Assembly (NCBI GenBank): GCA_027603065.1
Contig: JADGJP010000041.1
Coordinates: 149,900-213,899, forward strand
Length of the DNA stretch: 64,000 nt
Direction of reading: 5' to 3'
DNA from: Geranomyces variabilis
Taxonomy: Eukaryota > Chytridiomycota > Chytridiomycetes > Spizellomycetales > Powellomycetaceae
Both the position numbers and the translations under genes were made by a program. Below the pieces are notes generated by a model. That model searched no databases, was not told the origin of the DNA, and saw only the letters and a program-made list of their open reading frames with translations. How positions within the stretch are numbered: position 1 is the first letter of the stretch; the number at the start of each line of letters is the position of its first letter. This document shows, in pieces, positions 1 to 64,000 of the stretch.

Positions 1-204
1 CTTATGCGTAAGACGCGCTCGTTTGAGTACGTCTGTGCAACGCTCAAGCGGATCGAGGCAGATGCGAGAGCGGAGATTGCGCGATTGGGTGGGAATAAGA
101 TGCTGGAGGGGTATTTGGATTTGTTGGCTAGGGACTTTAAGGCTGGCAGTGGGGACAAGGAAGTGGAGGAAGAGGTGGATCAAAAAAGGGTCGCAACGGC
201 ATGA
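1..204 (+). CDS. Geranylgeranyl diphosphate synthase, C-terminal end (partial)
   Basis: An open frame enters from the left edge and stops at 202-204. Its 67 codons carry the features of the extreme C-terminus of trans-prenyl diphosphate synthases of the GGPP type: a SFEY motif (residues 7-10 of the fragment), a helix rich in charged residues, then IARLGGN and a leucine-rich end. In family members this helix follows the second Asp-rich motif and packs against the catalytic core; the catalytic DDxxD motifs would lie outside the window. GGPP synthase makes the C20 isoprenoid used for Rab/Rho prenylation. The tail after the LGGN helix is charged and not conserved. The call rests on about 45 residues, so another short-chain prenyl synthase cannot be excluded. 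The gene is convergent with PAT1. Confidence 0.65.
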   Translation, partial: LMRKTRSFEYVCATLKRIEADARAEIARLGGNKMLEGYLDLLARDFKAGSGDKEVEEEVDQKRVATA

Positions 205-423
205 TGGTCATATTTGGCCTTGGATGTGTTATCGCTGTCTTTCATATGTATTCCTGCCGGAACTGCAGATTTATGAACCAAATAGATTGATTAATTCCGC
301 ACACGCCAAATTTGTATTACTCCCTTCCCGGAACAGAAAAGGCGAGGGAGGGTAACAGAAAGAAGAATGAAAAGGGAGGAGCGTGGTGGGGAAAGATATG
401 TTTCTGAATTTCCTCAGATTTCT

Positions 424-3400
424 TCAAAACCCGGACATGTTGACCAGCTGCCTGGCGTCAATGCCCAGGCCGAGCGCGTTCAAAAATAGGTCAACATTAG
501 CAAGCGACTTGGCGTCGTCAGAGCGGCGCGCTGTTTCCAATACTTTATCCCTGTTAAACAAGAAAAAAATAATAATTAGAGGCCAACACTCCATCCTGGC
601 CCTCTTCTCGTGTCTTCTTTTCTTTTTGTCTTTTCAACATTACCTCACTTCGGTTAAAAGCACACGCTGGTGCTCCACGGTCGTCGCGCCAACGGCTAGC
701 GCGGCCAGAAATTGCCATACGTACACGTCGCCTGCTACGTTCGCGGGGGTGGCGCCGGCGGAGGCAGCCTCGGTGCTTGACATCAAGGTTGATGTCGGCG
801 ATAATGACGATGGGAAGAGGCTGGAAAAGTGATTGTGCAGCGAGGCGAAGAGGAAATTGTAGATCTCGGTCCTGTGGAAGGGGATACAAAATAATGAGCT
901 ACGGGCGGCGCGTCGATCTGACGGCGCCTATGTACAACCAATCCGTACACTCACCACATGTGAAGCTCCTGTTCTGGTACGCTGAAATCCGCACCGACGC
1001 CCGTCCCAGCGCCCTGCTTGATCATCTCGGCGCGACTCAAAAACATCGTCAAAAACGCCAATCCAGGTTTACTTTTGGCCAGCCAAACCATATTATGCCG
1101 CTCAAGCAGGATGCGCATGCACGCATTTACAACAAAAAGCGGGCACTCCATCACGACCGACACCACCGTCGGGACAACATTCGCCATGAACAGCTCCACG
1201 TCAGCCACCTGCGCAGGCGTCGGCGCGCCGGCGTTAGGGGCGGGAGGTTGACACACATCAAGCGTTTCCAACCTCGACAGCAACATGCTTATCAACGCCA
1301 AACTCTGATCCCGCGTCAAAAACCGGAAAACACGCGGAATGACTTTTTTTCCCTTGCCAAACGCCAGCAGCGCCGTGAACGGATGAGGGTAGTTGAGCGG
1401 TACTTGCTCGGAAACGCCCAGCTCTTTCCACATATTCGCGCGGTGCTCTTCGAATCGCGCGTTCCATTCTTGCTCTGAGTCTTTTGCTTCATCTCGATCC
1501 TCCAGGTTGTCGGCATCGGCGGCGTCGTCGTCATTGTTTTCCGCGCGGGTGGCTGGTGGGCCGGCGCGTTTCATAATCTCGAGTTCAAGAACTTTGGAGT
1601 AAACATTCTCGATGCGACGAAAGAGTTGCTTCGTTGTCAAGAGCGGAGAGTCGTGCGCGGAGGGTGCCTGAGAAAGCGTTCGGAGTACGGGATAGCACGG
1701 AATTGTGAGCATGGCCGAAATAGTACGGAGACTTTCTGTCCTTATTTACCTTGCCATCTTTGGGAGAAGTAGGACCCTTAACTTGCAAAAGCTGCCGTGG
1801 GTTTCGCACCGAGCTCAAGGAGATCTTGCCCAAGGCACCCTCTAACGAGACTGCAAAGAAAAGCGCGGGAGCAGATGTTCAGTTGTGCGCCAAAAACTTG
1901 TCAAAGCGGAAGTTTAGTTTTTACAGCTGTCAAACTTACGCGAGTTGCCTTTTGGCTTGGCTTTGCGCCCTTCAATCAGGCGCTGCATCTGCTGCTGCAT
2001 GCGGTTGGTAACATTGGGACCGTTTCCGCGCGTTTGGTCCATCAACAGCGACTGCTGCCAATTCAGGCCCTTTGGAGCCTTGCCAGGCTCGTCAGCGGCC
2101 TGCTCGTTTGCGGCGATAAGCGAGGTGTAAACAATGTAATAGAAATCGTCGCGATACGGATTGTCCGTAACCAATTGGGATATCTGTATTTTCGCAATCA
2201 GCTCTTTTTCGTACTGGGTCATCGTGCCCTTGTATTTTTCCTGTAAAAGGTTCGAAGCATAATTAGCTACAAAAATGCCGAAGAAGGTTACGATCGCGAT
2301 GGCTCTCAAAGACGCACCTCTCTGGTACGAATATCGGGACGATTATCCGGATACGCGCGGTGCACGTATCTTTGATCCATTCTAGCGTACCCTTGCAACG
2401 GTCGAGTTTGATTTCCGCGCTGATGCTGGTGCGGCTGGTGCTGAGGGTGCGGTTGAGGCAGAAAATTGCCCAGCTGCATAGGTGGGCGCGGCCCGCGTTG
2501 AATATGATAATCGTCGTACCCGCGGTCTGCATCCGGGTACCCAATCGGGCTCTCAATGCGCGGCGGCGTGCCCATCTGCTCATTTTGAACAGCGCCTTGC
2601 GGCCTGGGAGGTTGCTGCTGCTGCTGCTGCTGCTGCAAATGCTGCAACGGGGGCGAACCTTGGCGCATGGCCATTGCCATTGCGGCATGCTGGTTCATGA
2701 AATGTTGCTGAGGATGACCACGTGGAGCTTGGCGCGCTCGGTACTCGGCTTCGAGCTCAGCGGCGTTGATGGGCGCGTTCATGTCAACCAACCGGTTGTA
2801 CATCCCCGGTGGTGGCGGATACCCTTGGTTGGGTCGCGTTGGCTCGCGCGGTGTGCGAGCATTGTCCGGACCGGTGACATGCCGAGGATCCACTTTCGCC
2901 CGCTGCATCCGCAGCATCATGGCTTCGATGTCCGACACCGACATGGGACGTTGCTGTTGCGATGGTGGTGGCGGTGAATATCCCTGGTGCGGATTGTACT
3001 GCTGCTGCTGGAACTGAAGCGCTCCGTTCATGTGCATATCTGACGATAGGAAAAGGGTGAGCAAAATATAATTTCCACATCATGATGAAGCGCGGCGGCT
3101 AGCCCAGCATACCTTGCATGCCAGGGCTTGCCGGCTTGGTCCATATTTCCGCCAAGTTATCTCTGTTCTTCACAGCGGCGGATAAGCATGCAAAGTCTTT
3201 TTTCATCTGCTTACGAGCATAAGGCGACGCGCGGGCACTCCTTACCAACTCGGATGGCCGCCATGGAATTGGCTCGCGCGCATTTGGCTCCCACTGATCC
3301 CGATATCGTTCAGCCTCCCCAGCAGCGTCCACGCTTTGCAAGTTAAACGCTCGGTCATCTGTTGGAGCTGCACGCACAGCTGCAGGTCCTATAAGGGGAG

Positions 3401-3936
3401 AGTGCCTTCGCTGTCAGTCTCGCGTGTGAGTGTCTCGACATGAATCCGTAACGTACGGTATTGTTTCGGTGGCTCTCGCGGCAGCGGAGCTCCAGCGATT
3501 CGTGCGTTGCCAGCCGAAAAATCAAAGTCGTTGCCTGTGCCCGGAAACGTAGGGGAAGGTGTAAGTCTCAACACGACACGCTAACAACTGCAGAGTGTAA
3601 ATTTTTTTTACCAAGCTTATCGCGATCAGAGGCGACACCGCCGAATGTTTCGTCGTTCAAATCCTCATTGTCGTCCTCTAACGCATTCATATCGTTGGTG
3701 CCTTCGTCCTCATCGACATGCTGTCCATATGCGAACCTCCGCTCCATTTGCTCGTCTAACCTCGAGCCGCTGAAGGCCTCGTCGGAATCGACTTCAAGCT
3801 GGCCGCCGAGCTCTTCGCCAAACGCATCGCCGCCGCCGCCTCCTCCGCGCCGGGAGTTATGAGTGCCGCTGCCTGCATTTGGCCGCGGAGCGCCTCTGCC
3901 GGGCAATGTTGTCTCGAATCCGAAGAACGACGCCAT
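424..3936 (-). CDS. PAT1: PAT1, mRNA decapping activator / P-body scaffold
   Basis: Nine exons: 3936-3612, 3534-3457, 3388-3113, 3039-2318, 2240-1940, 1850-1750, 1667-955, 871-644, 550-424. All junctions are GT..AG and phases agree, giving about 956 aa. PAT1 links deadenylated mRNA, the Lsm1-7 ring, Dhh1 and Dcp2 in cytoplasmic P-bodies. The N-terminus begins MASFFGF and holds the DLNDETFG segment that binds the Dhh1-type helicase, followed by NDFDF. Residues about 230-465 are Pro/Gln-rich and low complexity, typical of the family's central region. Next comes the conserved MTQYEKELIAKIQISQL block, the LGKISLSSVRNPRQ block and the C-terminal alpha-alpha superhelix with VWQFLAALA. The last exon ends shortly after the helix LDLFLNALG-like segment. 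The start is the first Met of the family-typical SFFGF motif. It is divergent from CFAP54. Confidence 0.93.
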
Positions 3937-4309
3937 CTTTTCGGTTGGCCCGCGCGCGTTCAGCCAAAAAAGACAGAGAAAGTGCGATCAAGGCGAATGG
4001 TGCAAGTGTCCTGGCTCGGGGTATCCGTAGTATCAGGAAGTAGATAGATGCCTGCTGGGATCACCGAGGATGGCGAGTGTGCCGTGTGGCCAAGCGAGCA
4101 ACGCAAGTGCGAAGGACAGACACACGTGACTTGCGGCTCATCGCGTAAGCCAAGCGTCTTTCGCTTCTACGCTCTGAGAGCTGTCGGAAACAAAGAAAAG
4201 ACCCAACGAGTCTTCCCGCTCGTGCGCCTTTGTCCTCTCTTGTTCTTTGGCGGGTCAGTGGCTCGCTGCACTCCTTGAACCATCCGACTCTCGCTTCAGT
4301 CGCTTCATC
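3937..4309. promoter_or_regulatory. Divergent intergenic region PAT1 / CFAP54
   Basis: These 373 bp separate the two start codons and must hold both promoters and 5' UTRs. No TATA box or obvious repeat is visible. An in-frame upstream ATG for CFAP54 lies at 4247, so the exact CFAP54 start is not settled. Confidence 0.5.
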
Positions 4310-7300
4310 ATGTCGACATCTGCGCTGCAAGCCCCACGACACACTGTTGCCGGCGACACTCCTCCGCAGCGACACGACGACAAGGTCAAGCGTCGCAAAA
4401 AACATCAGCGGCCGCTACACGCCGCCACTATGCTGCTACCACTCAGTAAAGGGTCGGACGGACCATTCTTGAATCTCGTAGCACCGCCAAAGGACCTCAT
4501 CTCCCCTTTGCTCGGGCGCATGTCGCCAGAGTCCCTCCGCACAACATTCGACACCGAGATTGTAGCCTGTATCAAACGCATGCGCATGTTTGCAGCACAC
4601 CATTTGCCAGAGGAGCGAGACACAAAGTCGCCCTCCAAATACAAAGCGAGTCGGCCAAGCAAGCTCGACCCAGCCACCGTGCCGCTTCATGTCTCGCCCA
4701 ACACTCGCCGACGGCTGCTCTCAACCCAGCTCACGAAATGCTGGGACATGTTTGGACCGCATGTTGAGCAAGAATATTTGTACGAACGAATGATTGAGGC
4801 TGGCGAGCAGATCCTGACCATTGATGGGTTTGCCGACGTGGCCAACGCAACGTGCTTTGAGCGGTTTCTAGAATCTGCACCGCCTAGCAACTTGTTTCAA
4901 GGGCCATGTAAGGCGATCAAAAGGCCGCTCTTTTTCTCAACGGCACAAGCAACCCCTGGATTTGCTATGCCATCACGTCCACCCTCGGCTCCGCAGACTT
5001 TGCATCCGCGCGCTCAATACGGCAATCTGGTCTGCAGGTTTCACTTGGTGCATTCGGTTGACCCGCTCTTGAAAGCTCCAGGCATGGTCGCAAACGTCGT
5101 AGACATTATGAAGCAGATGACCAATGTAGTTGCCAACTGCTATGAGCTTGCGGATAAAGACCAAGTGGCTTTCCTAATCTGGCAAGGAACCAGGTCCGTG
5201 CGCGCCATTTGTGAAACGCTAGGAGCTGCCTCATGGTGGGCACAGGTACGGTCAAAATTTGGTCGGGAAGCCGCGTTTCTTTTCTAACACCATTGAATAG
5301 ATACCAGATCTTGCCCTTCGCGCTCTAAAGCTAGTCGAAGGGTGCCCTACGCTTCGTAAATTGGCATTCATCGGATGGCGGCTGGATCTCTATGTCACTC
5401 TGCACCAGTCAAACATGCATCATGACGTTCACGAGCATGCCGCCGACCTCATCAACGATGCAATGACCAAAGTCGAGGAGGCAGGCCGAGACGCCATCAA
5501 CGCGATTGTGCGGACGGCTTCAACCGCAGCCGCCGATATTTCTCTTAACCAGGAAATCGTTGCCATGGCAATATTCCGGCTCAACGTGCTAATGTTTGGT
5601 TGCGAGGTCCGCGGAATTGCCGATGGTAAACAGATAGCCAATGGAGAGGCATTGACGGAGTCTCGCGCGGGCTCCAATAACGTGCCGACGGCGAATGCGA
5701 TTGCTGGCCGCGCAGGGAGACGAAGCGTTTCATCTGGTGCTCCTGGTGGTCCAAGAGCGAGCATCTCTATTGCCAACTCGGATATAATTGATGAGCACAG
5801 ATCTACCGTTCTGACGCAAACACCACTGAGAAAACTTGTCAACGCATGTCCCATCCGGGGTGGCACGTTTTGGCCCAGCGATGAAACGAAACGGGACTCT
5901 GCGACCGCATCTGTTATGAATCTCAATCAGTCGCGGCAGAATCTCGCCGGAACGTACATGTCTGATCTTGCATCGGTCATCAGCTTGCAAACTGACGCGA
6001 CGGGCGACCTCGTATGGAAACCAAAAGCGGGAGGCCGAACTCTAGTTAGGAATCTGTCGATTCGAGCGATCAGCCAACTCAAATCAGCCGGAAAGCAGCG
6101 ACCACCACTTACGCAACATCAAAAGCAGCTTCCAGGGCGACAGATATCCACAAATACCGTGACCGATGCCGAGAGCACGATTGCCTATGGAATTCCAGAT
6201 AACCCGCCCGACGACGAAGACACCGTGCCGGAAATGCCTTACAAGGACCTTAGCCAGATCCAGCAAACCCCGCGCGAGATCAGACAGTCAACAGTAAAGT
6301 CTAGCCGAAAGTTGCGAAACACACTTCCGAGGGTGGATGAAAGTGAAGAAGGGAAGGCGCGCCGGCAGATCCTCTTTGACGTCTTGTACATGCTCGCGTC
6401 GTTTCATGGTGATCGCGATCGGTTCCATGCAATCGTGGAAGGTCTCCACACGCTGTCGTCGGCAGTCGTGAGGCTGACGTTTATTGAAAAGCTGTCAGAT
6501 GGCTTCAACCGCAAGGAGCAGCTGTTTATGCGGATGCTTGACGCCGGGTTTGACATTATCCTGTCGGACCCAGAAGAGTTTTTGACACCGCACAAGGTCA
6601 TGGCCGCGTATACCACTGACCTGCAGTTGGGCAGAGCACCACATCCTGCCGACGTCACGAGGCTGATTATGCACCAGCGTCTGGCTTTACTGCACCTTGA
6701 AGACTTAATGGGCTTCAGTAGAAAGCTGTTTGAGTATCACCAGTGGGAGCGATTCAGCGTACTCGCTCGCGTAATGGACGGAATGTTTGACACTGATGCA
6801 TTCAGCGCGACGACGTCCAAAGCCAACCAGGAAGCTGCCAGGCGCGAGCTGGTGCTGAGACTTGCGGCGGTCAACTTTCAGAACGTCCTGCAAACAGAGC
6901 GCAAACTCAGATTTGATCGCCAGGAGATCAATTCGTCCATGGACGACCTGCCAGACCGATTCGCCGTGTCAAATCATTTGCACGCGGCGGCGATTGCGCT
7001 TCTAGATGCGCTAGCTGACTGTATTGAAACGGATTCACTGGTCTCGCGGTACCCAAGACTGTTTGAAGACACCGCACGGCTTTTGTGGGGGTTTCTCGAA
7101 CCGCTTTTGCGTCCGGTCACGTCTACAGCGGATGCTTCTCAGTGCGGGAGTCTTACTATGGACAGCTTGCTGGTTATATTGCTCCGCTCTCTACATGCTG
7201 TTTTGGCTGAATTGCCGTCCGAGGACTCGCTCCTGCTAGTCGACGTAGGCGGCAAGCTTTCTCTCATTCTTGAATGCATGGGTAGCTTGAAAGAGGCTAT

Positions 7301-10300
7301 CGAGGTTCTCGAAGATATTGAAGCGGTCATATTGATTGCTCGCTGCCGCTTTGGTGAGCCTGCGGACGGCATCACCTCGGCAACCTTTAATGTCAATTTT
7401 CAAAAGGGAGAACGGCGCACCATGGACTGCGCCGGCACAGCCCCGGGCGTCGTGGAGCCAAAGCGAAATTCGGACGGTGCGATCTCCACAGATCAGCTTG
7501 TTTTTGCTCGGCGAAATCTTGCTTGCGCTGGCGTCAGCGTGTATCGCCGGCTTTTCCGCTGCGAGATGAAATTGGCACTCAAAAGCAGCGAGCAGGCGCA
7601 AAAGAAGAAGGCTGCTGATCATTACCGGCTTACCAACAAACATCTGCATTTTAATCCCGTCTTAACCAACGTGGACGAGCAAAGAGTTGAAGCTTACTGC
7701 GGCGAGAACCTGGTGCTTCGCGCCCTTGTGTTAGTGGTCCACGCTTCTGAGGGATCAAATCTGGACAAGGCCAGTAGGAATAAGCTCCTCACACAGGCCG
7801 CTGAACTTCTTCGTAGCGCATTCCGGGAGGAGAATCGGCTCGTGGATCAGATTTTCGGTGAACATGCTGTCAAGCCGCGGCAACCATTTATATGCCCTCC
7901 GCCTCTCTTCGTTCGCCGGTCACCTACATCGATAACTGTTCGACCTGTGCACATGGTGGACAACGAGAACAAGCCAATTATCCCCCACTCATATCGGCTG
8001 TACACACGTAAAGTTACAAAAGACTCTGTCCCGCTTGTGACAGTGAGCGATGTCGCTTACCCTGGAAGCGGGTACCAGGTTCGTGTTTCGCCGTCTGGAG
8101 ACGGATCTACAGAACTCACCGTCACGGGACTCAAACCCAACCACCGCTACGTGCTTGCGGTGTGCGCGTTTGATGCGGCGGATAAACCGATCGGACAGGG
8201 TATTGGTGAGACCTCGCGCCCGATTCTTGCGTGTCTCCCACTGCCTCTTCTCCTTTGCTGGGGTCATGTGGCAAACGTCGCGCATGAGGCGCAGTGCGGC
8301 GACATTGCAGACATCTCGTACAAGGTCTTGCGGGAGCAGTACGTCTCGTGGCTTGCGCCCGACGCACGCTTGCGTCGCACTGTGTTCGAAAAGCAAGTTG
8401 CTGGGGACCCATACGCTGAGGAAGTCTTCCGGCTTAATGATCTTGATTTGAGCACCACGGCGCCTTCTATCATTCGAACATTTGTGGAGGCCATTTACGC
8501 GTCAATTGACCGTGAATTCTCTCGCACGCATGCGATCGTGCATTCGGATGTGGAGGGTATTGGCGACGTTCTCGCCGCGCAAATGCTGCGTCTCAAATGC
8601 TGTCGAGAACTTTTAATTGCTCTTGAATTGGCAAAACGTATTGAGGACCAGCGCCTTATGCTCTTGTCGTCATTTAAATGCTACGAACTGCTGGTCCCGC
8701 TGTTACAAAACGACGACGTTGCAGATCCGGCCAAGCTGCAGCTGGGATCTCGACCGCCGACGCCTCTGCCCTACGTCGTGCAGGTGTTGATGCTCTGCCA
8801 TACAACGTTTATCAAGTGCTCTGCAGTGCTAGGAAACGACCGTGTGAACGGCGTGATGGACCACTATGCATACATTGCATTCCACCTCGTGCGTCGACTC
8901 ACCGCGCGCCGCGCGCCCGCTGATCTAGCGCGCGCGGTTCAAGTCGCCGAGGAAGCGCTCAGCATTATCCGCTCGATTGCTGGAGAAACTTCATCAGACA
9001 TTAAAATCCCAAGCTCTACGACCCTTGAGGCTGAGTGGCTCGGGCCAGAGCACCGGGCCGCAAAGCGCAGAATCAGCAAGAAAAAAGGCAAGGGCCGTGC
9101 GATTGTAACAGAGTGCGCATACCATGCGCTGTTGGCTTCTACCGCTGAGCATGCCAAGGGATATGAAAACCACGGCAGCCGCCGGCTCGAAGCAATGTGC
9201 GAATATTTTGATGTCGAGATTGGCCGCGCGACGCTGATAATCCCGCCACCTGGCCAGCCGTCTCTGCGCAAAGGATTAGACGCCGCAAGCACATCGACTC
9301 GCGAGATATATGCTGTTCTCGCACTCTCTGGGCCCGACGTTGCGATTGAAAATATTTCACGGTTTCGAAAGAACCCGCGATATATTGAAATCATGGCCCT
9401 TGCCGCGGGCTGGTGTCTGGCCGCGGGGCATTTTATTGACACGGCCATTCGGATATGTCTGGACGCTGAGGACTGGACTGAAAAAAGAAACTACTGTCTT
9501 TTGAATTTCGAGGAGGTGGCAGAAGAACAGAACGAAGCGCAAGCGGTTGAAGGGAAAAAGGAAGGGTGGTGGAACAAAAAAAAGAAGAAAGGGATGTTCG
9601 CCGACAAGACCGCCGGCCTTACAGCTGCGGCAAAAGGTGCAGACAAAAAGAGAGGCAGAAAATCCAAAAGGTGAAAATTAATCTGCCTGACTCCGAGCGG
9701 GAAAACCCTTGTGAAGGATTTCTGACTCTTCTGCTTCGAATTGCAGAGCAGCATCTCCCACCCGGACGGCGACCTCAGCGGCGGCCCCATCTCGGGTTCC
9801 TTCCGGCGGGTCCAAAGACGCATCCGAGTATACACATAGTCCCGCTTCTGCTTCTAGTCAATCGCGTCCATCAACTGGCGTCAATAAGCATCCAAAGTCG
9901 GCGAATTCAGATCACAGTGATGTCAAGGCCACGCATGCGAAAGGCCTCGCTAGTCGGCCGGGCAGCCCGAGCAAACTCGGCCCGGAACGTGCGGCCTCGC
10001 GCCCAGGATCGCCTGAACGAAGCCACACTCGTGCCAATAGCGCCACATCAGGCGCGACCGAAGACATCGGCGCTCATACACAGCAGCGAGTCTCTTCTAG
10101 ACAGAATTACTTGGCAACGCTATCCTCATCTGAGCGGGAGAAGATTGAGCGCGCTGCGCGAATTTTAGACAGCTCACTTGCCAGTCTGTGGCATCGCCGG
10201 CGATACTGCCGTCGTCTGCGGCTAGTCATCGAGTTTGAAGCGTCTGCTCGCGCACGTCTGTCATTGGTTCACGGTCTGGCGTCGTTTGCGCACTTGGAAA

Positions 10301-13300
10301 GAGATGCTGTCGGAAGAGATTTTGGTGCAAACGACGCTGTGAGGCGAGGCGAGTTTGAAGCCTTTGAGCTACGAAATTGCGGACGTATTTTGCTAGAGAA
10401 CCTAGGAATTCCACAGCAGGGAGATGCTGCTGGAACTGTTCAAGCCGAGCAGCCGAGCAACGAGGCGTTTCGCTTTGTCACGGACTCGTTTCAAGCCATC
10501 GTGCAGTCGATCGTCATTGCATCAAGAGTTGCAGACTGGTTGCAAGTGATGGACAGCATCACGCATTTGTGGAGACTGCAGCAGAGACTTTTGCGACGCG
10601 GAATGCTCGTCGGGCTCGATTTCCGTCGCAATAACCTGTGGCGAGCATGGTGGGTTGTGGGGCTCTGCATCATCGATTTCCTCCAGAGCGTTAGCGTGCG
10701 CCCAGCGGACACTGACAGCGCAGAACCGCTGGCGCAGCACATGCCGTCGTCACGCCCAAGCACCGGGCAGTCATTTGCGTACCCTTCACGACCCGTTACA
10801 GCGACATACTGTCGGAGTCGAGACCGTGGGCGAAATGTGCTACCGTTTCGCACGCTGTCAGAAATGAATGCAAGTCAGTATGTCGCCACGTGGGCTGACC
10901 GTCATGGGGAGCTGCAGACAACCTTTTTGGACCTTCCGTTCCTCTCGCACTGCGGCTTGTTTGCTATTGAAACTCTTGCCATTGCCAAGAAGCACCATCG
11001 GCTTATGGAATTCTCCTTAAAATTCGACCAAGTCTTCCGAGGGATATACGCGCCGATATTGCAACCCATCCTGGCCGACGCGTACCAAGGCCTGCAAAGT
11101 AAAATCGGAGAAGACAGCCTTGGCCCCGTTCTGGACGAAGTCGAGCTGTGGCTCGACTCGCGCGAATTTCGTGATAGCCCATCACAGCAACTGCTATATG
11201 CACGCGGCCTCGCTGCAGAACACAAACTCAGCGCCATTGCATGCCGCCCCACCAGCGCTTCGACACAATTTTCCGAATTGTACGCCGACGCAACAGAAGC
11301 GTATGATGATGCAATTGCAATAGCTGCAGCGGAAAGCAACCATACCATGGCGGCAGTTGCTTCGGCCGAATACGCCGAGCTGCTTTTCACCAGCGGGGAT
11401 AGAGACGGCGCTTGTCTGTTCTGGTCACGAGCTATCGACACGGTCTTTGTGCGCTCACGTGTAGTTACCGATTGGCGGTCGCTGTTCGCAGATGGTGAAG
11501 ATTGGACAACGGCTACCTCCAAAATGCACCGGCAGCTCGTTGAGCGGGCCGGAGGAATCAGAAACCTCGTTCTTGCTGGCACAGCCGCAACGCGAATGGC
11601 ACAAGCTCGCTACGCGCAGATTAATCTTGACAAAAAACATTCGCTTACATCGTTGGCTGCTAAAACGTTTACAATTCTCCTCCGTGGCACACTACCCCAT
11701 CCTGCAAATCCCGCAGAGCTGGCGCAGTACGTTCCGCCGTACGTGCTTCCCGAGCTGCATCTTTTTTCGGATCAAAGTCGCTGCAACCCGTGGAACTTGT
11801 TTGACGTGCTGCTATTCCTGACGAACGAGCTGCTTGCGACGCAGCGGCCTGCGGAAGCCTTACCTCTCGCAAATCTGATGGAATACCTTGCAGCGAGTGC
11901 GTGCTTTTCGACCTCGTTGCTGTGTACGGCACGCATGCTCAAAGCCGAGACGCTTGTCTTTCTCGGGTTCATAGCGGATGGTCTGGAGGCGTTGCTAACT
12001 ATATCCTCAGGAGCAGTCTTGCTACCTGAAGAAAAGATGTTCTACGCGGTTCCCAGTAGTGGAGCCGGCGCCCCACTTCCGCCGGACGTTCGTTACCAGG
12101 ACCACCTGCACCTACTAGACTCGATCATGAATCTGCGAGTTGTGCGGTTTGTCGCAGATCATGTTTTACCGGACCGCTTGGTGTGGTTTATCGGGCAAGC
12201 GACTGCTCGCGATTTTGACCTTTGCAGATCGCGAATTGTGCTCAACGTCATGGAAATGGCTGGGCTAAGTGACCCTGGAATCATGCAGACGAAGTTGTCG
12301 ATGTTCTTCTACCAAGAAGACCCCAACGCTGAAGAAGAGGTCAGCCTTTCGGACATACCGCTGAGAGGAAACAACCGGACAAGCATCGATTCCCTGGGTC
12401 CAGCAACGCTCAGCCGCGCATCATCGCATGCCAGTATTGGCGGTCCCGGCGGGCCCTTGAACAAAGGCCGCATGACATCGACTGCCTCACTCGGGGCAGC
12501 TAACCTAGCCACAACGCGCACACCGAGGCGAGATGTCAGCAGTCTGATCAACTCGATTCTTCCGCGGCTGGAAGCGATCGTTGCCAAAATAGTGTCAGAT
12601 TTGCAAATGGACGCAGATGGTTTCCAGCGGCGGACTAAATCACAAGCCCTTCTTCAGTGTTTCAAAGTGTCTGCGGCGGTTAACTTACTGCGCTTGAACC
12701 TTAACGCAGCTGTCAGATGGTACGTTGATATGATGTTCTATTCACGCTTATGGCTGGTCGCTGACAGCGTTTCCCCAGCTTATCATCAATAATTCACACC
12801 ATTCACGAGCTGGAAAGGCATGCACACTCTTTGGATGCCACCGTGGATACCCATATTGATTTGGCTGTCGGCGTAGACCCCGCTTTGAAACTCCACTGCC
12901 TCGAACGGTTGATCACCGCTAAAACCACGCAAGGATCGTTCCGCGCCGCGTCGACCGAGGCCCGGCGTGCAAGCACGCTGGCGCAAAAGCTTTCCTCGAC
13001 GCGCTTCACCCTAATCTTTGAGCTTCAAGCGCTCACTGCCGAGTGGCATGCCGAGCTGTGCAATAGATTGGCTGTCGCTTCTCCGCGTCAAGCCACGCCT
13101 ACAAAGGACGTTACGGCTTGGAAGACGGCACTGAAAAATTTCGAGGATCTTCTCCAAGTTTCCGGCGCGAAACCGGGGGCGGGAAACCAACGTGTGCGTG
13201 CGAGAGCATGGGAGTTTCTTGGTGATGCCACCGAGTCGTTGCAGTTGGCTGATTCGACAAAAGTTTCGGGAATGTATAGTAAAGCTATCTCGTGTTGGAA

Positions 13301-15115
13301 GAAAGTCGGCACTCTGACCTCAAGCCGACCAACTGGGTACAGCGAGACCGCCAAAGCGCTTGCTGGCGTGCAGCTGAAGCGGGTGCTCTTAGAATGGCGC
13401 ATGAACCCTCAAAAGAATACGGACGCGTCTGAAGCTCTTGAGGTCATTGTGGCAAATATCAAAACACTAGTCTGCCTCTCTCCAAGCGTTACCGTTCCGA
13501 TCGCCTTGGCGCATGCATCTGCGCACGCGGCTACGAGAATGCTTCACGGTCTCGGCGGAGTAGCGTACGAGTCGGCGTGGAGTGCGGCTTCAATTACGTT
13601 TTCGGACTTGCTTGCGGGTCTGGTGGGCGAAGGTGGATTTGATTTGATGTCGATAGCGGCGGTGTTGAGCGGGCTTGCAGCCCTGCGCATGGACAAGTCA
13701 GCAGAGCCAGGGGAAGAGCTCATGATTGCAGCTCTCGGATATCAGAGTGGACGATGCGCATGTTTGCGGCGCTCACAACTGGACGGTACTGCCGTTATGG
13801 AAAATGTCAAAGTCAAGATGCAAGATATGAGCGTGATCCTAGCGCAGGAGTTTGCGGCATGGATGGCAGGGTCAACGCATGACGCCGAATCCGAAGCTCC
13901 CTTGCTCCTGACGACACCCGAGGCCCATGATCTAATCATCGCTCCGCCTCAAGCATCTGCCATTGCCGCAACTACCGCGAAGGGGCAAGATCTTTACCGG
14001 TACCTATGCCATCTTGTCAGAATTGCGCAGCCCATGAGCGGCCCGCCAAGCAACGTCTTCGAGCTCACTACCCTCACGCGCATCCGACGCGTGCATATGT
14101 GTCTTGCAGAGCACGTTGGAGCGCCATATCTCCATGAACATTGCGTGCCGGACGCCGTGATTCCAAAAGCCGACTCGGTGATACCGCTTGTTCCTGGATC
14201 TCAAATACTGCCCGATGAGGTCACAGCTTTGTGTTGGAGCTCCCTGCAATTCACCTCCAATGCGATCACTACCAGAGATGCTACCGCGAGCACCTCCGTC
14301 ATTCTTATCAGCACTGCAAAACGCAAAGACGGTCCTCGCAGTGCCAAAAGGCAAAAGACACCGCCCGCGCCTGCAACAGCACAACGTCTCTCGGTTACGA
14401 GCTTGCGCAACAGCACTTCGGCCACACCCCCGCAGACAACAACGGTGACCACCCCACCTACTGCTCCGCCACCGCCACCCGTTCCTGCACCTCCCGTGGT
14501 CGTTCAAGTAGCTTTCCCCACCGCACAGCTGGTGACCATTCAGGAAATTTTAAAGAAAGTCAACCTGGTGCTTGACCTCGCCGACGACGATGAAGAATTT
14601 GGTGAAGAGGTACACGATATTTGGGAAAGCGTTATGAGCAACATTAGAACCGGATTTGGTTGTTCCGATGAGGTGAGTTAAATGCATTATTTTCTCACAG
14701 CGTTTCTAAAAAACGCGCCAAACATTTTTCTCATGGGCTAACGCAATATTGCTGCGATTTTTTCTCGTAGGAACTTCCGGCGCCACGCTTCTCCGAAAAA
14801 GCGCTGTCAATAATTGTTGAGCTTTTTGACGTGCCCGCAGCACCACCTCCGAACGCCAGCAAGTCGTTTGCGTTCCGAGCGACCGGATCGAAAAAGGAAG
14901 CCGAAATTAGCGCGGTGTACTCGTGGTTGGGCCGGCTTGCAGCGAGTCTCCACACTCATAGTCACAGTAATGAAACGGGCGAGCTGGACGAGTCAATTCC
15001 GTCACGACCAACTTCCAAATCAGTGCCGTCGACGCCTCGAACACCGCAAACTGCAAAGCTTTGGGAGCAGGAACGACCAGATTCGCAGGATTCCGGCGCA
15101 TCGCGCGCGCCATAG
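4310..15115 (+). CDS. CFAP54: CFAP54, cilia- and flagella-associated protein 54 (central apparatus)
   Basis: Five exons: 4310-5245, 5301-9670, 9747-12719, 12779-14672, 14771-15115. Phases close exactly on 3505 aa, near the size of animal CFAP54 (about 3100). CFAP54 is a component of the C1d projection of the axonemal central pair and is needed for normal flagellar beating. Evidence is the helical-repeat N-terminal region, and a fibronectin-III-like module at residues about 1175-1290 with PNHRYVLAVCAFDA and the following GxGIGETSRPIL motif, both characteristic of the family. Long alpha-helical repeats follow. Low-complexity Ser/Pro linkers occur near residues 1790-1910 and 2480-2570, and a Thr/Pro-rich stretch at 3270-3300. 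The start chosen (MSTSALQ) follows an in-frame Met at 4247. It is convergent with IQCH, another flagellar gene, with 162 bp between stops. Confidence 0.9.
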
Positions 15116-15277
15116 TTCACGGCCCTTTTACTTTGTGTATATTGCCAAATATTGGAGACAGTTCCATGAATATCTTGTTGTAATCATTATGAGATCCGGT
15201 AAATAAAAGCCAATCCTGTCAGATTTTTTGACAGGTCCGGAATGACTCATACCCGGGCCATGCAAACTCCAAGCGGT

Positions 15278-18200
15278 CTAAGCTTCCTCAAACAAATGAC
15301 TGACAACTTGTCGTACAACCGATCTCGAGCCCGCGGGAAGATGTTCCTGCAGCAGCTTTCCACGCGCAGATTGCGGCGTCTTATTCAGCTTCTTTGCAGG
15401 CTTCGGCGCGGCCTTGGGCGAGACCGACGCTGCCGACGCCCTCCTCCTCGCTGAAGGCACCGGCCCCATAAAATCACTTGCACGCATTGCAGCCGTCAGC
15501 GGCGGTGGCGATGGGGATCGAGCAGGGCGATCGTCCCTCTGCTCGTTCACGACACGCGGTTTGTGCATGATACCGCTACGGAGCACGTGCACGTTTTGCC
15601 ACACTCGCTGTTCACGCTCAGCTTGGTCAATCTCGTCCGTTATCCGTTCCATTATGCGCAGATATTCTGCTGTTTTCAAACCGCGCTGAATTCGTGGATT
15701 TTTGAACTTGAGCGTTGGTATAATTGGAGCATACTCTGGAATATTATTCCAGGATGGATTTCCGAGATGGAGATGTGATGACGGTATTGCGGAGAAGAGA
15801 ATTTCCACGTTCGTGTACGCAGGGACTTGGCCAACGCCGACGCTTTCCTCGGGCGACGGTTGCAATTCAGGTGCTGGGAACAGATATTTCTTTGCCCGTG
15901 CGAGACGCAGGTCGTTCAGGATGTCGTCGCTTGCCGAGAAAGCGCTCGTTAACACTTGCACAGCGATCTGCATTGCCAAATATCAGCAAGAGTGTCAAAA
16001 GCGTCCGTCGTATTGGGCTATTTCGAGACTGTGCTTTCCTTTAGAGAAGACATCTCTTCCTCGCCTCCTTGAGCACTGCGCAACTTTTCGTCAATAAGGT
16101 TCAGGTTCGAGAACGCTAGCTGTGCGCATTCACGCCAGTCAGCCGCCATGCACCTGCAGTTATTAACTATTAGCCGCATGCTTGCAACATTGTTGGCACA
16201 TCATTGCCCTTACATCATATCAATGTATGGTGCCTCCCGACGCGTGCTTATCCGCGGAAACAGCGTGCCAGTTTTCGTCTGTCAAAGGAAGTTTACGTCA
16301 GATTTTGCTCAGAATTACTCGCGTACCGCAGGACCTGCCTTATGATCGTACGAGGCCTCAGTGATAGCCACAAGGCCAGCCCATGACATAGCATCTAGCA
16401 TCACATGGCGAAGAGTGGGAAAATGAAGTCCAACGCGGTGGTATCGAGAAGGGGCTTTTGGGCGGCTGAGACGACTCTGATCAGCGGGTGAATGTTAATG
16501 GTACAATTGGTCCTCTTTCAGTTTTCAACGCCACATTTCCAGCGTACCTTGTCAACCCAGGGAATCTGATCTGTATATGCCAGTTCCCGGCGCTCGGGCT
16601 TTGAGGCCACGCTGGCGAAGCTGCCTTGGCTATAAAGTGTTCCCGTCGCCAACATGAACGTTTGCAGCCCACTGCATGAAGTTGAATAATCAGCAATAAT
16701 TCGCAAACCCTGCAATGAGTTCTTCGGGAGAGATTTCAGAGAGCAGAACACATCCAGGAAAGTGGGATATGCCAGAACTTACTCGGCTTTCGATGTGACT
16801 TCCAAGCGTGAATTCCACCGTCATAAAGCCAAACAATCCCACCTCCTTGTACGCGTGCTCAGCGACCGTACAAGCTTGCTGCTGGAGATCTATGCTGCTG
16901 CACGACTGCGCAGGGTACATCACGCACGTGGGGCCCAATGCACGTGGATTTTGTCTCTGGGTTGAATCGTAAGTTGATCTTCGCAAAATTTCCATTTGAG
17001 TGTCAACAATCAAGGCGTGCTTACCGTATCGTAGGCCTGGTCGCAGACTCCGATGGGGACAACAGAACCATCCGGCTCAACAAACATACAAGCTGTCGCA
17101 ATGGTGATTGCGGCGGATGAAGCTTCGGGGTCATTGTCATATAGCATTCCGCTGATCATGCACGGCACATCCGTGGCAATCGAAGGTACTTGTGCGGATG
17201 TGCGTTTCTCTGTTGTAATGGCAATTCTTAGCCAACTCCAGAACTCAATTATCGCATATGCGTGGCGGTACCGTGAAAATCCTGAAGCTTTCCGTCTGCA
17301 TATACCCCCCACACTGAAACGTTAGGGTGCTTCGCATGAAGCTGATTGAGTGTCGAGTACAGCGTTTCAGGTAATGTCTCTTGAGCTGCGCGGGTCTCAC
17401 ATCAGTTTTGCCGTCCTTTCGATGTTGCATTAGGCGCTCATTTGCTCACTCCACCTGGTGCAAACGGCACGCGTGCGGCTTCAAAGATACGCGTCTGAAT
17501 TGATAATGGGATATTACGCGGACTCGAAGGAAGCCGTGAAAGCGGAATGTTCAGGGTCTAGAAGAGCTATGGGATTTAGCTACAAACTCCCACAAAGCGG
17601 TAACAGTACAGCTCATTACCGAGCTCAGCTCGATCTCTGGCCGCTCTATATCTCCAGGTATAATTATGCAATTTCTTGTTTTTCCCAGGTCCGTCAATGT
17701 TTTCAAAGTCTTTGGAGAAGCAAGAATCCATGACGCTGGCGAACTTGGTGAGCAGAAAAGACTTGCGGATTCGGGTGTCAATATTGTGAGTCGACTGAGC
17801 TCCGAGGGAGGAAACGACAGTCCTAGAAAATATCGTTTGAGATTCTGAATAAAGAGGACATCTTTCGCATCTTCTGCACTCTTACCAATCAAAACGTCCA
17901 TTTGTTCACGAAGACCACGGTCGTTTGTTTGCACGACAAAGACGACTGAAACATCTAGGTCGTGCAATGCGAGAAGTCTGACAAACCGTTCAAGTTATTG
18001 CTATTAGGAAGCAAAGGCGCAAGCGCGCTGGTTTGCCTCATCTCGTGCCAGCCGTACCTTCCCAATTCTGCGACTTGATGTTCTGAACCTTGTAAACCTT
18101 CTTTATGCGCAAAGTGAATGTAAACCCTGAACGAAACAAATAAGAGTCAGTTTCCATCATGCGTTTCGGTAGCACGTTTCTCATGAGCGTACTTGCGAGT

Positions 18201-20351
18201 GCCTTTATAGGTCCTGTCCCACTCGCGTTTCATCTTCAGACCAAGCTTTTGACACCTGTCATAATGACCCTGTTCTCTACCCTGCGTGTCTGCGTCAGTC
18301 CGACTGCATTTCAAACGCAGTCATAAAAAACGACAAGCAGCAAACCTGAATGCGCGCTCGAAGAATTCGATGGGCGCTCATTCTTCGGTAAATCCAAAAC
18401 AGCTTGCGCGCTGCTTTGACCCGCGATATCTCATACTGATACCTGCGTCTGTTAATGTCTTATCGTTAACATGTTGACACCAAGTGATTTGAATCTCGCG
18501 GAACTCTTGAAATGCATACCTTGTTTTTACCATTCTCCACCACGACTGGATAACCATCGGCGCCGCTGACGGCTTGTGATATCGATGCTCAGGAATTGCA
18601 AGCAAATGCTCCACCTGCCACATTGCAGAAAGTTGAGAAAAAGAACTTTTTGCGGCCATCCTGTTCCAAAATATGCGGCGTACCTCTCGCTTGTTGACGA
18701 GGCACTCCAATAGATCCTCGCGGGAGACTGGCAGCACAAAGGGCCTGCTCAGCAGGTCAAAGACCTTGTTGCAACTGATTTGCGCCCAGTCGACTGGCCA
18801 TCACAACGAATTCCCCCATTTTAGCGCGCAATCTTAGGCCATTATGGAGACCTCGAAGCTGCACCATACTTTTGTAGTCGTGGCAGACTTCAACCAGAAG
18901 CTGAACGATGTAGGCTTTGCTCGCGGTCAGCGCTATCGTAGTTTCTTGAAACCAAGCATAACCTGGGGCTTCTTTGACCAGGGTTCCGTTGCTGATGATA
19001 ATTTGCCTGTCAATCTCGAGCGTGGATTCATCCACGGTAATGTCTGTGACTATCATTCGCCAAGGTAATAGAGTTGAGCGGTTTGTGTCGTGGCTTATTT
19101 CTGAGTTGCATGAGAACGAATACTTACGAGACTGCGGCGGTGTCTTCGGCACCGGTACCGCGACGCCGGCAACATTTTGTCTTTCCATGTCACCATCAGT
19201 GTCAAAGTTTGATGCCGGACATGGCTAGAAGATAGGACTATGTTAAAATCATAGCAGACTCGCCAAGTACGAGAGCAGATGCCGTACCCTGCCCAACACA
19301 ACGCTGCCTGAGTGGTCTGTTAGTAGCTGTTTCGGCGAAGGCATTTGACAAAATGCCCTGGTAACATCTGCTGTTGGTGGAATCCATTCTCGATGGATCA
19401 ATGGGTAGATTCCCTAAGTAAGATTAATCTCACCAGATGTAGTCAATGCGTCATGTGTCAACAGGTGTGCATACCTCTTGCCGAACAGCGTCCATATCAA
19501 TCATTGTCTCGTTTGGCATTAGCCGCCGCCGCTGAGCTGCTAATGACACATGGTATGGCGCAACGGAACCAGTCCGTGCAAGAACGTATTCCTGGGGATG
19601 GTGGGGTGGACGAGCCTGTACGGAAATGGGCTGAATCGCTCGACAAAAGGAATGAAAAATCGAGAAGAATTTGTAAAGAGTTATAGGAACCACTTACATG
19701 ATGGTTGGCAGAGCGAGAGGGCGATTTAACGGACGATCGCGGTCGGTCCTGCCTTTTTGGCCGGGACGTCTCTTGTGGGAAACGATCGCGCGGAGCACCA
19801 AAATCAACAACATTATCGACTGCAACAACGGCTGGGAGCAGCCGTTTATGTGTAGCGGATGGTACCCGCGAGGGCAATGCGCTTCCCCAAAGATCGCTGA
19901 CAGAAGCGTCCGCGTCGCCGTCCGACTGGTAAACGCAATGTTAGATAGTAAGAACTTCTTTAGGCCGGACCGCAACCAGTTGAGCTGTTCTTACATAATG
20001 TCCACTGTCTGGGAAACCGTCTAGCTCGAAATCAACAGCAAAGTGTTCTCCCGGGTCTCCAAGAGTTGTGCCTCTCAGATTCAGCGCCGCACGCGCGCTA
20101 GCCGCACGCGACGTCCAGGGACTGAAAACACTGTCTCTGCGTGTCTGCGCGGATGAAGATTTGGCTGATGGTGCGCGACTAAGTCCGGCAGATTTTGGTG
20201 GTGTCTCGGTTGAAAAGATGGCTGCTCCTCTGACAGCGCGACGGCTGGCCGGAGCAGAGGCGATGCGAGCGTTCGTGTGCCGGTGGGATTTTGGGCCATC
20301 AAGCGACGATGGCCAGACAGCGGCTGATTGAGGACGGTCCCTTACAGACAT
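15278..20351 (-). CDS. IQCH: IQCH-like flagellar protein (IQ motifs plus ATP-grasp-like domain)
   Basis: Twenty-one exons: 20351-19995, 19925-19698, 19630-19475, 19413-19288, 19224-19128, 19049-18870, 18793-18684, 18614-18520, 18442-18346, 18281-18193, 18126-18058, 17977-17620, 17557-17450, 17377-17272, 17209-17025, 16956-16783, 16709-16548, 16476-16327, 16278-16214, 16153-16030, 15967-15278. Phases agree throughout, giving about 1241 aa (vertebrate IQCH about 1030). IQ-type helices with VIQSWWRMVKTR and KAARKLFWIYRRM (residues about 430-480) should bind calmodulin-like proteins. Residues about 535-1012 match the IQCH ATP-grasp-like region (ILASPKTLKTL, FEAARVPFAPGG, MFVEPDGSVVPI, GLFGFMTVEF, KTGTLFP). 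The exon starting at 17377 could instead begin at 17385. The last junction uses a weak GTCTCG donor; if it is wrong, the gene stops near 16019 and the final 230 codons are a separate gene. The start is MSVRD; an in-frame Met lies at 20468. Confidence 0.82.
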
Positions 20352-21121
20352 ATTGGAAGGTGGTGTGTGTGTTGCTTGGGCAAACGGGACCACCGTGACA
20401 AGTCGGCGAGCTGTCGAAAAAGCCGGAATGCGCTGCCAAAGCTCGCGCGCTCCGTGACACACACCCATCTACACGTATAAATGTACAAACAAGCAAAATG
20501 AACAGCTCATGCGATCTTATGGGAGTCAGGCCTCAGGCCGGCGACGCCGAGATTGTTAAGGCGTTCGGCGAGGTTGCCCTTTCATTGACAGTTGTGCAGC
20601 GAAAAGGCGACAGACGACACCACCGCAGGTTTTGTATGCGGGACAAAGTTAACTGACTCTTCGAGAAGGCGGCAAGGATAAAGGAAGAATAGGCTTCTTC
20701 TTCGGCTTCTCCAATTCCTGCCGCCCAAGTCGCTCAAACTCGCCCCTCGGCCTCTGCCGCAAAAATTGACGAGTGGCGACAGCAGTGGATCGCGACACCG
20801 TACATTCATCCATGTCATTTTTCATCGGGCAGTGGTCGCTCATCAGTGGTCGGTCGGTCCCTTACGTAAGGAACTTCTGCTTACAGAATGGAAGGAAGCT
20901 CTGTGTCGCTCAGCGCGGGCGCGGGAGCTTCGCTAAATTTCGATTGCTAACAGATCGCCTGCGCTCTACCGTGGAGGACAATTGCTGCCTCCCATGGGCT
21001 CTACCCGGGTTCCGCCACGGTTCGCCGGTCACCAGCTGTGAGAAATTTGATTGAATTACATCTCTTCTTGCGTGGGGCGCGGTCGGTCTCTCCGTTTGCT
21101 TCCTACCCGCACTCCATTTCA
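20352..21121. other. Intergenic region IQCH / SSU72
   Basis: These 770 bp lie between the IQCH start and the SSU72 stop. No recognised gene. A minus-strand open frame at 20649-20843 (64 codons, charged and Lys/Arg/Pro-rich) looks somewhat protein-like but has no recognisable domain and no convincing continuation, so it is not called. No tRNA box pair was seen. Confidence 0.4.
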
Positions 21122-21991
21122 TTAATAAAAGCAGACGGTATGCATGACCTGCGCCTGGGTGCGAGTCCCAAAATCATCCAATATCCTATCGAGCTCTGCG
21201 TCCCGATCCGGTGATTGCGCAATCATATTGACTAACTGGAGAATCAGCTGCCCTCCCACCGCTGCTTCCTGGTGATTGTCCTGAATTTCAATGTTGATGA
21301 GATGCACAGGCCGATTTAGCTCTGATGTTCGATTATTAAGATCTTCCATAAGGGAAAACCAAGGTTAGGGACTTTCACATTTCGCACTCGAGATGCAGCG
21401 GTCGCTGCGTCATACCCTCGCATGCGGCATCGAAGCATCTTTCCTCGCAAGATATAACAATGTCGAAAATGTCGCGGGAGTCCTGCCACCGTTCCGGTGC
21501 TTGCTTTATGCCTCGATTCCGATCAAGCATGGACAGCAGGCCATTGGCGTGATATCTGTTCAGCCAAAGGAACGCTAGTTATCAGAATAGTTTACTTTTG
21601 AGATCAGGCTGTTCATAGACGGTAAAGTGGCTCGCCAGCGGCACTCACAAAGCCGAGTCCTTTTTGAGAAGGTCGTTGAACATGTCGTTGTACGGCATGC
21701 CAAACGAGTAGATATTTGGCTTATCGGCAGCAGGACCCGGAAGCCGGACCGCACTTCCCGTCCCATAAGAGGAGACTACATAGCCTGCCTTTCTGCAATG
21801 TAGCCGCAGATGCTTTTGGTTTAGAGTCAGGAACAAGAAGAAAAGAAAACGCGGCAGGTGCCAAACGCAGCGTAGCTTGCTTACTGAAGAACGTTATGAG
21901 CTTCCATACTCCGGTTCTGGTTGCTGGCACATATTACGGCAAGACGGAATGTTTGCGGGAATTGCGGCCGTGGTTGCTGTCGGGAAGTCAT
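21122..21991 (-). CDS. SSU72: SSU72, RNA polymerase II CTD phosphatase
   Basis: Four exons: 21991-21885, 21792-21649, 21555-21416, 21342-21122. Phases close on 203 aa, the usual family size (about 195-206). SSU72 removes phosphate from Ser5/Ser7 of the Pol II C-terminal repeats and works in the cleavage/polyadenylation machinery. The N-terminal [10 protein letters not shown] holds the catalytic CX5R loop (Cys21, Arg27), as in low-molecular-weight tyrosine phosphatase folds. Further family blocks are [41 protein letters not shown] and INIEIQDNH. The protein ends with HTVCFY, the invariant SSU72 C-terminus. It is divergent from the DNAJC9-like gene. Confidence 0.95.
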
Positions 21992-22519
21992 GGGGAGCTT
22001 GTGCGAGTTGCGAAATGGCCGGTGGAAAACCTGGTTGACAAGGCGATGATGATGGCCCGCGCCGTCCGGACAACTCGGACGACCCCACACACACGCGGCG
22101 CTCCCGCGCCCGGCCTTCCCTTTCCTCCACCATATTCCCTTTCCATCCCTAATAGGTCCGCGACGGAAGGATAGATGTTTTGTATTTCCTCTTTAATAAG
22201 ATAATTTAACATCTAACGGTTGCTGCGCGAAAGCGGGAAGAGGCCAGGCGGCAGAGGGTAAAGGAAGGCCGCCATTAAGCGCAGCCCCCTTATGTAATAA
22301 CACCAGCATTCACACCAGAGCTGCGCACAAGGCACTCCTTTTTTTCCGGCGGGCGGTGATTTACACATTCCCACCAGGCCGCTTAAAAAACCAAGGAAAG
22401 CAAGGTTTGGATGACTCATACCGTCGCGTCCGGCTCGTCCGGACGTCCAATAATATTATCACGAAGAGACGGGTCGCGACGTTTCCCCAATCTCCCATTG
22501 TCCAATACCAAAAGCAAAC
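21992..22519. promoter_or_regulatory. Divergent intergenic region SSU72 / DNAJC9-like
   Basis: These 528 bp lie between two start codons and should hold both promoters. A purine/pyrimidine-skewed stretch lies near 22080-22140. No TATA box or repeat stands out. Confidence 0.45.
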
Positions 22520-23701
22520 ATGGGCCGACGAAAGCAAAGACCAGCGCCAGTGGTTGCCGACAGCAGCAGCGATGACGGAGCGGATTCTCATCATGACTCG
22601 GGCAACGACAACGACGAGGAGGAGCCCATTCAGCCCGCAGAAATCGATCTCTACGCAGAATTCAACATCCCTCGAGATGCCTCCGAGGTATAGACCAACC
22701 CTTGATTTTGCAAAAGCGAGAGAGAAATTCTTCGATAAGGGGCCCCTCTGCTTAATTTTTTACCCTTTGCAAGGCCGACATCAAAAAAGCATATCGGCGC
22801 ATGTGTCTGCTCTACCACCCCGATAAGCTGTTGACAGCGACCGAGACCGAGCGGCTCGCGGCCACGGAAAAGTTTCAGCAAATTGCCGCTTGGTACGGGA
22901 TTCTCTCTGATCCTGCCAAACGAGCGCGCTACGACCAGACGGGCAGTCTTGACGAGCGAGGAATCGAATTTATGGACAAGGGAGACGCGACGTGGTACGA
23001 TTTTTTCAGAAACTTGTGGGGCGAGCTTACCCTCAAAGATATCGACGAGTACGCCAAGAAATACCATGGTAATGTCTGCAAAAGAATGGGTCTGAGAAGA
23101 ACTTCGTCGATATATGCTTTAGGGCTAACTGCCGGTTTTCCCGCGATCTTTGATAGGCTCTGATGAGGAGAAAAGGGACGTCTTGGACGCATTTGCCAAA
23201 ACAAAGGGCAATCTTCTCCGCGCGATCGATGAGCACATCCCGCTCTCGCACATTGACGAACTCCCACGGTACCGAGCCATCGTTCAGTCTGCGATGAATA
23301 ATAAGGAAATCCCACGCACGACGATCAAAGAAGACCCGCGGGAGCTGAAAAAACTGCGAGCAACAGCCGCGCGCGAGTTCACCATGCTGCAAAACGATCA
23401 AAAGGCTGAAGCGGAGAAGGCGAGTTCCGGCGCGTTGTCTCTGCTTGCGGGGCGTGCCGAGAAGCGCAAACAGGAATTTGGCGATATGATTGCGAATCTG
23501 ACGGAAAAGTACGTTAAGAACGGTTCGAAGCGAAAGGGAGGCAAGAGAAAACTCGCAGAGCCACCGCAAGAGCTTTCGGACGCCGATTTTGAGGCTTTTC
23601 AGCAAGGGTTGATGGAGGAGCGAGGGTGGAAGGTGCGAAATGCTGCTGAGGAGAAAAATAAGGCTACAGAGTCGGCGAAGAAGCGACGGCGAAAAGGGTA
23701 A
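22520..23701 (+). CDS. DNAJC9: DNAJC9-like J-domain co-chaperone
   Basis: Three exons: 22520-22687, 22774-23068, 23157-23701; 335 aa. A short acidic N-terminus (SSSDDG.., NDNDEEE) precedes a J domain at residues about 50-115. It includes IKKAYRRMCLLYHPDK with the HPD tripeptide that stimulates Hsp70 ATPase, and ends RARYDQTG. The following segment (WYDFFRNLWGELTLKDIDEYAKKYHGSDEEKRDV) has the spacing of DNAJC9, an H3-H4 histone co-chaperone. The C-terminal half is helical and ends in a basic stretch (KKRRRK) that looks like a nuclear localisation signal. It is longer than animal DNAJC9 (260 aa). Intron 1 interrupts just before the J domain. Family assignment is good; a histone-chaperone role is inferred from homology. 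Confidence 0.87.
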
Positions 23702-23718
23702 GGGCTGACGTGCTAGAA

Positions 23719-23912
23719 GCGCGCGCGCAAGGCAAGCCGCTGTATATAGAAAACTCCACGGAACTTGTAGGTCGCTTGATTCGCATGCAGATGAACCAAT
23801 ACACTGTTTGGAAGCGAAGCATTCTCGCGCCTCGCCCAGTCGCGCCGCCATCAAACAGCCGTATTGTCCAACTAACTGCCAAGCGTGAACATGATGCCCG
23901 AGTCCAGCACTA
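23719..23912 (+). pseudogene. Possible orphan exon or remnant with CFAP97/hemingway-like sequence
   Basis: Reading from 23719, the sequence encodes a segment beginning around KPLYIEN, then MQMNQYTVWKRSILAPRP, VAPPSNSRI and KREHDAR before a TAA at 23911-23913. The spacing (KPL..N, QY, RP.APP, EHxxR) resembles the short ciliary CFAP97/hemingway domain, in which a PP-containing turn precedes an E...R helix. No ATG precedes the conserved part; the first in-frame ATG is inside it. The only upstream acceptor-like TAG is about 20 nt after the DNAJC9 stop, too close for a normal intron. It may be a relic, an exon of an unmodelled gene, or chance. The family resemblance is from memory and weak. Confidence 0.25.
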
Positions 23913-23931
23913 AAGATTTGTATCTGACCCA

Positions 23932-23962
23932 GGTAAGGTGGCAACCTCACTGCCACCTTACC
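23932..23962. repeat. Perfect 12-bp inverted repeat with 7-nt loop
   Basis: GGTAAGGTGGCA is followed after ACCTCAC by its exact reverse complement. It lies just downstream of the exon-like segment at 23719-23912. As RNA it would form a 12-bp hairpin; function unknown. Confidence 0.85.
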
Positions 23963-25091
23963 GCTGCAAATTGCCGATGCCTGTCGCTTAGAAAGATGCA
24001 GCAGACCACACTCATGGTGGCATCAGGCTCCATGCTCACCCCCCCGTTATGCTGTAATACGAGATGTTAATGGAGTGGGACCTCATCACTGGAGGAAGTT
24101 CACAATCTCCCGTCAACCGTAAGCCAGGTGCACGGCCCCAAGATCACAGACCGCAGATCAGAACTCGTAACTTATCCGTAACGACGCTCGCGGACCGAGA
24201 TGTGATAGGTGGTTGCAGAGTACCAACCAGGGTCCAAGAACTTTTCTCTGACTGCGTTCTTGTTAACCAGGTCATGTTTTTTCGGCACAGGCGGCCAACC
24301 AGACGCCAAGATAAGCGCCCATCTGGAAAACCTTTGCGTATCGAGACCTCCGGTCAAAGCCACCCCCGGAGGGATGCGAAGTTAACCAACGCCCTGCCAA
24401 GTGTGGAAGGCCGTGGGCATTGTTGAATGCAGTAGCGGCAGCAGCCACGTGCCGTTGGGCGTCCACGCCGATGACATTGGTCCGAGCGCGGAAATCCCGC
24501 CGCTAACTGGTTTGGACACAAGAGGGGTGTGGGACGGCGCTGACAGCAACAGCCGCCCGACTGGACGCTCCAGACTCACCAGGCGCGATGGGCGCCAGGC
24601 GGCTTGCCGTCCTCTGCTCGTCCGTAGCGAAAGCTGTCAGCCCTCTCATCTGCCGCCTCTCTGTTATGCTCGGCGCTGTCTTCCTCCCCGCTTGGGGTGC
24701 GAAACCGGGGCCGCAAATGAAGTGCAGGGCTCTGCCTTCAAACTCCCGTATGCGAACGAATGGTCGGTAAAGCTCTCTCTTGTCTTCGCGTGAGCAAGGC
24801 GAGATCGAGGACCTGCGTCAGGTCCGTTGCGTACGGTATCGGCCTGTATCGAGAAGCGAAACCAGTTGGTGACGAGGGAAAAGCAGGCGCACGCCGCGGC
24901 TCCGCTCGCTCGTCCTTGACTTTTCCAGCCGCCCTCCTATTGCCGCCAGCTCTGGCGTACTCCGCACAAATATATCTCCCCCCTGCAAACGCAAGCTAGT
25001 TCGTCCTGTTCAACGGCGATCCGCTTGTTAGCCTTCCCTTCCTAGCTGTCGCATCTTTTGCGGCCGATTTTTGCCCAAAGTCCACGCCAAG

Positions 25092-27284
25092 ATGGTCGCG
25101 AGCGCACTATTCATCTTGGATATCAAGGGCAAGGTTAGCCCTTCGCTAATCGTTGGAATGGCCGCTTGAGAGAAAAGGAAGAGTCTGAGATCGATTCGGG
25201 CTTTCTTTTTGACCAGGTCTTGATATCCCGCAACTATCGCGGTGACATACCCATGTCAGCGGTCGAAAAGTTCATGCCGCTTATCCTGGAAGCGGAGGAG
25301 GAGGAGCAAACGCCAACGCCTATAATGTCTTCGGAAGACGGTATTCACTTTCTATACGTCAAGCACAACAACCTTTATCGTGCGTGTGTTTGAGAGAGCT
25401 GTTTACGTATTGGAGATATGGATTCGGGACTGACGGGTCTGTGGCGTTTCTGTGCCCTTGCTCCCTATTTCAGTCCTTGTGATGACCCGAAAAAACTCGA
25501 ACGCGGCGACAGTTTTATTATTTCTACACAAACTCATCGAGGTGTGTTTGTGTAAATGCTGGAAGTCAACCTGGAAGGCCGCGCGTCGGTGCATCAAACG
25601 CCCCAATTTCCTGACTGCTCTTGCTCCTCTCGATGAAAGGTGTTCAAAGAATACTTTAAGGAGCTGGAGGAGGAATCAATCAGAGACAACTTTGTCATCA
25701 TCTACGAGCTGCTGGATGAGATGATGGACTTTGGATACCCGCAGACGACTGAATCAAAAATATTGCAAGAGTGCGTTTTCCCGTTTGAACCGTGAAACGC
25801 CCGCGAGAAGGGCACCATTTGCTCACCCAAGCGGCCATGTTCATCTTCTTTCCTTTCATGTAGATACATCACGCAAGAATCATATAAACTTGAGACGCAG
25901 CCGCGGCTGCCGATGGCGGTAACAAACGCTGTGTCGTGGCGCGCAGAAGGGATTAAGTACCGAAAAAACGAGGTGTTCCTGGACGTTGTCGAGTCGGTCA
26001 ATCTGCTCGTCAATGCGAATGGAAATGTGCTCCGGAGCGAGATCCTTGGCGCTGTGAAAATGAAGTGCTACTTGAGCGGCATGCCGGATGTGAGGCTCGG
26101 CTTGAACGACAAGGTCTTATTCGAAAGCACGGGACGAAGTATGTTTTCCACTTTTTGTTGTCTGTGACTGCTAGCTGGTCTGTGCGAATTCTGACTGGTG
26201 TTGCTCCTACCCATATACAGCACCAGGGAAGGGCAAGGCAGTCGAGATGGAGGATATGAAATTTCACCAGTGCGTGCGCCTGGCGCGCTTTGAAACAGAT
26301 CGCACCATCTCGTTCATTCCGCCAGATGGAGAGTTCGAGCTGATGTCTTATCGTTTGAACACTCAGGTTTGTTAAGAACGCACACAAGCGAACAGAAAGC
26401 CGGAAGCTTTTTGGGTCGGTTGCTAATGCGCAATGAAATGCAGGTCAAGCCACTTATCTGGTGCGAAGCCGTAATAGAATCACACAGCAACTCCAGAGTG
26501 GAGTATATGATAAAGGTGAAAAATGGACCTTCATAATCGCTTAATGTCGCGCATCGTAACATTTTTACTCACCCGGCTTCGCACAAATAGGCCAAGGCCC
26601 AGTTTAAGCGACGGTCGACGGCAAACAACGTGGAGATCATCATTCCCGTTCCCGAAGATGCAGACACCCCGAAATTCAAGGTGAGGAGATGTATAAACCG
26701 CCAAGGCGCTCTTGGAAACTCCTCGTAAGGTCGCTTACCACCCCCGAAAACGCATCCTCGTCCCGTTAGTGCACCGTCGGCTCGGTCACATACGCACCCG
26801 AGAAAAACGCGGCAGTGTGGAAGATCAAACAATTCCCGGGTGGCAAAGACTATATGATGCGCGCGCATTTCGGCTTGCCAAGTGTCCGGAGTGGTATGTT
26901 AGAGAGGCGAGACTTCATTAAGCGCGCGCGGTATCCCTCCTGACGCCCATTTGATTTAATATCGTCTGCGCCTGCTTGTTGTGCATTCAGATGACCCAAA
27001 CAAACGGCCCCCAATCTCGGTCAAGTACGAGATCCCATACTTTACCGTATCAGGGATCCAGGTGCGGTATCTGAAAGTCGTTGACAAGAGCGGGTATCAG
27101 GCATTCCCCTGGGTGCGGTACATTACTCAAAACGGAGGTTCGTGTGGCAGCTTGGGAGGAATGCTGGTATCGTCTCGCACGCCTGGCTCACAACATCCTG
27201 TTGTATTTTCACGCATACCCAAATTCAGATTACTTCCTTCGTCTCCCCGATCCGGTCAAGACGTCCAAGCTGGGAACCATTTGA
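25092..27284 (+). CDS. APM1: AP-1 complex subunit mu (clathrin adaptor)
   Basis: Eleven exons: 25092-25133, 25217-25379, 25474-25541, 25640-25770, 25864-26138, 26221-26366, 26444-26515, 26591-26680, 26770-26893, 26991-27137, 27229-27284. Phases close on 437 aa, the family length. AP-1 mu binds YxxPhi cargo signals at the trans-Golgi network and endosomes. Residues 1-140 form the longin-like N-domain (LFILDIKGKVLISRNYRGD, HNNLY, FKEYFKELEEESIRDNF, YELLDEMMDFGYPQTTE). The mu homology domain starts near AVSWRAEGIKYRKNEVFLD, continues through VKMKCYLSGMPDVRLGLNDK and FIPPDGEFELMSYRLNT, and ends WVRYITQNGDYFLR. The GIKYRKNEVFLDV block and the SGMPDVRLGLNDK block identify AP-1 rather than AP-2 or AP-3. 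It is convergent with DOT1. Confidence 0.96.
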
Positions 27285-27652
27285 CCTCCGCACTCCCCAC
27301 CTCCTCTCTCTCGTCCTTTCCATTTCTCAGCAATACCACTTTTCGCCGCCTTTCTGTTGCCTGTTTTTCCAAATTGGGACATGATTTTTTTTTATCGTTC
27401 TCCGCCGTCTTCTGTTGCTTCGTCCCCAACGGGACATCAAAATTTTTCGGGGAGTTCCTATACACACACACACACACACCGTATCTCATTTTGGGCATTT
27501 ATCATCCGCGGCGTCAGAGGGGTGGACTATGTACAAAAAAAAAAGACACACGGAAGAAATAAAGAAAAACACACGGGAAGCCCGAACGCAAAACGGCAAT
27601 CGCCAAGCTCCCGTCCGCCCGCGGGCGACGAGAAGTGGTGTTTCCCCACAAC
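27285..27652. other. Convergent 3' region AP-1 mu / DOT1 with CA microsatellite
   Basis: These 368 bp between two stops hold both 3' UTRs. A (CA)n run of about nine units lies at 27461-27479, and an A-rich stretch at 27535-27570 could supply poly(A) signals. No gene was seen. Confidence 0.55.
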
Positions 27653-29977
27653 TCAGCGGACGCGGCGCGCAAGCTGCTTGCGATCCACTTTATGAATGTA
27701 GTAATGTCCGCCCTCGTTCATCCACGACACGCAGTCTCGGCCAAAAAAGTGCTAATGGGAAAAGGAATTAAAAAAGATGCAAAAGAGAAATCAACTAGTC
27801 TGTCTGGCCAAAGAAAGTCCTCTTACCTCTTTTACGGTAAATATCGATTCGATCGCATTGTTTCTGCGGGTGCTGCGCGATGTCGGGCGGTCCACGGGCA
27901 AGAAACTGCGGAGCGAGATCACTGTCGCGCCTTCCTTTAGGTCGAGGAACAGGCCCAGAATGCGCTGGTTGAGCTCGGCGCTGAACGCATAACTGAAAAA
28001 AAAGGATCGGGCGACGTCAGAAAAAGGCTAGGAAGACAGCATGGGAGTTTTCTTGCAGGCACTCGCTCGCAAACTTACTTATTTACGAAAATCACATCCG
28101 CAGATTTGATAACTTCGGGAAAGCTCGAATCTTCCAAAAAATCAGCATGCTTGAGCTTGATGCGTCCGCATGGTTTCGCATAGTACCGCATGCGCGAAAT
28201 GAACTCTTTGCGTTGCTGCACGGCGAGCTTTGCGGGGATATCCATTACTTCGATTCCGTATGAGTAGCAGAGACACTGCGCGGCAACTTGAAGGACAACG
28301 TTGGCGATGCCGCTGCCCTGGAAAAAGAGGAACATAGAGAAACAGAAGGAAGTCGAGAGTAAGTTTCTTACAACTTTATTGAAATTGCTCAAAGGGTCGG
28401 TGGGTCGGTGTTTTAACGTACCATGTCCAAAAAAATGTGATGCGGCTGGATGCGAGCTTCTTTGATGATAGTGTTTACAAAATTGTGCTTTACTTCGCCA
28501 TATACGTTATTCGAAAATCCTAAGAAAAAAGAAAGGAAAAGACAAAGTCCAGTCAGCTACTATCACGAAGGGAGGGCGGTATACGCGGCAAAGGCTTTTG
28601 CTAACTTCTTGCTTTCTCACCTTCATACTGATTTAACAAACTCGAGCTCGGCGCAACAGACCGCGAGTAGGCTTGCTCCAGTATGTGCGACACCATCTGG
28701 TAGCTCGCCGGCGGGCCCGTGAACTCCGCCTGATTAAACGCCTTGAATTGCGTCTTCAACACCACCATCTGTTTATTCCACTCCTCGATCGCCGCGCAAA
28801 GGTCCGTGGGCGACTTGCGGTGCACGGCGCGCTGGATCCCACGCAAGATGCCCGTCTTCACATCCCCAAGGAGCTCGCGTCGATTTGGCGGCACGCAGTG
28901 CTCCCATATCATTGCGGTCGTGAGGTACAGGTCCTTTGTCGGGTTGTACTCAAGGGCCTTATTTGGCGTTAGCAGCGGGAAAACCTCGGACGCTTTGACA
29001 CCTGGATACTCGAGGTCGACGGTAACGAATTCGTTGACTGAGGGGCTCGGCGCAGAGTCCTCGTCACCGAGGGAGCAATATAACGTTGGCGTTTCTTTGC
29101 ATAAATCATGACCTGATATGCATGGTTCCAGAGCCGCTTTCGGATGATCGCGGTGATCGCCCAAAGAACGAGCGGTCTTCTTCGCTGTGCGCTCCTTGGC
29201 CGTCGTGGTCGTCGTGCGCGCAGCAGTGCATTCCTTCAAACCGGGAGCAGCAGCGGCAGCCGTGGCGGTATTATTCGCAGCCGCCGCAACCGGCTGATTA
29301 AGCGATTTTTTGATCGTATCGCTACTCAAGGATGTAGCTGCAGTTTGCGGTTTATTTTCACACGAAGGAGACGTCTCTCCAGAAGGCCCGCTCAGCGACC
29401 TGCGTTTCCGTTTAATAGCTACTTTTGGCCGGCCAGCGGAAGCGGCGCACTGTGCAGCAGCGGCGGTCGCTGTTTTTGACTGGCACCGCACAGCTTGCGG
29501 AGCTGTGTTCTCTTTCGGCACAGTTCTCGCAAAGGCGTCAGCCAAATCGACGTGCCCGAGCCCGGCGCCAACTGCGTCCGATAATGACCCGTCACCCGCA
29601 TCTTCCCTCAAATCCGGCGAATCTCGCAGTGACAAGGCCGGCGAGATAGGGTTCGTATTGCTCAAGCGAGACGGTGGGGCCAGAGACAGTGGTGGGGTTG
29701 AGTTACGATTGTTGATAGCAGTAGGACTCAAGTCTGCGGACTTTGGTGTGCCCGGATGAACAGGGCTTCTTTTCAGCGCCGCAGCTGATGGGTGAGACGT
29801 CAGTTCCGGGGGAAACACGGCCGGCTGCTGTTGTGATGAAGCCGAACGGCGTTGCCGAGTTTGAAGGTCTTCTCCTCCGAGTCCTCGTCCTTCCCTCTCT
29901 CCAGCGCCGTCGGAAGCAGGTGATGGCGGCGAGGCTGCGACGGAGTGTCTGTGCGTGCTGCTGCCGTCTGCTATCAT
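27653..29977 (-). CDS. DOT1: DOT1, histone H3 lysine-79 methyltransferase
   Basis: Five exons: 29977-28621, 28519-28422, 28317-28079, 27992-27827, 27751-27653; 652 aa. DOT1 methylates H3K79 on nucleosomes and affects telomeric silencing and the DNA-damage response. Residues 1-330 are low complexity (Ser, Ala, Pro, Lys/Arg) with basic KRKRR and KERTAKK patches, like the fungal N-terminal tail that binds nucleosomes. The catalytic domain starts near DLEYPGVKASEVFPLL. It contains YGEVKHNFV, the SAM-binding motif I D484-MGSG, GIEVMDIPAKLA, the conserved VIFVNKYAF-type loop (split by the intron at 28078) and LRSFLP. It ends with a short exon HFFGRDCVSW..HKVDR. The start Met is the first in frame and lies 181 bp from the divergent uS14m gene. 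Confidence 0.94.
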
Positions 29978-30158
29978 TTGCCTGTCTGGGTGTTGTCTGG
30001 CGGGCTGCTCGCTGCTGATGGGGGGTGGGAAAGAAGGAGAGCTGAGCGCAGAAACTTAAGGCGAGAAGGCAAGAACTCCGCCGTTCAAGGAAAAAGAAGG
30101 AACTTTTGCCAAACTCACACGACATCATCCTTTCTTCTTCCCTTGCGAAAGCGAAGTC
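29978..30158. promoter_or_regulatory. Compact divergent promoter DOT1 / uS14m
   Basis: Only 181 bp separate the two start codons, so both genes probably share a bidirectional promoter. No specific element is recognised. Confidence 0.45.
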
Positions 30159-30539
30159 ATGCCTCTGCGCAATATAGTCCGCGACAAGCTCACCCGCCTC
30201 TGCGTCTCTGAGCTCGAGGTCGCCCGCCAGGCCCTCCGTCTCATCGCAAACGACCGCGCAAACACATACCCGAAAAACACTCAGCTGCGCGCCCGCATCG
30301 AGCTGCAAAAGATGCCAAAGTACACTCGTCCAACCGCAGTCCACAGCAGATGCATCGAGAGTGGCCGGACGAGGGTAACGCCACACCAAAGAGGAGGACC
30401 AAAAGAGGTTGCATTGCATCCTATTAACTCTTCTCACCTGTACCAGGGCCACGTAACAGACTTCAAAGTCAGCCGGATCGTATTTCGAGAAAAAGCGCTT
30501 GCTGGCGAGATCCCAGGCGTGCGAAAGAGCTGTTGGTAG
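30159..30539 (+). CDS. MRPS14: Mitochondrial small-subunit ribosomal protein uS14m
   Basis: Two exons: 30159-30374 and 30447-30539; 102 aa, normal for uS14m. The N-terminus begins MPLRNIVRDKLTRL. A helical region (RQALRLIANDR, PKNTQLRARIELQKMP) is followed by HSRCIESGRTRG, the conserved rRNA-binding RxxC..SGRxRG segment. The intron splits exactly at that SGRTR/G site. The end, FKVSRIVFREKALAGEIPGVRKSCW, is the typical uS14 finish with a terminal Trp. The protein binds the head of the mitochondrial 28S/37S subunit. The strand and start are supported by the family-like N-terminus. Expression probably runs from the short region shared with DOT1. Confidence 0.88.
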   Translation: MPLRNIVRDKLTRLCVSELEVARQALRLIANDRANTYPKNTQLRARIELQKMPKYTRPTAVHSRCIESGRTRVTPHQRGGPKEVALHPINSSHLYQGHVTDFKVSRIVFREKALAGEIPGVRKSCW

Positions 30540-31451
30540 GAGGAGCTGGTATGCAGCAATCCCTTTAGACACGAACAGCGGCTATGGCGGGATGTCTGCC
30601 TGCCACAACCACAACAACCGGCGTAAATTCGCATATTCACCCTCTGCATTCAACACATACGCATTACATACACCGGAAACATCCTTGGGAAGAAAGCGAC
30701 TCCGAAAGTTTACTCTGTACTATTTAATCTTATGAGGGTTCGGCCCGGAAATGTGCCTTTTTTCTAAATTTCTGGCGTTTAAAAGATCCGGGACGCCTTG
30801 CGATCAAAGCGGCGTCGAAACGCCGTAGGATTGGCATTGTTTTTCATATGCTTGAGACTTTGTCCAACGTTTGAATAGTTTCGCGAGCAGACGGTGACTG
30901 GCGCCGGCGGCCCGGCGCGCGGAAAGAACGCAGAACTAGAACCACAGAAGTGGAAAACCGGAGCTAAAAGTGCAAGAATCTCGTTTCATTTTCAGATAAG
31001 CTTATACAGATTCCGGTTCCCGCCAATCCAAGCAGTGGGAAATCGACGGGGAATCGACAAAGGGTTTCTCCAACGCAAAAACAACTAGTCCGACATCAGG
31101 CTCGCTCCGTCATCCTTCACGACCCCACCAAAAACCCGTTTCAAAGCATTTGAAAAAAAGGCCCATAAATTTGCGGGCAAAGAGGGTAGTGGTGAGAGGA
31201 TGAAGGGAGGTACAAGGTAAAAAGGCCACAGGTGATAAGGCGGCGCGTGAAAGAGGTGACAGAGCTCTTTCAAAAGACCGGCAGGCAAAAGAACGTACGG
31301 CGAACGACCGCCTTCAAGCGCGAGAGGATCACAGCTCTCTTCTTCTTCTTCCTATATTATGGGGAATGATGGTGTGTGTGTTTGAGTATACCTTTTCAAA
31401 CCGTTGCGGAGAAAAGGGAAATTCGGAAATCGTGATGTGGAGTTGTTTCGC
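30540..31451. other. Convergent region uS14m / kinase, no gene seen
   Basis: These 912 bp lie between two 3' ends. A small hairpin-like motif CGGCGT-CGAA-ACGCCG occurs near 30811-30826. No frame with coding character and no tRNA-like box pair was found. Confidence 0.45.
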
Positions 31452-35074
<3,623 letters not shown>

Positions 35075-36674
35075 TTTTTTGCTCTTTTGTGAAAGCGTGC
35101 GTAAATGCAAGTGCCACGGAGGTGAGTGGGTTGCAACAAAATAGAGTTGTTTCTTTTCGCGGCTGGGAGGCGGCCAGTGAGGCGCAAAATGACCGATTCT
35201 TAATGTTTCCGGAACGGTCGCGAAAAGAGTCCAGCAAAGGGGTATATATGCAGATGCAGAGACTTGAGCGAATGAGATATGCTCAAGGTATATCGCCAGG
35301 TCCCGGGGAAAGGAAGACAATCTCGACGGGGACGAGGGCAAGAAGGATGGAACAGAAAGAGACAGAGAGGAGACAGAAACCGACAGCTCCGCCCCCGTTT
35401 CCTTCCCGCCCCCTCCCAAAAAATCTCCGCCCCATTACATAAGCTATTGACATCTTTGTCATGAACGAACAATCAATTGTCTTTCATGTGCTTTCCTGAC
35501 CACTAAGCTATTACCATTGTTCAATTTGAGTCAACCTAGCATTATCCCTGTAACGATAATTCAAGGAAATGCTGTGCTGTCACCCAGTTACCATTGTAGC
35601 CGCATCTGTGCAAAAATGCAGGTCGGGTGCGCCACATTTGATGCCGAACGAGGGACGAAAGATGAAATAGCATTGTTCTTTCCTGCATGTGGTATTTTGC
35701 ATTGTATCTTTCTTTGACACTCTTTAACTAAAGCCTCAACCTCCTATTAAGCGAAATTTGAGTTCATCAAAAGCCCCTGGGGGGCCGCCAAAAAACTGAA
35801 CCACATATGACCAACTTTTCCTCACGGGAACAGTTTCCATTAATTTCGGCGAAATGTGAGCTGTCGAAAAATTGGCCAATTTCCCGACGCCAAAGTGGCG
35901 CACATATCGGCACGGTGCCGGACTGACTGCATAACTCTGGAGCTCCAGCAAGGTAACGTGCTCAGCGGAGAGAGTCAGGTTGGGTGCGTATCCGGCTTGT
36001 TAGCCAAAGCGCCCGACCCCGCAGGGGCGACCCCACTCCGTTCAAAGCCTTTGTCGAACCCATCCTTTGTGTCGCCGACCGAATTATCGCCGCCACGCTG
36101 AGTCCCACTCTTGCTGTCGTTCATTTTTGTTTGAGGCAAACTAGGGGGTGCTACCCATGCTCACTGCCTGGATCGGGAGGCTTTCTGCATGCTTTCTACT
36201 GGTGTTAACTGCTTCTTATGTCCCTCATCCACTTTTGCACCAAATGGGCACCGCGAGCGCTGCGGTGTGCACTTTCGCTCTCGGCCGCGGTAAATCAGGT
36301 CAGGAGGAGGCACCAGCTCACTGGTATGTGACCGCCGGCGGCACGCACCACAAGTAAGGGATCTTCAGGTTAAATTTACTCTTTACCCATTTTGTTCTCC
36401 TTTCTCGACATCCAAGTCAGCCATGCAAGCGCCCCGGGTTTGGGGTGCTAATGCGGGCCATCGAACGTCAAGTATTAATTCTCAGACTTTGATTTGCGTG
36501 TGCTTTGACGACTGCTGACTTTTTTCAGCGATGTCTGCAAGAACCTTGCCCACAAAACTGGTGCGGACTGACATGATTGATAACAAAACATTTATTAATG
36601 AATCAAAAGTATAATTAAAAGGAGGTAAGAATAGAATATAACCAATAGTAAGAGGTAAAATACGTGCAAAAAGT
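35075..36674. other. Intergenic region, kinase promoter side, no gene seen
   Basis: These 1600 bp run from the kinase start to the 3' end of the GIY-YIG-like gene. A C-rich block near 35390-35435 and an A/T-rich block at 36585-36665 (3' flank of the next gene) stand out. No frame shows a recognisable domain or credible splice structure. Confidence 0.4.
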
Positions 36675-37703
36675 TCAAACAAAAAAATTAGTGGTCGCAT
36701 TGTCCGCAGCCCACTTCCAGAAAGCAAGACCCAATTGGGCAGTCCACGCCGAGGCCTTGAAGTATTCATTGTGAGTCTTACTGCACGGGCAGGTGATCGG
36801 GACAGAGGCCGGTTCGAGGAACTTGTTCACCAGGTTGTCGTAGCGGTAGATGTCGTCGAAGTACACGGACGTGAGATGGTGGTCAATCTCCGCCTTGCAG
36901 GCCCCGTTCTCATGCTCTTCGATGCAGGTGTCGACCTCATCATTAATGTCTTCCATGAAATCCACGCCAAACTTAAAGACAACCGGCCCGCCCTGCGCCG
37001 GCAACAGATCCGGAATATACATATGCATTATTACGATGAAGTTAGACCCACCTTGACCGCGTCGGCCCCTTAAATCACCTATGCGTTCAAACATGTAGAA
37101 ACATCCGCCGGACTTGTCCCGAACGCACGTCGTCACGTTGCGGACAACGTGCCCAGCTGCTCTGCGCAAGATGTTGACGTCCGTGCCCACATCTCCCTCC
37201 GTGTACTTGCCCTCCAGGCCGTCGTAGGTCATCGATGCCACAACGCGGATGGCGGCAAGGTGCGCGGCCGTCATATGTTTAGAGCAAACACAGAAACCAT
37301 CGGCATCCCTACGCTGGTGCACAAATTTCGCGCATTTGACTCCAGTTTCCAGGTGGAATCCTTGACAGGGGCTCTTAATCTTGCGCGCTAGATGACCGAC
37401 GCACACAAATCCACGGAATGATCACGAACGGAAGTATATTAGCTCAAAAAGGAGAGGCAGAGGGCATGCGAATAAAAACGGCCAAACAGTGGCTAAGCAC
37501 ACGAAGATCTCAACGCGCACGCAAAGAAGAGAGAAGCAGTATCGCAAGTGCAAAACCGAGCTGGCATAATTTGGTAACTTACGAGACCGGGCTTTGAACG
37601 AGTCGTTGGCGGGGTCCACGCCGAAACCGAGAGTCCATTGTCGGGTGCCATTGTGGTCGTTCAGCGAATCATAGGATCTCTTGCGAGGGGGCGTCTTGCA
37701 CAT
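36675..37703 (-). CDS. GIY-YIG / T5orf172 (MUG113, DUF1766)-like protein
   Basis: Two exons: 37703-37583 and 37387-36675; 277 aa. After a basic start (MCKTPPRKRSYD) comes a Cys/His cluster (CQGFHLETGVKC and GFCVCSKH) with the pattern of the zinc-binding head of fungal MUG113-like proteins. A middle segment follows (CFYMFERIGDLRG, VVFKFGVDF). The C-terminal part has IDHHLTSVYFDDIYRYDNLV, then CPCSKTHNEYFKAS. The order of a KFG strand, a helix with H(L) and a final CxC..H.E.F motif matches the T5orf172 form of the GIY-YIG nuclease fold. The canonical GIY and YIG tripeptides are not clearly preserved, so catalysis is doubtful. Related proteins are often multicopy in fungi. Alternative: an unrelated zinc-binding protein. 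Confidence 0.5.
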
Positions 37704-38408
37704 TTTTTTGTGTATGTGAGAGTATGCGTGCTGCGATGAGATGCGGTGCAATGCCATGTGACGGGGAGCAAGGTCCAAGTAGACTCACCGAAAGCTGCTG
37801 TCCGGAAGTTGTCGGACAATGTGACCTGGGTGTAAATTGAGGGCTACCGGGCGTTGGACGCGCGTCCGCTTCGCATCATCGTTGGCAGATTGAACATTGT
37901 CCCACTACACAAGTTTCTAACCGCAAAACCAACCGGACTGCTAGAACTCCAGACGGTATGGGGCAAAGTTTCCGGCCACCTCGCGTTGGAGAGTCTGCGA
38001 TCGGCGGTAAACCTAGGTCCAAGTTGCGGTTCGCTCACGGCACGACACGCGTCAATGAAAACGCCCGAGGTCCCCACAACGCCCCAACGACAAGCTGCGA
38101 GCATCTAAGCGCTATATGGCATATAAGGTAGCTGCGCAACGTCGTCCCCTGTGGCTATGCTCATTAATTTCCGTGCTAACTGGCTAATGACCCCCTTCAC
38201 AGATTCGTCACGCACCGTCGCCAGGAGTCGCTCGGCGAGCACGATCATCGAGTGCGTGCACGTGTAATGATTGATGGTGCAGCATCCCGCATAATGGTAT
38301 GATTAAACCTTGCTTTTTCGATGACTCCCTGCAATCTTCTTACGATGTGCATTAGCGGCTCCCTTGTTACAACTAGTTTTTTTTCTAGCATTGCGGACCA
38401 ACAGGCGC

Positions 38409-38600
38409 AACCCGCTTCGGAGTGTCGAAGGCCATGCCTGCAAGTAGGTGAAAACCCCGTTCTGGAGTGTCGAAGGCCATGCCTGCAAGTAGGTGAACAC
38501 CCCGTTTCGGAGTGTCGAAGGCCATGCTTGCAAGTAGGTGAAAACCCCGTTTTGGAGTGTCGAAGGCCATGCCTGCAAGTAGGTGAAACCCCGCTTTGGT
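38409..38600. repeat. Minisatellite A, 45-bp unit, about 4 copies
   Basis: The core GGAGTGTCGAAGGCCATG recurs at 38419, 38464, 38509 and 38554, exactly 45 bp apart, with only a few substitutions between copies and a partial unit at the end. Because 45 is divisible by three, reading frames stay open through the array on both strands (15-residue repeats). Confidence 0.95.
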
Positions 38601-38606
38601 GTTAGG

Positions 38607-38890
38607 TCACTGACTCCAGAGTGCTGGCGTAACAGACTTGTAGGTGTGGTCATTAGATTCCGAGATGCTGGCGGAGCAGACTTGTAGGTGTGGTCATTAG
38701 ATTCTGAGATGCTGGCGGAGCAGACTTGTAGGTGTGGTCATTAGATTCCGAGATGCTGGCGGAGCAGACTTGTAGGTGTGGTCATTAGATTCCGAGATGC
38801 TGGCGGAGCAGACTTGTATGTGTGGTCATTAGATTCCGAGATGCTGGCGGAGCAGACTTGTACGTGTAGTCATTCCATTCCGAGATGCCG
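38607..38890. repeat. Minisatellite B, 44-bp unit, about 6 copies
   Basis: The core GATGCTGGCGGAGCAGACTT recurs at 38664, 38708, 38752, 38796 and 38840, exactly 44 bp apart. Degenerate edge copies lie near 38620 and 38884. It starts within a few bases of minisatellite A but has an unrelated unit. Confidence 0.95.
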
Positions 38891-39377
38891 CCACCAGAAA
38901 GGTGAAATTACACTGTTAGCGAACGCTTCGTTGTCCAGGCATTCACTAACTAGCCTTTTCCATGTGAAATCAGGTTCCTTCTGTGTCGCCTGCGTGACCG
39001 AACTTATCTTTGCCATATGTGCAAACCGTAAGCAAATAGTGCCTTCTGTGAATCGAAAGCGCCTTTATAGAAGGCGCCAAGTCTTTATTCTACTACTTGA
39101 ATATGGTCGCCATCGCCAGTGGCACAGCTGCCTACGGGACCGCGGCCCGCTCCACCGCAGCTACGATGAACGCCACGTCAAGGGCCACGGAAATTTCCGC
39201 GGTTAATTGGATGGAAGTGAGAATACTGGGCGGGAATCTCGCGCTAGATCAGACATGCAGAACATTCTACTGCAGCTATGAGGAGGTGCGCCAACAGCAG
39301 CGGATATCCCGACCATTGGGTAGAAACCATAGTCACATACGCAACGAGGGTAAGTCTTGCATGCACTTTCATCCCCT

Positions 39378-40866
39378 TCAACTTCGTCTTTTCTTATTAA
39401 GCAAAAACGGTGCGTTGAACGCCTCGTGCAGCCGGCGCACTTTTTCTTTACCAAACCCAGGACACTGCTCTAGGTCGTCGGGCGAGGCGGCAATGATGTT
39501 TTTAAGGGACTAGGAGGGGCGCAGAATGACAAAAAGCATCAGCGGGGTGGAAGGGATATAATGCATTTCTTTTGCGTTCATTTACCCCAAATGCAGACGC
39601 TAGCGTAATCACGTCCGTTTTGTTAATCGACTTGATTTGCGTGATGGCGTCCGTGAGCTGTACGCAAAAAAACTCGTGTCAAAAAACAAACATGCTTCGC
39701 CTCCGGTCTGGTCATTGTTTCTCTACCTTCGCGAGGTAGTCTGGATCAACGCGCTCTTTCAAGATGTCTGGCGGTTTGTGCTCGTAGGCTTTGAAGGTCT
39801 CCAAATATCGGCCTGCTTCTTCCGCACTGGTACAAATGAACAAAAAAACAACGATCATTCAGGATCTTGACATTGTGCCACGCTATCCGCTGAAAGCCGT
39901 CCGTCGACCAACCTCCAAGCCAAGATAATCGTAAAGCTGTTGTAGACTGCAATGCGCGTCAAGTCTCGAATGCTGGATTGGTGATCGTCCTGCAAAAAAG
40001 AAATAGTTGTCACTTTAGTGAGGTAGTTCCAGCGCCGAACATGCCAAAAACGCAGAACGCTTTACAATATCAACGACGCACAGCAGGACCCGGATCAAAA
40101 AGCTCTGGCCCAGCTGCTTGATCCGCGTATACACATAATCAGGATGAAGCCGATGATATTTCAGACTATGAGAATATTTTGCAAAACATTAAGCAGTTGC
40201 CCGAAGGGACAAGAAAAGCGGAAGCGCGAACACATACCTGAGGAATAGAGCGCAAGCCGTTTCGCCAATCTGGTAATCAGGAACAATGGGTCCATACTCC
40301 CAAGGAACGTTGCGGATATACTTTAAGATTCCGTTTCCGCGCTGACATGAGTTAACGATGATTGAATTGCCTGTACGGGACGCGCCGGCTCGTCTGGGTG
40401 GGTCGTTTGCAAGTAGCGGGTTTACTGGCTGGGCGGCCTGCCCTTGCGGTTGAGGCAGTGGTAGCGATCCGCGGGATGACGCTAATGGTGTGGTTGCTCG
40501 GGACGTTACTACTCCTCCACCTGCTCCTCCGCTATGCTGCCTCCCCATCGCCACGGAGTTGAGATGAGCTGTGCCGGATGAGCCGGCGGGTGTATGCAAT
40601 CGGTTCAGGACAACAGAAGAAGGATCGGCGTTACTCCGATTAGTATTGCTGTTATTGCTGCTGCCTCCTGCTGGAGGTGTGTCAGTGACGCCGGGTCGGG
40701 AGGTTGTGGTTGGAGTTCTCGTTGTCGAGCCTGGAGCAAATTTGTTAAGCGAGACCTTGTCGCGCAGGTCTCGCTGGCGCCTGGCAACCTCGTCTGGGGT
40801 CGGGACTTTAAAGAGCGAGGCGGCGGGTGGTTGCCTGCCGTTTGGTGTTTTCTCTGGAGAGGTCAT
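39378..40866 (-). CDS. ERCC1: ERCC1/RAD10, structure-specific endonuclease subunit
   Basis: Six exons: 40866-40238, 40165-40066, 39989-39913, 39826-39727, 39657-39586, 39509-39378; 369 aa. ERCC1 is the non-catalytic partner of XPF; the pair makes the 5' incision in nucleotide excision repair and trims 3' flaps. Residues 1-190 are Pro/Ser/Thr-rich and unconserved. The central domain starts NSIIVNSCQRGNGILKYI and continues RNVPWEYGPIVPDYQIG, LKYHRLHPDYVYTRI, IRVLLCVVDI, FTIILAWS and GRYLETFKAYEHKPPDIL. The C-terminal tandem helix-hairpin-helix has INKTDVITLASAFGSL and CPGFGKEKVRRLHEAF. The start is MTSPEK; an in-frame Met at 40956 would add a Cys-rich segment that is not family-like. It is divergent from the gene at 41007. 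Confidence 0.94.
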
Positions 40867-41006
40867 GACCCTGGGCGGCGGGCACTTGTTTGAGCAACAG
40901 ACAAAGTGACACTTGTAGAGAAGCGTAGAGATCAAGGACGACAGGACAGCCGCCACTAATTCGTTGTTGGGGTTGAAGAGTGAAGAAAGACTGACGGCCG
41001 AGTGGA

Positions 41007-41338
41007 ATGGCCGTTGCCTTTTGCACGTTGAAAATGCTGCTGCCAGACGGCTTCCATGCCTTCGTTCACAGACGCGTGTGCGACGAAGTTAATCCCATGC
41101 GCGCACTGCTTGCGACCGACACTGAGAAGCTACCAAACCTACCGTCAATCCCGACCGTGGAGGAATACGTGTGGGGACCCCAGTTCTGGTCTGGCAAAAT
41201 TCTCTGGACGCCATTGACGACATGGACAAGGATTACCGAGTCCTGCTTGCGGAATTTAAGGAAGAAAAGGCCGTTTCGTGGTACACGAGAAAGCTTGAAA
41301 GGATAATTGCAAGGCTGGACACCTTGCGGACGCAAAAG
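41007..41338 (+). CDS. Unrecognised small protein, 5' part
   Basis: A frame starts with ATG at 41007 (or 41034) and reads MLLPDGFHAF..NLPSIPTVEEYVWG; coding character then moves to another frame, which reads DDMDKDYRVLLAEFKEEKAVSWYTRKLERI and ends at a strong AAG/GTGAGC donor at 41338. Joining them needs a short intron around 41170-41232 with weak sites, or a frameshift. The second part is strongly helical and charged. No family was recognised, and the 3' exon was not found. It is divergent from ERCC1 with 140 bp between starts. A spurious call is possible. Confidence 0.35.
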
Positions 41339-42063
41339 GTGAGCAGTTGTTCTTACTCAAAGAGTCTCCTGGGATTGGCAAGGCGGTTGGCGAGCTGCCA
41401 GTCGCACTTGTCCGGGTAGCAGCAGTCGTGAGCTGGCTCCAGCTGTATCTAGATACCTGAGGCACTGTCAATATATTCACTTGGTACACCTCAGTGCCTT
41501 TGCATCAACCCGCATGGATCTTCTCCGCACTCCATGCCAGGAGCGAGGACCTGTGGTTCGGCTGCAGCAGAGGTGCAGCTTTTCGTGGTCGCGGCAAAAC
41601 CAGCGTGCAGGCTGTCGAATTTTTGCTTAAGAACGCTACGATTGCTGAGAATCCCTTTTCCGCTGGCTTCCGAGTAAGGATGAAAAGCCTCCGCTTCTCC
41701 ATTGCCGACTGTCCTAAGCACAGTCTGCCGGCGGTGTTTGGGACAGTTGGCGAGTGGGGCAATGAAGTTTGTACATACAGTAAGTAGCTGAACTGGCGTA
41801 CCACAATGATTGCTTTTGTACTCGATCAGTACCCTGTTTCTTTCGAAATATTACGAAGAAGGAATTGCGAGAACTTGACTATGTTTCAATGAAACTGACA
41901 CAAAAAAACACTCACAACCGTACGGACCTAGCTAAACAAAAATGAACCCACGTCTCAAATCAAACAAAACTTCCAACCTCCATCCCAAAATGTGTGCGTG
42001 AGTGTGAAAATGCAACAAAAGTTTTTCCTTCCAAGGCGCGTGCGCACGCCACTCTTTCTTTGC
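41339..42063. other. Region without a confident gene
   Basis: These 725 bp may hold further exons of the gene at 41007. Frames at 41494-41787 (+) and 41491-41721 (-) overlap each other and neither shows a domain. The 3' UTR of the minus-strand gene at 42064 lies at the right end. Confidence 0.35.
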
Positions 42064-43919
42064 TCAATGAAAGTCCCTCTCATCTCCCTCTTCGCAATCA
42101 TAAAACACATCTTCACCGTCATCATCATCTTCTTCATCACCACGATCCCAATCACTCACACCCTCCTCACCATTCTGAGGCTGGGTTGCAACTCCGCCAA
42201 CCCGCATGCGCCTCTCCTCCCTCAGCGCCCTGGTCGCCTCGCCCACGACCGCAATCTGCGCCTCCAAATCCCGGATCCAGCACGCATAGGCCGGCAAGGG
42301 CCCGACACGCAAATCATCTAGCGCGGCGCGCAGCTCGGCGTTGGTGTGCGCCAGCGCGTGGCAGAGGCGTTCGAGGTGTGTCGTTTGAGTCGCGAGAACC
42401 GATGCTGTTGGAGAGGAGGTCGAAGGGGATTCCGCGGTTGGCGATGGTGGGTGCGGAATTTTGGTGGATATGGCTTCACGAATCGCGGCGGACATAGCTG
42501 TGAATGCCGATCGCTGAAGTGGGCGGGATGACCAGTCGTCGTCTGAAGACGCCGAGGAAGGAGACAGTGACGATGATACGACAAGTGTTGGGTCCGAAGG
42601 CGCGAACGGCGATGCTGATGACAACGCGGTGGCGGCGGGCGCGGTGCTGAGAGACCACCGCCGGTGGTGATCAGCCGCAGCAACAACGCCCGGCGCAGCA
42701 TGCACGTGCAGATCCATCTCCGTCTCGAGATTAAGCGCAAGCGTGGGTAATGACGAGTACAACGCACCACCGTCGTCGGTCCTGGGACGCGGAGGCGGCA
42801 ATGTTCGGCGCCTGTTGGCGCGTTTCACATCCTCATCGTCATCAACATCGATTCCCAGCAGCTTTCCACGCCGCTTCGGCGTCGAAGGCGCCGACGCCAG
42901 CGCAACAACCTCTGTCAAAAACTTTCGCTCGAAACGCAACAGGCCCAGTTCATGCAGCCTCGCAGCGAATGTCTCGTCCGCAGCGTCTAGCGCATCGCAT
43001 TCGGCCGCGAGGTGCGAGCGGAGAATGAGGTTTTGAGACTGGAGGCGGTCGAAGCGGAGTACGGCAGATGTCAGTGCACGGTGTGAGGCGAGGGACGGGA
43101 GGAGTGGCGGTGGGGCGCCACCACCGCTGGTGCTAGCGGCACTACTGATGCGTTTTGATTGGGTCGTCGAGGAATCACGGCTATACATTGACCTAAACGA
43201 AAAGAGCAAATAAAGAATTTAGCATCTCTAATCATTCAATCTTGAGGGAGCTGCGGACAGCAGCCATTCTTTTCAAGAACTCACTCTTTGTCTTCGTCAT
43301 CCGAATAATAGCGGACAAATCCGCCAGCATGCTGCTGCTCGACTGGGCGACCACGATAATGACCATCGATCAAAAACTTTCTCCTTGCATCCTCCATTGT
43401 CGCAGACGAGGTCGTTGAGGATGCAGACGATGAGGAAGAGCTGTTTCGGTTTGTGCTGCGGCGCAGGGAACGGTGAACAAACTGCTCGTGGTGCTGATGG
43501 TTGTCCTCCAGCTGGTGCTGCTGCTCTGTCTCTCGCTTCGCAACAGTAGTAGCAAGCTTCATGTCCTCGCCATGCTGGTCGTCATCATCAAACGAGTATC
43601 GTGCATCGACAAACATTGTCAAGTCTTTCGGCAGCGTGGTGGAGGTTTCTTCTTCGGTTCCTGGTGGTTGTAGTTCTGAGGCTCCTACTCCTAAATCAGC
43701 AGTCGCTGCCGCAAACGTAGCAGTAGCAGCAGCAGTTGTAATGTTTTTGAGAAATTCGTTGTAGTCGCCAGCGATAGTAGCAGACAGTCGATGAGGTTTG
43801 CGTTTGAGAGTCCTGTGCGTAATGGTTGATAGTGACGAGGACAACGGCGGCGCCGGCGCCCACTCGTTCGTCTCGGCGGTGGAGGTGGTGGTCAGGGGGC
43901 CAGGCTCGGATTTGCTCAT
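42064..43919 (-). CDS. Unrecognised low-complexity coiled-coil protein
   Basis: Two exons: 43919-43285 and 43192-42064; 587 aa, with phase agreement at the junction. The sequence is rich in Ser, Thr, Ala and Asp. A short conserved-looking patch (TIAGDYNEFLKNI) lies near residue 50, and a His/Gln-rich stretch near 130-165. Two amphipathic helical segments (LRFDRLQSQNLILRSHLAAE and LERLCHALAHTNAELRAAL) are likely coiled coils. The C-terminus is strongly acidic (EEDDDDGEDVFYDCEEGDE). No catalytic or known domain was recognised. The start is MSKSEP; an in-frame Met lies nine codons upstream at 43946. It is divergent from the seven-transmembrane gene. Confidence 0.7.
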
Positions 43920-44594
43920 CCGGCCGCCCTCTTTTGCCACCCGCACAAAGTTATCAGCGGCGCTATATGTGTATATATATAGGTTTTAGTCTAGAGTGAC
44001 AGAACGGATGGGAGCTATTAATAGCGGTGGGCGGGCGTGCCAGGAGTGTGTGACGGAATGAAGGTGAGCCTTTTCGACGTAAACAGGCGGGCAGAGTGTA
44101 TACTGAGTGTCCCGGCAAGATTTAAGGAGGGCGTTGAGGAGGGCGGGTGGCAGGCGGGTAGGAGAGGTCGGGCCTGAGCGGATGCGGCGGGCAGTGAGGT
44201 AGGCAGCTGGGCGGTCACGGTCACCACGCGCCCCTCGACCCCGCTTGCCGTGGAGGCACCGTGCGGTTTCGTTATAGGTCGACAGCTGCTGTCGAGTTCC
44301 TTGCCTTCCTCCCTACATGCGGGGGGCCTATTTTGCGCCCAGCAACATTTTTCTTATGACAGGGAGTCAACCATAGCTGATCTTTTGCCAAAGTGCTTTC
44401 GACAGCTTGTAAGCGTTCATCACAGAGGGAAATGTTTCCACATTTTCCTCGCTATTTTTGGAAGTACCCAATACCCGCGGAAGTCCGAGAAAGCGGGGCT
44501 TGGTCCCAATATAACCTCCTGGCGCCGCAAGCGCTTGATTTTGTTAAAACACCTTTTTAACAACTTCTGCGACCCGTCCCTGCCGGATGCAGCG
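43920..44594. promoter_or_regulatory. Divergent intergenic region
   Basis: These 675 bp separate the starts of the coiled-coil protein and the seven-transmembrane protein. An AT-dinucleotide tract (TATATATATAG) at 43972-43983 is the only TATA-like element noticed. A GGGCGGGC/GGGTGGCA-rich G-track is present near 44028-44170. Confidence 0.4.
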
Positions 44595-46091
44595 ATGGGG
44601 CTCAACATCACGGAATGCGTCTTGGATAGGGGCGTACAAGCGTTCTTTGAAGCTCAAGCCGCTGCGGCCTTCCAGGCTGCGGAGAGGGACGCCGCGGATA
44701 GCGCTGCATGTAAGCATTAAGCACAAAGATATCGTCGCAAGACACCGATTTCAACTTGCTCTCCTCCTCTTGTGCTAAAGATGCATACGGCGGGCCCGGC
44801 GTGATTGTCGGCGTTTGCTGGCCGCTCGTTGTGGTAGCGACAGTGATCAGCACGTGGCGCTTGCGAACGAAACCCAGCTGGCGATCCGGACTGCTCTTCA
44901 TCGGCGTGATTCTCAACATCTTTGACGTTGCGAATCTTACTAAAGCAAAGTGCGTAGCGTGAACGCAAGTGAGCTTTCGACAGCGAATAGTGGGGTGACT
45001 AATTTTTCGTCTCTTTTGTGCGCCCTCGCCAGAATGACCTCCCCGTGGATTTTGCTGGGAACATCCTGGTATGCGTACGCGTACCCGAACATGCTTATAG
45101 TTAGCAGCCAGTCGCGCATGGGCATCATGTTCACCGCGTCTAGCTGGAGGTAAAATACCAGAGAAACTCTCGCCTTCTCCCGCACCTTCCTTGTCCTCCG
45201 CTCGGCTGATTGAATTTTTGGTTGTTTTTTCCACAGATTAGGCTCTGTCATTATGAGCCCACGGCTGCGCAAGCTTCTTATCGCGTCAATGGGAATCACC
45301 GGCATGGGACAGTGCATTGCAAACATGGTTGTTGGTATTTTAGATATCAACAAATACAAAGAGGCTGGCAAGGTGGGTAATATAAAGAAGCGAGAAAAGG
45401 CCGGCATTTCACTCAGAATCATCTTCCTTTTTTTGCCGAACATAAGGTATATTGGGGCATGGCTAGCTTGGCATTACCAACAGCGTATTCGCTTTTGGGT
45501 CTTGCAGTGTTCACTCGCACGGTACGAAGACGAAGAAGAGAATAGGGGAGGGAGACTGTTCGCATTTGACGGTTCTCAGGCATTGAAATTTTTCTGTCAT
45601 TATCGCTGCTGACAGCTGCGGAAAGCCCAGCGAGCGGTCTACAAAGCGGACGGTGACGATGACTTAGCAAAACTGCAATTTGCCAACAATGTGCTGATGG
45701 CAATGAGCATCATTGCGGCAGTGACTTTGACTGCTGTAGGGCAGTCATTTGACAGTAAGCCTTCAAAGCTGCCGCTTGAGACTATCCACACTTTGCCCGT
45801 ACTAACCGTCTCTTCTCTACTGGACCTGTCCCCGCAGGTCAAACAAATCCCTACTTGATCCCCGTCGCGTTCCTCCTCGCCACCTTATGGACGCTGCTCG
45901 AAAACATGTTTGAAGTTGTCGCCATTGTGCTGCGCGTAGCGGCTTTTGACGCATCCGTATCTAATCTCCGCGCCGCCTCGGGAACGGGCGGCGGGGGAGC
46001 CGTTCCATCTTGGATCTCTCCACCTGACGATGTAGTCCATTCGGCATGGATAGATCCAAAGCAGGCGAGCGCAATCAGGCAACCGACATAA
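44595..46091 (+). CDS. Seven-transmembrane protein, GPCR-like, family not recognised
   Basis: Seven exons: 44595-44709, 44781-44949, 45033-45149, 45237-45372, 45447-45521, 45616-45754, 45838-46091; 334 aa. A short N-terminus with an N-glycosylation sequon (NIT, residue 4) precedes seven hydrophobic segments: VIVGVCWPLVVVATVIS, GLLFIGVILNIFDVA, WILLGTSWYAYAYPNMLI, LLIASMGITGMGQCIANMVV, ASLALPTAYSLLGLAVF, VLMAMSIIAAVTLTAVG and PVAFLLATLWTLLENMF. Loop 3 contains a conserved-looking basic stretch (MSPRLRKLL), and the loop between segments 5 and 6 is charged (RTLRKAQRAVYKADGDDD). The C-terminal tail is hydrophilic. Topology is that of a receptor with the N-terminus outside. It lacks an evident DRY or NPxxY motif. 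It could be a fungal lipid-sensing or nutrient receptor, but no family is claimed. Confidence 0.75.
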
Positions 46092-46577
46092 GCACCGGCC
46101 CGGGTTTGGAAACATTGCGGGAGGCGGAGTACGGGTTGCAAGATAGGCACCTTTTGCAAGCCGGCGCGGGCGCTTGGGTTGGAGAAGCGTGTGTTTTTTG
46201 GTGATTGTTGATTAGATTGTTCTCTTTTTTTGCTACTTAGCCATTATAGCCAATCATAACTAGACATTACATTCTCTTCTCTTCTGTTTTCTTTCTTACC
46301 AAGCGGGATGTCTGCATTTCGCTGTTGAAGGGCATTCCGACCTGTTCAAGGGGGCCCATAGATAGAATTTACCATAACCTCCAGCGAAATGTCAAGCGAA
46401 AGAGGCGGCAGAGTCTCGGACTAAGTAGTCAACGTGAGGTAATTACATTCTGCTGTTTTTGCTATAAAAATGAACATATTCCCCGAGTAGTCCGACCAAT
46501 AAAATACTGTATAATCACGCCTCCTTTGGACGTCCTTTCCTCTTTCATAATGTGCCCGTCCCTAATCCTCAGTCGTT
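46092..46577. other. Convergent 3' region
   Basis: These 486 bp lie between the stops of the seven-transmembrane gene and the ABC transporter. T-rich and A-rich 3' UTR-like sequence; no gene or repeat noticed. Confidence 0.5.
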
Positions 46578-49500
46578 TCAAGCAACAGCGATGCTCTCCA
46601 TCCTCACCGGCGCTGGTGGCGCACCGGTGTCGTTGGACTTGGTTCTTCGTTCATGCTTGTTAACAATGGAATACAGAGCCAGGTACGCGATGCTGATCAG
46701 TCCGAGAACGAACACAATCTATGCAAGGAAGAAGATGGTGATGAGAACGCGCGATGAGAAATAAAAAAACTTCGTTGCCCGCTTACCTGCATCAATGCGG
46801 TAAACCACACATTCAGCCCGTCGTCAAAACCCAGCTGCTTGATGACAGCGGGACCCTGCGTGAACGTCCCGTCACCATTGTCGATTGTGAGGCCGTTGTA
46901 TTCGTTTTTGACCATGCCTTCAAATCCCCACTAAGACGTGACCAGTTTCATGTAAGTAACTGGTACCGACTTGGAGATGTAGCCCTCTCAAACACTCGCA
47001 CGCTACAAACCTTCATTGGTGAAATGTACTTGATCCAGTCAAAGTATGCGGGAATTGCGTCCGAGTTGACAAACAGGCCGGCAAAAAGCATGAGCGGAAG
47101 AAGCAGGACCTGTCAAGAAAATTGTGAGTCACAATTGCGTGGTGTTACGTCTCCCTGCGGCTCGCATCAAAACAAACCGGTGTGACCGCTAGCGCGACAG
47201 GCAGACTCGGAAACACAGACGCCAGACTTATTCCGAGCGAAAATCCCGTCATGGAACTCAGGATGCATATTGCGCAGGTAATGAGATATTTTCCGCCATT
47301 GGCTTGCAGTCCGACCTGCGAAAAATGAAAGTGATTAGGGTCTGATAAACGGATACGAAACGCACGCACAGACATATACCATCCAATAAATGATTGTGGC
47401 TGTCGCGAACGGGAAAAAGATCTGGCTCGGCAGCTCGACGCCGATCTTAGCAAAGAAGAACGCGGCCAGCGAGTAGTATCCGGAACCGTGTTCCCGGGCA
47501 AAGACAAGCTTGTCTTGCGCGAACTAAGGAGAAAAAAGTGTAAATAAAAAGGTGTGCGCGCGGAAACACCACCCCTTTGACATCTCCTTCACTTACAATG
47601 CTGAGAATGGACATGGTGGAGCTCATAACCTTGAAGGTGTTCGAAAAAACAATTGAAAGTTAAGAAGAAGGTCGTATAAAACGCAATTAGAACCTCGTTG
47701 CGCACCTGATTAATAACCTGTGGAATGTGGTAATAAATTAGATCTAAGTAACCATGAGCACGATTTTCGCTGCAAAAACCCTTACCAAAAAGAACAGGAC
47801 ACCTAGTCGTTTGGCGAACGTGAAGAAGCGTTAACGCTTGCAAGAGGATGACACACAATATCGTAAAGCAAATTCACCTTGACGGTTTTGCGTCGCCGCA
47901 TATCCTTTCTTATCCTTCGTGTTCAAGAACAACAGTCCAATGATCAGCGACATGATGATCGTCTGCCCAAACTTTGCCCTCAGCACTAGCGGGTTCCGCA
48001 ACGAGTTCCGTCCCTCCCGTCCAACAAGAAATCTATACTGCGTCAAAAACTTTGTCTTTGCGCGTTTGGTCTTGCTCAACTCGTCAGACGATGACGTGCT
48101 CGTCGACGGATGCGTTCGATACCGCGTAAGCTCCTTGCACTCCGGCGAGTCCTTCCAATATGCGCACAGGCGGTCAATGCGCTCCAGGTTCGTTTCCGAA
48201 CCCTTTTGCTCAAATGTGCCTTCCTGATTGTTAAGCACGGCCATAAAGATAAAGTCGGGAGGGTTCCAGTGGTTGGGGCAAGGGTACCCGCGGGCGTTGA
48301 AATACTCGATGACGGTATTCGTGGGGCCTTGAAACATCACCATGCCTTCGGCAAGAAAGAGAACATCGTCGAAGAGCGCGAATACTTCGGAGGATGGCTG
48401 ATGGATTGTGGCGATGATTGTACGGCCGGTCGCGGCGAGGTTTTTGAGAATGTTGATGACAGAATAAGCGGTGAAGGAGTCAAGGCCGCTGGTCGGTTCG
48501 TCAAGGAATAGGATGGTTGGCTAGTGCGAGGCAAAAAATGACAGGGCAGGACGGGAGGTAGAGTTAACCAAACGACCTGTCGAAAATGACCTCGAGTTCG
48601 TTCTTGCCCTACCTCAATGAGAAGCTCCATGGCGATTGCAACACGCTAAAACGCAGTCAGAAAGAGAGTCATTGTCAGGCTCCGCGATAAGACAACATTA
48701 CAGCATCCTTGTCATTTATGTTACCTTGCGCTCCCCGCCGCTGACGCCCTTGAGCGTCGGCGAGCCAATGACAGTGTTTGCGCATTTGCGGAGATTGAGC
48801 AGGTCGAGCATTTCGTCCACGCGTCGGTCTTTGTCCTCCTGAGACACCGCGTCACCAAGACGAAGCGTGGCCGACATGGCAATTGCCTCTCGAGTTGTCT
48901 AAACAATTGCAAAATGCACCGTAAGGCACCGCGCAAATCTTTGAAGAGTGTGCCTCTGCCTGCTACATTACCATTGTCGGCAAAATGACATCGTCCTATC
49001 CGCAAAAGAAAAGAAAGAAAAGGTTTGATAAACGGCAGTAATGAATGCCGTCCTCGCATGGCCCTCGGCACTCTGGACTCTCTTCCATACCTGGAAAACA
49101 AAACCGGAACCTTTGCGCATTTGATCACCGGTGACCTTTGTCCTATTCGTGTAAATGTTGCCGGTGGTGTGACCACCGTCAGTTTGACCCGCGAGGACAT
49201 TGAGGAGAGAAGTCTTGCCAGCGCCTGAAGCGCCCATCACGGCCGTCAAGCGTCCAGCGCGGAATACCTGAACGAAAGGAGAGCAACATTCCCCGCATGT
49301 TGTCAGCGCAAGGTCCTTTTTGCTACCAATTATGTCCCGCTAGCCCTCTTACCCCGCTGACGGAATTCAAGATCACTTTTTGCTTCATGGGCTGCGATGC
49401 AAACATGTGCGGTTTCTTTGCAGAGGCATCGGGCACGTCGATGGTGAAGCGGATGTTTTCGAATGCGACCTGCGTGCTTTTTAAAAGAAGGGAAAAAAGC

Positions 49501-49584
49501 CAGGCTCCAGTCAAAGTCCGAGCGGAACGACTTGGCCTAGGCTGCTCCTTTCTTTTACCTGGCAGCGAAATTGCTAGTGGACAT
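46578..49584 (-). CDS. ABCG (WHITE-type) half transporter
   Basis: Fifteen exons: 49584-49559, 49476-49353, 49267-49091, 48995-48972, 48898-48725, 48645-48613, 48520-47878, 47802-47786, 47717-47706, 47629-47597, 47523-47380, 47315-47178, 47109-47011, 46930-46787, 46718-46578; 642 aa. The ATP-binding cassette is N-terminal: Walker A GASGAGKTS (residues 62-70), Q-loop GFVFQDD, signature VSGGERKR, Walker B ILFLDEPTSGLDS and switch His in IHQPSSE. The membrane half has six hydrophobic segments and the ABCG-typical FAREHGSGYYS, IYWMVGL and LFAGLFVNSDAIPAYFDWIKYISPMKWGFEG motifs. Such half transporters dimerise and export lipids or hydrophobic compounds. Exons of 12, 17, 24 and 26 nt are needed to keep the conserved frame. 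The first exon (MSTSNFAA) is the least certain. Confidence 0.9.
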
Positions 49585-50477
49585 TTTGGCTTCAGCTTAG
49601 AAGGGGGTGGGTGGGATGAGATGGAGAAAGCGCTGAAGGCGTGGAACAGCGATAAGAAGCCTGTGGTTGGATTCTTGTTTTTCAACTGATGTACCTTGCT
49701 TTTTTATATGCGGGAAGCTTTTAATTTTTTGGGCAGTAATGTGGCCAAAATGTCCGGACTCGGAGGGCGGACCGGGAACGAGCTGCCAAACGCCTCGGAC
49801 TTCCGAAGAAAGATTTATTTTTGTGCAACCGGAGCGGAATGGTCTCCCGGAGCTTTTTCTGTAGCCAAAAATATATCGTTTCCATGGACCGTCACATGTG
49901 ATCAGTTTCCGAGCGATAGACACAGCTGCATGTCACCATGGCTCAACCCGGAAGACATCAACCCATCCCGAGTGTTTGGAAGCAGAAGGCTGTCGACGTG
50001 ACAGCAATTGCAAATAGGTCATAGCAACGCCTTAGGCCCCAAACGAAACGACGACAGCCATCATCTCTTGCCTGCTAATCGTTTCACTTACCCGTTATTA
50101 TCTCGCAGAAAGGCAAATAGGAGAAAGACTTGTGCGGAGAAGAATGCTGGGGGGATCTGAGCGGCAAAAGTTCGACAGGTCACGTGAGTGACAATTGGCG
50201 CTCCACAAGTTGACAGAGCTCTGCAACGCAGTAAAAGGTATACAAAGACTGTCTCGCCGGCGTCACCTTCATACCATCTGGGGCCCCTTTCTACCGTTTA
50301 ATTTTCTGCTTATTCTCTTCCATGTCCTTACCGCTCGTCTCTGGGGAAGATACATGTATAAGCGGGGCATTTAACCATGGCGAACGCGAACAAATAGAAA
50401 AGCGCAGCAAGCACAAACGCGCGCGAGTTCGCGTCAGTTTTTGCGGCTCGCCTTTCCTTTGCGTTCAGCAACTCGCA
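49585..50477. promoter_or_regulatory. Divergent intergenic region ABCG / ARMC9
   Basis: These 893 bp separate the two starts. Any N-terminal exon of ARMC9 carrying a LisH motif would have to lie here or further left; none was recognised. In-frame Met codons upstream of the chosen ARMC9 start reach back to 50322. Confidence 0.4.
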
Positions 50478-52859
50478 ATGGACACCCAAATACCAGAGGC
50501 CGAACAAGCCGAAGCAACTCTCACCACCGTCCTCAAACAAGCCCGCACCGCGCTGCTTACATCCGTGTCCCCGCTCCTTGCGACCCGCGACAATCAAGTC
50601 GAAGAGCAACGCGAGCGCATTGCACAGTTACAAGACGCGCATGCGCGAGCAGAAAAGCGCGAGGCAGCGCTGCTGGCAAGGCATAGGGATTTGCAAGGGG
50701 ATTACCATAACTTGATTACGATTGCAAGCGAGCTGGTGCAGACGCTTACGGCGTGTATCAATGGAGAGAAGGTGTGCGCAGAGCGGGATTGGGTCTGGCG
50801 GTAGGTTCTGAGGTCGCTGTTCTTTTTCCTAACTTTTTTTCCTCGGTTTAGATAACTCCAGCGTATCTGTCGGGCATATGCCAGCGCCTAGCGTCGTTCA
50901 AGCAGAGCAGTTCGCGCAAAAGCTCTATCGTGCAATCATCGGATCCGGCAACCGCCGCCCAACAACAACCACCTCGCGCTCCACGGCGCACCGACAGGTA
51001 GACTAAGAGGACGTGTCAAGCGCGGTCTTTCAATCACATGCTCAAGCTAAAGGCTGACGATTTCCTGTTTCTTGTTTCCTGTTCTGTCAGTTCCGCACAC
51101 ATTGCACGCGCGGCGGATCCACCACCGCCGCGACAGCTGCCCCCGCTCGCTCACCCCACCACCATCACCACTGCCGTCAGCACCGTAATACCGCCAGTCG
51201 CTGCCCCGACGCCCGCAGCACCACCACCCATCCTCGACCTCACCAAAATATCCACCGACCTCCAACGCAGTACCGATACCAAATGCTCGCAACTCCTGCA
51301 AGCGCTCCGCCTTTTGGCTACACGCGCATCAACACCAACACATACCCGCCGTGTGCTACAGTCCTACATTGCTGCCGATCTGTTTCTGCTCCGTACCACG
51401 TCGCCGCTATTACCTTTTCTGCTCTTATCGCCACACCCGGAAACAAGTCTCCAGACCACAATGTTGCTAAATGCCATGACGTCGATTTCCGCAGGAAGGG
51501 GTTATGTGCTTCTCAGCAGGGATGTCATTCCAACCTTACTAAACCATACATTCGCGACAAACTCGACAACAATAACACCCGCGCACCACCATCACAGTCT
51601 CCTCACGCTGCAAAAGCTCTCCCTCCGGCGATCCGCACAATCTCAAATGAACGACCTTCAGACATTGACGCGGCTTTTTGCGATGCTGGATGATACGCGT
51701 GGGGATTTGGATGCGTTGGCGCCCGCGACGGTCGAGTACGCGAGTGCATTGGTGATGAATTTATGTCTGAGGACGAAAGGAAGGAAGGAGTGTATGAATG
51801 GAAATGAGGATCGGGTTCTGAGGGTTTTAAGTGCGGTGATGGAAGTTGAGAGCTTGCAGGTGAGGCAAATGCAGAACTCTCACGCGGACTCGTAAGCACC
51901 ATGTAACTTACTCTTTTTTCTCTCATTCTTTTTGTCTCTCGCCTTCAGGTTAAGACGTATATCAACGGCACGCTCTACAGCCTCTTTGCAGAGCCGTCAC
52001 TGCGTGACGCGGCGCGCGCGCAAGGGATGGAAGATATGCTTTCTTATATGCGCGAGTCGGAGGACGAGCAGCTCGTTGGGCAAATCGATTTTGTGCTCAA
52101 ACAGCTCGCGACAGAGGAGGATACCACTAATAATGGCAACGACAAGAAGGAAAAGAAGGAAGCTGGCGATCCTGAAGGCGGGGATGATGGTCAGGATGAA
52201 GAAAGAGAAGGAGAAGGAGAAGGAGAAGCGGAATTAGGCAAAGCTCAAGAATCAGACAGCGCGGAATCCGAAGACGGAGAAGAAGACGATGACGACAACG
52301 AAGAAGACCTAGCAGCCGAGTCCGGGTCAGACGTCGATGACATCGACGAGCGCGAACACGATGGAGAAGAAATTGATTTAGACAACGCGGGGACGGCGTC
52401 ATCGTCAGTTGTCGTAATTGATCCAGCCCTTGTGCTCGCGCCATATTACGTGGCCGCACCAACAGCAACAGCAATGCCGACCAAAACAAACGGGAGCCGG
52501 AAACCGTCCGTGAGCGTGGGCCTGGGTGTGTTGCCAACACGGCCAACGACCCCCCTGGCGTCGTCGTCATCGTTGCGCAGTAGCTTTGTAAAACGGAAAA
52601 GCGGCGGCGGAGGAGTTATATTGCCTTCAAAAGACGAGTAAGTTTCGCTTTATCTTTATGGTCGGGGAGGAAGAAGAGGGCGGGTGAGCATGAAGGGCCC
52701 TGACAGCCGTCCCGAAAGCTTCTACACAAGATCAATTCAATGATTTGATGTTGACCCACTTTCCCTTTCCCCAGAATGAAAGAAATCTCTGTCGGCTTCT
52801 CCACGCGCCCCAAAATTGCGCGGACGCCGCTTCCGGGAGAAACTAGCGCGGTGTGGTGA
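50478..52859 (+). CDS. ARMC9: ARMC9-like ciliary base protein
   Basis: Five exons: 50478-50771, 50852-50997, 51091-51859, 51949-52637, 52775-52859; 660 aa. ARMC9 localises to basal bodies and ciliary tips and acts in the TOGARAM1/Joubert module. Residues 1-98 are a coiled coil ending in DYHNLITIASELVQTLTACINGEK, followed by ITPAYLSGICQRL, both typical of the ARMC9 pre-armadillo region. Residues about 180-450 are armadillo-like helices, with the diagnostic VKTYINGTLYSLFAEPSLRDAARAQGMEDML at 404 onward. An acidic stretch follows (about 450-530), then GFSTRPKIARTPLPG near the end, also found in animal ARMC9. The N-terminal LisH motif of animal ARMC9 is not visible. A splice after 50771 rather than later is required to keep the family frame. 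Confidence 0.87.
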
Positions 52860-53498
52860 AGCCTCGGCGGCGCGTCGGTCAACACTGGATTCAGTTTTTG
52901 ATAGCTGGCGTGGTGGACAAATTGCAATGACAGCCAAAAATTATTTCCCTCATTCAATTGTTTGATAAAATCGAGAAGGAAAAGTATAAATTCCCATACG
53001 TCGCCCCGTAGGTGTCAACGATTATGGGCGCCCAGACCAAAAGGTCGGCAGCACCGTAAAACAGGTAAAGGTCGCAGCAATTGGGTCCGCTGTAATTTCT
53101 CTGTTTTTATGTGTTTGTTTTGTTCAACTCCTCGTTTTGTTCCGTTTTGTTTTGTTTTGGTTTGTTTAGTTTGCATTTGCTTTACCAGCATCATTCGGTA
53201 TCCGTCCACTATATGCAATCACTGGATCTCCAGCTCGGAGACGGAACATTTCGCAGAGGTCGTTCCTGTCCAGGCTATCTTTTCGTCTCAGCATGAAGGA
53301 CAATCAGTCCTGGCATAGGTAGCACAAAGTTAATTAGCGGCGCCGGAGAGCGGGCGTGAGCCTTTGCCTTCCGAGGGCTGGCGTTAGTCCGTGTGAACGA
53401 CACATCGTGACTCACTTTCGCCAGCTCCCTCACCAGGTTCCGCTACGAATAAATATCATCATATACAAGCTCTTCAACTCACTTTTATTACTCCTCAA
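52860..53498. other. Convergent 3' region with TTTTG-rich tract
   Basis: These 639 bp lie between two stops. A degenerate (TTTTG)n tract occupies about 53110-53175. No gene was recognised. Confidence 0.5.
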
Positions 53499-55893
53499 TC
53501 AAGCGGCCTTGTTGAGCTGTCCGCGGTACATAATCGCTTGCACGCTACACCAAACGTCCAGCACCACCGCCCAAGGAATCGCGGGACGCCTCCAAAGTAG
53601 CCGCAAAGCCGTCTCGCTTGCTTGAGCAGCAAGCGACAGTATGGGCACCAGCTTGTACTTCCCAGCGAAAGTCTTGCGCTTGCCATTTAAGCGGAGCTGC
53701 AAGATAGACGCGGCAATCGTTCCTACCGGCACAAACATGGACGGTTGTTTGTAGAGCGCTGACGCGGCGGCGAGAGATGTTGGCCATGTGTTTGCGAAAA
53801 GCGGATAGAGCGCGGCCAGCGTCGCAAGGAGCTGAGACAACGAGGAGTCAAATGTTAGTTAAGCCAGCGACGTAAATTAAAGAAAGCCTAGCACGTGCAG
53901 TTCAAACGTACGGCGATTCGGTGCACCCACGGCACCCCCTCTTCCCTCGCGCTCCGAATTTCCTCGTCCGACAATCCATCCGCTCTGATTCGCGGCAAGC
54001 ACCTGCTCCACCTCAGCCGCAAGTTTCGAGTCACTGACACTCCAAGCAATCCTGTTAGCAGCGAGTTTTGCAGCGTTCCGCCAACAAGCAGCTTAACCAC
54101 CCAGCTCCATCCAGCAAACGCGAGCGACGAGATCAAAAACAGCCATCCAAAAATGCCTTGCGGCCTCGACAGACCACTGACAAACGCCGCAGCTTGTCGC
54201 AAAGCACAGCACCCCGCCCAAGCAAGTTCGGTCTCCACCGCAGCGCGGGAAATCCCGACTGCTGTGCGGCGCGTCAGCCAGTACACAATTCTCGGAACAC
54301 CGATGAATGGCATCCCGGCGGCAAAAAGCGACGATGCGATGAGCGGCGACGTTGCGATAATATGGTTTGCGACACCCCAGGCGCCATGGTAAGCAACAAC
54401 AGAGGAGGGAGAATACGTTGCATTCGGAAAGCGTGGAGGAAACGCGGTGAATTGTGATGCCGGCGCATGTTCATCTTCGTGCTCAGAGAACTCAGCAATG
54501 GCGCTTGAAAGCGCTCCGCGCACGCGAGATATTTGCGACGCAGCAAAAGTGACATTGTACACATAACTTGCGTTTGCGGTCGCGCCGATAACTAGGAAAA
54601 GGCATATTGGGATTATTCTCCGTGTCTTGACAGCACTAGAGTATATTTCCAGTCTCAGACTCACCTTTGTCAGCGCCTGCCGGAATGCCCTTGTCCGCTT
54701 GAAGCGGAAGAAAGTCGGCCGGAAGCAACGTCCAGAAGGGGAATATAAAAAGCGGCAGGTAAACTTTCTCGTCGCTGCCAGTTGTATTCCTCCCATCACC
54801 AATCGTGAGCTTATTGAGATTGACCATGCGATCAAAAGGCTGCTCGGAACCGCCTGCGAGACGGCTCAGAGCGTCGTGAGGGTGGAGCTTAACGCAGTCT
54901 TTTTTGTCCCTAGAAAACGCTAGCTTGTCGCAAACTTTTTGTTCTGCCGCCTTCTCTGCCCGCTTCTTTTCCATCTTTGCTCCATCGTAGACAGCAGACT
55001 CGGCCACAAAATGCATTGGCACTCGCAACATGAGGTGGGGCGACGACGGGTGTTCTGTGTTCGCGGTATCATCCGACCGCGCAATCGGCAACGGTGCATT
55101 CACCGGCCGCCATAGGTACCGAACGAGATCAAAGTCCCGCAAGTACACAGGTGGAAGCAAGCCCTCGGTCGCCCAACTTCCGAGATCGGGTTCCAAGTCA
55201 GACAAATCACCAATTGTGTACTGGTGCGGTGTCGGAACGATAGCCAGCCGAGCGGAAATTGGTGGCATGCCAAACGGGTCCAAGGGCCCCAAAGCAGTCA
55301 GCGAAAAAGAAAGATTGGCCGAAACAGGATCTTTGAAAGTGGTTTGGTGCATAATGCGGCCGGCGAACTGGCGTGGTGGTAATATGCCAAATAGTCAGCC
55401 TTTGACCGTGAACAAGGACCAGTGAGATCCTAACGCCCCGCTCACTCACAATATCCGAAACGCCTGGTTCCGCCTCTGTCCACCAAACCCGAGCAAAAAC
55501 ATCGAACCCTCCGGGTCGGGCGTCATGATACGCTCTCACGGGATAACCAGCGGCAGGGTCGCGCTTGTCAAAAGCAAGGTCCGACGCAGTAGCAGAGCGA
55601 TACGCAAACCAGAACAGCGTCACCAAGCCAGCGAAAGTCAGCAGCGAGCCAGCCACGAGAAAAAGAGCAATGGCATTCCGGCAGGTGCAAACGCCGCCGC
55701 GGTCTTGCCGGCGTCTTGTTCCTGCCGGCTTCGACGTTGGCGGGGTCTGTGGACCCTCGGCGGCAACTCCTTTAATTTCTGGTCCTTCTCCCGAGTGGTG
55801 TTCGTGACCATGGCGTTTCCTTGCCTGCGTGGGGCCTGTGGATATCGGGGATGCTTGAGTAGAGACGAGGTTTCCTGCCTTTGTCGTCGCCAT
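53499..55893 (-). CDS. Unrecognised multi-pass membrane protein with large lumenal/outer domain
   Basis: Four exons: 55893-55450, 55367-54665, 54591-53912, 53831-53499; 719 aa, phases agree. The N-terminal 70 residues are hydrophilic, then a membrane segment (NAIALFLVAGSLLTFAGLVTLFWFA). A domain of roughly 350 residues follows, with SANLSFSLTALGPLDPFG, LPPVYLRDFDLVRYLW and several N-glycosylation sequons. The C-terminal half has four to six hydrophobic stretches (IATSPLIASSLFAAG, IFGWLFLISSLAFAGWSW, LLATLAALYPLF, FVPVGTIAASIL). The arrangement of one N-terminal anchor, a lumenal domain and a C-terminal membrane bundle recalls CLPTM1/CLPTM1L, but motif agreement is too weak to name it. The start is the second Met (MATTKAG); an in-frame Met lies six codons upstream. 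Confidence 0.72.
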
Positions 55894-56263
55894 TTTTTGC
55901 TGCGCAAACACGAACTGAAGTGGGCTTTTCCCGTGACGACGGACGCGTGCCTCTATTTAACTTAGACCGCGACCCCTGCATTACTCGTTCCTTCCTTCTC
56001 CTTGGCTTTTTCCAAAAATGTTGGCCGTGAGCGGCGGCTACCCATGTCGGACAGTGTGACAGAGAGAAACCGCGCAAGGAGCAACGGTGACGAGAAGAGA
56101 GGGGAGCAAATGGCCGACTCTTGCCTTCCTTTCACAAAATGGTGACTCATATCTGGTCATGAGACAAGATTTATGCGGACTACACATCCAGCGGTGCTAT
56201 CTGACCGCCAGAATAATATACCACCGCCACTTGGTAACAGAAGGTATAAATTCAGATGCCCAA
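55894..56263. other. Tandem intergenic region
   Basis: These 370 bp hold the 3' end of TOE1 and the promoter of the membrane protein, both on the minus strand. Nothing else was seen. Confidence 0.5.
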
Positions 56264-58010
56264 TTACGGCAGCTGCGGGTCCGTTGTCGCGCCGACGTCT
56301 GCAGCAACTCCCCTTCCTCTCGGCTCCCGCGCACACGCAATCATCGAATCCTTCTTTCGACGGAATTCCACGCTCGTGCTTGCAAACGACGATTTCTCCA
56401 CCAGCAGCGGAATCTGCTTGCCCATTAGATACAGCTTGTTTCCGATTGCGTCTTTTAATGAACGTGGTGGCGGCGGCGACTTTGTGTTAGTTGTTATAGT
56501 ACTCGGCGTGTTGAATTTGGCAAAATGCCGCGCAAAGATAAATCCCGTCATGTAGGCGTCAAATCCAGCGGAATGGAAATGCTGTGATGCCGGATTTGGT
56601 GGCGGTTCTAATGGTGGTAATGGCGCGTCGGGCGGTTGCGCCTGCTCTTCCTGCGGCTCCGATTCTCGTTGGTTTTCCACGTCGCTTGTGTTGATTTTGC
56701 CATCCACGTCGTTACCACTGCTGTTGTTGGCCGGCAGTGGTGCCCCAACCAAACCTTCCACCTTTCCATCCGCTTCTTTTCGCGACCCGCTTCCTCGCAT
56801 CCTTTTCTTGTTCCCACCAGCCGCCGCATCCGCAGCCTGCGCATCCAGAATCACGTCCAAATCGTGAGTCTTGCCGCAATACCGGCCATTGCGGCAATAC
56901 CCGTGCGACGCATATTGCGTGCAATACGGCTTTTCGCTGTCCGGCCTCCGGCGTTTGTTACTGCCTTCCAACTCGGTTGTTGCTGGTGGTGCTGGTCGCG
57001 GCATCCAGCGTTTGGACTGCGGGAACACCACACGATCGCGGATGGTGCATGTGACGGATCGGCCTGAACCGGCTGCCCGCATCGCTTCTTGTTCACGCTC
57101 GCTGGAGAGCGAAACAAAACAAAAGAAAGGAAACAAATTAAATTCTGCGCATAAGACCGCGGTTCCTCCCGCCTCGGAGAGTCTACAAACTCACCATTTT
57201 TTAAATAAATACGCCAGATACGTCGACTTTTCCTTGTACACGTACTCGGAAATATACTTTGTGTCGTAAATCCCCGCGGGAAACATCGCCTCCAAGTCCG
57301 CGACAAATGTCTCCAGATCCTTGGGCAAGCCGGCGAACAGCGCGTTGTACATGAAGAGTAGGTCGAGCAGACCGTTGTGCACAACTACGGGAACGTTCCG
57401 TGACAGCAGGTGCAAGAAGATGCTCCGCATGACGACATTCGTGTCGGTCAGATCATTCGTTTCCTTGTCGTTACCCGGCCAGTAGAAAATCCCGTCCGTG
57501 TACTGGCGATTGAAGTCGAACCCGTTATCGACGAGAAACAGCATGCTATCGGGCGCGACGGTAAACGGCGCGTTGGAAAGCATAATGAATTCAAAATTAT
57601 GCACTGCGTATTCGTATTGCGATGCGTCGCCAGACTCGGGTGCGCTGATTAGTTCAAAAACGGAAAGGCCGAACGAGACGACTGCGTGTGAGCTGGCGAT
57701 TTTGGAGAGAACGGTGTAGCGTTCTGCAATGTTTCTGAAAGAAGAAAACAATTTAAGTCGTAAGACTGGCTCTCTTGCTTCTCTTTATTCGTTTTCCTCC
57801 TGTCTTGGTTGTCACTTACGCAGCCTTTGAATCGAGGCCTTTGCCCAGGCCGGTAAACTCGCAGTCGATTGCAAAGTGGTGGGCGCGGTCAAGCACGCTG
57901 CGAATGAGAGACTGCTTGTCGACGATATTGTGCCTAGTGATGACGTTGAATTGCGGAGTGCTGGTGCTAGTGAGTGTCGGGGTCGTCGCTGCTGCCTGGA
58001 CAGGCATCAT
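56264..58010 (-). CDS. TOE1: TOE1, CAF1-type DEDD 3' exonuclease with CCCH zinc finger
   Basis: Three exons: 58010-57820, 57734-57195, 57101-56264; 522 aa (human TOE1 about 510). TOE1 trims 3' tails of snRNAs and other small RNAs in Cajal bodies and the nucleus. The DEDD fold shows the first acidic pair in DCEFTGLG (Asp49, Glu51), the second in VVHNGLLDLLFMY and the last in HSAGFDAYMTGF. Between the second and last motifs sits a CCCH finger, CTQYASHGYCRNGRYCGKTHD, in the position and spacing that distinguish TOE1 from PARN and CAF1/POP2. Lys/Arg-rich patches (KRRR, KKRMRG) suggest nuclear import. The start reads MMPVQ. It is divergent from the APSES gene with only 85 bp between starts. Confidence 0.93.
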
Positions 58011-58095
58011 TGCTGTGGTGTGGGGCGAAAGATGGGGACAACCCCCACGCAGGCTGCAGCACACTCTCCATTCCTTCCTTCACCCATCCCCAACA
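58011..58095. promoter_or_regulatory. 85-bp bidirectional promoter TOE1 / APSES factor
   Basis: The start codons of two divergent genes are 85 bp apart, so promoter and 5' UTRs must overlap or initiate inside the neighbouring gene. A GGGCGAAAG element near 58022-58030 resembles the GCGAAA core recognised by Swi4/E2F-type regulators. Whether it is used is unknown. Confidence 0.4.
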
Positions 58096-58620
58096 ATGCC
58101 GTCTGCTACCCTCCTACGAAACGAAATTTCGGGCATATTTCCGTTTGCACGGCCTACTGCTCCCAAAGCTTCTTCTGCTGCTTCTTCTTCTTCGCCTGCT
58201 GTCTCCGCTACCGACGATGCTTCCGAACCTGTAGACTCGCATGCAGGCAATCTTGCGCCTCTGCTCCTCCCGCGCGGCCCAACCCCACCGCCGCCGACAC
58301 ACCCAACAGCGCTCATCCCACCGCAACAAACCCCATACGAAGCCTGGAACGATCCGCGCTACTCCTTACCCTCGCTCCAACCCAGCAAACCCATCTATCT
58401 TCCAGCGCCAGATCACAGCAGCACGCCGCTAGCGACCCCAGTGGGCAAAAATCAGACGCGACTGCAGCGCCAAAACTCGGCTGCCACAATGGCAACAGCC
58501 AATGCGACGCCGCAGTCTTTGTCGCAGGTGCCGATGCAGCAGCGGCAGGGCATGATGATGCAGCCGCAGATGTATAGCGCTGCGCAGCAGCAGGCGGTGT
58601 ATGGCCAGCCTCAGCAACAA

Positions 58621-58658
<38 letters not shown>

Positions 58659-59476
58659 TCAGCAACAATTTTCGCAGCCGATGGACAGGTCGCAACTGCA
58701 GCATCTTTTGAACTCAATTGCATCGCCTATGGACGGGTACCAGATGTCACATCACGTCTCGGCCCCACCATTATCATCAGCATCTTCATCGTATCAGCCT
58801 CAACACCTCCACAACCAGCAGCCCGCCCATTACATGCAGCAAGCGCAGCCACAACAACAGCAATACCACCATCAGCAGCAGCAGCAACAATCATCAGCAT
58901 ACTACGCCAGCATGCCCCCCGTCAGCGTCCCTGCCTTCCGCCCATCAAATTTCAACGTCCCATTCTCGCACTCCAACATGCTATACTCCAATGGCAGCTC
59001 CCCAATGTTAATTCCCTCGACTCCACGGCGCGCACCGCAAGTCCCGCGCCGTCCCGCCAACTTTAATCCGCCGCGTGAGGGTCTCTATGAAGCTACATAC
59101 GCCGGCCTACCCGTCTACGAACTCATTTCTCCCAATGGGACCGGGATTATGAGGCGAAAAATTGATTCATGGATGAATGCGACGCAGATATTGAAAGCTG
59201 CTGGGATTGAAAAGTCCCGTCGGACGAGGGTGTTGGAAAGGGAGATTCATCAGGGCGAGCATGAGAAGATTCAGGGCGGTTATGGGAAATACCAGGGAAC
59301 TTGGTAAGTGAGAGAGAGTAATAGTGCGGTTTTTTATGTGCCCTCGCACGCGCGGCTAATGAATAACTGACTCGTCGTTTTGTCCCTTTAGGATACCGTT
59401 GTGGAGGGCTAGAGAGCTTGTGGGCGAGTATGGGCTGGGCCCAGCTCTCAACAACATCCTCGACATCCCCGAATAA
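58096..59476 (+). CDS. APSES/KilA-N transcription factor, StuA-like architecture
   Basis: Two exons: 58096-59303 and 59392-59476; 430 aa. The N-terminal 330 residues are low complexity: Ser/Ala/Pro-rich, then Gln-rich with an uninterrupted CAG/CAA-encoded run near 58615-58656 and further Gln/His tracts to 58900. The C-terminal 95 residues form an APSES (KilA-N) DNA-binding domain: YELISPNGTGIMRRKIDSWMNATQILKAAG, KSRRTRVLEREIHQGEHEKIQGG, YGKYQGTW and IPLWRARELVGEYG. The intron splits the GTW/IPL junction. No ankyrin repeats follow, so the layout resembles StuA/Phd1 morphogenesis regulators rather than Swi4/Mbp1. Nuclear DNA-binding activity is confidently inferred; targets are unknown. The sequence ends soon after the domain. 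Confidence 0.93.
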
Positions 59477-59740
59477 GAGGAATGGTGGGCGCAAGAACAG
59501 AGAAAGTCACAAAACCATACAAACGTAATGAATATGCATATTTCTCTCAATGCGCTCGGGCGGAGTGGAGTGCGTGGATTGTTGGCCAAAGCGCAGCCCG
59601 TCATTGTCAGTCATCATCAGCAACATCTCCACAACGCGTCGCCCGTCGTCGCTTTTTTCTCATACAAAAGGTGCTGGCACCCCCCGCCATTCTCCTCCCA
59701 TTCCTCCCCTCGCTACACTCCCCGTCTGGCTTCCCAAAAC

Positions 59741-60994
59741 ATGCTGTCTTCCTTGCTTTTCTCCTCTTCCTCGGCCTCCTCTGCCTCCCCACCGCCGCCC
59801 TATGATCCGACGACTCCAACGACAACCGCCTCGCAAATAGCAGGCTGCATTAGCATTCTCTGCTGGCTCTCTGTATTCACCCCGTAAGTATCTCCACATT
59901 GCATCCGAAGAGAAAAAGAGCTACGCCTCGTATTTACGTAACATACGTTTGTAGTCAACTGTGGCAAAACTATGCACGAAAGTCCACCGACGGCTTGTCA
60001 GTTTCGTTTATCGTTGTATGGCTGTTTGGGGACGTGTGCAGTTTTGCGGGCGCATGGATGCATCGATTATTGCCTACTATGGTAACTTGAAAGCGGCGAG
60101 AGCGTGAGGGAGTCAATGGCACGCAACAAAACTGATTATTTTTGTCTTCGTGTTTGGTCTAGATTGGACTGAGTGTTTACTACGCCGTCGTTGAGCTCTT
60201 TCTTTTATACCAAGTCTGGCTGTATCGCACGCCGCCGCCCTCCCCGGATGCCGCTGGAACGCTTTCAGAAGAGTCTCCGCTACTGGCATCTTCGCCCACC
60301 TCTGCTTCCTCCTCCTCTACGGCGAAAGCGACAGCGACAACGACACGATTATGCTTTGTAGCGGCCTCGCTGCTCGTGTGGAACATGTCTACTAGTAGTT
60401 CCGGCATGGGGGTCAGCAGTAGCGTGAACCACCAACGCGCGTGGTCATCAGCCTCAACATCTGCGCTATCGGCTAACGACGAATGGAGTGCCGCGCGTGT
60501 CGCGGATGTGCTTGGATACGTCTCCGCAGTCGCATATGGTGCGTTCTCGACGGCAGAAACCCACAGTAATGCATTGACATGGTTTCCCTGCTCTCCTTTC
60601 CTAATCAAATTCTCTCGCGTTTTCCTTCTCGTTCCAAAGTTGGAGCACGTTTCCCGCAAATATACCTCAACGCCGTTCGCCGCTCCTGCGCAGGCCTCTC
60701 GCTCTACATGTTTGTGTTCACCGGACTAGGAAACGCGTCATATATCGCCGTAAGTCATTCTTATAAAAACCCTCGGGGCACGTTTTTGTATTTCTCACGC
60801 TTCCTGTGTGTTTTTATCGCTAGTCTATTTTGCTACAATCAACTTCACGCTGGTATATCAAGAAGAACTTGCCATGGATCCTTGGATCCGGACTGACGCT
60901 GCTGTGTGATTTGGTGATCTTGGCGCAGGCACGGATGTATCGCCGGCGGCGAGGGAGCGGAGCAGGGGGCGGACACGAAGTAGAATATGCGTAG
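59741..60994 (+). CDS. PQ-loop vacuolar/lysosomal amino-acid transporter (YPQ/PQLC2 type)
   Basis: Five exons: 59741-59883, 59955-60081, 60163-60538, 60640-60749, 60824-60994; 308 aa. Two PQ motifs are visible: PQLWQNYARKSTDGLS (residues 48-49, the proline codon split by intron 1) and FPQIYLNAVRRSCAGLS (221-222), each at the end of a membrane helix and followed by the usual S/C-x-GLS turn. Hydrophobic helices surround them in a 3+1+3 layout (ILCWLSVF, FIVVWLFGDVCSFAG, GLSVYYAVVELFLLYQVW, LCFVAASLLVW, FVFTGLGNASYIA, ILGSGLTLLCDLVILAQ). Ypq1-3/PQLC2 proteins move cationic amino acids across the vacuolar membrane. A Ser/Thr-rich loop with an EESPLL dileucine-like sorting signal lies between the repeats. 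Upstream in-frame Met codons exist; the chosen MLSS start precedes the first helix. Confidence 0.9.
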
Positions 60995-61638
60995 AATGTT
61001 TTAGTGGACTACTCTACAAACGTGGGCGGCCGCGTTTTTGTTTTTTCTTTTGTAATTTATTTTCGATACGTCTGAATTGTGCAATGTATTCTGCCTCAGT
61101 CGTTGAGAGAGCGGTTGACTTCTGTCGGTGCGACTTCCACGCAATCGCGGATGCGTATGTTTCTTTGAAGTCGATGCCTTCATGCCTTCGCGTTGAGTAA
61201 AGCCGCGTGCAACCGTGACTAAACTTGAACGCGCTTTGAACTTCTTAATCGTGCCGTCGGTCACTGGCATGCAGCGCACTCGCTGCACAGCACCCAACCA
61301 TTCCCTCCTTTCCCATGCAGACATCTCTTTTTCTTGTGTCGCCCTCCTCTGCCTGCCTTTGCCTACTACGCTGCATGCCGCAGCATTCTGACTGTGCTGC
61401 TCTCTCTCAGGTAAGTCCAGACTCATGCTCATGCAGCCCACTCCGCACAGCAGCAGCGCCCAACCATTCCCTCCTTTCCCACGCAGACATCTCTTTTTCT
61501 TGTGTCGACTACGCTGCATGCCGCAGCATTCTGACTGTGCTGCCCTCTCTCAGGTAAGTCCAGACTCATGCTCATGCAGCCCACTCCGCACAGCAGCAGC
61601 GCCTAACCTTAGTTTCCTCCTTTCCATGCTTCGCACCC
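60995..61638. other. Intergenic region upstream of the Fanzor-like gene
   Basis: These 644 bp contain a direct duplication (61294-61610, listed separately) directly in front of the Fanzor-like start codon. This may be the 5' flank or leader of a mobile element. No other gene was seen. Confidence 0.5.
61294..61610. repeat. Imperfect direct duplication, units about 167 and 143 bp
   Basis: The segment starting CAACCATTCCCTCCTTTCCC at about 61294 recurs at about 61461, and the part with GGTAAGTCCAGACTCATGCT at 61410 recurs at 61553. Copies differ by a 24-bp insertion and a few substitutions. Each copy contains a CTCTCTCAG/GTAAGT junction resembling a fused acceptor and donor site. Confidence 0.85.
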
Positions 61639-63498
61639 ATGTCTCGTCGCCGCCGCCGCTCATTTAACCTACACTCTTTTCCACGGACGCCGCCTCTCGG
61701 GTCGCCGCCACCCAGCAAGCGTCAACGTTGGAATGAGGAGGCCGCCAGCCATGCTGCAATCTTTGTAGGAGACGCTGGCGCACAGCTGGACGAGGTTGAA
61801 GAGGTGGACGTCGGCGCAATGCAGCTGGACGAGGTTGAAGAGGTGGATGCTGGCGCACAGCTGGACGAGGCTGAGGTGGATGCTCATAACGGCTTGCGAT
61901 GGCGAGCACCTCAGAGGTGGGCCAATTCACATGGCCCTCCACCGCCGCTGCCACCCAAGCGCTCGCCGCCCAGCAACTACGTGTGCGTGAAAGCCCGTTT
62001 CGGTTCGATCATTCACGATAACAAGGCGGGTGAGGTGGCAAGACTTAACGTCTTTTTGCGCCACATGCATCTTATAACCCAACAGGCGTCATGGATCATG
62101 AAGCTGTGGTACGCCAATATGCCACACCCGCAGGTATTGATTCAATTCAAAGCATTATTATCCGTCATATATTGACTTCCATCTTTTTTTTTTTTTTCAA
62201 GCGTACACAGATCTTGACAGCCAACGACGTCAAACATCTGCTGGATGCCCTCAACTACGGTGATATCACTTGCGGCGGCATCTTTCAAGGCACGCTGCAC
62301 GATTATGACGCCAATGTTGAGAATCTGACGGCAGTATCACAAGGCCCAGGGTGTGGACGTGGCATTCTTCAAAATACGATTGCCTACACCGCTACCAGCT
62401 TGGTTACAAACCTTGAGGTCAACGTGTCTGTCAACTTCATGAAGAAGTTGTGCCAATACGTCGAGCGCAGGTTTTGCATCAAGGCGATCTTGCGGGAGTT
62501 CAACCACGTTACCAACAAACGCATATGCCAGTTCCTGTGTAAACCTCTGCGGCATCATTTCAACCGGCTGTGGAGGCTGATCACGAACCTGGATGTTCTC
62601 TTGGAGGATGAACTACCTGCTTTTGAACCGGCTTTCGAGACTACTTTCTTTGATATTTGGGGTAAGATCTGGAGCATCTTGCCAAATGATCCAAAACGCT
62701 TTGAGTTCAATCTTGCATATGCGGTGGCATGCGAACCCGTGAAATACGTCGGTGCATACTGCGCACTCTCTTGCTTGTGGCAAGCGGCACAATTTCCGGC
62801 CTTCTTCTGGGCTATCCCTGTTCGCACCAGCCATGTTCAATCATATATTCCCATTGACACGAAAACACTTCTCGATGTTATAACTTGCCCACCTGGCCGT
62901 TCAAGGCTACCCCACTCAAGTCCCGAGCAAAAGCTGGCACATTGGAACATGCTTTGCAATGTCAGCCACAAGTTGTTCCAAGATCGCGGAAATTATAAAT
63001 TTTCAGGTATTGCATTTGTGATGCTGTCTGCGTTCATACATTACTATCATACTAATTGCTAAATATCTTTTGGGAACCATCATGACGGACGGCGTCGGTG
63101 TCTCCGTTCGGCATGTCGACATGACCAAGGTCATCGTGACTACGAACGGCCATCCTGTGATGCCAAAACCATGCAAAGTATCTAAGGCAGCTCAGCGTGC
63201 AGCGGTCGACAGGCTCTACATCGACACGTCAGAAAACGCTGCAGTTATTTGTGACCGCATCTTGCATCCAGACCCCAATGCGCCGGTGGTCCTCTGCGAT
63301 CCAAATGTCCGCGACATGCTGTATTTGAAAGAGTACGGCACCGACAATATCATGCGGTACACACTCTCGCAGCAGAAGAAGGAAACAGAGGCTCGCGAGC
63401 ATGTTAAGGAGTGCAACAAGGACCGGCTTCGCAACTTGCCAGCGCCAGGCGGTATGGGATCTTTAGAGGCAACAATGCCAGGGCACAAGTCAATGCTG
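61639..63498 (+). CDS. Fanzor-like (TnpB-related) RNA-guided nuclease, N-terminal part, possibly defective
   Basis: Three exons: 61639-62133, 62211-63006 and 63074-63498. The N-terminus is basic (MSRRRRRSF), then has acidic tandem repeats (QLDEVEEVDAGA-like, 61786-61885). Family blocks follow: the VKARFGSIIHD..RLNVFLRHMHLITQQAS start, FFWAIPVRTSHVQSYIPIDTKTLLDV, KFSG/TIMTDGVGVSV and the RuvC-I segment VVLCDPNVRDMLYLKEYG with its Asp codon at 63298-63300 (about residue 506), then RYTLSQQKKETEAREH. This order and spacing match Fanzor nucleases, which use a guide RNA to cut DNA. RuvC-II, the zinc finger and RuvC-III are not present before a GTAAGT donor at 63499, so they would lie beyond the window or be lost. 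Intron 2 has no AG acceptor (GG at 63072-63073). Without splicing the frame stops at 63062. Confidence 0.78.
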
Positions 63499-64000
63499 GT
63501 AAGTCATGGTGGCGGTAGTGGGAGTGCACGGCAATGTGATGCGCGCAATGCTGTGATGCACGATGCAGATGCTGTGGCGCGCGATGCAGATGTTGGATTG
63601 CATGGTGGATGCTGTGGCGCGCGATGCTGTGGCGCGACGCATACGCAATGCGTGCTGAAACGCGCAATGCAGATGTTGAAGTGCAATGCAGATGCTGAGA
63701 TGCGCACGGCGGATTGCATGATGGATGCTAAGATGCGCGATGCGCGATGCGCGATGCAGATGCTGGAGTACACAGCGGATTGCACGGCGGATTGCATGGT
63801 AGATGCTGTGAGGCTGTGATGCGCGATGCTGAGATGCTGTGATGCGCGATGCAGATGCTGGAGTGGGTGGATGCTGAGATGCTGTGATACACGATGCAGA
63901 TTCTGGAGTGCACGGCGGATGCTGAGATGCGATGCGCGATACTGGAGTGGGCGGATGCGGTGATGCGCAATGCGCGATGCGCGATGCAGATGCTGGAGTG
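63499..64000. repeat. Minisatellite-like array in the presumed third Fanzor intron
   Basis: From about 63535 to the window edge the sequence is an irregular array built from GATGC, GCGCGATGCAGATGCT and GGAGTGCACGGCGGAT words. It begins about 35 bp after the exon-3 donor (GTAAGT at 63499). Long frames in it on both strands encode only repetitive Ala/Met/Asp or His/Ser/Ala sequence and are not genes. Confidence 0.85.

Follow-up and report, generated by a model that had tools for sequence, protein, structure and literature searches.

Structure of the locus

Close to the end of the window, which is the whole stretch of 64,000 nucleotides of Geranomyces variabilis DNA analysed, lies what is probably (at a probability of roughly 0.93, as judged from sequence comparison) the 5' portion of a Fanzor1 gene with introns. 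The three motif blocks that the initial annotation had placed at 61639-63498 are found there, on the + strand and in the order it had given, and its reading of the locus as Fanzor-like is borne out by matches of two exons to SpuFz1, the Fanzor1 protein of Spizellomyces punctatus. Three exons are predicted (Table 1), all of them free of stops (165, 268 and 141 codons). The first begins with the earliest in-frame ATG, taken as the predicted start, and is joined in phase to the second by a canonical intron. Seven long stop-to-stop frames taken for comparison have a GC3 of 0.54-0.65; exons 1-3 (0.63, 0.56 and 0.65) come close to this, so that the composition of the gene does not look foreign. A tblastn search of the 64-kb window with all three exons, run to E=10, found no further copies, the non-self matches being short and chance-like (the best, E=0.038, falls in the low-complexity part of exon 1).

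Table 1. Predicted features of the putative Fanzor1 gene and its flanks, in window coordinates.
Feature	Position	Strand	Description
Overlapping duplicated block	61268..61625	+	61268-61479 and 61430-61625, 82% identical, 23-bp gap; self-blastn
Exon 1	61639..62133	+	165 aa; open frame, first in-frame ATG
Intron 1	62134..62201	+	GT-AG, 68 nt, phase 0
Exon 2	62202..63006	+	Probable REC/WED part of Fanzor1; phmmer match to SpuFz1
Intron 2, presumed	63007..63073	+	67 nt, GTATTG donor, TACTAAT branch-like site, GG 3' end
Exon 3	63074..63498	+	TDGVGVSV, RuvC-I motif CDPNVRDMLY, RYTLSQQKKET; second half aligned with SpuFz1
RuvC-I DPN codons	63298..63306	+	Aligned with SpuFz1 D383, N385
GTAAGT donor, then diverged minisatellite-like repeats	63499..64000	+	To the window end

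Upstream, a KilA-N (APSES-like) gene occupies 57757-59476, where its frame opens at 57757 and its spliced stop ends at 59476; the KilA-N match (E=0.00029) is below the Pfam cut-off, and the gene contains a polyglutamine tract at 58612-58664. A gene for a PQ-loop-like membrane protein, named by eye from its translation, is found at 59741-60994; no Pfam model matched its exon at 60163-60729 with an E of 0.01 or below. ARMC9-like ARM repeats are encoded at 51907-52638 (Pfam E=4.4e-15); ARMC9 is a protein of the ciliary base, and such a frame would plausibly fit a flagellated organism. Elsewhere in the window, two adjoining tandem arrays with units of 45 and 44 bp (4.1 and 6.1 copies, respectively) lie at 38411-38888, and a weak T5orf172 match (E=0.0081, below the Pfam cut-off) is located at 36678-37421 on the - strand. 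Neither tRNAs nor, at gathering thresholds, any Rfam families were detected in the window.

Identity of the gene

A phmmer search of 177,635 distinct PDB sequences with exon 2 retrieved SpuFz1 (PDB 8gkh and six further entries) at E=4.5e-19, and the same protein was matched by exon 3 (query 63079-63498) at E=0.0022, or 0.005 for the aligned stretch alone. In the phmmer alignments identical residues occupy 67 of 191 aligned positions in exon 2 and 23 of 65 in exon 3, which amounts to about 35% identity over exon 2 and the surroundings of RuvC-I. The two matches are collinear on one SpuFz1 chain, at 523-714 and then at 772-836. If chain position 777 is taken as D383 the offset would be 394, and in SpuFz1 numbering the aligned parts would then correspond to about 129-320 for exon 2 and 378-442 for the second half of exon 3. 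At E up to 10 the search with exon 2 returned four sequences, namely SpuFz1, PpFz1 of Parasitella parasitica (PDB 9cf0 and three further entries) and two unrelated proteins (0.1 and 0.3), while that with exon 3 returned three, SpuFz1 and two unrelated ones at 1.1. The match to PpFz1, in the later part of exon 2, is weak (E=0.053 for the whole sequence, 2.9 for the best single stretch), and was absent at E up to 1 when the last 53 residues of exon 1 were joined to exon 2. PpFz1, a protein described as having a RuvC insertion, the FRI domain (accessible text of PMC11423790), is much more distant from the new gene than is SpuFz1. A single-sequence fold of exon 2 had a mean pLDDT of 41.7, which is too low to use.

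On these sequence comparisons the assignment of the predicted protein to the Fanzors, and specifically to Fanzor1, is supported. An alternative is that SpuFz1 was matched by chance, or that the gene belongs to some other RuvC/RNase H-like family. In line with such an explanation, the exon pieces have no significant match in Pfam-A or NCBIfam (a single chance match has E=1.6), including the TnpB models of these collections (OrfB_Zn_ribbon and OrfB_IS605, representing Fanzor2 and bacterial TnpB), although the zinc ribbon region lies outside the sequence searched. Relatives were likewise not confirmed in viral and prokaryotic collections, which hold no eukaryotic genomes and were searched by a coarse pattern step: in the viral contigs exon 2 alone gave no pattern match, alignment A1 gave 32 and alignment A2 (exon 3) 57, and in the genome contigs alignment A2 gave 30, none of which was confirmed. 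These are weak negatives. The strength of the exon 2 match and the second, collinear match on the same chain speak against both chance and another family, which are ruled out at ordinary standards by the two matches and have a negligible probability.

The RuvC-I active site

In the alignment to SpuFz1, Asp 777 and Asn 779 of the chain stand opposite the DPN of the window, and the RuvC-I Asp (codon 63298-63300) and Asn (codon 63304) are both kept, facing D383 and N385. The metal ligands of SpuFz1 are given as D383, N385, E541 and D606 in the accessible text of Saito et al. 2023 (PMC10432273). The RuvC-I catalytic Asp of the new gene is found within a D-P-(G/N) motif, as expected of a Fanzor1; a further DPN in exon 3, at 63271, is distinct from that of CDPNVRD. 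RuvC-I carries DPN, not DPG, in SpuFz1 as well as in the new gene. Since RuvC-I in Fanzors is near exclusively DPG according to the part available of a 2023 Nucleic Acids Research paper (PMC10711439), the DPN appears to be a peculiarity common to the new gene and SpuFz1.

The catalytic half of the protein had been described in the initial annotation as lying past the window or being lost. RuvC-II, the zinc finger and RuvC-III are not in the sequence to 64000, but the first catalytic residue, the RuvC-I Asp, is inside. The last third of SpuFz1 accordingly has no counterpart within the window, and the counterparts of E541 and D606 and the zinc finger would fall past 64000, where further exons would carry the RuvC-II Glu, the zinc finger and the RuvC-III Asp. 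Together with a guide RNA derived from the element's 3' end, a whole protein of this kind would be predicted to cut guide-matching DNA beside a short adjacent motif, as SpuFz1 does.

Splicing and the 3' side of the gene

Homology places the second exon junction between 63006 and 63074, and intron 2 then ends in GG, not AG. Its donor is identical to that of intron 1, and the two introns are nearly equal in length (67 and 68 nt). Seven introns were examined, all placed by eye, comprising the two of the Fanzor1 gene and five of two neighbouring genes; six of these end in AG (intron 1 and all five of the neighbours), the exception being intron 2. The earliest AG after the intron 2 donor ends at 63129 and is out of frame, the first that keeps the frame ends at 63178 and its use would lose TDGVGVSV, and retention of the intron brings an in-frame stop at 63060-63062, so that the protein would end ahead of RuvC, its last codon being 63057-63059. 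The GG end may reflect a sequencing error, a rare non-canonical intron or decay of the splice site, and because of it splicing into an intact protein is uncertain. The presence of GG instead of AG raises the chance that the copy is decaying.

On the 3' side, the alignment to SpuFz1 reaches the last residue of exon 3, directly before the GTAAGT at 63499, and goes no further. The exon 3 frame read on through 63499-63816 gave no alignment to SpuFz1, and the only other match at E up to 1 was to an unrelated dynein regulatory complex protein (0.89). From 63541 to the window end the sequence is a diverged, GATGC-rich minisatellite with 23- and 45-bp periods among others, and, looked at by eye, all three + frames of 63499-64000 are repeat-derived. 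Here either a long intron begins or degraded sequence sets in.

One explanation, to which somewhat better than even odds may be given, is an intact Fanzor1 gene with a long, repeat-filled third intron. Consistent with this, a donor follows immediately upon the last aligned residue, the exons are open and the repeats start only past the donor. However, the introns examined measure 67-101 nt while the third would exceed 500 nt, and the GG end of intron 2 also speaks against an intact gene. The locus may instead be a truncated or decaying relic; what is left would be the 5' part of a once mobile element in which the intron 2 acceptor has mutated and repeats have taken the place of the C-terminal part. 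The deviating acceptor, set against the AG of intron 1 and of the neighbouring genes, agrees with such decay, as does the finding of repeats rather than homologous sequence at 63499-64000. Partial copies are also common in S. punctatus: the accessible text of PMC10432273 counts 42 loci there, complete and partial ones together, of which 19 are full-length. Against decay, on the other hand, stand three exons without stops or frameshifts and a canonical donor at 63499, and a single splice-site base could be a sequencing error or belong to a rare non-canonical intron. A relic is a tentative explanation, with a probability of about one in three.

The N-terminal arm

The product of exon 1 begins with MSRRRRRSF and continues with acidic repeats and a Pro-rich stretch. 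The repeats are imperfect, about 13 residues long, and correspond to a 39-bp period with 2.8 copies at 61771-61874. The features for which the N-terminus had been called unusual in the initial annotation, its opening run of five Arg and its acidic repeats, are both real. The core of the Fanzor presumably starts at the end of exon 1 (NYVCVKARFGS...). Ahead of the aligned part stand 221 predicted residues (165 from exon 1 and 56 from exon 2). SpuFz1 has about 128 there, which makes the predicted arm longer by about 93 residues. Searched alone against the PDB, exon 1 gave three matches with no Fanzor among them (best E=0.29), and the alignment to SpuFz1 grew no longer when exon 2 was extended by the last 53 residues of exon 1 (E=8e-19); exon 1 is consequently placed in the protein by frame and splice site only.

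The Arg run and a KRQR motif may be likened to nuclear-import signals, and the Arg-rich, KRQR-bearing arm would be disordered and serve nuclear import or protein contact. A more elaborate proposal is that the Arg-rich start, KRQR, acidic 13-residue repeats and Pro-rich linker form a modular arm, absent from SpuFz1, which steers the enzyme towards a partner or a compartment in the nucleus, with the GT-GG intron limiting its production. This is considered improbable.

Flanking repeats and possible mobility

Just upstream of the start codon lies the overlapping duplicated block, possibly the 5' flank of an element. Each of its copies holds CTCTCTCAGGTAAGTCC, in which an acceptor-like and a donor-like site stand back to back, and one copy has a 23-bp extra stretch. 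The inverted repeats in 60990-64000 amount to five short pairs, none of which (minimum 12) joins the 5' flank to 63499-64000, and the right end of the element is not within the window.

Relation to known Fanzors

Spizellomyces punctatus is a chytrid and is, like Allomyces macrogynus, flagellated. With SpuFz1 as the nearest solved relative, and with the KilA-N (APSES-like) and ARMC9-like frames in the window, the initial annotation's placing of the gene in a flagellated fungus is plausible. Fanzors reportedly contain introns and nuclear signals, according to a survey of eukaryotic and viral Fanzors in Science Advances in 2023. The first description of a Fanzor was from S. punctatus (PMC3627910), and the accessible part of that paper by Bao and Jurka (2013) counts three Fanzor1 families each in S. 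punctatus and in A. macrogynus. Fz1 is called highly spread in fungi in the portion available of Saito et al. (PMC10432273). SPu-1-1p of S. punctatus consists of a single ORF according to PMC3627910, whereas the new gene has two introns in the part seen. In this it may be likened, by description only, to the Fanzor1 genes of Chlamydomonas CRe-1, 2 and 3, which are also exon-split, into five or ten, and are carried by presumed Helitrons, as stated in the same accessible text (PMC3627910). Since Fanzor1 has been published from S. punctatus and Allomyces, and in exon-split form from Chlamydomonas, the gene appears, as far as these partial texts reach, to be an ordinary further Fanzor1 and no surprise.

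The finding leaves the understanding of the family unchanged and would carry greater weight were the complete gene, the guide RNA and the copy number known. What it adds is one more probable Fanzor1, about 35% identical to the first Fanzor1 to be solved, and a further instance of DPN at the active site, a motif in which an Asn would join in metal binding, both of which may be of use in surveys of the family and in the choice of orthologues.
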